Origin: Afipia sp.
Lineage (GTDB): Bacteria > Pseudomonadota > Alphaproteobacteria > Rhizobiales > Xanthobacteraceae
DNA: 64,000 bases
Reading direction: 5' to 3'
Assembly: GCA_024707075.1 (NCBI GenBank)
Contig: JANQAK010000006.1
Location: 1 to 64,000, forward strand
Translations under genes and position numbers: made by a program
Shown: piece by piece, positions 1-64,000 of the stretch
How positions within the stretch are numbered: position 1 is the stretch's first letter
Layout of the letters: each line of letters starts with the position of its first letter
Notes under the pieces: generated by a model
The model's input: the letters and a program-made list of their open reading frames with translations, nothing else
What the model was told of the DNA's origin: nothing
The model's database searches: none

Positions 1-2
1 CG

Positions 3-2626
3 CAACGCATGCGCGATCTCGGCATCACCATGCAGAAGATGCGCGACGCGATCCGCGCCAGCAATGCCGATGTCGGCGGTCGGACGGTGGAGCTTTCGGA
101 ATTTGAATACGTCATCCGCGGCAAAGGCTATCTGAAGGGGATCAACGACCTCGGCAACATCGTGCTGAAGACTAGCAACGGCACGCCGGTTCTGCTGCGC
201 GATGTCGCCCGCGTCGAACTCGGTCCGGACGAGCGCCGGGCATCACCGAGCTCAACGGCGAGGGAGAGGTGGCCAGCGGCATCGTGCTGCAACGTTTTGG
301 CGTCAATGCGCTCGACGTCATCGATAACGTCAAGAAACGCTTTAAAGAGATCGCGAGCAGCCTGCCGAAATCCGTCGAGATCGTCCCGGTTTATGACCGC
401 TCCAACCTGATCAACGCTGCCATCGCTACGCTGAAGCACACGTTGCTCGAGGAAAGTGTGGTCGTCGCCTTGGTCTGCATCGTCTTCTTGCTGCATGTCC
501 GCAGCGCGCTCGTCGCCATCCTGATGCTGCCAGTCGGCGTGCTGATGGCGTTCGGCGCGATGAAGCTGCTCGGCCTCGGCTCCAACATCATGAGTCTGGG
601 CGGCATCGCTATTGCGATCGGCGCCATGGTCGATGCAGCGATCGTCATGATCGAGAATGCACACAAGCATCTGGAGCGGGCTGAACCCGGACGGTCAAGG
701 GTCGACATACTGATAAAGGCTGCGTCCGAGGTCGGGCCGGCGCTGTTCTTTAGCCTGCTGATCATCACCGTGTCGTTCATGCCGATCTTCACGCTGGAAT
801 CGCAGGAAGGCCGGCTGTTCAGCCCGCTGGCGTTCACCAAGACCTTTTCAATGGCGGCGGCGGCATTGCTGTCGGTAACGCTCGTCCCGGCGCTGATGAT
901 CATCTTCGTGCGCGGCAGAATCGTGCCCGAGCACAAGAACCCGATCAACCGTTTCCTGATCTGGATCTATCGGCCGGTGATCAAGGCCGTGATGCGTGCC
1001 AAGGCATTGGTGATCCTCATCGCGCTGGTAATTGTTGTGGTGACCGTCTGGCCCGCACGCCAGCTCGGCACCGAGTTCATGCCCAACCTCAACGAAGGCA
1101 CGCTGCTCTACATGCCGACAACGCTGCCCGGCATTTCGGTCACCAAAGCGGGTGAACTTCTGCAGACCCAGGACAGGATTATCCGGGCGTTTCCGGAGGT
1201 GGCGTCGGTCTATGGTAAAGTCGGCCGCGCAGCAACCGCGACCGATCCGGCCCCGTCCGAGATGTTCGAGACTATCATCAATCTGAAACCCAAGGAGCAA
1301 TGGCGGCCGGGCGTGACGATTGATGGCCTGATCGCAGAGATGGACAAGTCCCTGCAGTTTCCTGGCGTCTCGAACGCCTGGACCATGCCGATCAAGGCGC
1401 GCATCGACATGTTGTCGACCGGAATCCGGACGCCGATCGGAGTCAAGGTGATCGGGACCGATCTGGTCGTGATCGACAAACTCGCGAAGCAGATCGAGCA
1501 GGTTCTGAAAGCCGTGCCCGGAACGTCATCGGCCTACGCCGAGCGGGGCATCGGCGGATATTATCTCGACGTGACGCCGGATCGTGAGGCTTTGGCGCGC
1601 TACGGCATCATGGTCCAGGACGTTCAGGATGTGATTGCGACCGCACTCGGCGGCCAGACGGTGACCACCACTGTAGAAGGCCGTCAGCGCTTCAGCGTCA
1701 ACATGCGCTACCCTCGGGACCTGCGTGATAGTCCGCAGGCCATCGCTAACGACGTTCTGGTTCCGATGCCGGCCGGTGGCGCGGTGCCGCTCGGGGAAGT
1801 CGCCAAGATTGAACCCGCGCGAGGGCCGACATCGATCCGCACCGAGAACGGCCAACTGGCGACCTATATCTATGTCGACATCCGCGACCGCGATCTCGGC
1901 GGGTACGTTGCCGACGCACGGCAGGCGGTGCAAGCCAGCATTCAGTTTCCGGCGGGATACTATGTGGTCTGGAGCGGCCAGTACGAATATCTCGAGCGTG
2001 CGACGGCACGCCTGAAGATTGTGGTGCCGGTGACGCTGCTAATCATTTTTCTCCTGCTGTACCTTAATTTCCGCTCGATCACGGATACGTTGATCGTCAT
2101 GCTGTCGCTGCCATTCTCTCTGGTGGGCGGGCTCTGGCTGATGTGGTGGCTGGGCTTCAACCTGTCGGTGGCAGTCGTGGTTGGATTCATCGCGCTGGCC
2201 GGGGTCGCCGCAGAGACGGGCGTGGTGATGTTGATCTACCTCAAACAGGCTTTAGCTGAGATCAAGGCGCAGCGTGACGCCGAACAGCAAACGCTGACCC
2301 GTCACGACCTCTACGACGCCATCATGGAAGGTGCCGTGGAACGGGTACGTCCGAAGATGATGACGGTCGTGGCCATCATGGCGGGGCTGCTGCCGATCAT
2401 GTGGAGCACCGGCACCGGCTCGGAGATCATGCAACGCATCGCGGTGCCGATGATCGGCGGCATGATCTCGTCAACGCTGCTGACGCTGATCGTCATCCCG
2501 GCGATCTATGGATTGTTCAAAGGCTTCCGTCTGCCAGCCAATGATCGTGGAAACGGTCATCCGCCATCGCCGACCGTCGAGCCGACCAAGGAAGAGTCGC
2601 GACTTGCTTCGGAACCAGCCGAGTGA
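3..2626 (+). CDS. cusA: CusA-type heavy-metal RND efflux pump, 5' partial, one frameshift
   Basis: This is the C-terminal three quarters of an inner-membrane HME-RND transporter that exports Cu(I)/Ag(I) by proton antiport together with a periplasmic adaptor and an outer-membrane channel. The gene enters from outside the window. The transmembrane motif GAMVDAAIVMIENAHKHLE and the periplasmic stretches WTMPIK and IDMLSTGIRTPIG are typical of CusA rather than CzcA. The CzcA-type pump at 9.2 kb has DFGLIVDGAVIIAEN at the same position. The reading frame breaks at 238-241. DVARVELGPDERR is read in one frame and ITELNGEGEVASG in the next, as if one G were missing from a GGG run. The main open part starts at about 242 and ends at TGA 2624-2626. 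A Met-rich small ORF and a cytochrome follow immediately and probably belong to the same operon. Confidence 0.9.
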
Positions 2627-2634
2627 GGTGAACC

Positions 2635-2769
2635 ATGATGAGCGACATGATGCCTGGAATGATGTGGGGCATGGGGCTTCTCTGGTTGTTGGTCGTCTTT
2701 GTTTTGATCTTATCGGCAGCGGCCCTCATCAAGTATCTCCGCTCCGGCAATAAGGGAGGTCAGCAATGA
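2635..2769 (+). CDS. 44-residue Met-rich single-span membrane peptide
   Basis: The ORF starts with ATG 2635, eight bases after the cusA stop. It encodes 44 residues: a Met-rich head (MMSDMMPGMMWGMG), one hydrophobic span (LLWLLVVFVLILSAAALI) and a short basic/polar tail (KYLRSGNKGGQQ). The stop TGA at 2767-2769 overlaps the ATG of the next gene (ATGA, 2766-2769), which indicates translational coupling. I do not recognise a named family. Methionine clusters beside a Cu/Ag pump suggest a copper-related accessory peptide, but that is inference. The short Met-rich segment also resembles the GGMMGMM stretch of the downstream cytochrome. Confidence 0.6.
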   Translation: MMSDMMPGMMWGMGLLWLLVVFVLILSAAALIKYLRSGNKGGQQ

Positions 2770-3477
2770 ACAAGTCCATGATGACGGCGCTCGCGACAAT
2801 CACATTCCTGTCGCCTGCGATCGCACAACAAGGCGATGCAAGCCGAGGCCAGCGAGATTTCCAGACCTGTGCGCCATGTCACTCGCTGGAACCGGACCGA
2901 AACATGACGGGACCAAGTCTTGCCGATTTGTGGAACCGAAAAGCCGGTACGCTGCCGAGCTTCAGCCGGTATTCACAGGTCCTGAAGTCGTCAGGAATTA
3001 CCTGGGACGACACCACGCTCAACGAGTGGCTTCGGGATCCGCAACACCTCATTCCTGGCAACACGATGCCGTTCCCCGGCGTAAAGGACGCGGGACGGCG
3101 CGGCGATCTTTTGGCGTTTCTCAAGGAAGCGACCCAGCCCGGTCACGCTCCGCCATCGGCTGCGCAACGTGGCAATCAAATGGGCGGGATGATGGGCATG
3201 ATGGGGGGCGGTGCGGTGCCAAATCTCAAAAAGCTTGAGCCTGATGAACGGGTCCAGGCGATCACGCATTGCCGGGATACCTACCGGGTGACGACCGCAG
3301 ACGGGAAAACGCGGGATTTCTGGGAGCGAAATCTGAGGTTCAAGACTGACGTGAGTGAGGAGGGGGCCTCAGAAAGGCGCGCCGGCAATCGTGGCGGCAG
3401 GCATGATGGGAGACCGGGCCAACGTGATTTTCGCCGCACCAGAAGAGATCAGCGGGGCCATCTCACCGCAATGTTGA
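2766..3477 (+). CDS. Exported cytochrome c-like protein with Met-rich linker, one frameshift
   Basis: A signal peptide (MNKSMMTALATITFLSPAIAQ) is followed by a class I cytochrome c domain with heme motif CAPCH near residue 36 and a distal Met in NTMPFPG. Next come a Met/Gly-rich linker (MGGMMGMMGGG) and a second small domain (LEPDERVQAITHCRDTYRV...). The open frame runs to 3578, but after FKTDVSEEG it becomes Arg-rich nonsense. If one G is removed from the G5 run at 3362-3366, the frame reads PQKGAPAIVAAGMMGDRAN and stops at TGA 3475-3477, giving about 236 residues. The gene overlaps the preceding peptide gene by ATGA. The position behind cusA suggests a periplasmic redox role in copper handling, which is inferred. 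Confidence 0.72.
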
Positions 3478-3548
3478 TCGGCTCCAAACCCAGCAATCCA
3501 CAACGGCACAGCAACGGCCGACGATTTTTCGCCAGGGGGCTGTCGACT

Positions 3549-3574
3549 GTAACCAAACCGGCTGTATCAACGAA
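3549..3574 (+). promoter_or_regulatory. SigF (ECF16)-type promoter for the sigma/anti-sigma pair
   Basis: GTAACC at 3549-3554 and CGAA at 3571-3574 are separated by exactly 16 bases. This is the element I know for Caulobacter SigF promoters (GTAACC-N16-CGAA). The sigma gene starts 21 bases downstream, so the site fits autoregulation. The same element recurs at 4825-4850. Confidence 0.75.
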
Positions 3575-3594
3575 CTGATAAAGATAATGCAAGT

Positions 3595-4152
3595 ATGACG
3601 ACCCACGAAATCGAACTCAAGGCACTGATGCTTGCAAGCCTGGATGGCGACGCGGTCTCGCATCGCGTGCTGCTTGAGCGATTGAGCCGCCGTCTGCGAG
3701 CGTACTACAAGGGCAAGCTCGCGAGAATTGGGTGGGGCGCAGCAGAGGCGGAAGACTTGGTGCAGGAAGCGGTATTGGCGATCCACTTTAAGCGGCACAC
3801 CTATGATCCTGCGGAGCCTTTGACGCCGTGGGTGCATGCCATCGCGCGCTACAAATTGATCGATTTCCTACGCCGCACCCGCACGTCGCTTGCCGATGTC
3901 CCGATCGACGAGGCGGACAACATCATGGCGCATGACGACAATGTCGGTGCCGAGAGTACATACGACGTGAGACGGCTCATGGCGCGGCTGCCGAAAAACA
4001 TGCGATGCGCTATCGAAGCTGTAAAACTGGACGGACAGAGCATAGCTGAAGCGGCAAACCGATGCGGTATCTCGGAATCGGCCGTAAAAGTGAACATTCA
4101 TCGTGGGCTCAAGGCGCTCGCTGCCTTGATTGCCCGGGAAACCGGAACATGA
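3595..4152 (+). CDS. sigF: ECF RNA polymerase sigma factor, SigF type
   Basis: This 185-residue ECF sigma factor has region 2 (AEDLVQEAVLAIHFKRHTY, then WVHAIARYKLIDFLRRTRT) and region 4 with its helix-turn-helix (RLPKNMRCAIEAVKLDGQS, then IAEAANRCGISESAVKVNIHRGLKAL). It would direct RNA polymerase to GTAACC-N16-CGAA promoters, of which one lies just upstream of this gene and one upstream of the exported protein at 4901. The stop overlaps the start of the anti-sigma gene (ATGA, 4149-4152). In Caulobacter the corresponding pair responds to heavy metals such as chromium and cadmium, which fits the metal-efflux surroundings. Assignment to the SigF group rests on the NrsF partner and the promoters. 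Confidence 0.88.
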   Translation: MTTHEIELKALMLASLDGDAVSHRVLLERLSRRLRAYYKGKLARIGWGAAEAEDLVQEAVLAIHFKRHTYDPAEPLTPWVHAIARYKLIDFLRRTRTSLADVPIDEADNIMAHDDNVGAESTYDVRRLMARLPKNMRCAIEAVKLDGQSIAEAANRCGISESAVKVNIHRGLKALAALIARETGT

Positions 4153-4790
4153 AGACAGACGAACTAGTTGCCATGCTGAGTGCCAGCGTCGAGCCGGTCG
4201 ATCGTCGATTGGTCGCTCGGACGGTTTGCATTGCCGTTGCAGCCGCGTCAGTGTTCGCGCTCGGGATCATGGTGATTGGACTGGGCATCCGGCCGGATCT
4301 TACGACAACCCGTGCCTTCACGTTCTTGTTGCTCAAGCTTGTGTTCACAGTTGTGATCATCGGTGTGGCGTTGATCTATCTCACAAGGCTGGCCCGACCC
4401 GGCGGGGAGCAAAAAACCTCGTCGATTGTGGTTGCAATGCCGTTCATCGTGATTGCGTTGCTTGCTGCAACTAGCCTCGGATTCGCGCAGCACTCGCATT
4501 GGGATGCAATAATCGTCGGGGATCAATGGCTTGAATGCCTTCTCTCTATTCCGATCATCGCAATCGTGCCATTTGCCACTACCATTTGGGCCGTGCGAAG
4601 GGCTGCCCCAACGGATCTGGCCCGGACAGGTGCCATCGCCGGCCTCATTTCTGGCGGCGTGAGTGCGATGGCTTATTCCCTTCATTGCACCGACGATTCA
4701 TTGCCATTTATTGCGGTCTGGTACGGAGGCACAATTGCGCTGTGCACCTTCGCAGGCGCAATATTCGGGCCGCGGTTATTGCGATGGTAG
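4149..4790 (+). CDS. nrsF: NrsF-type membrane anti-sigma factor (DUF1109)
   Basis: This 213-residue integral membrane protein has six predicted hydrophobic spans and belongs to the DUF1109/NrsF family that holds SigF inactive at the membrane. Two cysteines stand out, C130 in DQWLECLLS and C180 in YSLHCTDDS. A pair of conserved cysteines in Caulobacter NrsF is required for the metal response, and these lie at nearly the same positions. The start is set by the ATGA overlap with the sigma gene, with MKTDELVAMLSASVEPVDRR as the cytoplasmic N-terminus. It is co-transcribed with the sigma gene from the promoter at 3549. Confidence 0.88.
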   Translation: MKTDELVAMLSASVEPVDRRLVARTVCIAVAAASVFALGIMVIGLGIRPDLTTTRAFTFLLLKLVFTVVIIGVALIYLTRLARPGGEQKTSSIVVAMPFIVIALLAATSLGFAQHSHWDAIIVGDQWLECLLSIPIIAIVPFATTIWAVRRAAPTDLARTGAIAGLISGGVSAMAYSLHCTDDSLPFIAVWYGGTIALCTFAGAIFGPRLLRW

Positions 4791-4824
4791 GGCCAAGTAT
4801 TCGCCCTCACGTCAGCGTGACTAT

Positions 4825-4850
4825 GTAACCGCCGGGCGATTTGCTCCGAA
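4825..4850 (+). promoter_or_regulatory. Second SigF-type promoter, upstream of small exported protein
   Basis: GTAACC at 4825-4830 and CGAA at 4847-4850 lie exactly 16 bases apart, matching the element at 3549-3574. It lies 50 bases before the ATG at 4901, which makes that gene a predicted SigF target. Confidence 0.72.
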
Positions 4851-4900
4851 CTCACTGTTAGAAGCGCATAACGCGCTTCCAATAATGATGGAGCCGGACA

Positions 4901-5233
4901 ATGTTAAGGAAACGCCTTCTGACAATTTCTCTCTTGTTGCCGCTTGTGGCGATATCAGCGGCAGCTCAAGCTGGCACGACGATTTCGGACAAGCGATACT
5001 GGCCTAATGAGGTTGGAGCGAGCGCGTACAGCCCCGGTCACTCACAAAACGAACTGAGCTATGCCTTGATGGCATCGGGCAGGGCAGCGTCCCGTACTCA
5101 AGCGGCGGCAAAAGTTGTTTCCCATGTCGCTGCGCCGGCACCGATTAGCGGTGGCGGATACGTTTGGCGCTATCAAGGTGGTCCGAAATCTCCGATGACG
5201 CGCACCAGAAGTATTGACGCAAGTATCCGATAG
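4901..5233 (+). CDS. Small exported protein, predicted SigF regulon member
   Basis: The ORF encodes 110 residues with a clear Sec signal peptide (MLRKRLLTISLLLPLVAIS, cleavage near AQA-GT). The mature part contains DKRYWPNEVGASAYS and NELSYALMASGRAA and ends in a basic tail. I do not recognise a family, and there are no cysteines or metal-binding clusters. Its own SigF-type promoter at 4825-4850 and its place behind sigF-nrsF indicate a periplasmic stress-response role, which is inference. Confidence 0.65.
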   Translation: MLRKRLLTISLLLPLVAISAAAQAGTTISDKRYWPNEVGASAYSPGHSQNELSYALMASGRAASRTQAAAKVVSHVAAPAPISGGGYVWRYQGGPKSPMTRTRSIDASIR

Positions 5234-5403
5234 TGTGCGAACATCTCCAGCCGCCGGGCTTTCCGATCCCAGCCCCAATTTCAATGCACGCTGGTGCTAA
5301 AATCAAACGCGGAGAACCGGCGAATGGGTTCGTGCTACGATGGCTGTCCGCGAGGCAATTGACGACCGTGCCGAGCTCAAATCCGAACTCGTTGTGGTGA
5401 GCG

Positions 5404-5777
5404 TCAGTCATTATTGCGGCCGTAATAGCTTCGCAAAAATCGATAATGTCCTCCTACAGAAATATATTCCTGATGGAGGCAACCTGCCTCGGTGCAAAAC
5501 GGCTTTTGTCCATCACACCGGAAATGCTCGCAGTGCAACTTGATCAGCTGCGAATTCTGGAAATAGGTGGCGAAGTAATGCGCCGCTCGCGGTGGCTGTC
5601 CGCATATGCGGCCGACAGCATGCCGAACTTCTGCGCAGGCAATCGATCGATATGCTCGGAATTCCAGGGATCATCGTGAATGACTTGGCTACCGCGCGCG
5701 AGTGGTGCAGCGCAGATCAAAATCAGCAAGAGTGCAACAGGGATCACCTGAAGCGGCCGCAAGTCGAGGGTTCGCAT
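5404..5777 (-). CDS. Small exported Cys-containing protein, one frameshift
   Basis: From ATG 5777 (preceded by an AGGTGGGGG ribosome-binding site) the minus strand encodes a signal peptide (MRTLDLRPLQVIPVALLLIL) and a mature start QVIHDDPWNSEHIDRLPAQ. The frame then fails at about 5631. Adding one G to the CAG/AAG junction restores EVRHAVGRICGQPPRAAH, then YFATYFQNSQLIKLHCEHF and EAGCLHQEYISVGGHYRFL, ending at TGA 5404-5406 (about 124 residues). Coherent sequence on both sides of the break shows one damaged gene rather than two ORFs. Function is unknown. Four cysteines in the mature part suggest disulfides or metal binding. Confidence 0.55.
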
Positions 5778-5949
5778 GCCAGCCCCCACCTTTGGTGGAC
5801 GATTTGCCCTATGCTTACCGCAAAATGGAAGACTATCAGAAATACCGACGGGCTCCAATGGCAAGAAGGCCGGCTAGCGTGAGCTAGCGGGCAGGGCTTC
5901 AACACACGCTGCCTTACCTCTCAGGAAGTCGAAAGGCGTTGTCGCCTAC

Positions 5950-7500
5950 TGTTGGCAGATTTTGTTGCAGAAGTCCGTTGAGGCATGCGGCGAACCGTGA
6001 TTCCATCCTGCTGACGCGAATCTTGGTGGGGGCAAGCCATGATGGGCCGGCTGAAGAGCGAACAAGCGCAGCTTTTCTACCAGTTTCAGCTCGACGACGC
6101 GGTTCCTGAAGATCATCTAGTGCGGAAGATCGATGCTGCTCTCGATCTGTCCTGGCTTCGCAGCGAACTCGCACCTCATTACTCGTCCACGGGCCGCCCA
6201 TCGATCGACCCGGAGCTGATGATCCGGATGCTCGTGGTGGGGTATGTCTTTGCGATCCGTTCGGAGCGATTGATCTGTCGTGAAGTGCAGGTGAACCTCG
6301 CCTATCGGTGGTTCTGCAAGCTCGGCATAGAGGACGCTATCCCGGATCACTCGGCATTTTCGCGCGCCCGCAATGAGCGTTTCCGCAAGGGCAATGTTTT
6401 TCGCCGCGTATTCGAGCGCGTCGTCGAGGCATGCATCGCGGCTGGTCTCGTTGGCGGTGAAGGCTTTGCAGTCGATGCAAGCCTGATCCAGGCCGACGCC
6501 AACAAGCAGCGCTCGATCGCGGGTCAGGACTGGCACAAGGATCGCGATCCGGAGACTGCCAGCCGCGCGGTGAAGGAGTACATGGCGACCCTTGACGACA
6601 CAGCCTGGGGGGCGGCTACCGACGTGGTCCCGAAGTTTGTCTCGCCATCCGATCCTGCGGCCCAGTGGACCGGGGCTAACAAGGGACCGGCATTCTTCGC
6701 TTACTCTGACAACTATCTCATCGACGTGAAGTTCGGCGTCATCGTTGACGTCGAGGCCTCCCGCGCCATTCGCCAAGCCGAAGTAGGCGCGGCCAGGACC
6801 ATGATTGAGCGAACGGAGGAGCGTTTTGGTCTCAAGCCAGAGCGGCTCGCGGCCGATACCGCTTACGGGTCGGCTCCGATGCTGAACTGGCTGGTCGAGG
6901 AGAAGGGCATCGCGCCACATATTCCGGTGATCGACAAGTCGAAGCGAGATGATGGCACCTTCTCACGCAGTGACTTCGACTACGACGCAGCAAACGATGC
7001 CTATCACTGTCCCGCAGGAAAGACCCTCACGACGACCGGGACGCTTGTGAATGATGGAACGACACTACTCTATCTGGCGAGAAAGCATGACTGCGACGGC
7101 TGCGAACTCAAAGCAATGTGCTGTCCCAAGAATCCATTTCGCAAAATTCCACGCAATCAACACGAAGCCGCTCGCGATGTTGCTCGTGCCCTCGCTGGCA
7201 CCGAGGGCTTCGAGCAGTCACGGCATGAGCGTAAGAAGATCGAGATGCGGTTCGCACACCTGAAGCGAATCCTGAGGCTTGGTCGACTTCGACTGCGCGG
7301 CCCGCGGGGTGCACAAGACGAATTCACGCTCGCCGCCATCGCCCAGAACCTGAGACGGCTCGCCAAATTGGGCGCCCGGCCGCCACCCTATGCGGTCCAG
7401 TGCCTCGCGTAGAGGAGATATTGCCTAACAGCGTCAGGGCCCAACAGGGCGGCACAACGGCCTAATCAGCAGACGCGACTTCTACAACAAAATCGGCACA
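5950..7500 (+). mobile_element. IS1182-type insertion sequence
   Basis: The element carries one DDE transposase gene and imperfect terminal inverted repeats. The left end at 5950-5975 contains GATTTTGTTGCAGAAGTC. The right end at 7477-7500, read on the minus strand, contains GATTTTGTTGTAGAAGTC. No convincing target duplication was found, so the exact ends are approximate. It separates the copper/SigF block from the CzcBA-type block. Confidence 0.75.
6039..7412 (+). CDS. IS1182 family transposase
   Basis: This full-length 457-residue DDE transposase has an N-terminal DUF772-type domain (LFYQFQLDDAVPEDHLVRKI, GRPSIDPELMIRMLVVGYV, then DHSAFSRARNERF). The catalytic core carries the acidic residues in VDASLIQADANK and ADTAYGSAPMLNWL. 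A Cys-containing segment (DCDGCELKAMCC) and a C-terminal DDE_Tnp_1 region (FEQSRHERKKIEMRFAHLKRI) follow. Start ATG 6039 is near the left inverted repeat, and no frameshift is visible, so the element could be active. Confidence 0.93.
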   Translation: MMGRLKSEQAQLFYQFQLDDAVPEDHLVRKIDAALDLSWLRSELAPHYSSTGRPSIDPELMIRMLVVGYVFAIRSERLICREVQVNLAYRWFCKLGIEDAIPDHSAFSRARNERFRKGNVFRRVFERVVEACIAAGLVGGEGFAVDASLIQADANKQRSIAGQDWHKDRDPETASRAVKEYMATLDDTAWGAATDVVPKFVSPSDPAAQWTGANKGPAFFAYSDNYLIDVKFGVIVDVEASRAIRQAEVGAARTMIERTEERFGLKPERLAADTAYGSAPMLNWLVEEKGIAPHIPVIDKSKRDDGTFSRSDFDYDAANDAYHCPAGKTLTTTGTLVNDGTTLLYLARKHDCDGCELKAMCCPKNPFRKIPRNQHEAARDVARALAGTEGFEQSRHERKKIEMRFAHLKRILRLGRLRLRGPRGAQDEFTLAAIAQNLRRLAKLGARPPPYAVQCLA

Positions 7501-7635
7501 AAGCGGACTTCTTCATTGCATCGCACTGACGGCAGCTTCTGCCCAAATCTGACGTTCGTGACGGCCCGAAGCAGCCGACGGATGTTGCGCTCCTAGAGCA
7601 GACGGCTTTGGACGAGCGACAATCGCGCCGGTTGC

Positions 7636-7658
7636 CATATCCCCCCTGGGGGGATATG
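7636..7658. promoter_or_regulatory. Palindromic operator for the CsoR/RcnR-family regulator
   Basis: This 23-bp perfect palindrome has arms CATATCCCCCC and GGGGGGATATG around a central T. G/C-tract palindromes flanked by A/T are the operator type of RcnR, FrmR and InrS-like repressors. It ends eight bases before the regulator ATG (7667) and would cover the ribosome-binding site or start region, which fits autorepression of the downstream efflux operon. Confidence 0.85.
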
Positions 7659-7666
7659 TTTGCGAC

Positions 7667-7945
7667 ATGGCGCATGAGCACGTTCACGAAACTCATCCTA
7701 ACATCGTCAAGCGGTTGCGGCGGGCCGAGGGTCATCTTCGCCGGGTGATTGCGATGTTTGATGAGGGGCGGTCGTGCCTCGATCTTGCGCAGCAGCTGCA
7801 CGCCGTCGAGAAGGCCGTCGGCCAAGCAAAGCGAACGCTCATCCACGACCACGTCGATCATTGTCTGGACACAGCCGCGAATGGATCTGGCAGGTCTGCC
7901 AAGGCGGTCGTCGGCGAGTTTAAGGCCATATCCAAATATTTGTGA
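7667..7945 (+). CDS. CsoR/RcnR/InrS-family metal-sensing repressor
   Basis: This 92-residue all-helical DUF156 repressor binds DNA as a tetramer and releases it on metal binding. Candidate ligands are H5, C37, H62 and C66 (in GRSCLDL and IHDHVDHCLD). C37/H62/C66 have the exact spacing of the Cu(I) sensor CsoR. Together with the N-terminal His they form the H-C-H-C pattern described for the nickel sensor InrS. The N-terminus is His-rich (MAHEHVHETH). Its operator overlaps the start. The downstream CzcBA-like pump and an MFS exporter with a His-rich tail favour Ni/Co, but Cu cannot be excluded. Confidence 0.87.
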   Translation: MAHEHVHETHPNIVKRLRRAEGHLRRVIAMFDEGRSCLDLAQQLHAVEKAVGQAKRTLIHDHVDHCLDTAANGSGRSAKAVVGEFKAISKYL

Positions 7946-7995
7946 CGACGTCGCGCGTGGCTGCGCTCCAACTGTCCGATCTGAAAGAGTAACCG

Positions 7996-9216
7996 ATGGC
8001 TGGTCGCCCGCTCGTTGTCTTCATTGCCTTTGCAGCGGGCGCTGCCATTGTCGCCTTTACGCCCGGCGTATCGACGACACTGCAGCGCGCGGTCGGGATC
8101 GGTTCTGACAAGAAGGTCGCGCAGAGTCAGGCCAAGCTGGAATCCTCGGAAAAGAAAACACTGCCTATCCCGATGGACGATGCGCAGATCAAGCTTGCGC
8201 AAATCGATCAGGTTGTCGTCGGTCCGGCGAACATAGCAAAGCGCCTTGTGGTGCCCGGCGCTATCATTCCACATGCTGATCGCGTCGCGCACGTCTCGGT
8301 CAAGCTCTCAGGCACAGTCGCCGAATTGCGAAAGAACATTGGCGACGATGTCGTCAAAGATGAAGTCATCGCCGTTCTTGAAAGCCGCGAGGTTGCGGAC
8401 GCAAAAAGCGAATATCTTGCGGCCCGGCTGACCGACGACCTGCAGCGGGACCTGTTTGCGCGTGACAAGATGCTTTGGGACAGCCGGGTATCGACGGAGC
8501 AACAGTTTCTTCGTTCACGCAATACCGCGGCGCAGACCGGCATGCGGCTCAATATCGCGCGGCAGAAGCTGTTGGCCTTGGGCCTTCCGGAAAGCGAAAT
8601 CGCCGCGCTCCCCCAAGCACCGGAAGCTCTACTGCGCCGTCAGGACGTCCGTGCGCCGATATCGGGGCGGCTTGTCGAACGGAAAGTCGAATTGGGAACG
8701 GCCGTCGGCCGAGACAATCTCGAAACCGAATTGTTCGTCGTCGTCGATCTAAGCCGCGTGTGGGTTGAGTTGTCCGTTGCGTCGAGCGATCTGCCGCTGA
8801 TGAGGGAAGGGCAGGCGATTACAATAGCCGCGCGGGGAGTGTCGAAGACCGCAACAGGGAAGATTGTCTTTGTAAGCCCCTTGCTCGACAAGGAGACGCG
8901 GACGGCGCGTGTGGTTGCTGAGGTTGACAATACGGACGGAAGCTGGCGCCCCGGATCATTCGTGACGGCTGCGGTTGCCCTGAACGCACGCGACGTTTCC
9001 GTCGCTGTTCCGACCTCAGCAATTCAGAATATCGGCGGCGAACAGGTTGTTTTCGTCCGGACGAAAGACGGATTCGAAAAACGCGCGGTCTTGCTTGGGC
9101 AAAGGGAAGATCGGTCTGTCGAAGTCGTCTCGGGTCTGATTGCGGGTGAGACCATTGCGATCTCCAATACGTTTTCATTGAAGGCCGAGCTATCCAAGCC
9201 TCGTGACGAGGACTGA
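7996..9216 (+). CDS. CzcB/CnrB-like RND periplasmic adaptor
   Basis: This 406-residue membrane-fusion protein links the inner-membrane RND pump to an outer-membrane channel. An N-terminal anchor (PLVVFIAFAAGAAIVAF) is followed by a lipoyl half (VSVKLSGTVAELRKNIGDDV), an alpha hairpin of roughly 60 residues and the second lipoyl half (VRAPISGRLVERKVELGTAV). The beta-barrel and membrane-proximal domain (IPTSAIQ-like AVPTSAIQNIGGEQVVFVR) completes the protein. There is no C-terminal His-rich metal-binding domain. The next gene starts four bases after the stop, so the two form an operon. No outer-membrane factor gene (CzcC/CnrC) is present in this cluster. Confidence 0.9.
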   Translation: MAGRPLVVFIAFAAGAAIVAFTPGVSTTLQRAVGIGSDKKVAQSQAKLESSEKKTLPIPMDDAQIKLAQIDQVVVGPANIAKRLVVPGAIIPHADRVAHVSVKLSGTVAELRKNIGDDVVKDEVIAVLESREVADAKSEYLAARLTDDLQRDLFARDKMLWDSRVSTEQQFLRSRNTAAQTGMRLNIARQKLLALGLPESEIAALPQAPEALLRRQDVRAPISGRLVERKVELGTAVGRDNLETELFVVVDLSRVWVELSVASSDLPLMREGQAITIAARGVSKTATGKIVFVSPLLDKETRTARVVAEVDNTDGSWRPGSFVTAAVALNARDVSVAVPTSAIQNIGGEQVVFVRTKDGFEKRAVLLGQREDRSVEVVSGLIAGETIAISNTFSLKAELSKPRDED

Positions 9217-9219
9217 ACG

Positions 9220-12200
9220 ATGGTCGAGCGTATTATCGATTTTTCGATTCGGCGGCGCTGGCTGATTCTTCTAGTGGTCTTGGTCGCCGGAGTTTTCGGG
9301 GTATGGTCGCTGACAAAGCTCCCGATCGATGCCGTTCCGGACGTCACCAATGTTCAGGTCCAAGTCAACGCAGTAGCACCAGCCCTGACGCCGCTCGAGA
9401 TCGAGAAGCAGGTTACTGTTGCTCTGGAGACCGCGCTTGCCGGTACTCTCGGACTCGAATCCACGCGGTCATTCTCGCGCAACGGATTTGCGCAGATCAC
9501 CGCCGTCTTCACGGATCGCACCGACATCTACTTCGCGCGGCAGCAGGTTTCGGAACGCATCAACGAGGCAAAGGCCAATCTTCCGCCCGGTGTCGAGGTG
9601 AAGATGGGACCGATCTCGACCGGCCTCGGCGAAATCTATTGGTGGGCGGTCGAATATTCAAAGCCCGGAGACGCCGCGCCGGTGCGTGATGGCCAGCCCG
9701 GCTGGCAGGCCGACGGCACGTACCTCACGCCCGAAGGTCAGCACCTGACCGATGATTTCCAGCGCACGGTCTATCTTCGCACTGTGCAGGACTGGATAAT
9801 TCGCCCACAGATGAAGACAGTGCCGGGTGTTGCAGGCGCCGATGCGATTGGCGGCTTTGTCAAACAGTTTCAGGTCCAGCCCGATCCGGCACGGCTGGTT
9901 GCATATGGACTTTCGTTCAGCCAGGTCGTCGCCGCCATCGAAGCTAACAATGTGAGTCGGGGCGCCAACTACATCGAGCAGAACGGCGAAGGTTATGTGG
10001 TTCGGGCCAGCGGCCGGGTGGAAAACCTCGAGGAAATCTCCCAGATCGTCGTGACTACCCGCGCCGGCGTTCCCGTCCGTGTCAAGGATGTCGCCGACGT
10101 TGTCATCGGACGGGAGTTGCGCACCGGTAGCGCCAGTGTCAATGGCCGCGAAGTCGTTTTGGGAACCGCGTTGATGCTGATTGGTGGCAACAGCCGCACC
10201 GTTGCAGCGGCTGCTGACGGGAAGATAAAGCAGATCAGCCGCACACTGCCGCCTGGGATATACGCCCACACGGTCCTGAACCGCACGCAATTGGTAGATG
10301 CGACCATCTACACAGTTGCGACGAACCTCGCCGAAGGCGCTCTGCTGGTCATCGTCGTCCTGTTCTTGCTGCTGGGTAATTTCCGCGCCGCAGTCATCAC
10401 AGCCTGCGTTATTCCGGTGACGATGCTGATGACGGCAACAGGAATGCTTCAAGGAAGAATCAGCGCCAACCTGATGAGTTTGGGTGCTTTAGATTTTGGC
10501 CTGATCGTTGATGGTGCGGTGATCATCGCCGAAAACAGTCTGCGGCATTTAGCGGAACGACAGCGCGAACTCGGTCGGATCTTGTCATTGGAGGAGCGGC
10601 TTGAGACCGTCACGAACTCCGCAAGTGAGATGATCCGGCCGACCGTCTACGGACAGCTCATCATTATTTTGGTCTATGTCCCCTTGCTCACGTTCACGGG
10701 CGTCGAGGGAAAGACGTTCGAGCCGATGGCTTTGACTGTCATCATCGCGCTCGTTGCAGCTTTTGTGCTCTCGCTAACGTTCGTTCCCGCCATGATCGCG
10801 ATAGCGGTTTCGAAGCCGGTTCGCGAGGAAGAGAACGCTATCATTCGTCGATTGAAGTCGGCCTATGCGCCATTGTTGACGCGTGCGATCTCATCGCCGC
10901 TGCCGGTTATAGGTATCGCGACACTTCTATTTGCGGGTGCGGCACTGCTGTTCACCCGGCTTGGACAGGAATTCACGCCGACTCTCGATGAGAAGAACAT
11001 CGTCATGGAAGTCAAGCGCTTGCCCAGCACGTCTTTGTCGCAAGCACAGTCCATGCAACTTCTCCTTGAGACCGCGATCAGCAAGCTTCCTCAGGTCGCC
11101 TTCGTATTCTCGCGGACCGGAACGCCAGACTTGGCTGCCGATCCTATGCCGCCGAGTTCATCCGATACCTACATTATCGTCAAGCCTCAGGACGAATGGC
11201 CGGATCCTGGTCTGTCGAAGGACGACCTCATCAAGCAAATTGAAGCCGAAGCGACCAAGCTCCCGGGCAACACGCTTGGATTCTCGCAGCCGATCGAGAT
11301 GCGCTTCAACGAGTTGATTGCAGGCGTTCGCGCGGATCTGGCGGTCAAGGTGTTCGGCGACGACTTTTCTGGGATGCAGCAAACGGCAGGGGCCATCGCC
11401 GACGTGCTGCGCCGCGTTGATGGCGCTCAGAGCGTCAAGGTGGAGGAAACCACCGGTCTCCCGTATGTGGAGATCAAGATCGACAAGGCCGAAATCGCCC
11501 GACGAGGTCTCAACCTCGATACCATTCAAGATTTGATCGAAACCGCCATCGGCGGGCGTGTCGCAGGCTTGGTCTTCGAGGGTGATCGCCGATTCCAGAT
11601 CGTGGTCCGGCTGAACGATGCGCTGCGCAGCGATATCGGCGCGCTCGAAAATCTGCCCGTGCCGCTTCCCCGGCAGAATGCGGCGGGCCCGGGCGGCTCC
11701 GTTCCCTTGCGCTCGCTTGCAAGCTTTGAAGTGACCGAGGGAGCCAATCAGATCAGCCGTGAGAACGGCAAGCGTCGCGTCGTCGCGACTGCCGAAGTTC
11801 GCGGCCGAGACATCGGGTCGCTTGTGGCGGAGGTGCAAACGAAAGTTGCAGATCAGGTGAAACTGCCTCCCGGGACCTGGCTGACCTGGGGTGGCCAGTT
11901 CGAGAACTTCTCGGTCGCACGCCAACGGTTGATGTTCGTGGTGCCGGGCTGTTTTCTCCTGATCTTTCTTCTGCTTTTCAGCGCACTCGGATCGGCAAAG
12001 GACGCGCTTCTTGTCTTCAGTGCGGTTCCTCTCGCCCTGACTGGCGGCATCGCTGCTCTGTGGCTCCGAGGGATGCCGTTCTCGATCTCGGCTGCCGTCG
12101 GTTTCATTGCCCTTTCCGGCGTTGCGGTGCTGAACGGGCTGGTGATGCTGAGCCACATCCGGAAGCTGATCGCCGACGGCGTCGGCACGCACGCGGCAAT

Positions 12201-12468
12201 TAGCCAAGGTGCCCTGACGCGGTTTCGCCCGGTCATCATGACCGCCCTCGTTGCCTCTTTGGGCTTTGTCCCGATGGCGTTGGCAACCGGAACGGGTGCA
12301 GAAGTCCAGAAGCCCTTGGCCACGGTGGTGATTGGCGGACTCGTGAGCGCGACCCTGCTCACCCTTCTCGTTCTGCCGGCACTCTATTCGTACTTTTCGA
12401 CCACGCGTGCGCAGGCGAGGTCAGGTCGTGACAGCCAAGCGTTCATCCCGAGGCGTGCAGCGGAATAA
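9220..12468 (+). CDS. CzcA/CnrA/NccA-like heavy-metal RND transporter
   Basis: This full-length 1082-residue HME-RND pump exports divalent cations (Co, Zn, Cd or Ni) by proton antiport. The diagnostic TM4 motif is ALDFGLIVDGAVIIAENSL, where the Asp/Asp/Glu triad relays protons. The N-terminus (MVERIIDFSIRRRWLILLV, KLPIDAVPDVTNVQVQVN) and the second half (LGQEFTPTLDEKNIVMEVKR, ADLAVKVFGDDF) are canonical. It follows its adaptor by four bases and precedes the MFS gene by 17 bases. Substrate is inferred from family and neighbours, and nickel or cobalt would suit the MFS partner. Confidence 0.93.
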   Translation: MVERIIDFSIRRRWLILLVVLVAGVFGVWSLTKLPIDAVPDVTNVQVQVNAVAPALTPLEIEKQVTVALETALAGTLGLESTRSFSRNGFAQITAVFTDRTDIYFARQQVSERINEAKANLPPGVEVKMGPISTGLGEIYWWAVEYSKPGDAAPVRDGQPGWQADGTYLTPEGQHLTDDFQRTVYLRTVQDWIIRPQMKTVPGVAGADAIGGFVKQFQVQPDPARLVAYGLSFSQVVAAIEANNVSRGANYIEQNGEGYVVRASGRVENLEEISQIVVTTRAGVPVRVKDVADVVIGRELRTGSASVNGREVVLGTALMLIGGNSRTVAAAADGKIKQISRTLPPGIYAHTVLNRTQLVDATIYTVATNLAEGALLVIVVLFLLLGNFRAAVITACVIPVTMLMTATGMLQGRISANLMSLGALDFGLIVDGAVIIAENSLRHLAERQRELGRILSLEERLETVTNSASEMIRPTVYGQLIIILVYVPLLTFTGVEGKTFEPMALTVIIALVAAFVLSLTFVPAMIAIAVSKPVREEENAIIRRLKSAYAPLLTRAISSPLPVIGIATLLFAGAALLFTRLGQEFTPTLDEKNIVMEVKRLPSTSLSQAQSMQLLLETAISKLPQVAFVFSRTGTPDLAADPMPPSSSDTYIIVKPQDEWPDPGLSKDDLIKQIEAEATKLPGNTLGFSQPIEMRFNELIAGVRADLAVKVFGDDFSGMQQTAGAIADVLRRVDGAQSVKVEETTGLPYVEIKIDKAEIARRGLNLDTIQDLIETAIGGRVAGLVFEGDRRFQIVVRLNDALRSDIGALENLPVPLPRQNAAGPGGSVPLRSLASFEVTEGANQISRENGKRRVVATAEVRGRDIGSLVAEVQTKVADQVKLPPGTWLTWGGQFENFSVARQRLMFVVPGCFLLIFLLLFSALGSAKDALLVFSAVPLALTGGIAALWLRGMPFSISAAVGFIALSGVAVLNGLVMLSHIRKLIADGVGTHAAISQGALTRFRPVIMTALVASLGFVPMALATGTGAEVQKPLATVVIGGLVSATLLTLLVLPALYSYFSTTRAQARSGRDSQAFIPRRAAE

Positions 12469-12485
12469 TACCCTAGAGGCCGCCG

Positions 12486-13823
12486 ATGCTTTCAGTTCTG
12501 GCCAATCGGACCTATCGGCATCTGTTTGCCGCCCAGGTCATTGCCTTGATCGGGACGGGAATGATGACGGTCGCGCTCGGATTACTGGCCTTCAAGATTG
12601 CTGGCGACAAGGCAGGTGCCGTGCTCGGTACGGCCCTTGCCATCAAGATGATCGCCTATGTCGGTGTGGCGCCGGTGGTCGGCGGATTTGCCAGCTATCT
12701 TCCGCGCCGGGCATTTCTGGTGTCCATGGACATTGCGCGTGCTGCCGTTGCACTGGCGTTGCCGTTCGTAGATCAGGTTTGGCAGGTATACCTTCTGATC
12801 TTTGTGCTGCAGTCGGCGTCGGCGGCCTTCACGCCGACATTTCAGGCCACGATACCGGACGTTCTTCCCGACGAAGGCCAGTACACTCGGGCCTTGTCGC
12901 TCTCTCGTCTCGCGTATGACATGGAAAGTCTTCTCAGCCCGATGCTAGCTGCGGCGTTGTTGACGGTGATCAGCTTTAACTGGCTTTTTCTTGGAACGGT
13001 TGTCGGCTTCTTCTGCTCTGCTGCGCTGGTTCTTTCAGTGACGATTCCACAACCGGCGCTCGCGGACCGGAAGGGAGGTATTTACGAAAACACCACGCGC
13101 GGCATCCGTATCTATCTTGCGACGCCTCGTTTGAGGGGATTGCTTGCCCTTAACCTAGCGGTTGCCGCGGCTGGTGCGATGGTCATCGTCAACACCGTCG
13201 TTGTGGTACGAGGCCTGCTCGGCAGAACGGATAGCGATGTGGCTATCGTGCTTGCATGCTTCGGCGGCGGCTCGATGACGGCAGCCTTGGTGTTGCCGCG
13301 GCTGCTGGATCGGATCGCGGACCGCCAAGTCATGATTCCAACTGCTGGAGTGCTCGGCGTGACGCTGCTTGGCTTCGCTGCCGTTTTATTTCTGTCGCGG
13401 GGAGCCGTAGCAAACGCCTCTTTAATATGGCCCAGCTTGCTGATTGCATGGACCCTATTAGGCGTCGCTTACTCGGCGGTCATGACCCCATCCGGCCGAT
13501 TGCTCCGTCGCTCGGCGCATCCTTCGGACCGGCCGGCGGTATTCGCTGCACAGTTTGCGCTTTCACATGCTTGCTGGCTGCTGACTTATCCAATAGCTGG
13601 TTGGCTGGGTTCGGTTGCGGGGATGGTGCCAGCCCTGGTGACTCTGGCAGCTCTGACATTCGCAGGAGTGGCCCTTGCGACCAAGTTCTGGCCCGTAGAA
13701 GATCTGCAAATATTGCCGCATGAGCATCCGAACCTACCCAGCGATCATCCGCATCTTCGAGGCTCCGCCGAAGCTCATGCCCATTCGTATGTCATTGACG
13801 ACATGCATCATAGATGGCCTTAG
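12486..13823 (+). CDS. MFS metal exporter with His-rich C-terminus (NrsD/NreB-like)
   Basis: This 445-residue major facilitator has about 12 spans, starting with MLSVLANRTYRHLFAAQVIA and VALGLLAFKIAGDKAG. The tail after the last span is His-rich (PHEHPNLPSDHPHLRGS, then AHAHSY and DDMHHRWP). Histidine tails of this type occur in the nickel exporters NrsD and NreB. It is the last gene of the regulator-adaptor-RND-MFS operon, 17 bases after the pump. The coupling of an InrS-like sensor with this exporter is the main argument for nickel. ORFs overlapping its end in another frame are shadows. Confidence 0.82.
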   Translation: MLSVLANRTYRHLFAAQVIALIGTGMMTVALGLLAFKIAGDKAGAVLGTALAIKMIAYVGVAPVVGGFASYLPRRAFLVSMDIARAAVALALPFVDQVWQVYLLIFVLQSASAAFTPTFQATIPDVLPDEGQYTRALSLSRLAYDMESLLSPMLAAALLTVISFNWLFLGTVVGFFCSAALVLSVTIPQPALADRKGGIYENTTRGIRIYLATPRLRGLLALNLAVAAAGAMVIVNTVVVVRGLLGRTDSDVAIVLACFGGGSMTAALVLPRLLDRIADRQVMIPTAGVLGVTLLGFAAVLFLSRGAVANASLIWPSLLIAWTLLGVAYSAVMTPSGRLLRRSAHPSDRPAVFAAQFALSHACWLLTYPIAGWLGSVAGMVPALVTLAALTFAGVALATKFWPVEDLQILPHEHPNLPSDHPHLRGSAEAHAHSYVIDDMHHRWP

Positions 13824-14066
13824 GGGTGAAGCTGGCAGCCCTAAGTTGCTGCTGGACCGCAACTGGAGCCTCGGCTTCTCGACGCACCTTGCAAGAATGA
13901 TAGCCGTCCGATCTGGAGAGATCGTGGCCGCACAACTCCATTATGGGACCGCGTCGAATGGCGGGTAATGCGGCGGGCGATGCGACATAACGACTTCTCG
14001 CCCAAGCTGTGGACGGGGCAACGTCGGTGTGTACCGCCGTGAGAGCGGCGATCGGCTTGCGCAAGG

Positions 14067-14465
14067 CTACTCCCGCATGAAGGCTTGAATCTCCTCAGGC
14101 GTCACTTTGCCGTCCTTGTTGGTGTCTATTTTGTTGAAGATTCGCTTATGGATGGCTGTCACCTCCTCGAAGGAGAGCGCCCCGTCGCCGTCTACGTCGG
14201 CGATGGCGAACAATATCTTCATCATGTGCCCGCGCATACCCATCATCGGCATTCCGCCCATCATGCCGGGCTGCATCATGCCGCCCATCATACCCTGGCC
14301 CATCATTCCGGGAGGCGTCGTGCCAGGTTGAGGCGGAGCCGCCTGCGCGAGCGTCTTATTGGGATGGTGTGGATCGGCCGCGGTCGTCTGTCCGGCGGCA
14401 CCGGCTGTCACGCCGATGGTGACGATGGCAGCGAGGACCGCCGTGCGTAATGCAATCAACGTCAT
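14067..14465 (-). CDS. Exported EF-hand protein with Met-rich linker
   Basis: This 132-residue protein has a signal peptide (MTLIALRTAVLAAIVTIGVT). A Pro/Met/Gly-rich segment (PPGMMGQGMMGGMMQPGMM) follows, then two EF-hand loops (DVDGDGALSFEE and DTNKDGKVTPEE) with calcium-coordinating acidic residues at positions 1, 3, 5 and 12. The start is supported by an AGGAG site nine bases upstream. It is likely periplasmic and binds Ca2+, while the methionine segment could bind soft metals. It lies convergent to the metal-efflux operon. Confidence 0.82.
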   Translation of the reverse strand: MTLIALRTAVLAAIVTIGVTAGAAGQTTAADPHHPNKTLAQAAPPQPGTTPPGMMGQGMMGGMMQPGMMGGMPMMGMRGHMMKILFAIADVDGDGALSFEEVTAIHKRIFNKIDTNKDGKVTPEEIQAFMRE

Positions 14466-14788
14466 GAGATTCTCCTGTTTCCAGAGCCCCTCTTCAGCCC
14501 GTTCATCTTTCTACCATAGGCGAAAGAAGACGCGGCGATTTGCTTTGGATCAATTGCGCGGACAGAAAAAGTTCGCGAATTAGCCAACTCATATCGTTCA
14601 GCCGGCGCAGCGGAATTGCACCGCGATTGCGCTGGCTAAATCTTCCATGCTGTTTGAACGGCGCGCGAGGCTACAAGTTCCTCTAGAATAGTTCCCGCTC
14701 TGCGAGATTATCGCGAAATACGATGCAGGTATCGGGATGAACCGGCCAGCGGCGTTGCAACCGAGATCCCGATCTGCCATCGTCGCCC
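14466..14788. other. Intergenic stretch without a recognisable gene
   Basis: This is the upstream region of the EF-hand gene up to the left end of the next IS element. It contains the AGGAG ribosome-binding site of the EF-hand gene (14471-14475 on the minus strand) but no ORF with family resemblance, and no clear operator or terminator. Confidence 0.4.
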
Positions 14789-15880
14789 TGTGTGGACCGA
14801 AAACCTTATCCGCGTTGATGAGGTGATGAAATAGCCTAAGCTAGCGGAATGATCGGACTGCTGTGTTTCGTTTTGGCCGTTTTGGCTTCACCATTCAGGT
14901 CGAAGGGTCGGCTTGAGGCTGAGAATGCAGCGCTCCGACATCAGCTGATCTCTTGCGGTGTAAGGTGCCGGGCCGGGTTCGGCTGACGAACAACGATCGC
15001 TGGTTCTTTATCCAATGGTATCGATGGTTCCCGTCGATCCTGCAGGTCATCACGATCATCCGCCCCGAGCCGCTGGTGCGTTGGCATCGGGCCGGCTTTC
15101 GCTGCTATTGGCGTTGGAAGTCGCGCTCACGGGAGGGCGGCCGCAGATCGAGACGGACCTCCGTGTGTTGATCCGGCGGATGAGCATCGAAAACCCGCTT
15201 TGGGGCGCACCACGCATCCACGGAGAACTCCGCAAGCTCGGGTTTGAGGTCGCACAGTCAAGCGTCGCCAAGTACATGGTCAAGCGGCGAGGGCCGCCAA
15301 GCCAAGGCTGGCGCACCTTCCTGCGCAATCACGCCTCGGATATCGCTGCGATGGACTTGTTCGTTGTCCCGACCATTGGCTTCGACTTACTCTATGCTTT
15401 CGCTATCGTCCGGCTCGACCGCAGAAACCTCGTCTGGATCAGCGTCACAACCAACCCGACCGCAGAATGGATCGCACGCCAGTTAACCGAGGCATTCCCT
15501 TGGGATGAGGCCCCGCGCTATCTCATCCGCGATCGTGACGATATCTATGGTGCCGTCGTCACACGGCGATTGCGCGCCATGGGCATCCGGGACAGGCCTA
15601 CCGCACCAGCCTCGCCTTGGCAGAATGGTTTTGCCGAACGGCTGATCGGATCTGAACCGGCGCGGGTGCGTCGATCGTATGATTGTCCTGGGCGAGGCGC
15701 ATCTGCGCCGGATCTTGCGGTCCTATGCTCATTACTACAACGACATCAGAACGCATCGGTCATTGGGTAAAGATGCACCGGTCTCTCGCCCAGTTCAGCG
15801 CACGGCGAGCATCAAATCATACCCCGTCCTCGGCGGACTTCACCGCCACTACGTCCGAGCTTAAGTTTTCGGTACACACA
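14789..15880 (+). mobile_element. Decayed insertion sequence with rve-type transposase
   Basis: Near-perfect terminal inverted repeats bound the element. The left end (14789-14804) reads TGTGTGGACCGAAAAC and the right end (15865-15880, minus strand) reads TGTGTGTACCGAAAAC, 15 of 16 identical. The single transposase gene inside carries several frameshifts, so the copy is not autonomous. No obvious target duplication is seen. Confidence 0.8.
14849..15864 (+). pseudogene. Integrase-core (rve) transposase, frameshifted at least three times
   Basis: The pieces of one transposase are read in different frames: MIGLLCFVLAVLASPF... ALRHQLI, then VRLTNNDRWFFIQWYRWF, then GGRPQIETDLRVLIRRMSIE. The DDE core has Asp in AAMDLFVVPTIGFD, Asp in IRDRDDIYGAVV and Glu in WQNGFAERLIGS. 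The tail (IVLGEAHLRRILRSYAHYY, then DIRTHRSLGKDAPVSRP) is again in another frame. Breaks are near 14958, 15130 and 15660. The order and content match a widespread rhizobial single-ORF transposase of about 330-350 residues. It is inactive as sequenced. Confidence 0.88.
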
Positions 15881-15955
15881 GGATCGACCCGGCGACAATT
15901 CAAATTACTGGCGTGTCGGGAGACAAGCAAGGCAGATGCGTAGATTGCCGGACAG

Positions 15956-16192
15956 CTACGCAGCGAGCTTTTTCAGCGCCGAAGATTTCAAACGTTCAAG
16001 GTTACGTTCGCCGGTCGCAGCTTGTGCAAGTATAAGCTCAGCAATCTCCAGGGCGGTCGTTGAGGTCGACTTCAAAAATCGATGGTCGGTCAGCACTTCA
16101 TCCAGCGCGCGCCGCAAAACTGTTAGGGTCGGTGGATCATATGCCGGTTTCGAATGGAGCATGGTTGGCCTCAACTTTGAGAGATTTGCCAC
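15956..16192 (-). CDS. Small hypothetical protein
   Basis: The ORF encodes 78 residues (MANLSKLRPTMLHSKPAY, VLRRALDEVLTDHRFLKS, ALEIAELILAQAATGERNL, ending ALKKLAA). It is predicted to be helical and soluble, without a signal peptide. The amphipathic pattern and codon use look like a real gene, and short proteins of this appearance are frequent in Bradyrhizobium-like genomes, but I do not know a function. It sits between two transposon remnants. Confidence 0.5.
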   Translation of the reverse strand: MANLSKLRPTMLHSKPAYDPPTLTVLRRALDEVLTDHRFLKSTSTTALEIAELILAQAATGERNLERLKSSALKKLAA

Positions 16193-16725
16193 GGTTTATT
16201 GTCGGTCCACCACCAACTGAAGTAGCTTGAATCCCAAGCGCACGGCGGGTTTTTACCTACCCCCACCAGACGCCATCTAGCGCCTCGTCAAACTGCTCAC
16301 GATGTGACAACGGGCCACCCGTTTTGCAGTCAAGAAGAGCTGCAGTACGAAGCCGGACGTCTAGCGCTCGGCTTCTATTCAATCGGAGCTCCGCACTGCG
16401 CACCTGTTCGCGCAGTCGCTTCAGTTCGGCGACGCGTTGGCGAAAGCTCTGAATGGGACGCGCGACTGGCCTACCAAGTCTCAGGTTAACATATCTCCGC
16501 GTGGGCAATCCGCAAATAATATCCAACATGGCGCACTCGAAAAAAAAGGCCCGCCCACATTGGGGGCGGCCGGTTTGAACGCGCGTGACCTGTGCTCCAC
16601 CTGACGAGGCCCTTTTTAAGCTGCTCGGTCGAGTCAACCATTTGAGGTATGCGGTCGGCCGCGCAGGGTCGCCGTCGACAAGAATAAGTCCGTTCCACTT
16701 TTGTCGATGCGCTTCTCAACGTTGG
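16193..16725. other. Stretch between hypothetical protein and IS66-type ORF, no clear gene
   Basis: Open frames exist on the minus strand (16257-16637) but show no recognisable domain. The only protein-like part is a short Arg/Leu-rich amphipathic stretch (FRQRVAELKRLREQVRSAEL). It may be a degraded fragment. No RNA gene or strong hairpin was noticed. Confidence 0.35.
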
Positions 16726-17298
16726 TCATTGTAAATGCTCGGCCGAAACGACAAGATTGAGTATGAGTGCCGCGAGTCCGCCGAACACGCGACCGGTACC
16801 TTCGCCGTCGCACGCCGGGCAGTCCGCATGTTCACCGTCCGCAGCCCACATGGGCGCGGCCGGCGGCGTCAGTTCCTGCTTCCAGCGGAACAGGACACGC
16901 GCTGCGATTCCGTTGTGGCGTGCGACCTCCGACAGGCTCGCACCGGGTCGCACCGCCTCATCAACCATCTGGCGTTTGTCGGCTTCGCTGAACGTTCGCC
17001 GACGACCATCGCGTGGCGGGGGAACACTCGGACCCGAAGCGATCGAGCCGTAAGTCATATGACTAAGCCCATGACTTAGACCATGACTAAGGGTATGACT
17101 TAGGCTGCGGCGCCGATAGAGCAGCTTGCGTTCGGGCAGCTGTGGTTCGGCTTTCAACTTCGCCCGCCAGTTGCCGAACGCCTTCAGCGGAATCCCCTGA
17201 GACTCGCAATACTGCCGCTGATTCAACTCACTACGACACCACGCCTCATGATGCGTGCGCCAGAAAGCCTCACCATAACGCTCGCGTAATCCTGACAT
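16726..17298 (-). CDS. IS66-type TnpA (OrfA)-like protein, probably an orphan
   Basis: This 190-residue protein resembles the small accessory ORF of IS66 elements. The N-terminal part (HHEAWCRSELNQRQYCESQG, IPLKAFGNWRAKLKAEP) is followed by a linker of repeated LSHx units and a helix-turn-helix region (RRTFSEADKRQMVDEAV, LSEVARHNGIAARVLFRWKQE). The usual C-terminus after RWKQEL is replaced by an unrelated tail (CPACDGEGTGRVFGG), and no tnpB or tnpC follows, so this is likely a truncated orphan. Confidence 0.7.
   Translation of the reverse strand: MSGLRERYGEAFWRTHHEAWCRSELNQRQYCESQGIPLKAFGNWRAKLKAEPQLPERKLLYRRRSLSHTLSHGLSHGLSHMTYGSIASGPSVPPPRDGRRRTFSEADKRQMVDEAVRPGASLSEVARHNGIAARVLFRWKQELTPPAAPMWAADGEHADCPACDGEGTGRVFGGLAALILNLVVSAEHLQ
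17059..17106. repeat. Four 12-bp tandem units inside the IS66-type ORF
   Basis: Four near-identical 12-bp units beginning ATGACTAAG or ATGACTTAG lie in frame and encode the SLSHTLSHGLSHGLSH linker on the minus strand. Length variation here would change the linker by four residues per unit without breaking the frame. Confidence 0.8.
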
Positions 17299-17324
17299 CT
17301 CGTCCCCTCAGCTACAAATTTGCC

Positions 17325-17825
17325 GGAGAACAGATCGCGGCCGCGGCCGGACGAAACAAGTGTGCGAGAAATGGACGCTTACTCCTCGCGTATGAAATTC
17401 CCTGTTATTCAACAGAAATTCCCTGTTCGTCGAAATATTTTCCCTGTTAATTTGAGTAGGGAATTGTCCGAAAAGCCTCTGCGGCACGGTGGTTTCTTGC
17501 TCCAAAACGTCTCCGGGCGCCTCGAAATCGCATATTTCCCTGTAAAATTCCCTGTTAGCAGTGAATTCACGTGGAGACCGGTCCGATCTGCACTGCGTCG
17601 CCAGCCAGCCAGTCAGGTTTTTGGAGAATTTCCTTCTTTTGAGGCTGAAATGCCCGCAAATTGCGGGCTTTTCAGGCATGCGGAGTCTCTACGGAGACCG
17701 GATTCTCACCGCTAAATTCTGAAATCGGCCGGCATTCTCCAGACAACCATTGAAGAATTCCCGTTTTCGGGAGACTCGCTCCAGAGACCGGAGAATAAAA
17801 CCACTGCGCGGTCGAGCTTGCAGTG
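17325..17825 (+). repeat. Dispersed 0.5-kb repeat, copy 1
   Basis: This copy matches a second copy at 54485-54981 in the same orientation. Similarity starts with GGAGAACAGATCGCG, is loose in the first 200 bases (both copies rich in TTCCCTGTT-like words) and strong from 17534 on. Shared blocks there include ATTTCCCTGTAAAATTCCCT, ATTCTCCAGACAACCATTGA and GAGAATAAAACCA. It contains no convincing gene. Related TTCCCTGTT/GGGAATTC repeats are common in Bradyrhizobiaceae. Confidence 0.75.
17652..17672 (+). terminator. Terminator-like hairpin inside repeat copy 1
   Basis: A perfect six-base stem GCCCGC/GCGGGC with an AAATT loop is followed by TTTTC. The other repeat copy keeps a similar hairpin at about 54814-54831 with altered bases, which suggests that the fold is maintained. 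Confidence 0.45.
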
Positions 17826-18120
17826 CCATTTTTCCTGATCTCAGCAACTTCCGGCAGCAACATAGAATTGTGACCCTTGCTGTGCGGCGCCTGAGTGCGT
17901 GGCCTCCCATTGCCACCCCCGTCAGGAACATCTGAGGCTCGAACGGACCGATATTTTACACAATGCAGATTTCAAATCTTGGGTATGCGTTGTGGCGGTC
18001 GAGGCATCGGTTCCCGTGTAGTGGTTGGTGATTGGTGCTGGTGCGTCGCTTAATGTGTTCCTGCAGCAACCTGCAAAGATGCTGCTTTAAATTCACGCCA
18101 ATGAGGGTGTTGCCAGGTCG

Positions 18121-19944
18121 CTATTCATCAGAAAGCAAGAGAACGCAGATATCGTCGTTAGGCGATAGAATAGTTGTACGCGTCTTTGCCCGTGTGATGC
18201 TGACCCGAAAGTTCTGTCTCGTTTGGCTCGATCGATTTACCCGTGAGTTCGATTGAACTATACGATCAGGATTAGCGACAATCTCTCGTTTTGCTCTGCG
18301 CGGCCAACCTTCGAAGATGATTACTTCGTCGAACTGTTTACCTTTCGCCTTATGCATGTTCATAACAACGACACCGCGCTCCGGCTTATGGCCCGTCGCA
18401 AAATGCTCTTGCACAAACGACTGACGGGTAACTGCCAGGGCGTTCTGATAGGCGCCATTGTCGCGCCAGTCCTGCGCCAGTGCCTGGCGTAACTGGGTTC
18501 CTCGCTCCAGGAGTCGGACATTTCGTACTTCGACGGCGATCTCTTTCAAGCGCGAGCAAGCTCCTTGCTCCAGAACCGATCGAATGGTTATCCAGTCCAC
18601 ATCTGGATCGCCAATCAACACGGCGGCGTATGCTTGTGAATAGACCGCTTGAACGGCAATAAGGACGCTCTTGCCGGGGACTGGTTTTCCTGCGGTCAGA
18701 CATAGCGTCCACTTCTGAAATGCGACCCGAAGTCTATTGGCCTCATCCATATTGCTTTTAGAGGGTGCGTTGCCGCCTTTTCCATGAAAGAAACTGCACA
18801 GTAGATCGACGAAATCGCCAAAATGACGCTCGCCACGGCGAGGCTGTAACAAGAACGCGACGACCTCCGCGGCTAGGATAGGGCCTTCCATGTCGACCGC
18901 GGCGGAGTGCGATATGGCGGGCAGCGTGCCCTGCGGCTCTCGAAGCGCGTCTGACACGAGTCGCGTCATTTTCTTCGTCGGCACGAGGATCGCCAGGGAC
19001 CAATTCTTCTTGCCAGTTTTGATAAGGCGCGCACGCGCCTGCAAGGTTTGTGTGGTGAGTGTACTAAACGCTTGGTTGGGGTTCGACTCAAAGCCCTGAA
19101 AATCAATGCCTAGGTATGTGTCCTGCCGAAATTTCCCCGTCAGGATGTCGTTACCGAAGGCCGCGATGTCGGTCCCCATGCTCCGATGATTGTCGGTGCT
19201 GAGATCGTGCGTCGTCGGTGCGAAGGCTATCTTGAAATGATCGAGACGTGCGGGGTCGGCACCGATGAAATCGAAGATCCGCTGTTCCGGGTCCGCAAGC
19301 GCGATCAGGGTGCTATTCTGCCCCAAAGCCTTCACGACAAGCCACTGGTCCGCGCTCGTGTCCTGAAATTCATCTAGGATGATGAACGGGTACTTGGTTG
19401 AAACGAGTTGTCGTATCTTTTCGGATCTGTGGAGAAGCGTGCCGACCTGGGCTGCGAAGAGGTCGAAGCAAATCTTTCCCTCGTCCCGGGCTAGGCGAAG
19501 TCTCTCCTCGTCTTCCCGCTGACGTTTCACCGCTTTCTCTATGTCTGTAAGCTTTGCATTCGCCTTGAACCCGCTGCGGACGGCGGAAAGCGCGATTGCT
19601 TCGTTTGGCGGAGTGAGAATGGTCATCTTTCGTGGAAAGCCGACGAGGTATCCGTGGGCCTTCAGGATTCGCCAAAAGAATGAATGATAAGTATCGACTT
19701 CGATCCGTCGTCTTTCCTCGGCCGCGATCTGGCGCTCCTCGTCAATGGCTTCCAAGACGCGAGAGACGGTGGCTCGCGCGAAACTCAGAAAGAGAATTGT
19801 TTGACCTAGCCGCAGATGTTCACGGGCGATCCTGGCAGCCTTCAAGATCGAAACCGTTGTCTTGCCCGAACCGGGACCGCCCGTGACCAGCAAGTGGCCA
19901 TTCGTATCTAGGATCTGTTGCTGTACTTTGGTAAGGTCAACCAA
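18121..19944 (-). CDS. gajB: Gabija protein GajB, UvrD-like helicase
   Basis: This 607-residue superfamily 1 helicase has Walker A TGGPGSGKTT at 21-30, motif Ia/Ib features, Walker B FIILDEFQDTS near residue 190, motif III LIALADPEQRIFDF, motif IV LSTDNHRS and the C-terminal motifs VVVMNMHKAKGKQFDEVI and RVSITRAKTRT. It starts 11 bases after the stop of an OLD-family nuclease gene. OLD nuclease plus UvrD-like helicase in this order is the Gabija anti-phage system, in which GajA cuts DNA and GajB senses nucleotide depletion or DNA ends. It is somewhat longer than the Bacillus GajB I know (about 500 residues). Confidence 0.85.
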   Translation of the reverse strand: MVDLTKVQQQILDTNGHLLVTGGPGSGKTTVSILKAARIAREHLRLGQTILFLSFARATVSRVLEAIDEERQIAAEERRRIEVDTYHSFFWRILKAHGYLVGFPRKMTILTPPNEAIALSAVRSGFKANAKLTDIEKAVKRQREDEERLRLARDEGKICFDLFAAQVGTLLHRSEKIRQLVSTKYPFIILDEFQDTSADQWLVVKALGQNSTLIALADPEQRIFDFIGADPARLDHFKIAFAPTTHDLSTDNHRSMGTDIAAFGNDILTGKFRQDTYLGIDFQGFESNPNQAFSTLTTQTLQARARLIKTGKKNWSLAILVPTKKMTRLVSDALREPQGTLPAISHSAAVDMEGPILAAEVVAFLLQPRRGERHFGDFVDLLCSFFHGKGGNAPSKSNMDEANRLRVAFQKWTLCLTAGKPVPGKSVLIAVQAVYSQAYAAVLIGDPDVDWITIRSVLEQGACSRLKEIAVEVRNVRLLERGTQLRQALAQDWRDNGAYQNALAVTRQSFVQEHFATGHKPERGVVVMNMHKAKGKQFDEVIIFEGWPRRAKREIVANPDRIVQSNSRVNRSSQTRQNFRVSITRAKTRTTILSPNDDICVLLLSDE

Positions 19945-19955
19945 TGTCGCGGCCC

Positions 19956-21819
19956 CTATCCGAGCAATGCGGCGACATCGTCAGGAAGTTTTTTCGCGGT
20001 CGTTGGCAGATCCTCTGCGGCGACAAGCGGCGGATCGCATAGCGCCTTAAGCTTTGCGCAAGACTCGCGGAGCCATTGCGGGATTTCGGCTTCGCTGCAC
20101 TGCGCGAGGAAATCAGCGACACCCCAATTTCCCTTCGACCACGCGAAATATTCGCCGATTGCTGCGACGGCCTTGGCCTTCGGATTCGGATATTTTACCA
20201 ATAGATGGGGAGGCCAACTGAGCACATCTGCAAAGCGCTCCAGTGCGGCTTGAGTGGTGTTTTTTAGGACCAATCCCTCAAAGCCTTTTTCATCATGCAT
20301 GAAGAGGTGTTCGACCTGCGCCTCAATCGCGGCTTTGCTTGTGATTGATTGCTTGTCGCATGCGCCAAAGGTTCGCTTTCCCAAGCTGCGATACAGCCCC
20401 GCTAAATCAGCAATCTGGGTTTCCGTCCCCGCATCGATCGTGCAAATGCCTAAGGCTTCCAGCGAGTCGTACTTGTCGGGATTGAGTTCGGCTAAGCGTC
20501 TTGCCACTACCGGAAAGGATGCGGCCTCTGTCGCGCCTTCCGCGATCAGCACTCTGCGCGAAAGCAGACCTTCGCAGAAACGGGTTCGGAACTCTTGCCG
20601 ATAGCGTTTATGCTTCACGCTATCTGGGAGCACGATTGAAGCTTGGGTCAGTTGGCCTGTCGATGACCTGGAGAGAATGACCGTCTCTGCAAGGCTAAAC
20701 TCTTCCAGCACATAGGGTGAGTGTGACGTGAAGATCGACTGTGAGGACAGCTTGCGAAGCTCATGAACGATGCGCTTCTGCGCGTAGGGCGGAATCGCCG
20801 TTTCTGCCTCCTCCATAGCAAAGATCACATTCTGCTTGTCTTCGGCGATCTGCGAAAGCATCGCCAAAACGAGCATGTTGATCGTCCCCGTTCCCTGGCG
20901 AAAAAAAGGGCGCAGCGTGATCCCCGTCGCCCGTCGCGATGAAGGCGGTAATGACCTTGCGCAAATTTTCGCGGGTCAGAGTCGAAACCTTTAAGTGCGG
21001 TTTCACACCCCACTCGCGAGGCACATATTTCTTAAGGGACCTGTTGATGGTTTCTAGCACTCCCGAAATGCCAAGTTCCGGGTCGTGGGCGACATTAAAA
21101 GACGAGAGACCTGAGATAGTGTCTTCCCACATCTGGGGTCTGATCTCTTTCAGCCTCAGAATTATGTCTAGAAGGCTTCCGTGCTCTAGGCTGAGCGCTC
21201 TGGATCCCGTCCGCAAGGACCGCAGATAGAGAAAGCCGCATTTCTGCTTGTCCTTCTTTGTGAAGGGCTGCGGCGTATCACTCTCCGTAAGGCTTCTAGA
21301 GAAGTAGGTATTCCCGCCAAAATCGTCCTCGTCTTGATCGTATTGGCCGATGAAGGTGACGCGCAGCGCCGCAACGATTGCTGCAGCATCAACACCAGCC
21401 GGATCCGGTACGTCATAAAGCAGGCCGCTTGTGATGTTCAGCCATTCGATATAATCCCCAAATCGCGCCTGCTGCTCTTCCGATAAATCCGAGATGGTCA
21501 CCTCAATTACAATCCGGGGTGCGGACTCTGCCTCGTCTGGGCTTCCAACGTCGGCCTGCGCGGGGCTGCCCACTATATTTGAGGCGCTTGGCTCAGATTT
21601 CGCCGCCGGCTTGGCGAGGTACTTGCCGAGAAAAAAGTCATGTTCATCGACTGGCGGGCGGCGATTGAGGCGATCAGGTCCCAAGACCAAGTCGATTGCT
21701 TCAAGAACGCTCGACTTTCCCGTGTTGTTGTCTCCGATAAGCACCGCATGATTAGGAAGTGTGAGAGTGGCGAGCAGTATCCCTCTGAAATTCTGTATCG
21801 ATATCTTGCTTATTCTCAC
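19956..21819 (-). CDS. gajA: Gabija protein GajA, OLD-family ATPase-TOPRIM nuclease, one frameshift
   Basis: The N-terminal ABC-type ATPase has Walker A GDNNTGKSS (29-37) and Walker B-like NVIFAMEEAETAIPP, with a switch His in FTSHSPYVLEEF. The C-terminal TOPRIM nuclease has RVLIAEGATEAASFPVVAR, ICTIDAGTETQ and FGACDKQ. The frame is broken in the T7 run (A7 at 20891-20897 on the plus strand). As written it reads APFFSPGNGDD and soon goes wrong. With one T fewer it reads APFFRQGTGTINMLVLAML and continues to the stop at 19956, giving about 620 residues. The lesion could be a sequencing error, slippage control or true inactivation. It forms an operon with gajB. Confidence 0.83.
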
Positions 21820-22283
21820 GTCGCCCCCCGGCCGTTTATTTGACTGATCATGGCATCAACTGTCTGTTGAAATAACTAGGACACAGCGACGTGTTCTTCA
21901 CAAGTACAAGCAGGCCACGTCCGTTTGGCTGTCTGCTTGCTCGATAGCCGTTTTTCCGCACGTGCCCCGCTATTTGGACTGTCGGGTGTAGGTTCAAAGG
22001 CACGGCGGCGGGGCTGGGGGCGCCTCATGCTAACCAGCTACCAGTCGCGGAATTTCACAACGCCGGGTATGCGACGACAACTTCGCTCAGGTAAATTCCA
22101 CAACATTCGGTATCCGAACGTCTCTCGCTGACCGAAAGAAAACCTTAAGAAATCATCTACACCGAACTTCATTCGTGCCGCAAAAGCGCGCTATCGTTCT
22201 CTCAACGCCGCTCAAGATAAAATCTATGAGGTTTTGCGGCTTTTTGACCTTTCGCTGCGCTCAAGTTTGAATGTTGCTACTCT
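21820..22283. other. Intergenic region between gajA and higA, with an imperfect direct repeat
   Basis: No gene was recognised. The part nearest 21820 holds the gajA promoter/leader on the minus strand (a GGGGGGCG stretch precedes the ATG). Two imperfect 24-bp direct repeats, sharing CACAAC and GGTAT cores, lie at 22051-22074 and 22094-22117. They may be a binding site pair or a duplication scar. Confidence 0.4.
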
Positions 22284-23453
22284 CTAATCTCCTAAGTTAA
22301 GCATTGGCTTTATGGAATTTCGTTCGATCAAGCGGGAAAAGCGTTTGTAGTTTTGGTGGTCTCGCTGCCATCGACCGGCAACAACCGAAATATGCACGCG
22401 TGCTCGAGACGAAAGCGCATGTAGTTCATCAAGACTTGTGGAATCATTCCAATCAGTTTCTGAATGAATTTGCGGAGGAATGAGAGAAGTCTCTCTTGCA
22501 AGGGCATCGGCTTCCCTTTCGAAGTCGTCCTCACCCCGTATGTCCATGTCATCGATGAACGCTTCGTTCGTCCGAATCATTTCATTAAAATGAAGCGTTA
22601 CGTGCGCGCATTCGTGCAAGAGCGTGTACCAGAAGTTATCGATGCGGTCGTGCCGCAGGGTAAGGCCGATTACAGGAGTCCCCTTTTGATTGACCATGGC
22701 GGCGCCATCTAAAAATGTGCCGGGAAGAGCAGGCAAAATCACAACAGAAATTCCGAATGTGACGAGCCTGTCGATCGCCTGTCTCGGGCCGTCCGCTCTT
22801 ACGCTTAGCTTGGCGAGCTGTCTCAAACTGTCTTTCGTAAATGCCGAGTGCTTGAATTGGCTCTTGAGAGGTGATTGTTCTGAGCGCTGCAGTATTGCTG
22901 CTTGCCATAAAAGAAGAGCGTTTTGATCGGTCTTGGACGCGGCGCGCTGGGTGCGCGTCTTCCTCAACAGGGCAAGTGAAGGATTGCTCATAGACGCTGA
23001 AATGAAGGCGCCAATGTCATTTGCTCTGATGTTGAAGCCGAGCTCATTCAACTTATCGACAACCGGAGTAGATACATTTCCATGATCGTGAGTTGAGCTA
23101 CGTCCACTTATGAGAGACTCATAGGGTATGCCCAAGCCTTCATGTAGGGACCTAATCATATCAATCGAGAGCTGCCTCTTTCCCGAAAAAACTTCGGAGA
23201 TGCGGGCGCGCGTTCCTATGAATGGCTCCAGCTGTCGCGCAGAAAGTCCTTTCTCGTCCATGCGGAATTTTATTGCCGCGACAGGCGTCGGCGCATCAAT
23301 CGGCGTGTGCTTCTGTTCGTACTGTTCAATCAACGTAGTCAGAACTTCGATTTCATCATCGTGCTGATCCGTGTTCGGTGCCGTCATCAGCAAAGCCAAT
23401 CGGGCTTTCGATGTCCTCAGGTCGGCGGGCGTGCGAATGGGCTTGATGGTCAT
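22284..23453 (-). CDS. higA: HigA-like antitoxin fused to ImmA/IrrE metallopeptidase
   Basis: This 389-residue protein has two parts. Residues 1-115 are HigA-like (MTIKPIRTPADLRTSKARL, VLTTLIEQYEQKHTPIDAP) with an XRE helix-turn-helix (GLSARQLEPFIGTRARISEV, then KRQLSIDMIRSLHEGLGIP). The C-terminal half is an ImmA/IrrE-type zinc peptidase with HECAHVTLHF (HExxH). Such proteins control and can cleave partner regulators or antitoxins. The open frame extends upstream to 23735 only because the toxin gene is frameshifted into it. The natural start is ATG 23453, which overlaps the restored toxin stop (ATGA). The paired TCCCA operators upstream are its likely targets. Confidence 0.78.
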   Translation of the reverse strand: MTIKPIRTPADLRTSKARLALLMTAPNTDQHDDEIEVLTTLIEQYEQKHTPIDAPTPVAAIKFRMDEKGLSARQLEPFIGTRARISEVFSGKRQLSIDMIRSLHEGLGIPYESLISGRSSTHDHGNVSTPVVDKLNELGFNIRANDIGAFISASMSNPSLALLRKTRTQRAASKTDQNALLLWQAAILQRSEQSPLKSQFKHSAFTKDSLRQLAKLSVRADGPRQAIDRLVTFGISVVILPALPGTFLDGAAMVNQKGTPVIGLTLRHDRIDNFWYTLLHECAHVTLHFNEMIRTNEAFIDDMDIRGEDDFEREADALARETSLIPPQIHSETDWNDSTSLDELHALSSRARVHISVVAGRWQRDHQNYKRFSRLIERNSIKPMLNLGD

Positions 23454-23735
23454 TGTTTTATAGTCCGGTAAGGCGTTGGGGCAGCCAGCGCGGTGAGGAG
23501 GACAGTGCGCCTCCTGAAGTCGATGAGAGTGTCGATCTCGCAGGGCGGTAGGCTGAAGGTAAAAAACTACTGCGGGTAAAGCCGAAATATCGACGAGGCC
23601 GAAATCGGCCTTTAGCGCGCTGGCGCAGTCCCAGTCGCGGTGACTCATTTCCGACACCCAGGCCCGCACCAGCGGGCTGTAGTCTGGCCGTCCGCTTAGA
23701 AAGGCCGAAACTTCACTTTGCCCTAAGAATCGCAC
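23450..23735 (-). CDS. higB: HigB-like toxin, one frameshift
   Basis: From GTG 23735 (GGAG seven bases upstream) the frame gives MRFLGQSEVSAFLSG, LVRAWVSEMSHRDWDCASAL and KADFGLVDISALPAVVF. These match the spacing of HigB-type RNA interferases. The frame then fuses artificially to higA. Removing one T from the T6 run (A6 at 23561-23566 on the plus strand) gives FTFSLPPCEIDTLIDFRRRT, VLLTALAAPTPYRTIKQ and a TGA overlapping the higA ATG. This ideal overlap argues that the 94-residue product is the natural one. HigB family membership is a weak match at the C-terminus. Confidence 0.55.
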
Positions 23736-23749
23736 ATTGCACTCCGCGA

Positions 23750-23762
23750 TCCCATATTGGGA
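23750..23762. promoter_or_regulatory. Operator 1 of a palindrome pair in front of higBA
   Basis: TCCCATATTGGGA is a 13-bp inverted repeat (TCCCA/TGGGA arms), 15 bases before the higB start. It forms a pair with 23800-23812, centre to centre 50 bases, both followed by CCA. Likely bound by the HigA-ImmA protein, which would place higBA and the divergent 23868 operon under one repressor. Confidence 0.75.
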
Positions 23763-23799
23763 CCATTTTCTATTGACGGCAAGTAAAAATCATGCATGA

Positions 23800-23812
23800 T
23801 CCCAATATGGGA
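23800..23812. promoter_or_regulatory. Operator 2 of the palindrome pair
   Basis: TCCCAATATGGGA has the same TCCCA/TGGGA arms as operator 1 with an ATA centre. It lies 55 bases before the ATG of the divergent operon at 23868. The 50-bp spacing (about five helical turns) would let two dimers bind the same DNA face. Confidence 0.75.
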
Positions 23813-23867
23813 CCAATTATTCGAAGTGTATCGCTCAGTAACTGCAACGTATGGTAGGGAGGCCTTC

Positions 23868-24320
23868 ATGCGCCGATTGCGGATTTTTACGAAGCATCTG
23901 ACGTCCGAGGAAATCGCCGCCCTTTCGGCGCTGGCGGCCGCTAGCGGATTTGCAGCCGACGAAATCGAGACGGTTTTAGAGATCGGCGCGCCCCTCGTTG
24001 ATTGCGACGACGAGGTGATCTTGATCCCGATATCCGCAGCGGCGTGTGCGGCGCCCGACCTCGAAGACGATGTGAAGCAGGTCTCCAACGGGGCGCGCCG
24101 CGCAATATGTGTGTGGCCCGAAGGCGCTGAGGCCGAGATCGAGGTGCCAGCATCGGCACGCAAATATGCTTATTCCATTGTGCCGTGGAACGCCGAGAAG
24201 TTACAGGCGGCCGCGGCCGACGATGATGTGTTGATCTTTGAGATGCCGTCGGGAGACGTAATTCCCAAGGTCTACACCGAGCGCAATCTGTGTGTTGACG
24301 AGGAGGCCCAGCCGAAATGA
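23868..24320 (+). CDS. Hypothetical protein preceding the Nmad2-MazG gene
   Basis: The ORF encodes 150 acidic residues. Start ATG 23868 is chosen over the longer frame because GGGAGG lies eight bases upstream and because the longer start overlaps operator 2. Visible segments are MRRLRIFTKHLTSEEIAAL, AASGFAADEIETVLEIGAPL, ARRAICVWPEGAEAEIEVPA, YAYSIVPWNAEKLQAA and DDDVLIFEMPSGDVIP. The second half has an alternating strand-helix pattern compatible with a small alpha/beta fold. I do not recognise the family. Its last codons overlap the ATG of the Nmad2-MazG gene (ATGA, 24317-24320), so the two proteins are probably made together. Confidence 0.7.
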   Translation: MRRLRIFTKHLTSEEIAALSALAAASGFAADEIETVLEIGAPLVDCDDEVILIPISAAACAAPDLEDDVKQVSNGARRAICVWPEGAEAEIEVPASARKYAYSIVPWNAEKLQAAAADDDVLIFEMPSGDVIPKVYTERNLCVDEEAQPK

Positions 24321-26641
24321 ACGTCTTCTTCTATGTCATCGAGCATGATCTCGGATTCGCGCCGAATCCCTTCCACGGCGTGTGCAGCCTGGGATGCTGC
24401 AAGCCCGATATTCGCAAGGTAGCGGAGGTCGGCGATTATGTGCTGGGCACCGGCGCCGTGAAGCCGAAGTTGCGGGGCCATCTGACCTATTGGATGAAGA
24501 TCGACGAAGTGCTGACGTTCGATGAGTACTGGGCGGATCGGCGATTTCGTCGCAAGAAGGCGGTGATGCACGGTACGACGCATCTGCGCTACGGCGACAA
24601 TATCTATCACCGCGACGACAACGGCACGTACCATCAGGAAGATTCCTTCCATAGTAACGACGACGGCAGCGTTTCGCTTGGCGATCTGAAGCGCGATACC
24701 GGCAAGACCGACAAGGTTCTTCTCGGCCGGACATTCGCATTCTGGGGCCGCTCTGGCATTCCGATCCCGCCGGATATTGCGTGCTTCCTCAAGACCGGCC
24801 CTGGTCACCGGTACAGATTCACCGAGCCTCAGAAGCAGGAGATTGTAGCCTGGATTGAAGGCATGCCCGCGCGAGGCAACGTTGACGAGCCTGCGCATTG
24901 GCAATTCCTCGAAAAAGAAGAAGCGCAAGCCGAAAGAGCGGCAGGGGAGGGCATGATGCAGGTCGCTCATTACCAACAGTTCGTTCGGCAAACCAACCAG
25001 TTTATCGCCAAGCCGCGCGATGAGGCGCTCTCGATCGCGATGTACGGTCTCGTCGGTGAAATAGGCCAGCTGGTGGCCGCCGTTAAGAAGAAAGTGCTCG
25101 GCGAAGGCGGTGAGACGGGCTGGGATCAGCCCAACGACGAGATCCGCGAGGAATTGGGCGACGCCTTCTGGTATCTGTTCGCTGCCGCGCAGCTCGCAAA
25201 CGACGGTCCCTTTGACGTTCTGACCGGAGACATTGAGAATCTCCGTGCCGAAATCGGCGGCGCGGATGAACGCGCGCGTACTATCGCAGCAGCGCTTGAT
25301 CCCCGGGCGCGTACGGACTTCCTGGAAGAAGCTGCGCGCTTTCCTGCATCGCCCGATTTCCTGTTCGACGATTATCAGAAGCTCGCCTTTAAAACGGCGC
25401 GCACCGACGGCAGGGTGCTTATCGAGGTTTGCCAAGCTGTCTTGTGGCAACTCGGTGCCGAACTTCTTCGCCCATCGCTGCCCGCTATCGAGATCGACTT
25501 AAACCAGAATGTCGCTGACCGACCGACCAACGTCGTGCTCGGCGAAATAGCGTGGCATCTGTCGGCAATGGCCAGTCTGTACCATCTTTCGCTTGACGAT
25601 GTCATTGCGTTCAATCGCACGAAGGTCAGCTTCCGCTCTGAGCGCGGCGCGCCGACCGCTCTGCATGACGAGGCCCGCGATCCAAAAGAACAATTTCCCC
25701 GCTGCTTCGACGTGTCTTTCGTTCGCGTCGGGCCAGGACAATCACGCATGTATTTTGGTGGCAGGCCGCTCGGCGATGATCTCAGCGATAACTTCTACGA
25801 CAACGACGGCTACCGTTTCCACGATGTGATCCACCTTGCTTTCATCGCCCATCTTGGCTGGTCGCCGGTCATTCGCGGTCTCATGAAGCGTAAGCGCAAA
25901 AGTGGCAACGATCGGGTCGATGAAGTCGAAGACGGAGGTCGCGCGAAGGTTGTCGAAGAACTCGTGATCAAAGCCATCCATTCGGAAGGCGATCGGCAAG
26001 CACGAGCGTCCGGCCGTTGTATTGTCGGCCAGCCGACGCGACTGTTTCCGCGCCGCTCGCTTATCAATTTCCGTCTTTTGAAGACGCTGCGCATGTATGT
26101 CGAAGGCTTGGAGGTTTGGCATAATACCTTTTGGGAGTGGGAAGACGCTATCTTCGCGGGTTGCGAAATGTTTCATCAGTTATGCCAGGAGATGCAAGGG
26201 ACCGTGCACGTCGATCTTGCGAACCGCCGCCTCACTTTTGAGCCTACCGTCTCGCCAAACGTGCAGGGCATCACCGTCGGCCTCGGCATGGGGGCGGCGG
26301 ACCTTGCGCCGTCCGACCGCGAGGTGAAAAAGATGTTGTCAGCGCAAGAGCGGGCGGAGGCGACGACGCCTGCGCGTCTGGCTTACGTGCTCGCCGTGAA
26401 GCGCGCGCTCATGGGCGCGCTCGGACTGGACGCTGCCTGTGAAACCTATTGGTCACAGATCGAAGTTCGACTCGATGACACAAACGCGCTCTATGTGAAA
26501 GCGAGAGAAAAGGCTCTCGATCGGGCATGGGCATTGCGGGCAGTCGATTATAAGGCCGCGTTCATCGAATCGGCTGGCAGTATTCTCTGCACCGTCACGG
26601 CGATCGCCGATGTTGCAGACGTGGTGGATGTATCAAAATAG
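24317..26641 (+). CDS. Nmad2 domain fused to MazG-like domains (nucleotide/DNA modification)
   Basis: This 774-residue multidomain protein begins with Nmad2 (nucleotide modification-associated domain 2) at about residues 1-180: FFYVIEHDLGFAPNPFHGVC, LGCCKPDIRKVAEVGDYVLG, IDEVLTFDEYWADRRF, YGDNIYHRDDNGTYHQEDS and FWGRSGIPIP. A MazG-like NTP pyrophosphohydrolase helical bundle follows at about 225-300 (YGLVGEIGQLVAAVKKK, IREELGDAFWYLF). A second MazG-like segment lies near 355-440. Around 480-580 is the region typical of large MazG-related proteins (NDGYRFHDVIHLAFIAHLGW, then KRKRKSG). Families are those of Iyer and colleagues' DNA-hypermodification neighbourhoods. It converges with, and overlaps by nine bases, the HMUDK-type gene. 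The biochemical reaction is unknown. Confidence 0.8.
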   Translation: MNVFFYVIEHDLGFAPNPFHGVCSLGCCKPDIRKVAEVGDYVLGTGAVKPKLRGHLTYWMKIDEVLTFDEYWADRRFRRKKAVMHGTTHLRYGDNIYHRDDNGTYHQEDSFHSNDDGSVSLGDLKRDTGKTDKVLLGRTFAFWGRSGIPIPPDIACFLKTGPGHRYRFTEPQKQEIVAWIEGMPARGNVDEPAHWQFLEKEEAQAERAAGEGMMQVAHYQQFVRQTNQFIAKPRDEALSIAMYGLVGEIGQLVAAVKKKVLGEGGETGWDQPNDEIREELGDAFWYLFAAAQLANDGPFDVLTGDIENLRAEIGGADERARTIAAALDPRARTDFLEEAARFPASPDFLFDDYQKLAFKTARTDGRVLIEVCQAVLWQLGAELLRPSLPAIEIDLNQNVADRPTNVVLGEIAWHLSAMASLYHLSLDDVIAFNRTKVSFRSERGAPTALHDEARDPKEQFPRCFDVSFVRVGPGQSRMYFGGRPLGDDLSDNFYDNDGYRFHDVIHLAFIAHLGWSPVIRGLMKRKRKSGNDRVDEVEDGGRAKVVEELVIKAIHSEGDRQARASGRCIVGQPTRLFPRRSLINFRLLKTLRMYVEGLEVWHNTFWEWEDAIFAGCEMFHQLCQEMQGTVHVDLANRRLTFEPTVSPNVQGITVGLGMGAADLAPSDREVKKMLSAQERAEATTPARLAYVLAVKRALMGALGLDAACETYWSQIEVRLDDTNALYVKAREKALDRAWALRAVDYKAAFIESAGSILCTVTAIADVADVVDVSK

Positions 26642-27697
26642 ACCTTCGGTGATTCGCGTGTTGATGCCCCATTTCGGCGGATACCAGGGTGCAGGCGCGA
26701 TCTTACCGGGTTGAAATTTCTGCTTGATACGTGTGCGTCCGGCGACTCCGGAGTATTCTGGGAATGCGACGCGGGCATATTTAGAGATTTCGCAGAACAG
26801 GTTCTGGCAATCGATCAGTTGCAGCGAGCGTCCCCATAGCGACTTGAAATCGATACCCTGGGTGGCGAAATGCTCTTGCTGGGTTTCCCACATATAACGG
26901 ATGATATCTTCGGCGCTAATACCATCTACGCCGACGAAACATTTATGAATGCCATCGAGTGCGCCGGGCCCCGCGACGACGAAGTCGTCCTCCGCGAAGT
27001 TGGTCAGCCGACTGTAGTTGAGATCAGTTGCATACTGGTACGCAAGGAAAGGGCCAACCGAAGGTATCGAGCGAAGAAGGGCGAACGCATCCGCCATTTT
27101 CTCTGTTGCGACATACCGCGCAGGGAATTCTTCCTTCACAAGATATGCAAGCATCTTGAGATGGTTTTGGTGCTTGGCGCTGTGTCCGAAAAAGCTACCG
27201 GCTGACGGCATGATATAAGCAGCCGAATATATACGCCTGCCCGCTTTCATGCATTGCGCGAGAACGCGATTATAGCGTTCGTAACTGAACGTCTCCCAAA
27301 CGATGGGGCCCACCGTTCTTTCAAGCATTTCCCAAGTCTCGATCTTGTTAAATAACTTGAAAAGTAGCGTGCGAAAGAAGACGTTTGTTTTGTCATTGGG
27401 CAAATCGTCACGGTAGATGACGCTGCGGATCAGGTATTGGCTGACTCTGTCCGAGGCGCGGTACGCATTCGTGAATTTGTAAACGCTCAACACCGGATCG
27501 CTCGTCGTTTGCGTAAGTGAACCCTGCAGGCGTCGAAAGAAGATGCGTTGCCGCTCAGCAGCGAAATACCAGTACGCAGCGAAGACAGGTGTCGTTGTGA
27601 TGGCTTTGCCGCGGATCTTCACAGACAGCCGGGGCCGCGACGACGCTTCGCGGCTATCCGCGAAAGGAAAGGAAGGGGAAGAGTCGGCGTATGTCAT
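26633..27697 (-). CDS. HMUDK/alpha-glutamyl-putrescinyl-thymine pyrophosphorylase family protein
   Basis: This 354-residue protein has the conserved start of the HMUDK_hel family (5-hydroxymethyl-dUMP DNA kinase, helical domain; earlier aGPT-PPlase): FAAYWYFAAERQRIFFRRLQ, DPVLSVYKFTNAYRASDRVS and QYLIRSVIYR. Its glycosylase-like helical region contains SIPSVGPFLAYQYATDLNYS and FVVAGPGALDGIHKCF. Phage members phosphorylate or pyrophosphorylate 5-hydroxymethyluracil in DNA during thymine hypermodification. No thymidylate hydroxymethylase is visible here, so the bacterial substrate is open. It faces the Nmad2-MazG gene tail to tail. Confidence 0.82.
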   Translation of the reverse strand: MTYADSSPSFPFADSREASSRPRLSVKIRGKAITTTPVFAAYWYFAAERQRIFFRRLQGSLTQTTSDPVLSVYKFTNAYRASDRVSQYLIRSVIYRDDLPNDKTNVFFRTLLFKLFNKIETWEMLERTVGPIVWETFSYERYNRVLAQCMKAGRRIYSAAYIMPSAGSFFGHSAKHQNHLKMLAYLVKEEFPARYVATEKMADAFALLRSIPSVGPFLAYQYATDLNYSRLTNFAEDDFVVAGPGALDGIHKCFVGVDGISAEDIIRYMWETQQEHFATQGIDFKSLWGRSLQLIDCQNLFCEISKYARVAFPEYSGVAGRTRIKQKFQPGKIAPAPWYPPKWGINTRITEGLF

Positions 27698-27898
27698 CGG
27701 ATTTCTCCAGCAGCGTAACGTTTTTGCACAGCTTGGCTGATTTGACTACCGTGCTTCGAGGTTGGTGTCTGGGATACATCCACCCTGTGTCAAAAAAGAC
27801 TCACGAAAGGACCGGAGAGTTTCCGTCAGCGCTTCGTTAGCATCCATTTGAAAGTCATCCCCCGCTCTTGTCGCAAAGTGGGCGCACAGATTTCATGG

Positions 27899-30380
27899 CT
27901 AGATCTGTGATTTCGAGCTTGAGAAACCAAGGGCGCGACTTTGCTCCAACCATGCCAGCGGTAAGGTCTTCGGAATCCGCGCGAGCGACATCTGCGGCTG
28001 GTCGCCGTTGAGAATGGCCGCAATAATGGGCGGCGCGAGGAAGGCATAACGCAGTTCTTGCCGCAACAGCTTCGGATGCAGCTTGACCGAGGCCGCCAGC
28101 GCCTCAGCTGTGTCAAATTTCAAATTCTTTAGATCACGCAGCCACGCATGGGCTCGAACAATGGCCTGAACCAGTTTTGCGTCAGGCTGGCGTTCGCTGT
28201 CTTGCTCAATAATTGCCGCTGCCCCCGCTGGGCGCACCTGCCAAGGGATCGTGAATCTATTCGATCGAATCTTTGCTGCCGGCGTGGGGGTGATTTTGAT
28301 AGCGCGGCTGCTTAGTTCGGCACGTGCGACATAATCGCCAATAACATCTGCATCCAACACGGATTTGTCGATTTTCAGCCGTTGGCGCAGGGCATTGATT
28401 AACGTCCCTTCGATGTCGGTCGCCGAGACACGTGCGACCGATCCGGCTTCAATTTTGCGCCCGCGCAGGACTGCTGAGCTGACATAAAAGCGATAACGGG
28501 CGCCGTTCTTTGACGAAAAGCTCGGGCTCATCGCGTTGCCGCGATCATCGAAAAGCTTGCCCATCAGGAGTGCTCCGCTTTCGGATCGTTTGATTTTCCG
28601 TTTGCTAGTGCTCGCTGCCAGCAGTGCCTGCACCTTGTCGAAGGTTCCGCGGTCGATGATTGCCTTATGCTCGCCGGGATACCACTTGCCGCCGTGACCA
28701 GTTTCACCAATGTAAATTCGGTTTTTGAGGAAATGAGCGAGAGGGCCGTACGTGAATGGAATGCCGCCGTTGAACTTCTTGACCTTGGTGTTTCGCCGCT
28801 TGGTGACGACGCCGCGCTTGTCGAGATCGGCAACAAGGCGGCCAAAGGACTGCAGCTCGACATAGCGGCGGAAGATGATGCGGACGGTTTCTGCTTCGAT
28901 GGCATTGATGACGAGCTTCTTGTCCCGAGCCTCGTAGCCGAGCGGCACCGTGCCGCCGGTCCACTTTCCTTTGCGCCGAGAGGCGGCAACCTTGTCCCGG
29001 ACGCGCTCGGAGGACAGCTCCCGCTCGAACTGGGCGAAGGAGAGAAGGACGTTGAGCGTCAGTCGTCCCATCGAGGTCGGCGTATTGAACTGCTGGGTGG
29101 CCGCCACTTCATCGAAGGTTTGGCCGGTGGCGTCGAGGATGGCGTCGCGCTTGGTGAAGTCCTGCCAGCGGCGAATAGCGACGTCGATGTAGAGGGGATC
29201 GATCTCGATCCCGAAAGCCTTACGGCCTACTTTTTCGGCCGCGAGGATAGTTGTGCCAGAGCCCATAAATGGATCGAATACAATGTCACCTCGCCGCGAG
29301 CAGTCGCGCATGGCGTCAGCAACCAGAGCGACCGGTTTCACCGTTGGATGAACCGACAGATCCGCAAGTCGATCCTTGCGGAACGAATTCACGCCGGCGT
29401 ACTGCCAGACATTCGATCTGGAACGGCCATACTTGCCGAGCTCGATATTGTTTTGGTAACGGCCGGTGCCGTTCTTGAACACGAGGATTAGTTCGTGCTG
29501 AGAGCGATAAAAGCTGCCTTGTCCGGCGTTTGATTTGACCCATGCGATGATGTTCTTCAGTTCGGTGAAGGCCTGTTCGCCGGCAGCAAGACACTCTCCA
29601 AGATGTCTCCAATCCATGCAGCAAAAGACAATAGCGCCATCCTCCGTATATCGGGCGGCTAGAGACATCCACCGAGTGAGGAATTCGGTAAATTCGGCAC
29701 GTGACATCTCGCCAGAGGCGGCCGCAAACTCACGATGCTGAATTTTTTCCGCGTCCTTGCACGGACCCGATCCGTACGTTGTACGGCGGATCCGTGAAAA
29801 TCATGAATGCCCGGGTGCTGCCCATCAATTGTTTGATGTGAAGCTCATCTCTGGAATCTCCGCACAAAAGCCGATTATTCCCAAGTACCCACAAATCGTC
29901 CGCACGGCTTACGGCGCGGGCTTCGATTTGAGGGATATTATCAGCAGGCTCGCTTTCGAGATCGGCAAAGTCACACATAAGACTGTCGATCTCAGCAGCC
30001 TCGAAGCCGGTAATTTGGAGGTCGAGGTTGTATTCTGGAAGGAGCGTCGCTAGCTCCCCTAATTCAGCGGCAAGACGTGAATGATCCCAACCTGCATTGG
30101 CCGCGATCTTGTTATCAGCAAGCACAAGAGCTCGTTTTTGAGTTTCAGTGAGTCCCGTTTTGATGATGATCGGAATCTCACGTTGTCCAAGCGTCGTGGC
30201 GGCAAGATAGCGGCCGGTTCCGGCAAGGATCATCCGGTTCTCATCGGTCAAAATCGGAATCGTCCAGTCAAATGCCTGAATACTGTCGGCGATCTGCTTG
30301 ACTTGGCTCTTCTTGTGAGTCCGAACGTTACGGGGATTTTGCTTAAGCGTGCCGATCGGCACCCATTGGACATTGAGCAT
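27899..30380 (-). CDS. ParB domain-DNA methyltransferase fused to truncated serine recombinase, one frameshift
   Basis: The start is ATG 30380 (GGAG site upstream). Residues 1-110 are a ParB/Srx-like domain (VPIGTLKQNPRNVRTHKKSQ, LAGTGRYLAATTL). Next comes a DNA N4/N6 methyltransferase of the order motif IV (FTDPPYNV, near 196) then motif I (DPFMGSGTT, near 370). From about residue 427 the sequence switches to the interior of a large serine recombinase (TQQFNTPTSMGRLTLNVLLS, FERELSSERVRDKVAASRR, then a Recombinase domain), lacking the catalytic Ser part. The frame breaks in the T6 run at 29743-29748. One base fewer joins GRGKIQHREFAAASGEMSR. As corrected it is about 826 residues. Confidence 0.78.
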
Positions 30381-31209
30381 ACCTGTCTCCGTGCTAAAGC
30401 GCGCGCCAGCGATGAATCGCGAGCGCTCGCCAGCAGTTGCTGGTGAAAGCGGTGAGAGATGGGCTCCGGAGAGCCGCAGGTAGGCTAAAGCTAGGACCAC
30501 CGTCCAATGGGTGATCAAACCTAGTGTCTACTGCATCGGTGATGCAGGAGCGAGCCACTAGCCCTTTCCGTGGCTCTACTTGAAGACAATTTTTAGTATC
30601 GTGAAAAATATCAGAGATCAAGTCTGATCGGCAGTCGCCGCGTCGCGGTAAAGCCGTCATGCCGGGATCTGCGGAATGAATATTTATGGAAATGTATTAG
30701 TTTTTCAATCAAACTATTCAGTCTGAATACTTTAATGGGATGGAGCTTCGGTCGGTGACGCCGACTGCTCTGTGTTGCGATGGCGGTCCAGCGCCTGACG
30801 TCGAGTGAAAGTGTCGCCATCGACCATGGATGTGAGAGCGCCAGCGGTTTGTCACGATGTTCAAGAAGGTCTTGGGCAATCGCCGGGGCCGATACCTCCG
30901 AGGGGTGAGAGGAATGCTGCCGGCTGATCGTGCACGGCGTTGACTCGCGACTGGGGTCGTCCTGTTTTTGGAGACTCTCTAAACATCTATGGTTGTAGAA
31001 GGATTCAGGCATCATTAGACAATAGAGGTCAGTGCCTCGCGGTCGTGGCTGGTCGGGAAACAGGCACTCATGTTTAAGGCAGGATGCGCCAAACAGATAC
31101 GCACGCCGGTGCCACGGACGATAAGCATTGTCCGTGCGGCTTTTTCTAGCCTGCGTGATGCATCGGGGATGCTTGCAATTAATTCTGATCATCCGGCGGA
31201 GTGCCCGAT
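30381..31209. other. 830-bp region without a recognisable gene
   Basis: This divergent region lies between the ParB-methyltransferase gene and the ECF sigma gene. It holds a seven-base inverted repeat GAGCCAC/GTGGCTC (30552-30576) and a perfect 15-bp palindrome at 30715-30729. A GGCGGAG ribosome-binding site (31194-31200) supports the sigma start at 31210. A long minus-strand ORF across it (to 31249) has no family resemblance and is treated as noise. Confidence 0.45.
30715..30729. promoter_or_regulatory. 15-bp palindrome, possible operator
   Basis: TATTCAGTCTGAATA is perfectly symmetrical around the central T in an A/T-rich stretch. It lies about 480 bases upstream of the ECF sigma gene of the heme locus. 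It is not a classical Fur or Irr site as I know them, so no regulator is assigned. Confidence 0.35.
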
Positions 31210-31716
31210 ATGAAGAAGGGCGAGGGGCAATACAGGGTTTATCTCGCACATCGTGCAGCCCTGATCGACTATGCAGCGCCGATCCTCGGCTCCCGTGAAA
31301 CAGCCGAGGACATTGTCCAGGAAGCGTTCCTCAAATTCGTGCCTGCCCGGGGCTGGTCCGATGGACCTGCCCAGCCGGCAGCCTATCTTTATCGCATCGT
31401 CCGTAACCTCTCGCTCGATTTCCTGCGGCGGAAAAAGCTCGAAAGTCGCGAACTGACCGACGAAGTGCCGTACTGGACGGTCCCGCGCTCTGAGGCCACA
31501 CCGGAGCAGCGGGCGCTATTTAGCGACGACATCCGGCGGGTATCCGCGATGCTTGCGGAGATGCCGGTCGAGACGCGGATCGCCGTCGAGATGCACCGCT
31601 TCGGGGGCTGCAAGCTGGAGGAGGTCGCCGCCCATCTGGGTATTTCGGTTGCCACCGCACATCGGATGATCCATACGGCCCTGGTCGAGATCGCAAGACG
31701 GATCGGCCGTGAATAA
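31210..31716 (+). CDS. FecI-like ECF sigma factor of the heme-uptake locus
   Basis: This 168-residue ECF sigma has region 2 (RETAEDIVQEAFLKFVPA, PAAYLYRIVRNLSLDFLRRK) and region 4 (MPVETRIAVEMHRFGGCKLE, EVAAHLGISVATAHRMIHTA). ATG 31210 is preferred to the GTG nine bases upstream because GGCGGAG then has proper spacing. It is followed by a fecR-like gene and a TonB receptor whose N-terminal STN domain can signal through FecR. The arrangement is that of FecI/FecR/FecA or HasI/HasS/HasR surface signalling. Confidence 0.88.
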   Translation: MKKGEGQYRVYLAHRAALIDYAAPILGSRETAEDIVQEAFLKFVPARGWSDGPAQPAAYLYRIVRNLSLDFLRRKKLESRELTDEVPYWTVPRSEATPEQRALFSDDIRRVSAMLAEMPVETRIAVEMHRFGGCKLEEVAAHLGISVATAHRMIHTALVEIARRIGRE

Positions 31717-31833
31717 TCCTGACACGACTCCCTTGTCGTGAAAAAGAATCCCGAGTTATTCGTCTTCTATGCAGGGCAGGCGGGACACAAGCCGCATGCT
31801 CTTGAGATAGGGTGCTGGGCGAATACAGCAGGG

Positions 31834-32842
31834 ATGCCGTTGAGCGAGGACGCACACAAATCGAAGGCCGCGTTGGACGAAGCCGCCAACTGGATGCTCC
31901 GGCTCCAGGAGGCAAACGACGATTCCCGTGTGCTCAGGGACTTTGAAACATGGCTTTCCCGTTCCGAAGAGAATCGCAGCGCATGGCGGCAGGTCGGCAA
32001 AACCTGGAGTTTGCTGGGCGGAGTGGCCCCGATCTATGAACATGTCTGGTCGACGCAGCCGCTTCAAAATTCGCGCGATTCCGCCTCCCGCCAGTTGCGC
32101 CGAAAGGACCGTCGCTGGAGGTGGGGCATTGGCCTCGCCGCCACCGGCATTGCGGCCTGTCTTCTTGTCCTTGCAGTTCCTTCACTCGTTCTGCGTTTTG
32201 AGGCCGACTATCTGACTGAGAAGGCGCAAAGCCGTGTCGTTACCCTCGATGACGGCACGACCGTTTACCTTGGCGCCGAGAGCGCCATCAAATCGAATTT
32301 CTCCGCCAGCCGTCGGCAAGTAACATTGCTTGCTGGAGAAGCCTTTTTTGACGTGTCCCGCAACCCGGACAGGCCTTTTGTGGTCGATGCCAAGGGTGTG
32401 AAGGTCGAGGTGCTCGGAACGGCCTTCGATGTGCGTCTCTCCTCCGCAGCCACGAGCATAGAACTTGCCAGAGGCGCTGTCGGCGTTTTCTACGATGCGG
32501 CTAGCCGGCAGTCCGCAACCAACCTGTCGCCAGGCCAGATGCTCGTCGTCGATCGCGATTCCGGATCGATGATCAAGAGCGTGATTGCGAGTGAAGATAT
32601 CGCGGCATGGCGCGACGGCCGGCTTTTTGTCAATGGTGCAACGATTGGCGCCGTCGTCGAACAGATTCAGCGGTATCACACCGCATGGATCGCGATCCCC
32701 CGACAGCACGCTTGCGAGCCAGACCGTCACCGGCCTGTATGATCTACATGATCCCGATCGCGCGCTTCGCGCTCTTGTGCAGCCTCATGGCGGAAGAGTG
32801 CGTGAGCTTTCGGGATCTGCGCGGATCCTCTCCCGATTTTAA
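31834..32842 (+). CDS. FecR-family transmembrane anti-sigma regulator, one frameshift
   Basis: The start is ATG 31834. An upstream GTG frame exists but lacks conservation. The cytoplasmic DUF4880 part (ALDEAANWMLRLQEANDD, FETWLSRSEENRSAW) is followed by a membrane span (GIGLAATGIAACLLVLAVPS) and the periplasmic FecR domain (RVVTLDDGTTVYLGAESAIK, LAGEAFFDVSRNPDRPFVVD, VEVLGTAFDVRL). The frame breaks in the C5 run at 32697-32701. One C fewer restores DSTLASQTVTGLYDLHDPD and a stop at 32840-32842 (about 335 residues). It transmits receptor occupancy to the ECF sigma encoded just upstream. Confidence 0.85.
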
Positions 32843-32865
32843 GTGAATCTAAAAACGAAAGCTGC

Positions 32866-32890
32866 GTTTCACGCCAAATCGGCGCGAAAC
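32866..32890 (+). other. Hairpin between fecR and the TonB receptor gene
   Basis: GTTTCACGCC and GGCGCGAAAC form a 10-base stem with one mismatch around AAATC, followed by an A8 run, so it is not a classical terminator. It lies in the leader of the receptor gene. The second receptor locus has a hairpin in the corresponding position. Confidence 0.5.
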
Positions 32891-32982
32891 GTGAAAAAAA
32901 AGTTTGAGCCAAGCGTCTTTGGTCTGGAAGCGCGCGCCCGCTGAATGCGGTTGCGGAGTTGAAGGCTGAAGTGCAGGGTAAA

Positions 32983-35900
32983 ATGGTTGTTTCAGTAAAG
33001 AACAGCGAAAGAAAACACGACGTAACGCCAAAGAGTAGGAATTTCTGGTATCTCCCGGGAACGATGGCACTGATCGCCGTTTGCGGCCTGTCGCCGGCTA
33101 ACAGCCAGGCGGTCGCGCCATCTGGAAGCGTTCCAATCCGGGGTACGAATAACAACCCGGGCACATCCCGAAGTTTCAATATTCCGGCCCAGCCGCTCGC
33201 GAATGCGCTCAACGCTTTCGGCCGTCAGTCCGGATTGCAGATTACGCTGTCGGCGACGACGTCGCGAGGTATCACGTCGAATGCTGTTCAAGGCACTTTC
33301 ACGCCGGAGCAGGCCCTTGCCCAACTTCTGCGGAACACCGGCATTTCATTTCACGTAACCGCTGACCGTACGGCGGTCATTGGCGTGCTACCCGCCAGCG
33401 CGCCGGTTGCCGACGGCACGGTGGTGCTCGATCCAGTTGATGTCTCCGGAGGGAGGGGAAACCCGGCCGATCTGCCGTACCAGACGCCTGGTTCGGTCAA
33501 CTACATCTCCGAGCAAGATATCCAGCGTTTCCGCGGCACTTCGACAGGGGACATGTTCGTTGGCACGCCTGGCGTCATCGCGTCCTCAAACCGCAACGGC
33601 GCCGCCATAGACCTCAACATCCGCGGCATGCAAGGCATGAATCGCGTGGCCACCACCATTGACGGGTCGGATCAATCAACATCGACATGGCGCGGCTACG
33701 CCGGCGTCGATAACCGCAGCTATGTCGATCCCGACATGGTTGGAGGTATCACCGTCACAAAAGGCCCCGACGGCGGCTCGGCTGGTGCTATCGGCGGCAC
33801 CGTCGCGATCGAAACGTTGAGCGTCTCCGATATTCTCAAGCCGGGAGATACTTACGGCACGCGCGTCAAGGTCAGTGGCAATTCAAACGGCGTATCTCCG
33901 AATATTGGCGCCACCACATGGCGTCATGATGAGCCTTCGATCTTCGACATCAGGAATGGCTCAGTAAGCGCCGCCGTAGCCGCTACGCAGGAAAATGCCG
34001 ATTTCGTTGGCGCCTTTGTACGGCGGAAGTCCGGAAATTACTTTGCCGGCACGCAGGGACCGCTGACCGTGAATGATGCGCAGAATTCGCTGGGCACCAC
34101 GGTTCTCAATTCCAAGCCCCTGTCAGCTTACAAATACGGTGATGAAGTCCTGAACACTTCACAGGATGTGGCGTCGGCGTTGCTGAAAACCACGTTACGG
34201 CCGGCGGACGGGCATGAGCTCAAGATCGGCTATCTGCACTATGACAACGTATATGGCGAAGTAACGCCCACCATCGTGCAATCCATTGGCACGCTGTCCC
34301 GCCAAGTGCCGCTGATAAGAACGATCGTGGACCAGATGACGGCGCGATACAATTGGAAGCCGGCCGACACCGACCTCGTCGATTTCAAGCTGAATGCCGC
34401 GATGTCCAGCATCGACGACGACACCGTCTATTCCGTATTCACTGACTCATTCTACCGGAAGACACAGTCGAAGAATTATGGTCTCGATGCTGCGAATACG
34501 TCGCGCTTCGACATCGCTTCGACGGTATTCTCTCTTCGATATGGTGGATCCCTCAAGCTCGAGGACGCCGCGCCGCGTGAAGTCACCACGACGACTTCCG
34601 TTGCCGATTTCCGCCCTGCAGACGGTACCCGGCGCATTGGTACGCTGTTCGTGAACGGAAAGTGGGAACCGGTGCGATGGCTCGCTGTCGATGCCGGTGC
34701 AACCTATCTGACTTACGAGACGCATTATCGAGGAACTCCTCCTTCGACCTATACTCGCAATCCCACTTATCCGTCTTATGCGGATTACACCGGGAGCGGC
34801 GTAAGCCCGAGTTTCGGCATCACGCTGACGCCGGTTGACGGCTGGCAGATCTTTGGACGCTACACGACCGGCATCCGGCCGCCCAGCCTGCGTGAATCGA
34901 CCTATACGGCGTCAGCTCTGGTCTTCAATCCCAATCTGAGGGCGGAGCAGGCCCGGAACTGGGAGGTCGGCACCAATTATATCAAGAACGATCTGGTCTT
35001 CGCCGGCGACAAGGCGCGACTGAAGCTCGCTTACTTCGACAACGTTACCGATGATTATATCGGCCGGCGCGGAATCAGCAGCGGAGTTCTCGGTCTCTTC
35101 AACTATGACAAGGTCGTGGTGAAGGGCGTGGAGCTCTCGGGCGGTTACGATGCGAAGAAAGCCTTCGTCGACTTCGCCTTCAACTACTACACCGATTTCA
35201 AGCCTTGCTTCGCCGGCGGCAACTGCGTCGATTACACCCTGCAAACCGACTACCTCACGAACTACGTTCCTCCGAGATTTACCGCGTCGGCGACGCTGGG
35301 CGTTCGTCTGCTGGACGAGAAGCTGACGGTTGGAGGGCGCGTCAATTATGTCGGCGAGCGGATGACTCGCATGACGCCTGATCCGCTATTCCCCTTTGTC
35401 GGCATGCCTTGGGTGCCTTACACAGTCGTCGATGCCTTCACGCAATGGAAGATCAGCGAGGACCTCACCTTCGATGTCAGCGCCGAGAACCTGCTCGACC
35501 GCTACTATGTGGATGCCCTCAATCGAACCGACATGCCGGCGCCGGGACGAACCATCCGCGCCAGCCTGACCGGAAAATTCGGCGGATCGGCGCCGGTCTC
35601 GGTCGCGCCGTTCGGCAGGGCCGCTTGGAATTCTCCTGGCTCGGATTGGACGGGCTTCTATGTCGGCGTCCATATGGGCTACGGGTCCGGGGCCGTGAAT
35701 GGGACGACTGCCGCGATGAACCCTGCGGCTACGAACGCAATCCCTGCTACGAACTCAGCCTTGCGTGCACGGCTCAATGGAGTTCCTGCGACAGAGTCCG
35801 CGAACCAAAGTCTCAAGAATCTGCTCGGCGGCGCGCAGTTCGGCTTCAACTATCAATTCGCCAACCGGACCGTATTTGGCGCCGAAGCTGATTTCTCCGG

Positions 35901-36432
35901 CACCAGCCTTGGAAGCCATGCTGAGAGGATCGCCGTCGAGGCCGCCGCCTTCGCATCCAATAATCAATTCCAGGATACCACGGATTATAAATTCAACTGG
36001 CTGGCCACGTTGCGCGGCCGTGCCGGTTACGCTTTTGATCGGCTGTTAGTCTTCGGCACTGGTGGCGTGGGTTTTCTGAAGGAAACCGAGACTCGCACTC
36101 AGTTCATAACGACGGCTACGAGGGCCTCAAGCCCGGTCGGTACGATGACGCAGCCGTGGTTCAAGGAGACCGCCGATGCGGTTCGGATCGGATGGGTATT
36201 GGGTGCGGGTGGTGAGTATGCCTTCGGTAGCAACTGGTCACTGAAGGCCGAATATCTCTATGCCCACTTCGGTGCGACAGCGTTCGACTTTCCGAATGCC
36301 CGCGCCGGGGTGGTAATCGCGAACACCGTGGCAGCAACAAGACCAGGCAGTTCCACCATCGTTAACGGCCGCGAAGCGGCCAACGAGGCAACCCTGCATA
36401 CGGTCAAATTAGGCCTGAACTATCACTTCTGA
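32983..36432 (+). CDS. TonB-dependent heme/hemophore receptor with C-terminal extra beta-barrel
   Basis: The protein has about 1149 residues from ATG 32983 (AGGG site). A signal region is followed by an STN signalling domain (about 62-125, FNIPAQPLANALNAFGRQSG), a TonB plug (ISEQDIQRFRGTSTGDMFVG, IRGMQGMNRVATTIDGSDQS) and a 22-strand barrel with the hemoglobin/heme-receptor signature (GITVTKGPDGGSAGAIGGTV, LRAEQARNWEVG). The barrel ends near 865 with PGRTIRASLTGKF, where a normal receptor would stop. A further 280 residues form a second, Omp25/RopB-like eight-strand outer-membrane protein (GSDWTGFYVGVHMGYGSG, WLATLRGRAGYAFDRLLVFG, VKLGLNYHF). It is likely the receptor for the HasA-like protein encoded next. 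Confidence 0.88.
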   Translation: MVVSVKNSERKHDVTPKSRNFWYLPGTMALIAVCGLSPANSQAVAPSGSVPIRGTNNNPGTSRSFNIPAQPLANALNAFGRQSGLQITLSATTSRGITSNAVQGTFTPEQALAQLLRNTGISFHVTADRTAVIGVLPASAPVADGTVVLDPVDVSGGRGNPADLPYQTPGSVNYISEQDIQRFRGTSTGDMFVGTPGVIASSNRNGAAIDLNIRGMQGMNRVATTIDGSDQSTSTWRGYAGVDNRSYVDPDMVGGITVTKGPDGGSAGAIGGTVAIETLSVSDILKPGDTYGTRVKVSGNSNGVSPNIGATTWRHDEPSIFDIRNGSVSAAVAATQENADFVGAFVRRKSGNYFAGTQGPLTVNDAQNSLGTTVLNSKPLSAYKYGDEVLNTSQDVASALLKTTLRPADGHELKIGYLHYDNVYGEVTPTIVQSIGTLSRQVPLIRTIVDQMTARYNWKPADTDLVDFKLNAAMSSIDDDTVYSVFTDSFYRKTQSKNYGLDAANTSRFDIASTVFSLRYGGSLKLEDAAPREVTTTTSVADFRPADGTRRIGTLFVNGKWEPVRWLAVDAGATYLTYETHYRGTPPSTYTRNPTYPSYADYTGSGVSPSFGITLTPVDGWQIFGRYTTGIRPPSLRESTYTASALVFNPNLRAEQARNWEVGTNYIKNDLVFAGDKARLKLAYFDNVTDDYIGRRGISSGVLGLFNYDKVVVKGVELSGGYDAKKAFVDFAFNYYTDFKPCFAGGNCVDYTLQTDYLTNYVPPRFTASATLGVRLLDEKLTVGGRVNYVGERMTRMTPDPLFPFVGMPWVPYTVVDAFTQWKISEDLTFDVSAENLLDRYYVDALNRTDMPAPGRTIRASLTGKFGGSAPVSVAPFGRAAWNSPGSDWTGFYVGVHMGYGSGAVNGTTAAMNPAATNAIPATNSALRARLNGVPATESANQSLKNLLGGAQFGFNYQFANRTVFGAEADFSGTSLGSHAERIAVEAAAFASNNQFQDTTDYKFNWLATLRGRAGYAFDRLLVFGTGGVGFLKETETRTQFITTATRASSPVGTMTQPWFKETADAVRIGWVLGAGGEYAFGSNWSLKAEYLYAHFGATAFDFPNARAGVVIANTVAATRPGSSTIVNGREAANEATLHTVKLGLNYHF

Positions 36433-36702
36433 GGTCTTCAAATGCATCTCTTATCGGAAAGAGCGCGTCTCAAATCCAGAAATGGAGAAATAACCCGACC
36501 TCGAACAAGCATGCATCGATTGACTCGGCTGGCTTACGGCGTGGCGTCGCGAAGCATTGCATCGTGTCGATCTCTTTACTTCCCATCGTTCTTGGGGTCG
36601 TCGGCTGAATTCAAGTTTGACAGATTTCCGTAGCGGTCACGTCGCGGATCCGAGGTTCGTCAGATGACGAACAAATCCTGAAACCCAAACTGGAGTGGTA
36701 AT

Positions 36703-37404
36703 ATGACAGCGGTCAACATTACATTCGCCGATCCTGGAAGTAATCTTCTGGCTTATCTGGAGGATTGGATTGCTCCGACGCCGATCACGAATCACGGCGA
36801 GTTCAACACCGCAGACAACCAATGGGCTGGCGGCGACGAACTCGGCGGTAGCACCAACGCCGTGGTTCTGGATGGTGAAGATTTCACATATCCGATATTC
36901 GGCGGATTCAGCGGCACGGTTGAGACACTGACGTTTGGCGATGGGCTTTCCGGCACTGCAGCCGGCACCTTCAGCGTCGACGACGTCCAGCTCACGCTCG
37001 ACCTTGGCGACGTGGCCGCAAACAACACGTTCAACTTTGCGATCTACGGCCTCCAGACCGGCGACATCTCGTATCTGGAAGCCTATTTCGACGAGGTCGG
37101 AACGGAGCAGCACAGCACCGCCGGTGACGATGCCCTCTACGGCTTTGCTGCAACCGATACGTTCTCGTTCTCCTCGACGACAATCGGCCAGGACGTCATC
37201 GATGGCTTTAATGCGGGTACATCTTCGACCAGCGTTGACGTCATCGAATTCTCAACGTCTGTCTTCGCCAATTGGGGCGCTGTCTATGCGGCGGCGAGCC
37301 AAGAAGGCAGTGATGTCGTCATCGAATACAGCCCCGGCAACTCCATCACCCTCCAACAAACGAATCTGGCTAACCTGAACGCCAGCGATTTCGCTTTCGT
37401 TTAA
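36703..37404 (+). CDS. hasA: HasA-like secreted hemophore with type I secretion tail
   Basis: This 233-residue acidic protein has no Sec signal. The N-terminal two thirds resemble HasA hemophores (FADPGSNLLAYLEDWIAPT, ITNHGEFNTADNQWAGG, DGEDFTYPIFGGFSGTVETL, FGDGLSG). H31 and Y63 fit the two axial heme ligands, but the extra His that supports the Tyr in Serratia HasA is not seen right after Y63. The C-terminal part (FSFSSTTIGQDVIDGFNAG, SLQQTNL-like TLQQTNLANLNASDFAFV) is a typical uncleaved type I secretion signal. Its exporter genes follow directly. It would capture heme outside the cell and deliver it to the receptor encoded upstream. Confidence 0.78.
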   Translation: MTAVNITFADPGSNLLAYLEDWIAPTPITNHGEFNTADNQWAGGDELGGSTNAVVLDGEDFTYPIFGGFSGTVETLTFGDGLSGTAAGTFSVDDVQLTLDLGDVAANNTFNFAIYGLQTGDISYLEAYFDEVGTEQHSTAGDDALYGFAATDTFSFSSTTIGQDVIDGFNAGTSSTSVDVIEFSTSVFANWGAVYAAASQEGSDVVIEYSPGNSITLQQTNLANLNASDFAFV

Positions 37405-37421
37405 ATCACGGACCGAAATTG

Positions 37422-39092
37422 ATGTTTGGTTTGGCCAAGCAAGTACCGTCGCAGCCTTTGGCTGCGGCGGTCGTCTCGACGCTCAGACCAGCGATCGTTG
37501 GAATCGCTCTGGTCAGCGGCGCGGTCAATTTGCTGGCGCTAACCTCGCCGCTATTCATGCTGCAGGTCTACGACCGCGTACTCGCGAGCCGCAGTATCTC
37601 GACTCTGGTCGGCCTCGCCATCCTTGCGGTGGCGCTTTACGCCTTCCAAGCCATGCTCGACATTATTCGTGCGCGTGTGCTTTTACGAGTTGGCGAGAGT
37701 TTCGATCATCATCTGTCCGGCCACGTGCACGAAGCGGTGTCCCGCCTGCCGCTCGAAACCCGGATGCCCGGCGATGGCCTCCAGCCGCTGCGTGATCTGG
37801 ACAATGTCCGCAGCTTTCTGTCGGGGCAAGGGCCAACAGCATTTTTCGATCTGCCCTGGGTGCCACTCTATCTCGGCATCTGTTTCCTGTTCCATTTCTG
37901 GATTGGAATGACCGCCTTCGTCGGTGCGATCGTTCTTATATCCCTCACCATAATAACAGATGCACTCTCTCGTCTGCCGGCCGGCAAGACCGTTCAACAC
38001 GGAATGAGACGCAATGCGCTAATGGAGGCTGGCCGGCGTAATGCCGAGGTCGTGCGCGCCATGGGCCTTGGTAATCGTATTGCCGCGCGCTGGCAAAAGG
38101 CCAACGTTGACTATCTCGCGTCCAACCGCCGCATGGGCGATGTGACAGGCGGGCTCAGTGGCGTTTCCAAATCGCTGCGCATGATGCTGCAATCCGCAAT
38201 GCTCGGTATCGGTGCGTATCTTGTCATCAAGCAGGAAACCAGCGCGGGGGTGATGATCGCAAGCTCGATCATGATGGGCCGGGCGCTTGCACCCGTCGAT
38301 CTCGCCATCGGAAGTTGGAAGCCATTCCTGATGGCCCGACAGAGCTGGACTAGATTGAAGGAATTGCTCGCTCTGATGCCCAAGACGGGCGAGATGATGG
38401 CACTTCCAAAACCGGAACGGGATCTGCGCGCGGAATCCATCACGATCATGCCGCCTGGTGAGAAAAAGCCGACGGTTGTCGGCGTGAATTTCGTCATTCA
38501 AGCTGGAAGCGCACTCGGCATCATCGGGCCCAGTGGTAGCGGCAAGTCCACGCTCGCACGCGCTCTCGTTGGTGTATGGGCCTCTGCGAGCGGCAAGGTG
38601 CGTATCGACGGGGCAAGCTTCGATCAATGGGATCGGGAAGCGCTCGGCCGTCATATCGGTTATCTGCCTCAAGGCGTCGAACTCTTTGATGGGACCGTCA
38701 GCGACAACATTGCGCGCTTTGAGCCGGATTCTCACGCGGACGCCATCGTGGCCGCAGCGAAAGCCGCGGGCGCGCACGATCTCATTCTTCGTTTCAAGAA
38801 TGGCTACGAGACCCAAGTGGGCGAGGCAGGCTCCGTTTTGTCAGCGGGGCAGCGCCAGCGCATCGGCCTTGCGCGTGCTCTTTATGGCGATCCGTTCCTC
38901 GTCATCCTTGACGAGCCGAACGCCAATCTCGACGCGGAAGGAGAGGCGGCCGTCATCAAGGCCATTGGATCGGTCCGGGCGCGCAGGGGTATTGCCATTG
39001 TCATTGCTCACCGCCCGAGTGCGCTCGGCGCTGTGGATTTCGTGCTGATGATGGAAGCTGGAAAAAATGAAAGCGTTCGGGCCGCGCGATGA
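37422..39092 (+). CDS. hasD: Type I secretion ABC exporter (HasD/PrtD-like)
   Basis: This 556-residue half-transporter has an N-terminal six-span domain (VYDRVLASRSISTLVGLAIL, ARVLLRVGESFDHHLSGHVH) and a nucleotide-binding domain with Walker A GPSGSGKST (near 367), signature VLSAGQRQRIGLARALYGD (near 471) and Walker B FLVILDEPNANLDAEGE. It lacks a peptidase C39 domain, as usual for HasD/PrtD. ATG 37422 is chosen over the overlapping TTG. It follows hasA by 17 bases and would power export of HasA. Confidence 0.9.
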   Translation: MFGLAKQVPSQPLAAAVVSTLRPAIVGIALVSGAVNLLALTSPLFMLQVYDRVLASRSISTLVGLAILAVALYAFQAMLDIIRARVLLRVGESFDHHLSGHVHEAVSRLPLETRMPGDGLQPLRDLDNVRSFLSGQGPTAFFDLPWVPLYLGICFLFHFWIGMTAFVGAIVLISLTIITDALSRLPAGKTVQHGMRRNALMEAGRRNAEVVRAMGLGNRIAARWQKANVDYLASNRRMGDVTGGLSGVSKSLRMMLQSAMLGIGAYLVIKQETSAGVMIASSIMMGRALAPVDLAIGSWKPFLMARQSWTRLKELLALMPKTGEMMALPKPERDLRAESITIMPPGEKKPTVVGVNFVIQAGSALGIIGPSGSGKSTLARALVGVWASASGKVRIDGASFDQWDREALGRHIGYLPQGVELFDGTVSDNIARFEPDSHADAIVAAAKAAGAHDLILRFKNGYETQVGEAGSVLSAGQRQRIGLARALYGDPFLVILDEPNANLDAEGEAAVIKAIGSVRARRGIAIVIAHRPSALGAVDFVLMMEAGKNESVRAAR

Positions 39093-39253
39093 GGTTCTGT
39101 CCAGGGTGCTGAGGGCCCCGGGTTCACCACCACCGAACGGGGTCGTGTCTCCGGGGCATTTGCCTGCCTCCCGGGGCGCGGCGCCACTCCGCATCATCGC
39201 AAATGTACCCGATGGGCCAGATGCAGGCGGTTTACCTGGTGAGGACGAACTTG

Positions 39254-40564
39254 ATGTCAAACGCTGAAGCCGCCATTGTTTCTCGATCCATCCGCCATCA
39301 CCTCATCGTTGGCGGCCTCGCCAGTCTTATCTTCCTGGGTGGCATTGGCGGATGGGCCGCTGCGACGAACCTTGCCGGCGCTGTGGTGGCAACCGGCCAC
39401 TTCGTGGTCGATTCCTATGTGAAGAAGGTTCAGCATCCAACTGGCGGTGTCGTCGGCGAAATCCTTGCGCGCGAGGGACAGCGAGTCACGGCCGGCGATG
39501 TTGTGATGCGACTCGATGCGACGCAGACTCGCGCAAACCTTGCCATCGTCACCAAACGGCTTGATGAATTCGCAGCGCGAAGAGCGCGGCTGCGAGCCGA
39601 ACGCGACGAAGCGGAGATGATCTCGTTCCCGCTCGAATTAGAGATGCGGGAAAATGACCCCGACATTGCGCAACTCGTGGCGGGTGAGCGCAAGCTATTC
39701 GAACTCCGCCGTGAGGCTCGCCTTGGTCAAAAAGCGCAACTTCGCGAGCGTGTCCAGCAATATGAGAAAGAAGTACGCGGCTTGCTGGCCCAGGAAGAAG
39801 CGAAGGTGAGGGGCGTTGCCCTCATCGAGCGTGAGTTGAAAGGCGTTCGTGAACTTTGGGAAAAGGGGCTCATTCCCATCCAGCGCATGATGGCATTGGA
39901 ACGCGAAGGCGCTAATCTGGACGGCGAGCGCGGTCGCCTCGTCGAGGCGCAGGCACAGTCCAGCGGCAAGATCGCGGAGACGAGGCTTCAGATTATCCAA
40001 ATCAATCAGGATCTGCGCAGCGAGGTGGCGAGCAGCCTGCGCGATATCGAAGGGCAGACGGCGGAATATGTTGAACGCAAGGTCACCGCGGAAGATCAGC
40101 TCAAACGTATCGATATCGTCGCACCGCAGAGCGGCTTGGTGCATGAGCTTGCCGTTCACACCGTCGGCGGCGTGATCTCTCCGGCCGATACCATCATGCT
40201 GATCGTGCCCGACAGCGACAGACTGGCTCTCGAAGCGCAGATCATGCCCCAAGACATCGATCAGACACGGTTGGGTCAGAGGGCTGTTTTGCGCATGTCC
40301 GCCTTCAACCAGCGGACAACGCCGGAGCTGAACGGCGAAGTCAGCCGCATAGCCGCCGATCTGACGCAGGATCAGAAAAGCGGCTTGTTCTATTACGTTG
40401 TGCGGATCGCCGTGCCACCGCAAGAGCTGGCTCGCCTCGGTAAGCTCACACTTGTCCCAGGTATGCCAGCGGAAGCATTCATTCAGACCGGCGAGCGTAC
40501 GGTGATTTCCTATCTCGTGAAACCGCTAAGGGACCAGATCAACCGTGCGTTCAGGGAAGAGTAG
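39254..40564 (+). CDS. hasE: HlyD-family type I secretion adaptor (HasE/PrtE-like)
   Basis: This 436-residue membrane-fusion protein has one N-terminal span (LIVGGLASLIFLGGIGGWAA). Lipoyl halves are at VVDSYVKKVQHPTGGVVGEI and RIDIVAPQSGLVHELAVHTV. A long coiled-coil hairpin lies between them (RRARLRAERDEAEMISFPLE to LRSEVASSLRDIEGQTAEY). The C-terminus has ISPADTIMLIVPDSDRLALE and the beta-barrel LGQRAVLRMSAFNQRTTPEL. ATG 39254 is preferred to the upstream TTG because the conserved part begins there. It bridges HasD to a TolC-type channel, which is not encoded in this window. Confidence 0.88.
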   Translation: MSNAEAAIVSRSIRHHLIVGGLASLIFLGGIGGWAAATNLAGAVVATGHFVVDSYVKKVQHPTGGVVGEILAREGQRVTAGDVVMRLDATQTRANLAIVTKRLDEFAARRARLRAERDEAEMISFPLELEMRENDPDIAQLVAGERKLFELRREARLGQKAQLRERVQQYEKEVRGLLAQEEAKVRGVALIERELKGVRELWEKGLIPIQRMMALEREGANLDGERGRLVEAQAQSSGKIAETRLQIIQINQDLRSEVASSLRDIEGQTAEYVERKVTAEDQLKRIDIVAPQSGLVHELAVHTVGGVISPADTIMLIVPDSDRLALEAQIMPQDIDQTRLGQRAVLRMSAFNQRTTPELNGEVSRIAADLTQDQKSGLFYYVVRIAVPPQELARLGKLTLVPGMPAEAFIQTGERTVISYLVKPLRDQINRAFREE

Positions 40565-41185
40565 CGAAGCAGAAGTTCAAGTATACTCGGCCGATTGATT
40601 CAAGATCATTCGCGTAATGAGACGTTATGGAATGCCACGGGCACGGCGAGCATTACCGCAAGCAGAATCCGCGAGTTTTGGGGAGGCGATGCTAAGTGCA
40701 GAAGCACAACTAGTAGCCTGGTTGCTGGACGTTATTGAGCGCAGCCGGCGAGCAATTCACAGTACAGCTGATCAACAGCGGACGACGGCCGCCGCGCGGC
40801 AAGCCAGTCTTGATTGCATTCACTGCTGAAGGAATTGAACAATCATTTGCCGTCTGTAGGCGCACCCTTGTCGGACCGTTCTGGTGGTGGTTCGAGGCTT
40901 GGAGGCAGCCATCATAGTTGCTCGCGTAAGGCGCGAGCTACTACTCCCAAAGATTTTGCCGGGATTGGATCGGCCAGGAAGATTGGAAGGTTGCAGCTCC
41001 CGAACACCAGAGCGCTACGGATAGGGCGGAAGCGCTCTGGCAACTCGATCCTGTGCCTGGCTTTAATCTTCTCTCTAGAGCCAATCTAAATCATTGCGTT
41101 TGCAAGGAAAACGCGTCGTCGCTAATCGTAGCTCGAATGATCCTGCCGATGTGTCCAGTGATCATCTTGGTTGGTGTCGCGTTTG
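40565..41185. other. 620-bp region between hasE and the second sigma gene
   Basis: No gene was recognised, and short ORFs here lack family resemblance. The main structure is a perfect 10-bp inverted repeat near 41.0 kb. No outer-membrane factor gene follows hasE. Confidence 0.45.
41007..41040. repeat. Perfect 10-bp inverted repeat, possible REP-like hairpin or operator
   Basis: CCAGAGCGCT (41007-41016) and AGCGCTCTGG (41031-41040) can form a perfect 10-base-pair stem with a 14-base loop. No U-tract follows, so it is unlikely to be a simple terminator. It lies 146 bases before the second ECF sigma gene. Confidence 0.6.
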
Positions 41186-41701
41186 ATGAATGATCTGACG
41201 GGCAATCTGGCGGCGCTCTATGCCGATGAGCACGGGCGACTTCAGCGCTTCCTGATGGGGCGCGGGATGTCGGCCAGTGCTGCGGCTGACATCGTGCAGG
41301 AAGCGTTCCTGCGTTTGCTGCGCGCTCCGCGCCAGGACGTGCGCGACCTTCGCAGCTATCTGTTCCGCACCACTGGCAATCTGGCTGTCGATCGGGTCCG
41401 CCAGCAGCGGCGCAACGCGCTCGGCAATTCCGTCGAACTGGATGAGACGATTGCAGATCCAGCTCCGCTGCCCGACGCCGTGCTGATCTCGCAGGAAGAG
41501 CTTCTGGCGTTGTATACGGCACTGGCAGACCTGCCGCCGCGCACACGCGAGGTGCTGATCCTGCACAAGTTCGAGGGCCTGAGCTATACCGACATCGCCG
41601 ACCGACTGGGTATCGCCAAGAACACTGTGATGGTGCATATGGTGAAGGCGCTGGCTTCCCTCAGGGCCCGCTTCGGCGAGATTTCTTCGTTAAGCGGCTA
41701 G
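41186..41701 (+). CDS. Second FecI-like ECF sigma factor
   Basis: This 171-residue ECF sigma has region 2 (ADIVQEAFLRLLRAPRQDV, LRSYLFRTTGNLAVDRVRQQ) and region 4 (LPPRTREVLILHKFEGLSYT, DIADRLGIAKNTVMVHMVKA). ATG 41186 is taken, with an in-frame TTG 15 bases upstream as an alternative. It is followed by fecR and a TonB receptor, the same order as at 31.2 kb, but the two sigma factors are clearly different sequences, so this is a paralogous locus and not a recent duplication. Confidence 0.88.
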   Translation: MNDLTGNLAALYADEHGRLQRFLMGRGMSASAAADIVQEAFLRLLRAPRQDVRDLRSYLFRTTGNLAVDRVRQQRRNALGNSVELDETIADPAPLPDAVLISQEELLALYTALADLPPRTREVLILHKFEGLSYTDIADRLGIAKNTVMVHMVKALASLRARFGEISSLSG

Positions 41702-41823
41702 TTGATTTCGCACTCAGCAGCGTCTTACCTGTAACGGGAAACGGTCGAATCTCCGCATAAGCAATGATGTGTCGGGAGATTTTTGAGAACATCTCGGCAG
41801 CGCGCTGCATCATTTGAGGCTGC

Positions 41824-42792
41824 ATGGACAGGAACGACACACCCACGGTGGATGACCAGGCAGTCCAGTGGTTCGTTCTCCTGCGGGATGACGAGGCAAC
41901 GAAGAATGATCGGGCTGCATTCGCGGAATGGCTCGCTGCCGATCCGGCTCACGAGACAGCGTGGCGTTCGATCGAGCGCATGTGGGGTGGACTCGACGCT
42001 GTGGCTCCGCGTGTGCCGCCGGCTCGCGCCGGCTCTCTTCAGAAGAAGCCCCGCAAGCCACCGCGCCGCCGCGCCAGCACCCTGAAGGGCGCAGCCGCTT
42101 CGATTGTTCTGTTGATTGCGGCTGGATTCGGTTGGCAGATGATGCCGGTCGGCTTGTTCGCCGACTACCGCACGGCGATCGGCGAGCGCAGAACGATCGC
42201 GCTGCAGGACGGGTCGGAAGTCGAACTGGGGGCGGCGACCGCCATCGACGTATCATTCAGTGCGAACGAGCGCCGGATCAAGTTGTTGGCGGGGGAAGCG
42301 TTCTTCACGGTGACGAAAGACTCGGGTCGGCCTTTCGTCGTTGCCGCCGGAAACGGCGAGGTGAAAGTTCTCGGCACGGCGTTTGACGTCAAGGTTGCCG
42401 ATGAAGTCATGGTCGCTGTGACCCGCAACACTGTCCAGGTGAGCAACGCGACGAGTTCGCCCGTGAAGGTCTCGGCTGGTCAGGCCGTTCGCTATGATAT
42501 GAACAGGGTCTCCGCCGTTACGGCGGCGGACCTCGATGCGGTCCAGGCCTGGCGGCAGGATCAGATCGTTTTCCGGGATGTTCCGCTGGACGCCGTGCTT
42601 GCTGAGCTCGGGCGGTATCGCCGCGGTTCGATTGTGCTATTGGGCAAGTCGCTCGGCAAACGGCATGTCACCGCTGTTTTTGAAGCAAAGGGCGGTGACG
42701 CAGCGCTTAATACCATCGCTCAGTCCCTATCGCTGCGGATTTACCGCGCGACCGATTTTCTGACTGTAATCATTCCAAACAGCGATCTGTAA
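41824..42792 (+). CDS. Second FecR-family transmembrane sigma regulator
   Basis: This intact 322-residue protein has DUF4880 at the N-terminus (DDQAVQWFVLLRDDEATKND, FAEWLAADPAHETAWRSIE) and a membrane span (AAASIVLLIAAGFGWQMMP). The periplasmic FecR domain (RRTIALQDGSEVELGAATAI, LLAGEAFFTVTKDSGRPFVV, VKVLGTAFDVKV) ends in an STN-like C-terminal segment (VTAVFEAKGGDAALNTIAQS). It probably couples the downstream receptor to the sigma factor encoded upstream. Confidence 0.9.
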   Translation: MDRNDTPTVDDQAVQWFVLLRDDEATKNDRAAFAEWLAADPAHETAWRSIERMWGGLDAVAPRVPPARAGSLQKKPRKPPRRRASTLKGAAASIVLLIAAGFGWQMMPVGLFADYRTAIGERRTIALQDGSEVELGAATAIDVSFSANERRIKLLAGEAFFTVTKDSGRPFVVAAGNGEVKVLGTAFDVKVADEVMVAVTRNTVQVSNATSSPVKVSAGQAVRYDMNRVSAVTAADLDAVQAWRQDQIVFRDVPLDAVLAELGRYRRGSIVLLGKSLGKRHVTAVFEAKGGDAALNTIAQSLSLRIYRATDFLTVIIPNSDL

Positions 42793-42837
42793 AAATCCCC
42801 GCGCACGACTAACTGCTTTTCCTCCTCCCGTCGTCTT

Positions 42838-42873
42838 CAACAAAGGACACCGCGATATAGCGGTCTTTTGTTG
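42838..42873 (+). other. Long hairpin in the leader of the second TonB receptor
   Basis: CAACAAAGGACACCGC and GCGGTCTTTTGTTG pair over most of their length around GATATA. The stem lies between fecR and the receptor ATG at 42902. It may stop or attenuate transcription between the two genes, or act in RNA stability. Confidence 0.55.
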
Positions 42874-42901
42874 AGTTGCAGCAGGGCGGGGCATCAATCA
42901 G

Positions 42902-45506
42902 ATGGGGCAGGGTAGGACGAGTGCGCGCATGTGCGCAGGGAGATTTGCCGCCCTAGTGATGGCGGGCACGTGCCTAACTCCCGTCGTGGCCGTTCAGTCT
43001 GTATTCGCGCAGACGGCGCAACCTGCGAGCACCACGGGTAGCGCCGGTGTGCGCGATCTCAGTATTGCCGCGCAGCCTTTGACTAGTGCGCTGATCGCGT
43101 TCTCCCGCCAGACCCGGATCGAGATTTTTGCGGATCAGGTGCTGGTGGCAGGTAGGAATTCATCGGCCGTCAGCGGCGCCATGGCGCCGTCGGCAGCTCT
43201 TAGCCGCCTTCTTTCTGGATCAGGCCTGTCCTATCGCTTTACGGGCGCCAACAGCGTGACGATCCTCCGTTCCGGGGCGAATGCGGAACACTTGACTCCG
43301 TCGGACGGCGTGCTGCTCGATCCGATCGATGTGAGCGGAGGTGGTGTTTCCAGTGCCGACAAGCCCTATGAAACGCCGGGTTCGGTGTCACATGTCTCAC
43401 GCGAACAGCTCGACCGCCTGCCCCCAACCTCGGCCGGTGACGTGTTTATCAATACGCCGGGCGTGATTTCAGCAGGGAGTCACGTCGGCACATCGGTCAA
43501 TCCCAACATCCGCGGCCTGCAGGGCATGGGCCGCGTCGCCACGATGATCGATGGCGCGCGGCAGACGACGAGTTCCTATCGGGGCTACATCGGAAACCGC
43601 GACGAGACCTATGTGGATCCCGACCTCATCGGCGGGGTGGATATTTCCAAGGGGCCAAGCGAAGGCGTGGGAATTGGCGGGATTGGAGGCAGCGTCAATT
43701 TCCGCACGCTCGAGGCGGGCGACATCGTCAAGGACGGCAAGACTTTCGGCACGCGCTTGAAGGGTAGCGTCGGGACCAATGCGGTTGCCGAACGCGCGCC
43801 CAGCTTCGTATCCGGCGGCTCCAACAGTGCCGCCGACTCGCGACCGTCTTTCTTCAACGGTGATAATTATTCGGGCAGCGCTGCCGTCGCTGCGATCAAG
43901 GAAAACTATGAATTCATCGTCGCCTATTCCAAGCACGTGCAGGGTAACTATTTCGCTGGAACAAAGGTGCCTGCCGGAATCACATTCAAACCGACGACCA
44001 ACGCCAATGCTCTCGTCGGACCGGGACAGGAGGTTTTCAACACCTCGGAGAACACCGACTCGTTCCTGGCGAAAGGCAAGGTGAAATGGGGCGACGGCCA
44101 GTCGCTCGAACTGGGTTATCTCTCCTATAATTCCCGCTATGGCGAACTCGACGAACTCAGCTATCAGTTCGCCCTGAATTCAGGGATTCTGGCCTACGGC
44201 CAGTTCCCGCTCTCGGAAACCCATGTCGATACGTACACCGCCAAGTACAAGTATGAGCCGTCCGACAATCCGTATGTGAAGCTGAGAGCCAACCTCTGGT
44301 TCAGCGACGTCGCCTCCGAACGCCACGGCCTACTGCCGGGGCCTTCCGGCATTAGCACCCTCGGCGGAGACGTCGGCAACACGTCCGTGTTCGCCACGCC
44401 CTTCGGCCAGTTCTCCTGGGACAACGGTGTGGAATTCACGCGTGAACATGCGACGGCTGAGCAATTTGCGAGCGCGATAACTGGATCGCAAGGTTGGGAA
44501 ACCTACGGCCCTTCGGGCGTCCGACTGATGACCGGGACGTTCAGCAACGCAAGCCTGAAGCCGACCAATTGGCTGACACTCTCCACCGGCCTCCGCTACG
44601 ATCACTACAGTTCCGAAGGCGAGGGATATCTCACCAAATTTCCCGAGCGCTCTGGCGGCCGTGTCAGTCCCAATGCTGGCATTGTGATCGCTCCGATCGA
44701 AGGATTGCAGTTCTATGGCCAGTACAAGGAGGGCTATCGGCCCCCGAGTCTGCGCAGATCTCACTGGCATTATCAGGGACTGCTCTGGAACAATCCAGAA
44801 TCTGCAGCCGGAGATCGCCAAGAACTACGAAGGCGGCATAAACATTCTGCGCAACAATTTCTTCCAGACCGGCGACAAGCTTCGCGTCAAGCTGTCTTAC
44901 TTTGACAACCATTCTGACGACTACATCGTTCGCCTACGACTGAACCCAAACGACAACACGTATCAATGGTACAATATAGACAGCGCGAACTATCGCGGTT
45001 TTGAAATATCCGGCGGGTACGACGCGGGTTCGTTCTTCCTCGAAGGCGCATTCACAAAATATACCAAAATCGAATACTGTGAGACCACCGGTCATTGCGC
45101 ACCGCCGCTCTCATTAGGGCTCGGAAGCGCGTCGGGGGCGCTGAAGAACGACTACGCGGCGAATTATATCCCGCCGGAATCCGCCGGCAGCGTGACCGCG
45201 GGCGTGCGGTTATTCGATCAGAAACTGACGCTGGGAGGGCGCGTGCAGTTCTCATCGGCGCGGACGGGAAGTGTCTGGCCGCCCTCCGTCACGGATACGT
45301 TCACCTGGCCGTCGTATCGGGTCTACGATCTGTTCGGCAGCTACAAGGTCGATGCCGATTCCACGCTCAGCTTCAGCGTGGAGAACATCACCGATCAATA
45401 TTATTTCGGCGCGCTGACCTCTATCAGCGTTCCGTCTCCCGGCCGTACCGCGCGGATCAGCTACACCACAACGTTGGGTGATCGTTGCGTTTCTTGCGAG
45501 CGATGA
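42902..45506 (+). CDS. Second TonB-dependent heme-type receptor, one frameshift
   Basis: This protein is a paralogue of the receptor at 33 kb: signal region, STN domain (LSIAAQPLTSALIAFSRQTR), plug (VSREQLDRLPPTSAGDVFIN, IRGLQGMGRVATMIDGARQT) and barrel. The frame breaks at about 44797, where NNPESAAGDRQ replaces NNPNLQPEIAKNYEGGINIL. One base fewer joins both halves into about 867 residues. The end is odd. After the last barrel strand (PGRTARISYTTTLG) the coding sequence runs into the remnant of an SDR gene and gains DRCVSCER, so the usual C-terminal aromatic residue for outer-membrane assembly is missing. It belongs to the second sigma/FecR set. Confidence 0.85.
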
Positions 45507-45567
45507 GGCGAGCTACATCACCGGACAAGTAATTAGTGTTTCTGGCGGCCTCACGATGCACGGTTGA
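45478..45567 (+). pseudogene. C-terminal remnant of a short-chain dehydrogenase/reductase
   Basis: Read in frame from 45478 the sequence gives VIVAFLASDEASYITGQVIS and VSGGLTMHG with a natural TGA. This is the characteristic end of FabG-like SDR enzymes (FLASDEASYITGQ...GG). Everything upstream is receptor sequence, so the SDR gene was cut by a recombination or insertion event at about 45477. It marks a junction between the heme locus and an acyl-CoA metabolism operon. Confidence 0.82.
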
Positions 45568-45639
45568 TGCGCGCTCGTGAAAGCGTTAGCGCGGCTTACT
45601 TCGCATGATTTAAAGTAGAATTGTCGGGAATCCGAAATA

Positions 45640-46764
45640 GTGTCTGTACAGTCTCAGCTGACGCCATCAGCACCATGTTCTGCGAACGGTCCTCTCAAAG
45701 GACTACGCATTGTAGAATTCGAGGCCATCGGTCCGGTGCCGTTCGCGGGGATGCTGCTTTCCGATATGGGGGCTGACATCATTCGAGTGGATAGACCAGG
45801 TACCGTTGTCGGTGAAACGGACTTTCTCAGCCGGGGCCGTCTTCGCGTTGAGGCAGATCTCAAGGATCCAGTGAGTGCCGGTGCGGTGGTCGGTCTCTGC
45901 GACCTGGCGGACGTGGTGATTGAGGGGTTCCGCCCTGGTGTGATGGAGCGTCTGGGATTTGGCCCCGATATTCTTTGTGATCGTAATCCCAGGTTGGTTT
46001 ACGGACGTATGACCGGATGGGGGCAGCACGGACCGCTGGCCGCGGCGGCAGGCCACGACATCAATTACATTGCGTTGTCGGGTGCACTTGCTGCGATCGG
46101 CGAGTCCAATGGGAGGCCCGTCGCCCCGTTGAACCTCGTTGGCGACTATGGTGGCGGTGCAATGTATCTCGTTATGGGTGTTCTCGCCGCACTGCTTGAG
46201 GTCCGTAACTCAGGCAAGGGCCAGGTGGTAGACGCAGCAATGTGCGACGGTGCAACCTCTCTGATGTCGCTTTTCTATTCGCTGCACGCACAGGGCAAGT
46301 GGTTGGCGGAACGGGAGGCAAACATCATAGATGGAGCAGCGCCGTTCTACGGTGCATATGAGTGTGCGGACGGAAAGTATGTGGCCGTGGGAGCACTGGA
46401 GTCGAAGTTTTATGCTATCCTTTTGAAGGGCCTCCAGTTATCCGGGATCGACGTTGACTCACAGAATGATAAGTCGAACTGGCCCGCACTCAAAATCAAG
46501 TTTGCGAAAGTCTTCAAAACAAAATCTCAAGAGGAATGGGTCAAAGTATTTCAAGGGCTCGATGCTTGCTTTGCGCCCATACTAAGTATGCAGGACGCGC
46601 CATCCCATCCTCATTTCTCCGCTCGAGAAACATTCGTGAGCGTCGAAGGCGTCGTCCAGCCAGGTCCGGCACCACGTTTCTCGCGAACCGCATCACAGAT
46701 ACAGTTCAATGCATCGACGGTGTGCAACAAGCTTTGCGATATAACCGAAAGGTGGTCTCGGTGA
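45640..46764 (+). CDS. CaiB/BaiF family protein, alpha-methylacyl-CoA racemase-like
   Basis: This 374-residue type III CoA-transferase fold protein has LKGLRIVEFEAIGPVPFAGM, LLSDMGADIIRVDRP, VIEGFRPGVMERLGFGPDIL, RMTGWGQHGPLAAAAGHDIN with YIALSGALAAIG, and VVDAAMCDGATSLMSLFYS. The GHDINYIALSG motif is characteristic of alpha-methylacyl-CoA racemases (AMACR/Mcr), which invert the 2-methyl group of branched acyl-CoAs. The start GTG 45640 has no strong ribosome site. It is the first intact gene of an acyl-CoA operon behind the truncated SDR. Confidence 0.85.
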   Translation: MSVQSQLTPSAPCSANGPLKGLRIVEFEAIGPVPFAGMLLSDMGADIIRVDRPGTVVGETDFLSRGRLRVEADLKDPVSAGAVVGLCDLADVVIEGFRPGVMERLGFGPDILCDRNPRLVYGRMTGWGQHGPLAAAAGHDINYIALSGALAAIGESNGRPVAPLNLVGDYGGGAMYLVMGVLAALLEVRNSGKGQVVDAAMCDGATSLMSLFYSLHAQGKWLAEREANIIDGAAPFYGAYECADGKYVAVGALESKFYAILLKGLQLSGIDVDSQNDKSNWPALKIKFAKVFKTKSQEEWVKVFQGLDACFAPILSMQDAPSHPHFSARETFVSVEGVVQPGPAPRFSRTASQIQFNASTVCNKLCDITERWSR

Positions 46765-46817
46765 GATGGGCGCCGCGGACAACGTCCATTTCCGAGACGT
46801 CGTCCAGGAGCGTGCCG

Positions 46818-46905
46818 CCGATCGCCGCTGTTGTCACTGGCGGCGCGTCAGGTCTTTGCGCAGCGACGGCATTCGCATGGCGCCTCGCTGAATTGTCTCG
46901 ACAAT
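46818..46905 (+). pseudogene. N-terminal remnant of an SDR enzyme
   Basis: The frame reads PPIAAVVTGGASGLCAATAF, which contains the TGGASGLG-type dinucleotide-binding motif of SDR enzymes, but stops after about 25 further codons in unrelated sequence (WRLAELSRQ). No catalytic YxxxK region follows. It lies between the racemase-like gene and enoyl-CoA hydratase and shows decay of this operon. Confidence 0.55.
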
Positions 46906-46929
46906 AAAATAAAACGGGAGTGGAAACGG

Positions 46930-47700
46930 ATGTCTGAACCCAGTGCGCCTGTTCTGACGGAAGTTCGCGGGGCTGTTTTGATTGTTACCCTGAACCGGCC
47001 AGAAGCGAAGAACGCGGCTAACCTAGCGCTTGCGGAAGGCGTGGCGGCGGCCATGGATCGCCTCGATTCCGACGATGCGTTGACGGTTGGCATTATCACA
47101 GGTGCCGGTGGCACCTTCTGCTCGGGCATGGACCTGAACGGCTTTCTCAAGGGCGAGCGGCCGACGATCCAGGGACGCGGATTCGCAGGCCTGACCGAAG
47201 CGCCGCCGAAGAAGCCGCTGATCGCAGCGGTGGATGGCTTTGCGCTTGCAGGCGGTATGGAAATCGCGCTGGCTTGCGACATGATTGTCGCCAACCGCAA
47301 TGCCAAGTTCGGAATTCCCGAAGCAAAGCGCGGACTGGCTGCAGCGGGCGGCGGATTGATGCGGATGCCGCGTCAGATGCCGTTCCGGGCCGCGATGGAA
47401 TTCGCCTTGACCGGTGAGTTCTTCGGCGCGGACCGCGCCTATCAGCTCGGCATCATCAACCGCGTGACCGATGGCCCTGCCATCGAGGCTGCGCTTGAGC
47501 TTGCCGCGGCTGTCGGCTCAAACGGCCCGCTCGCCGTGAAAGCATCGAAGCAGGTGATCGTCGAGTCCCGGCTCTGGCCGGACGATCAGATGTGGAAGAA
47601 GCAGCAGGAGATCGTCGGCCGTGTCTTCACATCCGAGGATGCGCGCGAAGGTGCGGCGGCTTTTGCCGAAAAGCGCGCCCCGAACTGGAAGGGCAAGTAA
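46930..47700 (+). CDS. Enoyl-CoA hydratase/isomerase (crotonase) family protein
   Basis: This 256-residue crotonase has VLIVTLNRPEAKNAANLALA, the oxyanion-hole regions TGAGGTFCSGMDLNGF and DGFALAGGMEIALACDMIVA, and FGIPEAKRGLAAAGGG. ATG 46930 follows a GGGAG site, and the longer upstream frame lies in the SDR remnant. The hydratase acts on 2-enoyl-CoA, forming 3-hydroxyacyl-CoA, in beta-oxidation. The substrate is probably a branched or cyclic acyl-CoA, judging from the racemase and MaoC neighbours. Confidence 0.9.
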   Translation: MSEPSAPVLTEVRGAVLIVTLNRPEAKNAANLALAEGVAAAMDRLDSDDALTVGIITGAGGTFCSGMDLNGFLKGERPTIQGRGFAGLTEAPPKKPLIAAVDGFALAGGMEIALACDMIVANRNAKFGIPEAKRGLAAAGGGLMRMPRQMPFRAAMEFALTGEFFGADRAYQLGIINRVTDGPAIEAALELAAAVGSNGPLAVKASKQVIVESRLWPDDQMWKKQQEIVGRVFTSEDAREGAAAFAEKRAPNWKGK

Positions 47701-47804
47701 GCGTCGGCTGTTTTGTGGCAGAGCGCCGGTTTTAACTAAGCCAGAACCGGGCTCGTCGCCGCAGGCCGGTATCCAAGCCGCTTGAGAACGCTATTGGGTG
47801 AACG

Positions 47805-47880
47805 ATGCTCAGCTTTACCGAAGATCAGGTCATTTTCCGCGAGGCCTGCCGAAAATTCAACACCAGCGAGGCCGCGCCTC
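47805..47880 (+). pseudogene. N-terminal remnant of an acyl-CoA dehydrogenase
   Basis: MLSFTEDQVIFREACRKFNT followed by SEAAP has the start pattern of acyl-CoA dehydrogenases (FTEEQ..FR...R.F...E.AP). After 25 codons the similarity ends and the remaining 1.1 kb of such a gene is absent. The rest of the 47701-48039 gap contains a GAGCGCCGGTT/AACCGGGCTC inverted repeat (47721-47754) and the 17-bp tandem duplication noted separately. Confidence 0.6.
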
Positions 47881-48000
47881 CATTCTCCCGCGCGGGCGTG
47901 AGTCATGTTCGACGCCTTGCATCGACTTACAGTCCGGTCATTCAAAGCCCTCGTATTTGCCGCAGTATCGGCCGCAGCAACAACCTGAATGAAGGCGAGC

Positions 48001-48034
48001 GTGTCAATCATGAGGATGTGTCAATCATGAGGAT
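48001..48034. repeat. Perfect 17-bp tandem duplication
   Basis: GTGTCAATCATGAGGAT is present twice without a gap (48001-48017 and 48018-48034), immediately before the TTG start at 48040. It duplicates an ATGAGGATG block and so probably changed the start region or ribosome-binding site of the following gene. Confidence 0.85.
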
Positions 48035-48039
48035 GAGTC

Positions 48040-48486
48040 TTGGTCGATCAGTCGGACGTAGGTCGTAGTTTCGCGCCAGTAATAGCGTATGTTGAGCCTC
48101 GTCGGCTTCGCTATTTCCTGGATGCTCTGAACGAGCAAAATCGAATCTATCGCGAGGAGAGGGCGGCGCACGACAGGTGCTGCTCGGCTATTCCTATACC
48201 CCCCACTTACTTGTTTTGCCTCCAGATGTTGGACAATGAGTCTCCATACGAGTTCCTTGCCGAACTTCAGATCGAACCTGCCCGCGTGTTGCACGGTGAA
48301 CAAAGCTTTAGCTATCACGAGCCTGTTGTCGTCGGCGATACACTAACGATTGTCTCGACTGTTGCAGATGTCGCTGTAAAAGCTGCAGGCGCGCTGACCC
48401 GTGTTGTGATCGAGAGCAATTTTAGAAACCAACATGACGTGCACGTCGCAGACACGCTTTGTACAATTATGGTGCGGAATGGATAG
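48040..48486 (+). CDS. FAS1-like dehydratase domain protein (MaoC N-terminal type)
   Basis: This 148-residue hot-dog fold protein (VGRSFAPVIAYVEPRRLRYF, PIPPTYLFCLQMLDNESPY, RVLHGEQSFSYHEPVVVGDT, LTIVSTVADV) belongs to the inactive half of two-subunit enoyl-CoA hydratases such as those acting on steroid or branched acyl-CoAs. The initiation codon appears to be TTG 48040. Its stop lies inside the next gene (8-bp overlap), which encodes the catalytic MaoC half, so the two very likely form a heteromer. Confidence 0.8.
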   Translation: MVDQSDVGRSFAPVIAYVEPRRLRYFLDALNEQNRIYREERAAHDRCCSAIPIPPTYLFCLQMLDNESPYEFLAELQIEPARVLHGEQSFSYHEPVVVGDTLTIVSTVADVAVKAAGALTRVVIESNFRNQHDVHVADTLCTIMVRNG

Positions 48487-48919
48487 CTCTGTGAATCCAT
48501 CAAATGGTGCTGCGTCGATAGGACGGCGTGTCGTGTATAAGAGTTTCCCTCCAATAACCCGGCACCGATTAGCATTGTATTGTGGTGCATCCGGCGATTT
48601 CAATCCAATCCATGTCGACATCGACTTCGCAAAGTCAGCTGGCTTTCCCGATGTATTTTCTCATGGGATGCTAGTCATGGCGTACGCCGGCCAGGCTTTG
48701 ACGGACGTGGTTCCGCCGCACCGTATCCGTCATTTTTCAAGTCGATTTACAGCGGTCGCTGAGGTGGGCTCTCGGCTGACTTGCGAAGGGCATGTGATCG
48801 AGTTGTTCGACCAATCTGGTGAAAGCTTAATGAAGCTTGCACTGCGGATGAAAGACCAGCGAGACGAGATCAAATTGCTCGGGGAGGCGGTTATTTTGAT
48901 CGATCGTCCCAGTCAATGA
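48479..48919 (+). CDS. MaoC-like dehydratase (R-specific enoyl-CoA hydratase half)
   Basis: This 146-residue hot-dog fold protein has the hydratase 2 motif: YCGASGDFNPIHVDIDFAKS (Asp and His catalytic) and FPDVFSHGMLVMAYAGQALT. ATG 48479 overlaps the preceding gene by eight bases. With the upstream FAS1-like subunit it should hydrate enoyl-CoA to (R)-3-hydroxyacyl-CoA. Base composition is lower in GC than the LivGFHM genes that follow. Confidence 0.85.
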   Translation: MDSSVNPSNGAASIGRRVVYKSFPPITRHRLALYCGASGDFNPIHVDIDFAKSAGFPDVFSHGMLVMAYAGQALTDVVPPHRIRHFSSRFTAVAEVGSRLTCEGHVIELFDQSGESLMKLALRMKDQRDEIKLLGEAVILIDRPSQ

Positions 48920-48996
48920 GATCCTGCCGACAGAGTCAGACGGCCAATCAATAACTGCTTTTCTTGCGGCGCCAGCATTTGGAAGGCTTAATTCGA

Positions 48997-49782
48997 ATGA
49001 ACTTTCAGCATGTCAGAAGCACTCGCTTGTCTGATGAGTTTATTCTTGAAACCCACGGATTGACGAAAGAATTCGCGGGTTTTGTGGCCGTGAGTGACGT
49101 CAATCTGCGGGTGCGGCGGGGGACTATTCACGCTCTGATCGGTCCGAACGGGGCCGGCAAGACGACATGTTTCAACCTGCTGACCAAGTTCCTCAAGCCG
49201 ACCCGCGGCCAGATTCTCTATAAAGGGCAGGATATTACGGCAATGGCGCCGGCCGATGTGGCACGGCTTGGCCTAGTCCGGTCATTCCAGATTTCAGCGG
49301 TGTTTCCGCACCTCACGGCGCTGGAGAATGTGCGCGTCGCCTTGCAGCGTCAGCACGGCAGCTCGTTTGATTTCTGGCGGTCGAAGTCGGTGCTGGATCG
49401 TTTCAACGGCCGCGCGCGGGATCTGCTCGACGATGTCGGACTGAGCGAATTCGCCAATACGCCTGCGGTGGAAATGCCCTACGGGCGCAAGCGCGCGCTG
49501 GAAATCGCGACCACGCTGGCGCTCGATCCCGAAATGATGCTGCTGGATGAGCCGATGGCGGGCATGGGCCATGAGGACATCGACAAGGTGGCCGCGCTCA
49601 TCAAGCGGATTTCGCAGAAGTATACGATCCTGATGGTCGAGCATAACCTGAACGTCGTCGCCAACCTGTCCGACACCATTACGGTCCTGACGCGCGGCAA
49701 GGTCCTCGCGGAAGGTGACTACGCCACGCTCTCGAAGCATCCGCAGGTCAAGGAAGCCTATCTGGGAGCGGGCCATGAATAA
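48997..49782 (+). CDS. livG: LivG-like branched-chain amino acid type ABC transporter ATPase
   Basis: This 261-residue ABC ATPase has Walker A GPNGAGKTT, LivG-type SFQISAVFPHLTALENVRVA, signature-like EMPYGRKRALEIATTLALDP (YGRKR instead of LSGGQ, normal for some LivG), Walker B MMLLDEPMAGMG and switch VEHNLNVV. ATG 48997 has GGAAGG ten bases upstream. It overlaps livF by eight bases. In the acyl-CoA operon context the transporter may import an organic acid rather than an amino acid. No periplasmic binding protein gene is present nearby. Confidence 0.9.
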   Translation: MNFQHVRSTRLSDEFILETHGLTKEFAGFVAVSDVNLRVRRGTIHALIGPNGAGKTTCFNLLTKFLKPTRGQILYKGQDITAMAPADVARLGLVRSFQISAVFPHLTALENVRVALQRQHGSSFDFWRSKSVLDRFNGRARDLLDDVGLSEFANTPAVEMPYGRKRALEIATTLALDPEMMLLDEPMAGMGHEDIDKVAALIKRISQKYTILMVEHNLNVVANLSDTITVLTRGKVLAEGDYATLSKHPQVKEAYLGAGHE

Positions 49783-50521
49783 TCCCGCCAAGAATAATCC
49801 CGCCATGAACAGCGTCGCAGGCTCGCCGGTTCTCGCCGTCAAGAATCTGGAAGCGTGGTACGGCGAATCCCACATCCTTCACGGCATCAATTTCGATGTG
49901 CGCCCCGGTGAGGTCGTCACGCTGCTCGGCCGCAACGGCGCCGGCAAGACCTCGACACTCAAGTCGGTGATGGGAATCATCGGCAAACGCACCGGCTCGG
50001 TGTCGTTCGAGGGCCAGGAAATCATCCGCATGTCGTCGGACAGGATCGCGCGCCTCGGCGTGGCGTTCTGTCCGGAAGAACGCGGCATTTTCGCCAGCCT
50101 TGACGTCAAGGAAAACCTGTTGCTGCCGCCGATCATTCGCGACGGCGGCATGTCGCTCGACCAGATTTTCGATCTGTTCCCGAATCTCAAGGAACGCCTC
50201 GGCAGCCAGGGCACGAAATTGTCCGGCGGCGAACAGCAGATGCTGGCCATCGCACGCATCCTGCGCACCGGCGCGCGGTTCCTGATGCTGGACGAGCCGA
50301 CCGAAGGTCTTGCCCCGGTCATCATCCAGCAGATCGGCAAGATGATCGCGCGGCTGAAAGCGGAAGGCTTCACGATCCTGCTGGTCGAGCAGAATTTCCG
50401 TTTCGCCTCGACCGTCGCCGACCGCTTCTACATCGTCGAGCACGGCAAGATCATCGACACATTCGCAAACTCGGAACTCCAGACCAACATGGAGAAGCTC
50501 CATACCTATCTTGGTGTGTAA
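49775..50521 (+). CDS. livF: LivF-like ABC transporter ATPase
   Basis: This 248-residue ABC ATPase has Walker A GRNGAGKTS, FCPEERGIFASLDVKENLLL, signature LSGGEQQMLAIARILRTGA, Walker B FLMLDEPTEGLAPVI and VEQNFRFASTVADRFYIVEH. Start ATG 49775 lies inside the end of livG. The N-terminus carries a small internal repeat, NNPAKNNPAMN, from a local DNA duplication. It is a partner of LivG at the cytoplasmic face of the LivHM permease. Confidence 0.93.
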   Translation: MNNPAKNNPAMNSVAGSPVLAVKNLEAWYGESHILHGINFDVRPGEVVTLLGRNGAGKTSTLKSVMGIIGKRTGSVSFEGQEIIRMSSDRIARLGVAFCPEERGIFASLDVKENLLLPPIIRDGGMSLDQIFDLFPNLKERLGSQGTKLSGGEQQMLAIARILRTGARFLMLDEPTEGLAPVIIQQIGKMIARLKAEGFTILLVEQNFRFASTVADRFYIVEHGKIIDTFANSELQTNMEKLHTYLGV

Positions 50522-50576
50522 GCAGGTATTGCGTTCCGCACATTAGCCGGTTTCAAAATGACGACGGTGAATTGAC

Positions 50577-51452
50577 GTGTATCAAGCTCTCTACGCCCAG
50601 CTTTTGGTTGGATTGATCAACGGCTCGTTCTACGCGCTGCTCAGCCTTGGGTTGGCCGTGATCTTCGGCATGCTCAACATCATCAACTTCGCGCACGGCG
50701 CGCTCTACATGATGGGCGCGTTCGTCGCGTACTTCCTGCTGAACCTTGCGGGCATCAACTACTGGTGGGCGCTGATCCTGGCGCCGATCATTGTCGGCGG
50801 CTTCGGCATCATTCTCGAGCGCACGATGCTGCAATGGCTGACCGGCCTCGATCATCTGTACGGTTTGCTGCTGACCTTCGGCATGGCGCTGGTCATTCAG
50901 GGCGTGTTCCAGAACTATTTCGGATCGTCCGGGTTGCCCTATGCCATTCCCGACCTTCTCAAGGGCGGCGTCAATCTCGGCTTCATGTACCTGCCGATCT
51001 ATCGCGGATGGGTCGTGATCTTCTCGCTGATCGTCTGTATCGCGACCTGGTACATGATCGAGCGGACGCGGCTTGGCGCATATCTGCGCGCCGCGACGGA
51101 AAATCCGACGCTGGTGCGCGCCTTCGGCATCAATGTGCCGCGCATGATCACGCTAACTTACGGCCTCGGCGTCGGCCTTGCGGCGCTGGCCGGTGTGCTG
51201 TCCGCCCCAATCAACCAGGTGCGCCCGCTGATGGGCGCGGATCTCATCATCGTTGTGTTCGCGGTCGTCGTGATCGGCGGCATGGGATCGATCATGGGCT
51301 CGATCATCACCGGCTTCACGCTCGGCGTGATCGAGGGTCTGACCAAGTATTTCTATCCCGAGGCATCCAACACCGTGGTCTTCGTGCTGATGGTGCTGAT
51401 GGTGCTGGTGCTGCTTGTGAAGCCAACGGGACTGACGGGACGGGCGAACTGA
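50577..51452 (+). CDS. livH: LivH-like ABC transporter permease
   Basis: This 291-residue permease has eight or so membrane spans (LLVGLINGSFYALLSLGLAV, FGMLNIINFAHGALYMMGAF, the conserved EAA-like RAFGINVPRMITLTYGLGVG). Initiation is at GTG 50577. It is followed by livM with one base between. High GC and regular codon use match livG, livF and livM. Confidence 0.93.
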   Translation: MYQALYAQLLVGLINGSFYALLSLGLAVIFGMLNIINFAHGALYMMGAFVAYFLLNLAGINYWWALILAPIIVGGFGIILERTMLQWLTGLDHLYGLLLTFGMALVIQGVFQNYFGSSGLPYAIPDLLKGGVNLGFMYLPIYRGWVVIFSLIVCIATWYMIERTRLGAYLRAATENPTLVRAFGINVPRMITLTYGLGVGLAALAGVLSAPINQVRPLMGADLIIVVFAVVVIGGMGSIMGSIITGFTLGVIEGLTKYFYPEASNTVVFVLMVLMVLVLLVKPTGLTGRAN

Positions 51453-51453
51453 C

Positions 51454-52419
51454 ATGGCAACAATCACCGACAACGCCGTTCCCGTGAAGGGCCGCACCGC
51501 CGACGAGATGATCGCTTTCGTCATCATGACGGGGTTGCTGGCCATCGTGCCGCTGACCGGGATTTATCCTTACTTCGTGATGCAGGCGCTGTGCTTTGCG
51601 CTATTCGCCTGCGCTTTCAATCTTCTGATCGGTTACAGCGGCCTGTTGTCGTTCGGTCATGCCATGTTCCTCGGCACCGCGGGCTATGTGACCGCGCATG
51701 CGCTGAAGGTCTGGGGCGTGTCGCCCGAGATCGGCATCATTCTGGGTGTCGCTGCCTCATGCGCGCTGAGCGTCGTCACCGGACTGATCGCCATCCGCCG
51801 GCAGGGCATCTACTTCGCGATGATCACGCTGGCGTTGTCGCAGTTGCTGTTCTTCATCTACCTGCAGACACCCTTCACCCACGGTGAAGACGGCATCCAG
51901 GGCATTCCGCAGGGCATGATGTTCGGCATCTTCGACCTGTCGAAGGCGACGACGCTCTATTACGTGGTTCTGGTGATCTTCCTGCTCGGCTTCCTGCTGA
52001 TTTACCGGGCCATCAACTCGCCATTCGGCGAAGTCCTGAAATCGATCCGCGAGAACGAACAGCGCGCCATTTCGCTCGGCTACAAGACCGACCAGTACAA
52101 GTTCCTGGCCTACGTCCTGTCCGGCAGCCTGGCGGGCCTTGCCGGTGCGGTGAAGGTGTTCGTGGCGCAGAACGCATCGCTGACCGACGTGCATTGGACC
52201 ATGTCCGGCGAAGTCGTGCTGATGACGCTGGTCGGCGGGCTCGGCACCGTCTTCGGGCCCGTGGTCGGGGCCTTTGTGATCATTGCCATGCAGCAGTATC
52301 TGGCCGGATTCGGTCAGTGGGTCACCGTGATCCAGGGCGCGATCTTCGTGATCTGCGTGCTGACCTTCCGCCGCGGCGTGATCGGCGAAATCGCTCATTT
52401 CTTCAAGCGATCGCTCTGA
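51454..52419 (+). CDS. livM: LivM-like ABC transporter permease
   Basis: This 321-residue permease has typical LivM motifs (LCFALFACAFNLLIGYSGLL, SFGHAMFLGTAGYVTAHAL, IRENEQRAISLGYKTDQYKF, LVGGLGTVFGPVVGAFVII). It starts ATG 51454, one base after livH. With LivG, LivF and LivH it forms a complete membrane complex but lacks a binding protein gene in this window. Confidence 0.93.
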   Translation: MATITDNAVPVKGRTADEMIAFVIMTGLLAIVPLTGIYPYFVMQALCFALFACAFNLLIGYSGLLSFGHAMFLGTAGYVTAHALKVWGVSPEIGIILGVAASCALSVVTGLIAIRRQGIYFAMITLALSQLLFFIYLQTPFTHGEDGIQGIPQGMMFGIFDLSKATTLYYVVLVIFLLGFLLIYRAINSPFGEVLKSIRENEQRAISLGYKTDQYKFLAYVLSGSLAGLAGAVKVFVAQNASLTDVHWTMSGEVVLMTLVGGLGTVFGPVVGAFVIIAMQQYLAGFGQWVTVIQGAIFVICVLTFRRGVIGEIAHFFKRSL

Positions 52420-52447
52420 ATTGTGAAATTAACTAGGAAAGCAACAC

Positions 52448-52876
52448 ATGGTTGAGAAGAGACTCAGTAGCTTCATTGAATCGTCGCTGGCAGCTTGGCA
52501 TCATTTTATCAGCACAAATCTTGCTGATGATCTGCTCCCGTTACTTGCAGAGGAGATTGTATTTCGATCTCCGGTAGCACATGAACCCTATCCTGGACGG
52601 GAGGCCGCAATTCTTGTTCTCACGACGGCGAATTCTGTATTCCAGGATTTCCAGTATCACCGCGAGTGCGTAAGCGCTGATGGTCTCAACGTTGTTCTTG
52701 AATTTGAAGCGAAAGTAAATGGACGTGAGTTGAAGGGGATCGACTTTATCCGGTTCGATGCGGTGGGTAAAATTACCGAGTTCGAGGTCATGGTAAGGCC
52801 ACTCAGTGGTTTAAAGGAGCTTGCATCGGCGATGAATGAACGACTCGCTTCTAAGAAGAAGCTGCTGTCTGGTTAG
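52448..52876 (+). CDS. SnoaL-like / NTF2-fold protein
   Basis: This 142-residue protein has a cone-shaped NTF2 fold pattern: HHFISTNLADDLLPLLAEEI, VFRSPVAHEPYPGREAAILV and FEAKVNGRELKGIDFIRFDA, with VGKITEFEVMVRPLSGL. Family members include small isomerases, hydrolases and steroid-type enzymes, and many have no assigned reaction. Lower GC than livM, from which it is separated by 28 bases. It is probably an auxiliary enzyme of the acyl-CoA pathway. Confidence 0.75.
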   Translation: MVEKRLSSFIESSLAAWHHFISTNLADDLLPLLAEEIVFRSPVAHEPYPGREAAILVLTTANSVFQDFQYHRECVSADGLNVVLEFEAKVNGRELKGIDFIRFDAVGKITEFEVMVRPLSGLKELASAMNERLASKKKLLSG

Positions 52877-53182
52877 GCTTTGAGCGAGGAGCTTACGTAT
52901 ACGCCAACGCTCAGACAGTGGGCTCGGCGATAAACGCATTGAGCTTTAGCCGATGAGAAAGCAACTAACCGACGATCAACTAGACGCATTCCCTGTCCGA
53001 CAATGGTGTGATGACCAACGGGCTTCCAATGTTTGATGTGGGGACTTTCTGGATATCTTTTTGACTGAAAGGTTGTTGCGTCTCCATGACCGACGTCCGG
53101 ATTCCTTTGCGTCTTATCCATCCCCAAGCGGCTAAACAAAGTTTTGGCCGGTCACCCTGAAACGCCGAAAGAAAGTCACCCC

Positions 53183-54199
53183 ATGTCTCTTCCCGAGTTT
53201 CTGAAGAATTCGCTTGAATTGCCGATCGTCGGCTCGCCGCTTTTTATTGTTTCAGGACCTGAACTCGTGATCGCGCAGTGCCAAGCGGGAATAGTCGGTT
53301 CATTTCCCGCTTTGAATGCGCGTCCGGCTCATATGTTGGGTGAATGGCTCACCCGCATTGAGGGTGAACTTGGCGAGTTTCGTGCGCAAAATCCGGACAA
53401 GAAAGTGGCGCCGTATGCCGTCAACCAGATCTGTCACGCTTCGAATGACCGGCTATTTGCGGACATGGAAACGTGTGTGAAGCACAGGGTGCCCATCATC
53501 ATCACGTCGCTGCGTCCACCGGCTGAGATCGTCAAGGCCGCGCATTCCTATGGGGGCGTCGTTTTTCATGACGTCATCAATGTTAAGCACGCACGGAAGG
53601 CCGCGGAGCAGGGCGTCGACGGCTTGATCTTGGTTTGCGCTGGTGCTGGAGGCCATGCTGGTACGTTGTCGCCGTTCGCGCTGGTGCGCGAGGTCCGGCA
53701 GTGGTTCAAGGGCACAATTCTCCTGTCAGGTTCGATTTCGGACGGTTGGAGCGTAGCGTCAGCGTTGGCGCTTGGAGCCGATCTCGCCTACATGGGTACG
53801 CGCTTTATAGCTACCGCAGAGGCCGGCGCCGCCGATTCCTATAAAGCAGCCTTAGTTGCCGATCACGCGGCTGACGACATCGTTTATACAAATCTGTTTA
53901 CTGGCATTCATGGCAACTATCTCGGTCCTTCGATCAAGGCCGCCGGGTTGGATCCCGACAATCTTCCTGTGGCAGACAAGTCGGTGATGAACTTTGGCTC
54001 TGGGGGGAACATGGGAGCGAAGGCTTGGCGCGATATCTGGGGGGCCGGGCAGGGGATTGGCCAAATCAAGGACGCGCCTTCGGTGGAAGAATTGGTCAAG
54101 CGCCTCAAGGCGGAATTTACCGATGCCTCGAGAAATTTCCTGTCGTCGGCAACCTTTGCCGCTTGCGGTGTAAGCCTCAAAGCCGGGATTCTAGCGTGA
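53183..54199 (+). CDS. Nitronate monooxygenase family flavoprotein
   Basis: This 338-residue TIM-barrel flavoenzyme is of the nitronate monooxygenase / 2-nitropropane dioxygenase family: LPIVGSPLFIVSGPELVIAQ, AGIVGSFPALNARP, GVDGLILVCAGAGGHAGTLS, and the FMN phosphate site LLSGSISDGWSVASALALGA with YMGTRFIAT. ATG 53183 is taken as the start, since the upstream extension lacks conservation. Such genes often accompany acyl-CoA operons, where the true substrate is unknown. A 306-bp gap before it (52877-53182) contains no recognised gene. Confidence 0.88.
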   Translation: MSLPEFLKNSLELPIVGSPLFIVSGPELVIAQCQAGIVGSFPALNARPAHMLGEWLTRIEGELGEFRAQNPDKKVAPYAVNQICHASNDRLFADMETCVKHRVPIIITSLRPPAEIVKAAHSYGGVVFHDVINVKHARKAAEQGVDGLILVCAGAGGHAGTLSPFALVREVRQWFKGTILLSGSISDGWSVASALALGADLAYMGTRFIATAEAGAADSYKAALVADHAADDIVYTNLFTGIHGNYLGPSIKAAGLDPDNLPVADKSVMNFGSGGNMGAKAWRDIWGAGQGIGQIKDAPSVEELVKRLKAEFTDASRNFLSSATFAACGVSLKAGILA

Positions 54200-54365
54200 T
54201 ATTAACCGATGATCACGAGGCGCTGCGAACAGCTCCCCAGTGCCACTCGCGCCCGGCGTATCGGTCAACGAATTGCTCTAGGAATGACCGGCCGCCTTCG
54301 TGACGACTGGATTTCGCGAGCGACGTCTTGGGGGCATCGCTTGACCAAGCTTCATCCGGAAGGGC

Positions 54366-54400
54366 AAAAAAGGGCTCCGTTAATCGGGGCCTTTTCTTTT
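54366..54400 (+). terminator. Rho-independent terminator
   Basis: AAAAGGGCTCCG pairs with CGGGGCCTTTT (one bulge, one wobble) around TTAAT and is followed by TTTTCTTTT. It lies 170 bases after the nitronate monooxygenase stop and could end the acyl-CoA/Liv operon. The rest of 54200-54484 contains no recognised gene. Confidence 0.75.
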
Positions 54401-54484
54401 ATACCAAGCATAAGGGGTGTTTTTGGCAAGATTCGTCGGAACGCAGTGCCCGCCATGTCTGCTCCGGCGTCTGAAAATCGAAAG

Positions 54485-54981
54485 GGAGAACAGATCGCGT
54501 CCGCGAAATCCTATACAAGGGTGAGAATTCAACTTTGCCTGAACTACCAGCCCATTCCCTGATATCGCAGATCAATTCGCTGATCCCATTGATTATTTCG
54601 CTGTTATGAAACTTAGGGAATTCGGTCAGAAGTGCCCAGTTCATAGGACTTTTTCCGAATTGTGCTCTCGAAATAAGCCCGATTTCGAGAAATTTCCCTG
54701 TAAAATTCCCTGTTTGCAGGGAATTCACGCGGAGACGGGTGCGATCAGCACTGTGTCGCCAGCCATCCAGTGCGGGTCTTGGAGAATTTCCTTTTTAACG
54801 CGAGAAAGACCTGCCAATTGCGGGCCTTTCATGCATGCTGAGTCTCTACAAAGACCGGATTCGCACCGGCACCTTCCGAAATCGGCCGACATTCTCCAGA
54901 CAACCATTGAAGAATTCCCGTTTCTGGAGACTCGCCTCGGAGACTGGAGAATAAAACCATTGCGCGGTGGGGGCGGCAGTG
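54485..54981 (+). repeat. Dispersed 0.5-kb repeat, copy 2
   Basis: This is the direct-orientation partner of 17325-17825, similar in length. It shares the start GGAGAACAGATCGCG and, from 54692, long blocks such as ATTTCCCTGTAAAATTCCCT and ATTCTCCAGACAACCATTGA and the end GAGAATAAAACCA...GCGCGGT. The two copies bracket about 37 kb that includes the defence island, both heme loci and the acyl-CoA operon. No gene is seen inside. Confidence 0.75.
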
Positions 54982-55126
54982 ACGTTTACTTCGGAAACGT
55001 GAACTGTTCGAATGAATTTGCTCGACAATCCCAGGATCGCGGGGCTAGTCGATTATCGCCACCCGCCCATGGCCTTTTAAGGTGACTGGGAACGTTGAGG
55101 CTCCCGCCTGAGTCGGAGCAATTGAG

Positions 55127-55714
55127 TTGATCTCTAAAGTTGTCGAAGATGCTGAAGCTACCATCGACTGCCTTCGTCGCAGTACTGCGCAGTCGCATCA
55201 CTCCCTCGAAATCAAAATGAATGCGGTCGATCTCTTGAAGTCCGCGGATACGCGGATCGATCTCGTACAGCGGTACTATTTATTTCACTCGCAAGCCGAG
55301 GCCGCCCTGATGCCTCATCTAACTGAGGTGGAAAATCTGCACTTTGTGCGTCGATGCCGATCCCAATTGATCGGAAGTAATCTGAAGGCGCTAGGCCGCG
55401 AGCCACAATCGATTGAGAATCAAACTTTTAATGTCGAAAATCGAGCACAAGCTTTAGGGGCGCTCTACGTTCTTGAAGGTTCGACCCTGGGCGGCCGCAC
55501 GATCTTAAAATCTTTGGTGGGGCAAGCAACCTCAACAGACGGGCTTTCATTTCTCGATCCTTATGGACATCAAACCAGCGAGTACTGGCGCTCGTTCCTT
55601 TTCGTGCTCGCGCGAGAAACGGAAACGGAAGATACGAAAGTAGAAGCCGTCTCTGGCGCGCTAGCAGCGTTCTCATTCGCGGAGATTTGTCTGTGCCGTG
55701 GTGTTGCCACATGA
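55127..55714 (+). CDS. bphO: Heme oxygenase BphO (biliverdin-producing)
   Basis: This 195-residue bacterial heme oxygenase of the HemO/BphO type has a proximal-histidine region RSTAQSHHSLEIKMNAVDLL and the distal helix region ALGALYVLEGSTLGGRTILK. Initiation appears to be TTG 55127 with CGGAG eight bases upstream. It opens the heme ring to biliverdin IX alpha, the chromophore of the phytochrome whose gene overlaps its stop by ATGA (55711-55714). Confidence 0.9.
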   Translation: MISKVVEDAEATIDCLRRSTAQSHHSLEIKMNAVDLLKSADTRIDLVQRYYLFHSQAEAALMPHLTEVENLHFVRRCRSQLIGSNLKALGREPQSIENQTFNVENRAQALGALYVLEGSTLGGRTILKSLVGQATSTDGLSFLDPYGHQTSEYWRSFLFVLARETETEDTKVEAVSGALAAFSFAEICLCRGVAT

Positions 55715-57878
55715 CAGACATCCACTCCAAAAACATTGTCCTGACGGATTGTGATCGCGAACCCATTCACATCCCGGGCTCTATCCAACCTCACGGCATC
55801 GTGCTGGTTACCGATTTGGTTACGCAGATTATCCAGTATGGTGCCGGACCGGTGAGGTCGTTGCTGGGCTGCGACGAATGGATTGGCCAGCCTTTGGCAA
55901 ATATGATTGGCGAGCTTGCAGGAAAAGCTCAACAGCTTGCTTTGGCAACACCGCGAGGCGCATTCATCGGGAGTATCGAAAGAGCGGGCCAAAGTTGGCT
56001 TGATGTTACAGCGCATATCGCAAACGATCAACTTATCATCGAAATCGAACCACGAGCGGAGCGTTCTCGGCCGTCCACTGAAAGCTTGGCCGCTCTGGAA
56101 CGCGCCGCGTCATCATTCGAGCAATCAGCTACGCTTAAAGAACTATGTGAAGTGGCAGCGGTCGAGTTTCGCAAGCTCACCGGCTACGACCGAGTAATGA
56201 TTTATCGTTTTCTCGACAACGCCGCCGGCGAGGTTCTTGCTGAGGATCGACGGTCGGGGCTTTCTTCCTTCTTAAATCATCATTTTCCGAGTTCGGACAT
56301 ACCGCAACAGGCTCGCGCGTTGTATGTGCGCAATTTGGTGAGAGTGATTCGGACGTATCCTATACTCCAGCCCCGCTGAAGCCGGATTGGAGTGGGACCG
56401 AGCCGCTGAATATGAGCGACAGTTCGCTTCGCAGCGTCTCTCCGATACACTTGCAGTACCTAAAGAATATGGGTGTTGCGGCCTCAGCATCCGTTTCAAT
56501 CGTAAAGGATGGGGATTTGTGGGGCCTTGTTGCTTGCCACAATGAGACACCTAAAACCGTTGCTTACGATGTTCGGGCTAGTTGTAGGGTACTTGCTGCG
56601 AGTCTGGCACGTCATATCAAAGCTAAGGAACAAACAGATGCGTATCGTGAAAGATTAAGACTTCGGCGAACGGAAGACGAGTTGATCGAGATATTGTCGC
56701 TTCGAGGTACGTTAGAGCAATCTCTCGTTGATAAAATTGAAGATGTCCGGAATTATCTGGGATGTGACGGTTTTGCGATCTTGCGTGAGGACCGAAGTTT
56801 CACAACCGGGGAATGCCCTGCACGAGAGTATCTGCCGCCGTTACTAACGTGGTTACAGTCGAAGGGAACTGAGGGTGTGTTCGTCACGGATCGGCTCTCT
56901 GAGTTTTATCAACCGGCGAAAGCGTTTGAGAGCCTTGCTGCTGGCATCCTGGCAGTGCCTCTCCCAATTGATCCTACGTGCTTTCTCGTGTGGTTCCGTG
57001 CCGAAGAAGTTCAGATTGTTAAGTGGGCAGGAAATCCCCACAAAGGCGTGGATCTGAAACCAGGTGAAGTACTAAGTCCGCGAGCATCTTTTGAAGCCTG
57101 GCAAGACACTGTGCATGGTCACTCTAGGCGATGGACTCTATCAGAGTATGAATCCGCAGGACGCGTTCGACACGCGATGATGGAGCTTCGGAAAAATTGG
57201 AGACTGCGAGAGCTAAATCGTCAGCTTACAGAAAGTGTTTCTGAAAAGGATCTTTTGCTAGAGCAGAAAAATTTCCTAATCGGTGAAGTTAATCACCGAG
57301 TCCAGAATAGCCTGCAATTAGTCTCAAGCTTTCTGTCGCTGCAAGTTCGAGAATCTAACGACGAGACGTTCATTGAGGCAATTGAGGAAGCCCGCCGGCG
57401 TATAACCGCAGTGTCGTTGCTTCATCGTCGCCTGTACAGAGGTGATCAGGTCGATGTCGTGGACGGTGCGCGCTACGTGGAGGAGCTTTGTGCCGATCTG
57501 GTTAAATCAATGGGCTCCGATTGGGCTGAGCAGATAACCCTAGATCTGGCTCCAGTGATGTTTCCCACTGACCGTGCGGTGCCTCTCGGGCTTGTGCTGA
57601 CGGAGCTCGTCATCAATGCAAACAAGTACGCTTACAACGGTGCCTCGGGACCGATCCACATCGCTCTCGTTGAAGATCGCGCAAGATTCAAGCTTACGGT
57701 ATCTGATAAAGGCGGAGGCAAGACGACCGAACGCTCAGGGTTCGGAACGAAAATGATGTTAGCGCTTGTTGGTCAATTGTCGGGCGAGCTCGATTTTCAG
57801 CCGGGCAATCCGGGGCTTCGTGTTGTTCTTTCCGCTCCCATTACGACGAGTCCGGGATCAGCCGTTGTTCGGGATTAA
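55711..57878 (+). CDS. bphP: Bacteriophytochrome histidine kinase BphP, one frameshift
   Basis: This red/far-red light sensor has, in order, an N-terminal biliverdin-binding Cys14 (LTDCDREPIHIPGSIQPHG), PAS, GAF (ELCEVAAVEFRKLTGYDRVM, SSDIPQQARALYVRNLVRV, SPIHLQYLKNMGVAASASV, WGLVACHNETPK), PHY (SPRASFEAWQDTV) and a HisKA_2 kinase core (LIGEVNHRVQNSLQLVSSFL, LVLTELVINANKYAYN). The frame breaks at 56350/56351. One C added gives RVIPDVSYTPAPLKPDWSG and a continuous protein of about 722 residues, the normal BphP length. It is translationally coupled to bphO. A separate response regulator gene is not adjacent. Confidence 0.9.
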
Positions 57879-57980
57879 TGCCGGCCTAGGCATGACGGTT
57901 CAAGAGACGAAACCATCAAAATTCCCAAACGTAACAGCGCTTTAGCAGAGACTGGTTTTCTGCGGGAAGGGAAATGGAAA

Positions 57981-58942
57981 ATGCTGTCCGCGCAGCAAGT
58001 CAGGACCATGCTGGTGACCGTAGCACGCGACCACCTGCACAAGCTTAGTCGCATCGCCGCTCTCGAGCTTGCGGACGGCATCAGCGCCGCCGATGGACGG
58101 CGCTCGGATCTGGTCATGGGCTGGGCGTTGCGGCTGAAAGCAGCGAGGGGTGATTGTGCAAGGGTGGCGATAAGCGATCATGCCGCGATCTTCGACAGCG
58201 GGCTGGGACGAGCACTTCCTTGCCCTGATCAGGGAGAATTCCCGCGCTTCGAATGAACACGCGAAGTCGGCGACCGTGGCGCACCGGCTCGAACAAAACC
58301 GCGCCCGCTATGAGGCCCAGGTCTTGCGGACGCCCGCCCAAGAGGGGATCGTCGCGGCAGCCGATATCAGACCGGCAACGGCAGCCAGTTCTCCGACCGG
58401 CCAATACATTCGCCGCACGATGTCGGAGGTTCTCACACAGTTCCTCGAAGGCCGCGAACTTGATTACGGCGATCGGCGGGCCGACAGCGATATCGAGCCG
58501 GTGGTTCGCTTTCTCATCGAGCTGCTTGGCGACCCGGTGATGCTCGACTTCAACGGCGACCACCTGCATAAGGTCAAGAGTGCGCTTCCGCGATCTCTAT
58601 TTCCGCTGGAAATGGGCGCAGGAGAACGGCTGGACCCGGGAAAAAGACGGAGAGATCATTAAACTGAAGCGCGTCAGGGAAACCACGCTCAGCGGTCGTT
58701 ATAAAAGCGCTCTGAACACCTTCGGGTCATTTGCGATAGGGCACTGGTTTGCCTATTCGCCCGCGCCGGATTTTGAGTCTCACTCGAAGTACAATCCTCC
58801 GGCCGCCGAACGGGACGCGTTCGAAGCTGCAGAAAAGCGCTGCGCTGTCGAGTGCTTCCGCAGTCCCGCCATCCATGAGGGGCGCTTGTCGAGCACGGCA
58901 CTCGACCTCTTGATCCGATCAACCGGTCGGTGGTTCCAGTGA
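57981..58942 (+). pseudogene. Tyrosine recombinase (phage integrase) remnant
   Basis: Pieces of an N-terminal integrase region lie in three frames: MLSAQQVRTMLVTVARDHLH and RRSDLVMGWALRLKAARGDC, then GWDEHFLALIRENSRASNEH to MLDFNGDHLHKVKSALP, then WAQENGWTREKDGEIIKLKR with SGRYKSALNTFGSF and AVECFRSPAIHEGR. This order matches large rhizobial site-specific integrases. The catalytic R/H/R/Y domain is missing. It suggests that a mobile element once ended near here, downstream of repeat copy 2 and bphP. Confidence 0.7.
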
Positions 58943-60160
58943 ACCGAGCGGAACGTCGAGCGCATAAACAAAGCCCGTTGGCTCATAGACCAAGTGAACC
59001 TCGCCGCTCAGTTGTTTACCAAGGGTTTCCATCAACCGCGTTCCAAAGCTTCGCCTGGTGGGAGCACTCACGGACGGCCCGTCCTTTTCGGCCCACGACA
59101 GATGCAGTCGCTTTTTCTCCGCATCGATCGTCCATGCAATTTCGATATGACCTTGCGGCGTCGATAGCGCCCCGAATTTTGTGGTGTTGGTGCAGAGTTC
59201 GTTGAGAGTCATGGCCAGCGCAATGACTGCAGCGGACGTGATCTTGATGTCGGGGCCCTGTATCGAAAACCTCCCCGCGGCCTCGCTGTCATATGGCTCG
59301 GTCGCGCCTCGAACAATGTTCGCGAGGCTAGCGCTTACCCAGCTTGCTTGCATAAGAAGGTCGTGGGCTCGGCCAAGTGCGAGCAGCCGTCCTTCGATGG
59401 CATGCTGTCCATGTTCAATACTTGTCGCCGTACGCAGGCTTTGCGATGCAATGGCACTCACGGTTGCCAGCGTGTTTTTGATGCGATGATGCAACTCGTC
59501 CAGAATGAGCTTTTGCAGCTTGTCGGCGGCTTCACGCTCTTTGGCGTCGATGCCGGCCTGCGCGAGCAATACTTTCGCATCGATTCCTGCTTGTAGAAGC
59601 AAGACGCGAAGGCTGTCGTTTTCTGCGGTCAAAACCTCTTGAGAGGGCGAGATCAACCGCGCTTTTTTTGATTCGGCGATAAGATCGACCTTTATCGGCT
59701 CGGTTTTTAACGGCCCAATATTGACTGCGAGAAGTCCCAATGCCCCTTTGCCGATCATCTCCTGAAGCTGGGCGATCATTTGCGCCGCCTCCAGCGGCTT
59801 CCCGAAAAAGCGGCTGTTGATTGGTGTCTCACTTTCGGTGAGATTCAATTGACCTGACACAAGTATTATTTTTATGGGAGGCCAACGGTCGGCGACCGCG
59901 TGAGCGAGTTGCAGGCCGTCCATGCTGCCCGGCATTTGGATGTCGGTAAAAAGCAATGCGATATCGGGACGCGCTTCTAGAATGGCAAGTGCTTCGTCAG
60001 CGTTTACCGCTTCGACGGCATTGAACCCGGCGTCTTCGACAATATCCACCGCGCGCATTCGCAGTATCAGCTCATCTTCAACGATGAGAACGGATGGCAA
60101 AGCCAATGGTGGGATCAAAGCGGACGGTGATGCTAAAGATGGATCAGGGATCAAAGTCAT
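58919..60160 (-). CDS. Hybrid response regulator / HWE-HisKA_2 histidine kinase
   Basis: This 413-residue protein has an N-terminal receiver domain (VLIVEDELILRMRAVDIVED, phospho-acceptor D73 in LLFTDIQMPG, KIILVSGQ) and a linker with an 11-residue tandem repeat (LLQAGIDAKV/LAQAGIDAKE). The C-terminal kinase of the HWE/HisKA_2 type has ILDELHHRIKNTLATVSAIA, LTLNELCTNTTKFGALS-like MTLNELCTNTTKFGALS and FGTRLMETLGKQLSGEV. No membrane span or sensory domain is present, so it is cytosolic. An EcfG-type promoter lies 79 bases upstream. Kinases of this type feed the PhyR general stress pathway, so feedback is plausible. Confidence 0.88.
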   Translation of the reverse strand: MTLIPDPSLASPSALIPPLALPSVLIVEDELILRMRAVDIVEDAGFNAVEAVNADEALAILEARPDIALLFTDIQMPGSMDGLQLAHAVADRWPPIKIILVSGQLNLTESETPINSRFFGKPLEAAQMIAQLQEMIGKGALGLLAVNIGPLKTEPIKVDLIAESKKARLISPSQEVLTAENDSLRVLLLQAGIDAKVLLAQAGIDAKEREAADKLQKLILDELHHRIKNTLATVSAIASQSLRTATSIEHGQHAIEGRLLALGRAHDLLMQASWVSASLANIVRGATEPYDSEAAGRFSIQGPDIKITSAAVIALAMTLNELCTNTTKFGALSTPQGHIEIAWTIDAEKKRLHLSWAEKDGPSVSAPTRRSFGTRLMETLGKQLSGEVHLVYEPTGFVYALDVPLGSLEPPTG

Positions 60161-60605
60161 GAGTATCTGGCTCTTTCCGGATTGGAGCTAAACGGGTTAT
60201 CCCGTGCCAGATGCTCAATATGGCCCGAACGTTCGGACAACGAATTCGATCCGAATTTGTTCCGGACACGTTTGTTATCGGCTTGTCGAAAAAAGGAGGC
60301 TGCAAACGGCGCAGGCTCCTTGAGTAACAGCCGTTGTCGAGCCTGCGCCCGGTGTTTTCTCAGGCGGCGCCATCCGGACTGTAAATCGGTATATCCGCGC
60401 GCGAAGCTATAACCGCGCGCTTAGAGTCAGGCTGAACAATATTGCTCACCCTGACTATCTGGATCGATTTCGGCGGAAGAAATCATGCGCTTTGTCCGAT
60501 TGAATAGCTATCGGTTTATTTCGTCAGGATCGGTGTCCCGCGTGGCCGAATAAGTGGCAACCGCGTTGTATCTGAGCAAAGGGTCCCCATTTTAACAAAA
60601 CGTCG
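60161..60605. other. Divergent intergenic region with promoter and inverted repeats
   Basis: The region contains the EcfG-type promoter for the kinase, a GCGCGC...GCGCGC inverted repeat near 60395-60420 and a seven-base AGTCAGG/CCTGACT inverted repeat near 60425-60457. No protein gene was recognised. A tRNA-Tyr-like ACTGTAAAT stretch near 60378 does not fold into a tRNA. Confidence 0.5.
60239..60263 (-). promoter_or_regulatory. EcfG (general stress sigma) promoter of the receiver-kinase gene
   Basis: On the minus strand GGAAC (60263-60259) and CGTT (60242-60239) are separated by exactly 16 bases, matching the alphaproteobacterial EcfG consensus GGAAC-N16/17-CGTT. The gene start is 60160, giving a leader of about 70 bases. 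Confidence 0.75.
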
Positions 60606-60869
60606 GTGCTGACTGCGGCACTCGGCAGACAGAACCAGTCATTGAAAAAGCCCGTTCTCAGTATCGAAGAAGTGCCACCGAACAAGCCGCCACGAGCGGA
60701 CCTTCCGCCGACCGAAGGCTTCATTCCTGTCGTCGACGGACGTTTCAAGACTTGGTTCGATTCAGTCGGGTCTGCCGAAGAGACGGCCCAATTGCTCAAG
60801 TCGAAGTTTCCGATGCTCAAGGTGCAAACCTACGACGCATCGGCAAAAATCTGGTCGGCGGCGTTTTAA
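60606..60869 (+). CDS. Small hypothetical protein
   Basis: This 87-residue ORF starts at GTG 60606, with a TTG at 60639 as an alternative. Sequence features are LKKPVLSIEEVPPNKPPRA, LPPTEGFIPVVDGRFKTWFD, SVGSAEETAQLLKSKFPMLK and VQTYDASAKIWSAAF. It is soluble with no signal peptide. The even amino acid pattern and the position between a stress-type promoter region and manA support a real gene, but the family is not recognised. Confidence 0.5.
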   Translation: MLTAALGRQNQSLKKPVLSIEEVPPNKPPRADLPPTEGFIPVVDGRFKTWFDSVGSAEETAQLLKSKFPMLKVQTYDASAKIWSAAF

Positions 60870-60988
60870 GCTGGCTGGCAGCACTTCGATCAATCGCCGA
60901 CCTTATTTGAGCCGACACTTTTGTCGGATCCGTGCGACGGCCTGTCGGCCGTTTGTGATCCGACCTCCGTCAATAGATCAGGACTCTC

Positions 60989-61942
60989 ATGGCAGCCGAA
61001 CAGGCCTCCGCGCAACTCGTATGCAAGCCGTGGGGAAGCACCAACCTTCGCCCCTGGAGCAATGTCGAACACGACGGTGTGCCGATCGGAGAATTATGGT
61101 TTCAGCGAACCGATAAAAATGCGCCGGATCCGGCATTACTTCTGAAGCTACTGTTCACGACACAGCCGTTGTCCATTCAGGTTCATCCGAATGATGCTTT
61201 CGCACAATCCATCGGTCTTGCGAACGGCAAGACCGAAGCCTGGTACATTCTGTCAGCCGCTCCCCACGCTGAGGTGGCCATCGGCCTGAAACGTCTGATT
61301 GCATCGACCGAATTGCGCGCTGCCATCGCGGACGGCTCTATCGTCGACATGGTGCAGTGGCGTCCAGTCCAGCGGGGTGATGTGTACTCTGTTTCCGCCG
61401 GAACGGTTCATGCGATCGGCGCGGGAATTGTTCTCGTCGAGATTCAGCAGCGAAGCGACGCCACGTTTCGCATTTTTGATTACGAACGTCAGCGCGATCT
61501 GCATGTCGAGAACGCCCTGGCCGTCGCTGATCTAGGCCCTGCCGAAGAGCAGTCCCCGCCGGAAGAACTGAGCGACAGCCGGATCGCACTGATCGCAAGT
61601 CGGTATTTTGTGCTGGAGAAGATCAGTCTTCCGCCCGGTTCACGATGGGCGCTTCATGCAAGGCGCGAAACCTGGATGCTGGTCCTCGAGGGAGGCGGCC
61701 GCATCGGCATCACCGATGTTTCCATGGGCGATGTCATGTTTGTCGAAGCTGAACGGGTCGACATTCAGGTCGGGCCTGATGGTCTCGATGGGCTGCTGGC
61801 GTATCCCGGTCCAGATCCCGACCTGGGTTTACTCGAGGAACTTAGCAGCACGACAACCGTTGCCACCAGCGGCGCTTTGCAAGCGCCAGCCGAGCAAGGG
61901 CCGCCCGGAGATGTGCACAAGCAACCGGAGGTTCAAGCGTGA
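60989..61942 (+). CDS. manA: Mannose-6-phosphate isomerase, class I (cupin)
   Basis: This 317-residue zinc cupin enzyme interconverts mannose-6-phosphate and fructose-6-phosphate. Zinc-ligand motifs are visible: PLSIQVHPNDAFAQSIG (Gln, His), GKTEAWYILSAAP (Glu) and SAGTVHAIGAGIVLVEIQQR (His, with the catalytic Arg region DATFRIFDYER). The C-terminus extends about 30 residues beyond the second cupin. Its TGA overlaps the GTG of the glycosyltransferase (GTGA, 61939-61942), so sugar activation and polymer assembly are coupled. Confidence 0.92.
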   Translation: MAAEQASAQLVCKPWGSTNLRPWSNVEHDGVPIGELWFQRTDKNAPDPALLLKLLFTTQPLSIQVHPNDAFAQSIGLANGKTEAWYILSAAPHAEVAIGLKRLIASTELRAAIADGSIVDMVQWRPVQRGDVYSVSAGTVHAIGAGIVLVEIQQRSDATFRIFDYERQRDLHVENALAVADLGPAEEQSPPEELSDSRIALIASRYFVLEKISLPPGSRWALHARRETWMLVLEGGGRIGITDVSMGDVMFVEAERVDIQVGPDGLDGLLAYPGPDPDLGLLEELSSTTTVATSGALQAPAEQGPPGDVHKQPEVQA

Positions 61943-64000
61943 CAGCAGTCAATCGTGTGGCATTCATCGGAAATTCGCTGCCACGGCGATGCGGAATAGC
62001 GACATTCACGACGGATATGCAGCACTCGATTGCGGCCTCGCGCCCCGATCTGGAAACCACCATCGTGGCGATGACGGATCACGGTCAGGTTTATGATTAT
62101 CCGCCTGCCGTGGGATTTCAGGTTAACGACGACCGCCTGGAAGACTACATCGCCGCCGCCGAATTCCTGAATGCCGGTCAGTTCGATGTCGTCTGTCTAC
62201 AGCATGAGTTCGGCATATTTGGCGGCGAGGCCGGCAGCCATATCATGACGCTGTTGTCGCGCCTGACCATGCCAGTTGTGACGACGCTGCATACGGTTCT
62301 CGTCGAGCCGACGGCCGTGCAGCGCGAGGTGCTCGCGCGCATTGTCGAAGTTTCGTCGAAGATTGTGGTTATGGCCGAGAAGGGCAGGGAGTTGCTCAGG
62401 CTCGTTTATCAGGTGCCCGACGAGAAGATCGAGGTTATCCCGCACGGCATCCCCGACTTTGCATTTGTCGAACCCGATGTCGCCAAGGCCAAGCACGGCT
62501 TCAGCAACAGGGCCGTCATCCTGACGTTCGGGTTGCTGTCGCACAACAAGGGCATCGAGGTCATGATTGACGCAATGCCTTCGATCCTGGAAAGCAAACG
62601 CGGTGCAGTCTACGTCGTTCTTGGCGCAACGCACCCGAACCTGGTCCGCGATCAGGGCGAGGCGTACCGGGAAAGTCTCAAGGCGCGTGTCCGGGAGCTC
62701 GGCATTGAAAATCATGTCGTATTTCTCGACCAGTTTGTCGATCTGCCGACGCTGCTGGACTTCATTTCAATGTGCGATGTCTACGTGACACCGTATCTCA
62801 ACGAAGCGCAGATGACGTCCGGCACGCTGGCTTACAGCTTCGGCCTGGGGAAAGCGGTCGTGTCAACGCCATACTGGCACGCGCGCGAGTTGCTGGCCGA
62901 TGGGCGGGGAATTTTGGTGCCGTTCGGCGATGCCGCCACGATTGGCAGCGAAATCTCCAAACTCCTGACCAACGACACGCTCCAGACGGCCATGCGCAAG
63001 CGGGCCTATGCGAGCAGCCGCTCCATGATCTGGGAACGGTCGGCGGAGCGCTACATGTCGGTTTTTGAAGGGACCAGACGAAGATTCCGGCTGGAAACGA
63101 TTGCCCGTCTCGATACAGGTACGCTGCTGCGCGACGGCCGAGCGCCGCCGGAAATGCAAACGGGACATTTCCTGTCGATGTGTGACGATACCGGCCTGTT
63201 TCAACACGCAGTGCACTCCGTGCCGGATCGGTCGCACGGCTATTGCGTCGATGACAACGCCCGCGCGCTGCTGCTGGCCTGCGCGCTCAACAATCCCGGC
63301 GAGCAGCGATTGCCGGAAGTTCTCACCGCGCGGTTCGCCGCGTTCATTCAACACGCCTGGAATCCCGACACCCAGCGATTCCGGAATTTCATGGGGTTCA
63401 ATCGATGCTGGCTAGAGCCCAGCGGCTCGGAAGACAGCCACGGTCGGACGCTTTGGGCTTTGGGGGTGTGCGCGCTGACCGACGCCAATCCTTCTCGTAG
63501 AGCTTGGGCCGCAGGCCTGTTTTGCGAGGCGATGCATGGCATTGAAGTGTTTAGCTCGCCGCGCGCGTGGGCTTTCACGCTTCTTGGACTAGACGCCTAT
63601 TGCGCCGCATTGCCTGAAGATGCGCAAGCCAACCGGCTTCGCCGGTTGCTTGCAGAAAGGTTGATCGCGATCCTTCATGTGGTCGAAACGAAGGATTGGG
63701 TGTGGTTCGAGGAAGGGCTGGCCTATGACAATGCGCGATTGCCACAGGCGCTGATCCTGACCGGTTTGTCCACCACGACGCCCGCTTATGTTGAGGCCGG
63801 CATGCGATCCTTGCGCTGGCTCGTGACTCAGCAGACCTCGGCGACGGGTCAGTTCAGGCCCGTCGGAACTCAAGGATTCGGCGAGACGCGCCGGAAGCCA
63901 CGGGATTCGATCAGCAGCCGCTGGAAGCGGCTGCAACGATTTCAGCCTGTGTTGCAGCATGGCGGGCTACTCACGACTCGGAATGGAATACCGAGGCCGC
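61939..64000 (+). CDS. Two-domain GT4-type glycosyltransferase, 3' partial, frameshift near end
   Basis: Initiation is at GTG 61939, overlapping the manA stop. The N-terminal 370 residues are a GT4/GT-B glycosyltransferase (VAFIGNSLPRRCGIATFTTD, LQHEFGIFGGEAGSHI, VIPHGIPDFAF, ILTFGLLSHNKGIEVMIDAM, SFGLGKAVVSTPYWHARELL). A helical toroid-like domain follows (SHGYCVDDNARALLLACALN, EDSHGRTLWALGVCALTDA, WVWFEEGLAYDNARLPQALI). The frame breaks at about 63907. One T added gives RDFDQQPLEAAATISACVAA to the window end. It probably builds a mannose-containing surface polysaccharide with ManA. Because it starts with GTG and leaves the window it is easily missed. Confidence 0.85.
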   Translation, partial: MTAVNRVAFIGNSLPRRCGIATFTTDMQHSIAASRPDLETTIVAMTDHGQVYDYPPAVGFQVNDDRLEDYIAAAEFLNAGQFDVVCLQHEFGIFGGEAGSHIMTLLSRLTMPVVTTLHTVLVEPTAVQREVLARIVEVSSKIVVMAEKGRELLRLVYQVPDEKIEVIPHGIPDFAFVEPDVAKAKHGFSNRAVILTFGLLSHNKGIEVMIDAMPSILESKRGAVYVVLGATHPNLVRDQGEAYRESLKARVRELGIENHVVFLDQFVDLPTLLDFISMCDVYVTPYLNEAQMTSGTLAYSFGLGKAVVSTPYWHARELLADGRGILVPFGDAATIGSEISKLLTNDTLQTAMRKRAYASSRSMIWERSAERYMSVFEGTRRRFRLETIARLDTGTLLRDGRAPPEMQTGHFLSMCDDTGLFQHAVHSVPDRSHGYCVDDNARALLLACALNNPGEQRLPEVLTARFAAFIQHAWNPDTQRFRNFMGFNRCWLEPSGSEDSHGRTLWALGVCALTDANPSRRAWAAGLFCEAMHGIEVFSSPRAWAFTLLGLDAYCAALPEDAQANRLRRLLAERLIAILHVVETKDWVWFEEGLAYDNARLPQALILTGLSTTTPAYVEAGMRSLRWLVTQQTSATGQFRPVGTQGFGETRRKPRDSISSRWKRLQRFQPVLQHGGLLTTRNGIPRP

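Follow-up and report, generated by a model that had tools for sequence, protein, structure and literature searches.

Gene organisation of the locus

The window analysed here comprises 64,000 nucleotides of an Afipia sp. contig (JANQAK010000006.1). As originally predicted, it contains three open reading frames at 23868-24320 (+), 24317-26641 (+) and 26633-27697 (-), the first two being ATGA-coupled and the last two overlapping by 9 bp tail-to-tail. In the window sequence, the middle frame is a joint Nmad2-MazG ORF of 774 aa. Pfam matches above the cut-off were obtained for Nmad2, MazG, MazG_C and HMUDK_hel, confirming the Pfam-level assignment of Nmad2 and HMUDK_hel. The genes do lie within the limits first proposed (23868-27697), but the unit extends further, to a divergent HigB-like/HTH-ImmA pair and a set of shared palindromes. 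Features are as follows, with L001-L003 denoting related loci used for comparison.

22284-23453, minus strand: HTH and ImmA/IrrE-peptidase protein (PD-Lambda-2_B-like; PADLOC 5.7e-113), probable regulator of the unit; start set by comparison with L001
23454-23735, minus strand: HigB-like relative of PD-Lambda-2_A (partial PADLOC match, residues 1-61, 9.5e-5; frames read separately); limits approximate, frame interrupted here
23750-23762, no strand: operator-like palindrome 1, kept in L001-L003
23773-23778, plus strand: conserved -35-like TTGACG between both palindromes, putative promoter element
23800-23812, no strand: operator-like palindrome 2, located at the probable promoter of TIRL, kept in L001-L003
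23868-24320, plus strand: TIRL, 150-aa divergent TIR-like protein (flavodoxin-type fold), TIR catalytic residues probably absent
24317-24931, plus strand: Nmad2 domain (PF18753, 4e-58), predicted PUA-superfamily fold (AF2 and Foldseek/VIA); separate ORF in L001-L003
24953-26641, plus strand: MazG (PF03819, 1.1e-5) and MazG_C (PF18722, 6.4e-56) protein of 561 aa if read from the second Met codon of an internal ATGATG (alignment with 120 homologues); joined in frame to Nmad2 here
26633-27697, minus strand: HMUDK_hel protein (PF18723, 2.2e-103), 354 aa, without P-loop kinase motif

Three aspects had been overlooked in the original prediction: the divergent regulatory pair, the TIR relationship of the 150-aa acidic protein (described as unrecognised), and the base-reader fold predicted for Nmad2. 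The Nmad2-MazG fusion that it proposed is found to be local. Both domains are present according to Pfam, but MazG relatives are mostly ~558 aa long, query coverage never exceeds 73% in the 120 matches listed out of 194, and Afipia massiliensis encodes Nmad2 and MazG as separate, overlapping ORFs. Fusion was thus rejected as a recurrent architecture. The two genes are joined in the window because of a one-base length difference from L001, in an A-run near 24912.

The metal site of MazG nucleotide pyrophosphohydrolases has the form ExxE...ExxD. An alignment of the MazG protein with 120 homologues reveals E35 in 117/118, E66 in 116/117 and D69 in 116/116 sequences, with position 38 occupied by S (113) or Q (5 of 118). 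By eye, the 558-aa protein could plausibly hold a second MazG domain in tandem; this was discarded following an hhalign probability of only 1.4.

A TIR-like protein is paired with a predicted base reader

Profile comparison indicates that TIRL is a divergent TIR-like protein. The TIRL profile aligns with TIR proteins occupying the same Nmad2-paired slot elsewhere (hhalign probability 96.6), and PADLOC reports a match to ThsB (6.7e-8). TIRL has zero Pfam matches, and a search by sequence for solved relatives returned nothing convincing. Foldseek searches with the TIRL model gave no match at E 0.001, the best reaching E 0.043, and the fold match is not TIR-specific. TIR NADases are characterised by a catalytic Glu and an N-terminal FISxxx motif. 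In an alignment-dependent count over 77 sequences, aligned position 68 is E in 36, D in 22, N in 13, A in 3, Q in 2 and another residue in 1. TIRL possesses neither the conserved N-terminal FISHHH nor the Glu position, again as judged from the alignment. It probably lacks the TIR catalytic residues, and a scaffold or adaptor role is therefore probable.

The AF2 model of Nmad2 (pLDDT 79.8) has Foldseek/VIA matches to ASCH, THYN1, YTH and others, and Nmad2 is predicted to adopt a PUA-superfamily fold, as found in modified-base readers. At the sequence level, 0/21 Nmad2 proteins have a Pfam match to ASCH/EVE/YTH families, and no convincing solved relative was found.

The genes for Nmad2 and a TIR-like protein recur as a pair, usually directly abutting each other, and are found together in 14/16 plasmid records (a 24-residue Nmad2 scrap in G532 was excluded from this count). 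Many of the Nmad2 partners elsewhere are ThsB_TIR proteins (PF08937). Seven Nmad2 loci were found on IMG/VR contigs, which may include host DNA, and 5/7 have no detectable upstream TIR. With regard to a viral origin, tblastn of the L028 Nmad2 at 1e-5 gave 0 matches in 50,697 phage records. Literature searches returned the name Nmad2 only in three unrelated papers; no Nmad2 fold or partner was described in the papers searched, TIR joined with Nmad2 was absent among the matches listed, and no report of reader-TIR pairing was found.

HMUDK_hel lacks a kinase motif and seems interchangeable with a UDG-superfamily protein

The HMUDK-type assignment stands for the helical domain, but not for the kinase activity implied by the name. 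A kinase reading was rejected because the P-loop motif is missing: Walker A is absent from the window protein and from 120/120 relatives listed. Among 53 HMUDK_hel-matching ORFs of the surveyed loci (some counted twice), a single ORF, in L049, contains Walker A in addition to the helical domain. Comparison of HMUDK_hel with HhH-GPD glycosylase by hhalign gave a probability of 1.0 (E 0.051), aligned on an HhH-like motif, versus 0.1 for the control. None of 31 HMUDK_hel members has a Pfam HhH match, and no solved relative identified by sequence was convincing (best E 0.099).

In the nine genomes found, the MazG_C neighbour is HMUDK_hel in four and a UDG-superfamily protein in five. As either can adjoin MazG_C, the two seem interchangeable at this position. 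This exchange makes the role of stand-alone HMUDK_hel proteins directly testable.

A common control region links the operon to a HigB/HTH-ImmA pair

The HTH-ImmA gene occupies an identical divergent position in L001, L002 and L003. The HigB-like frame is open in these loci and interrupted in the window, with a one-base length difference near 23537. The pair and the TIRL operon have a common control region with two conserved palindromes. The palindrome pattern, drafted after the sites were known, has 2 matches versus 0.01 expected; in L002 and L003 the second palindrome has a wider centre, with 5 unpaired bases versus 3. The -35-like element TTGACGGCAAG is common to all four control regions compared. 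Inspection by eye 3' of the B gene revealed no candidate for the PD-lambda-2 C component.

The gene set recurs across genomes

Co-occurrence of the genes, an expectation of the original prediction, is observed: the set is found again in Afipia and Bradyrhizobium, in Rhodococcus (canonical TIR, same layout) and on a cyanobacterial plasmid (canonical TIR, different gene order). Intact relatives of the operon include plasmid-borne sets in Rhodococcus jostii RHA1, Cupriavidus basilensis and Beijerinckia indica, and a set in Bradyrhizobium betae. For contigs of at least 5 kb, 35 equal lengths are common to the 63 distinct in the HMUDK list and the 89 distinct in the MazG list (at least 120 relatives each; one HMUDK row of the 120 lacked a length and was excluded), a rough comparison since length is a stand-in for contig identity. 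MazG relatives occur in 34 plasmid records, partners having been surveyed only where reached via Nmad2.

A single PF00303 thymidylate synthase is present in the whole genome; the match is full-length and lies on another contig, with none among the window proteins scanned with Pfam. The proposed absence of a thymidylate hydroxymethylase thus holds within the PF00303 search. Same-genus sister operons do have a second kind of thymidylate synthase: in them, TIR-Nmad2 is accompanied by HMUDK_hel, a TylF-type methyltransferase and a homologue of thymidylate synthase.

Proposed model and alternatives

Nucleotide- or base-centred defence, one of the readings first offered, is still the best description of the module, and we put at about even the chance that the locus is a modular anti-phage system of this type. 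On the best reading, what the base-reader/TIR pair detects is thymine or uracil in an unusual state. HMUDK_hel (or UDG) would act on an unusual thymine or uracil base in invading DNA, while MazG-MazG_C would handle the nucleotide matching that base. Nmad2 would read the modified base, or the product, and switch its TIR partner, which would arrest the infected cell directly or via an effector. In the Afipia version, with its TIR lacking likely catalytic residues, the TIR would probably act as scaffold or adaptor; the HigB/HTH-ImmA pair, sharing the operator region, would contribute control and probably a toxic output too.

A more specific proposal is put forward only tentatively: TIR-Nmad2 could serve generally as an immune pair, its PUA-fold modified-base reader directly gating the TIR. 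The trigger would be a viral non-canonical base, either as such or after excision or transfer by HMUDK_hel or UDG; in the Afipia version the TIR would have become a non-catalytic adaptor, the output having moved to HigB/HTH-ImmA. If true, the coupling of a base-reader fold to TIR would suggest a purpose for Nmad2, and bacteria would have a means of recognising phages through the base alterations that shield them from restriction.

An unlikely alternative is that MazG and HMUDK_hel, UDG or thymidylate synthase make or trim a thymidine-derived nucleotide, which Nmad2 binds and to which TIR, patatin, SIR2 or HigB respond, as in CBASS, Thoeris and Clover. Such a soluble signal is consistent with genes for patatin-like lipases lying close to TIR-Nmad2 in L028, L062, L063 and L066 (just below the Pfam cut-off in L028 and L063), with an annotated SIR2 gene in L070, and with the control of Clover by dTTP and a thymidyl dinucleotide stated in the available text of PMC12265719. 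However, 0/8 window proteins scanned with Pfam are nucleotidyltransferases, the HMUDK_hel and UDG families are named after DNA work, and an effector with a known ligand-binding domain was not seen in the window unit.

It is also possible, if distinctly unlikely, that the enzymes hypermodify host thymine and that Nmad2-TIR attacks unmarked DNA, as in restriction-modification. The composition of the sister operons and the presence of modified-base readers among PUA folds both fit this scheme. Host DNA modification is nevertheless weakened by the single PF00303 thymidylate synthase in the genome, and the missing P-loop motif also argues against it. Furthermore, a UDG-like protein takes the place of HMUDK_hel in many systems, and removal of a base therefore fits better than installation.

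We regard as improbable that the island is an inert remnant, formerly active and now decaying in the window strain. The one-base differences that interrupt the HigB-like frame and join Nmad2 to MazG, a third that splits GajA (near 20901), and the presence of a methyltransferase and a recombinase part in one ORF (27899-29707) could indicate decay. Yet the remaining in-gene length differences across 18.1-27.7 kb are multiples of three, HMUDK_hel, MazG_C, Nmad2 and TIRL are all whole, and 2/3 of the one-base differences lie in A-runs, which are prone to assembly errors. The literal model of an Nmad2-MazG fusion with a DNA kinase phosphorylating hydroxymethyluracil is scarcely tenable: the PF18723 family name and the L049 ORF speak for it, but neither Walker A nor the fusion is found among the 120 relatives listed for each protein.

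Comparison with known systems

Several parts of the unit are already named as defence domains in the available text of PMC13092281. The predicted defence parts include aGPT-PPlase, MazG, MazG-C and a nucleotide-modification-associated domain, while both a 5-hydroxymethyluracil kinase and a thymidylate synthase domain are found among the validated E. coli systems; TS, dNMPk, 5hmdUk and NMAD are abbreviated in the Fig. 3 legend and UDG in that of Fig. 6F. These DefensePredictor systems name the same kinds of parts as occur in the window unit. The available text leaves operon sharing and the NMAD family unspecified, and contains no TIR partner, base-reader fold, UDG/HMUDK_hel exchange or HTH-ImmA control.

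Phage thymidine hypermodification of the M6 and ViI type (available text of PMC9599517) resembles the unit in its HMUDK_hel of the aG/PT-PPlase1 kind, going by relatives' names, and in the thymidylate synthase partner of the same-genus sister operons. In contrast, the window unit has neither a thymidylate synthase homologue nor a kinase motif, and adds the TIR-like protein, Nmad2 and MazG_C. With respect to Thoeris, TIRL is a divergent relative of the Nmad2-paired ThsB_TIR proteins (PF08937), but it is partnered by Nmad2 and lacks FISHHH and the Glu; no SIR2/ThsA-type effector was matched by Pfam among the 8 window proteins scanned. As in the PD-lambda-2 described in the available text of PMC9519451, the window has HigB-like and HTH-ImmA/peptidase genes in the same order; it differs in that no third component was identified by eye, and in the palindromes common to the pair and the TIRL operon.

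The whole words Nmad, TIR and MazG are all absent from the main text of the EVE/DCD context survey (PMC7641849). ASCH/EVE/YTH readers resemble Nmad2 in predicted fold, although not at the level of Pfam matches. One example of these modified-base readers, of the EVE type, is the restriction enzyme VcaM4I. Nmad2, in contrast, is paired with a TIR protein rather than a nuclease.

Gene layout and the Nmad2-MazG fusion

The layout of the unit was found as originally predicted, with the start of the 774-aa ORF lying inside the stop of the 150-aa gene and the convergent 354-aa ORF overlapping the 774-aa ORF by 9 bp. Pfam matches bear out the Nmad2 and MazG assignments (774-aa ORF) as well as that of the HMUDK_hel helical domain (354-aa ORF), and place a MazG_C domain in the 774-aa ORF too.

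Genes of the unit
23868-24320, + strand, TIRL gene (divergent TIR-like protein, 150 aa), no Pfam match
24317-26641, + strand, ORF of 774 aa with Nmad2, MazG and MazG_C, by Pfam
26633-27697, - strand, HMUDK_hel ORF of 354 aa, by Pfam

The 5.30-Mb genome contains one copy of HMUDK_hel, and a Walker A motif is seen in none of 120 HMUDK_hel relatives among the matches listed. MazG retains three of the four positions that we take to be its metal-ligand set, the fourth being S or Q in 118/118 aligned relatives.

The proposed fusion of Nmad2 to MazG proved to be local only. Most relatives of the 774-aa protein measure ~558 aa, and coverage never exceeds 73% in the best 120 of 194. The matching locus of Afipia massiliensis (L001, 92.8% DNA identity) has two overlapping ORFs, one for Nmad2 and one for MazG, and the genes are likewise separate in Bradyrhizobium betae and a MAG (L002, L003). 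An 11-kb DNA alignment of the window with L001 displays one-base length differences near 24912 (in an A-run), near 20901 (in an A-run, splitting GajA) and near 23537 (in the HigB-like gene). The remaining in-gene length differences between 18.1 and 27.7 kb are multiples of three; further single-base differences are intergenic, apart from one at 27918, close to where the recombinase ORF ends. The one-base differences may reflect mutation or assembly error, the alignment being compatible with either.

A Gabija system (GajB, GajA; 18121-21819) directly adjoins the unit, with GajA present as two ORFs compared to a single 620-aa ORF in A. massiliensis. On the other side, a single ORF (27899-29707) combines a DNA methyltransferase domain with part of a serine recombinase. 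In L001 a recombinase ORF and a methyltransferase-like ORF are separated by several kb that include a terminase-like gene (by eye), which suggests that DNA was deleted here at the border of an integrated element.

TIR and Nmad2 form a gene pair

Plasmids were surveyed with the Nmad2 of L028, a sister operon from the window's genus, and 16 records (17 places) matched. TIR or TIRL lies directly upstream of Nmad2 on the same strand in 14 of these (15 places), and is absent from that position in L075 and L076. It is directly upstream in all 10 genome loci examined (window, L001-L003, L026-L029, L048, L053), which were found via HMUDK_hel, MazG_C or the joined query and include two from one species (L001, L029). 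On IMG/VR contigs a TIR is upstream in 2/7 Nmad2 loci, and the L028 query had no match among 50,697 phage records. TIRL and Nmad2 fragments adjoin MazG_C-UDG in L045 (G532, near 6321-6551, with Nmad2 scrap L060), apparently a decayed pair.

MazG_C is accompanied by HMUDK_hel or UDG

The co-occurrence proposed as a check was observed. In the phylum sample, three genomes, including the window's own, carry MazG_C and HMUDK_hel adjacently, with ~0.05 shared genomes expected by chance. HMUDK_hel occurs in 5/398 and MazG_C in 4/398 genomes of that sample. Together with the order sample (249 genomes), nine different genomes bear MazG_C; its neighbour is HMUDK_hel in four (G000, G026, G443, G612) and a uracil-DNA-glycosylase (UDG) superfamily protein in five (G393, G479, G483, G532, G824). 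The UDG assignment is above the Pfam cut-off in L045 and L048, slightly under it in L047, and by BLAST in L046 and L050. The order in G483 (L048), MazG_C-UDG-TIRL-Nmad2, is the window set with UDG replacing HMUDK_hel. Neither partner was found in the 16-kb locus that contains a truncated MazG relative (L004).

Among the 16 plasmid records, MazG_C-UDG is near TIR-Nmad2 in eight, and MazG_C with HMUDK_hel in two (Rhodococcus, Gloeothece). Two others carry thymidylate synthase (TS)-TylF-HMUDK_hel, one HMUDK_hel with a radical SAM gene, one MazG only, at the record's end, and two no such partner. Rhodococcus pRHL1 has the window's layout but a canonical TIR. The 22.6-kb cyanobacterial Gloeothece plasmid pP742404 (L062) encodes phospholipase, HMUDK_hel, MazG, TIR and Nmad2 consecutively. 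In a Parabacteroides plasmid (L065, 6624-7589), the radical SAM enzyme follows TIR-Nmad2-HMUDK_hel and is possibly a further base-modifying partner.

Sister operons

By Pfam, L028 comprises a divergent patatin-like gene, ThsB_TIR, Nmad2, a TS homologue, a TylF-type methyltransferase and HMUDK_hel; the TIR-to-HMUDK_hel genes recur in L027 and L029, from the same genus (HMM or BLAST). A. massiliensis carries both system types (L001, L029) on one contig, ~48 kb apart. Patatin-like genes are also near TIR-Nmad2 in L062, L063 and L066 (matches in L028 and L063 slightly below the Pfam cut-off), while other such loci neighbour metallophosphatase (L022, L072, L074) or annotated SIR2 (L070), AbiJ (L026) and SLOG/TIR (L053) genes. 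Such varying outputs round a fixed core would be typical of sensor-effector immunity.

Other HMUDK_hel or UDG sets were also seen. In L020-L024, L049 and L051, HMUDK_hel and MazG_C recur with a TS-like protein (weakly matched by Pfam, in L051 alone) and a family with an IrrE-like peptidase (Pfam run on the L022 member alone), and a TS-like relative accompanies UDG and MazG_C in L045-L047 and L050. Related 241/280-aa proteins precede HMUDK_hel in L025 and L052, that of L052 being dCTP-deaminase-like (Pfam). The sole Walker A carrier among 53 HMUDK_hel-matching ORFs (L049, 8855-10612) possibly represents a true kinase architecture.

Control region and proposed mechanism

The divergent minus-strand pair is PD-lambda-2-like (PD-Lambda-2_B match 5.7e-113). 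In PD-lambda-2, B is reported to be toxic, A to neutralise it and C to be required for defence (PMC9519451). A TCCCA-N3-TGGGA palindrome occurs twice in the intergenic region, against 0.01 occurrences expected in the window for a pattern chosen after the sites were seen. Both copies are identical in L001 and longer-armed in L002 and L003, where the second has a wider centre. Their spacing is ~50 bp throughout, with TTGACGGCAAG between them in 4/4 control regions (window, L001-L003). HTH-ImmA is inferred to be the repressor of both operons, and infection may relieve this repression through the ImmA domain.

Gene content, pairing, partner exchange, the predicted Nmad2 fold (PUA superfamily) and the common palindromes form the basis of a proposed mechanism. 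Nmad2 would sense the base, HMUDK_hel or UDG would perform base chemistry and MazG_C would handle the nucleotide; the TIR would then be switched, with toxic output presumably via HigB/HTH-ImmA. The main rival is that the signal is a soluble nucleotide, and Clover shows that defence can be gated by thymidine nucleotides (PMC12265719).

Comparison to known systems

The literature covered, including the accessible portion of DefensePredictor (PMC13092281), yielded no mention of TIR paired with Nmad2, of a fold for Nmad2, of an exchange between UDG and HMUDK_hel or of the palindromes at HTH-ImmA. That portion lists validated E. coli systems including a 5-hydroxymethyluracil kinase and a thymidylate synthase domain, and its legend abbreviates TS, dNMPk, 5hmdUk and NMAD. 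Among predictions that still await a test, drawn in part from Burroughs 2015, it further names aGPT-PPlase, MazG, MazG-C and a nucleotide-modification-associated domain. Since DefensePredictor, as far as its available text goes, names such parts, the kind of system is already known.
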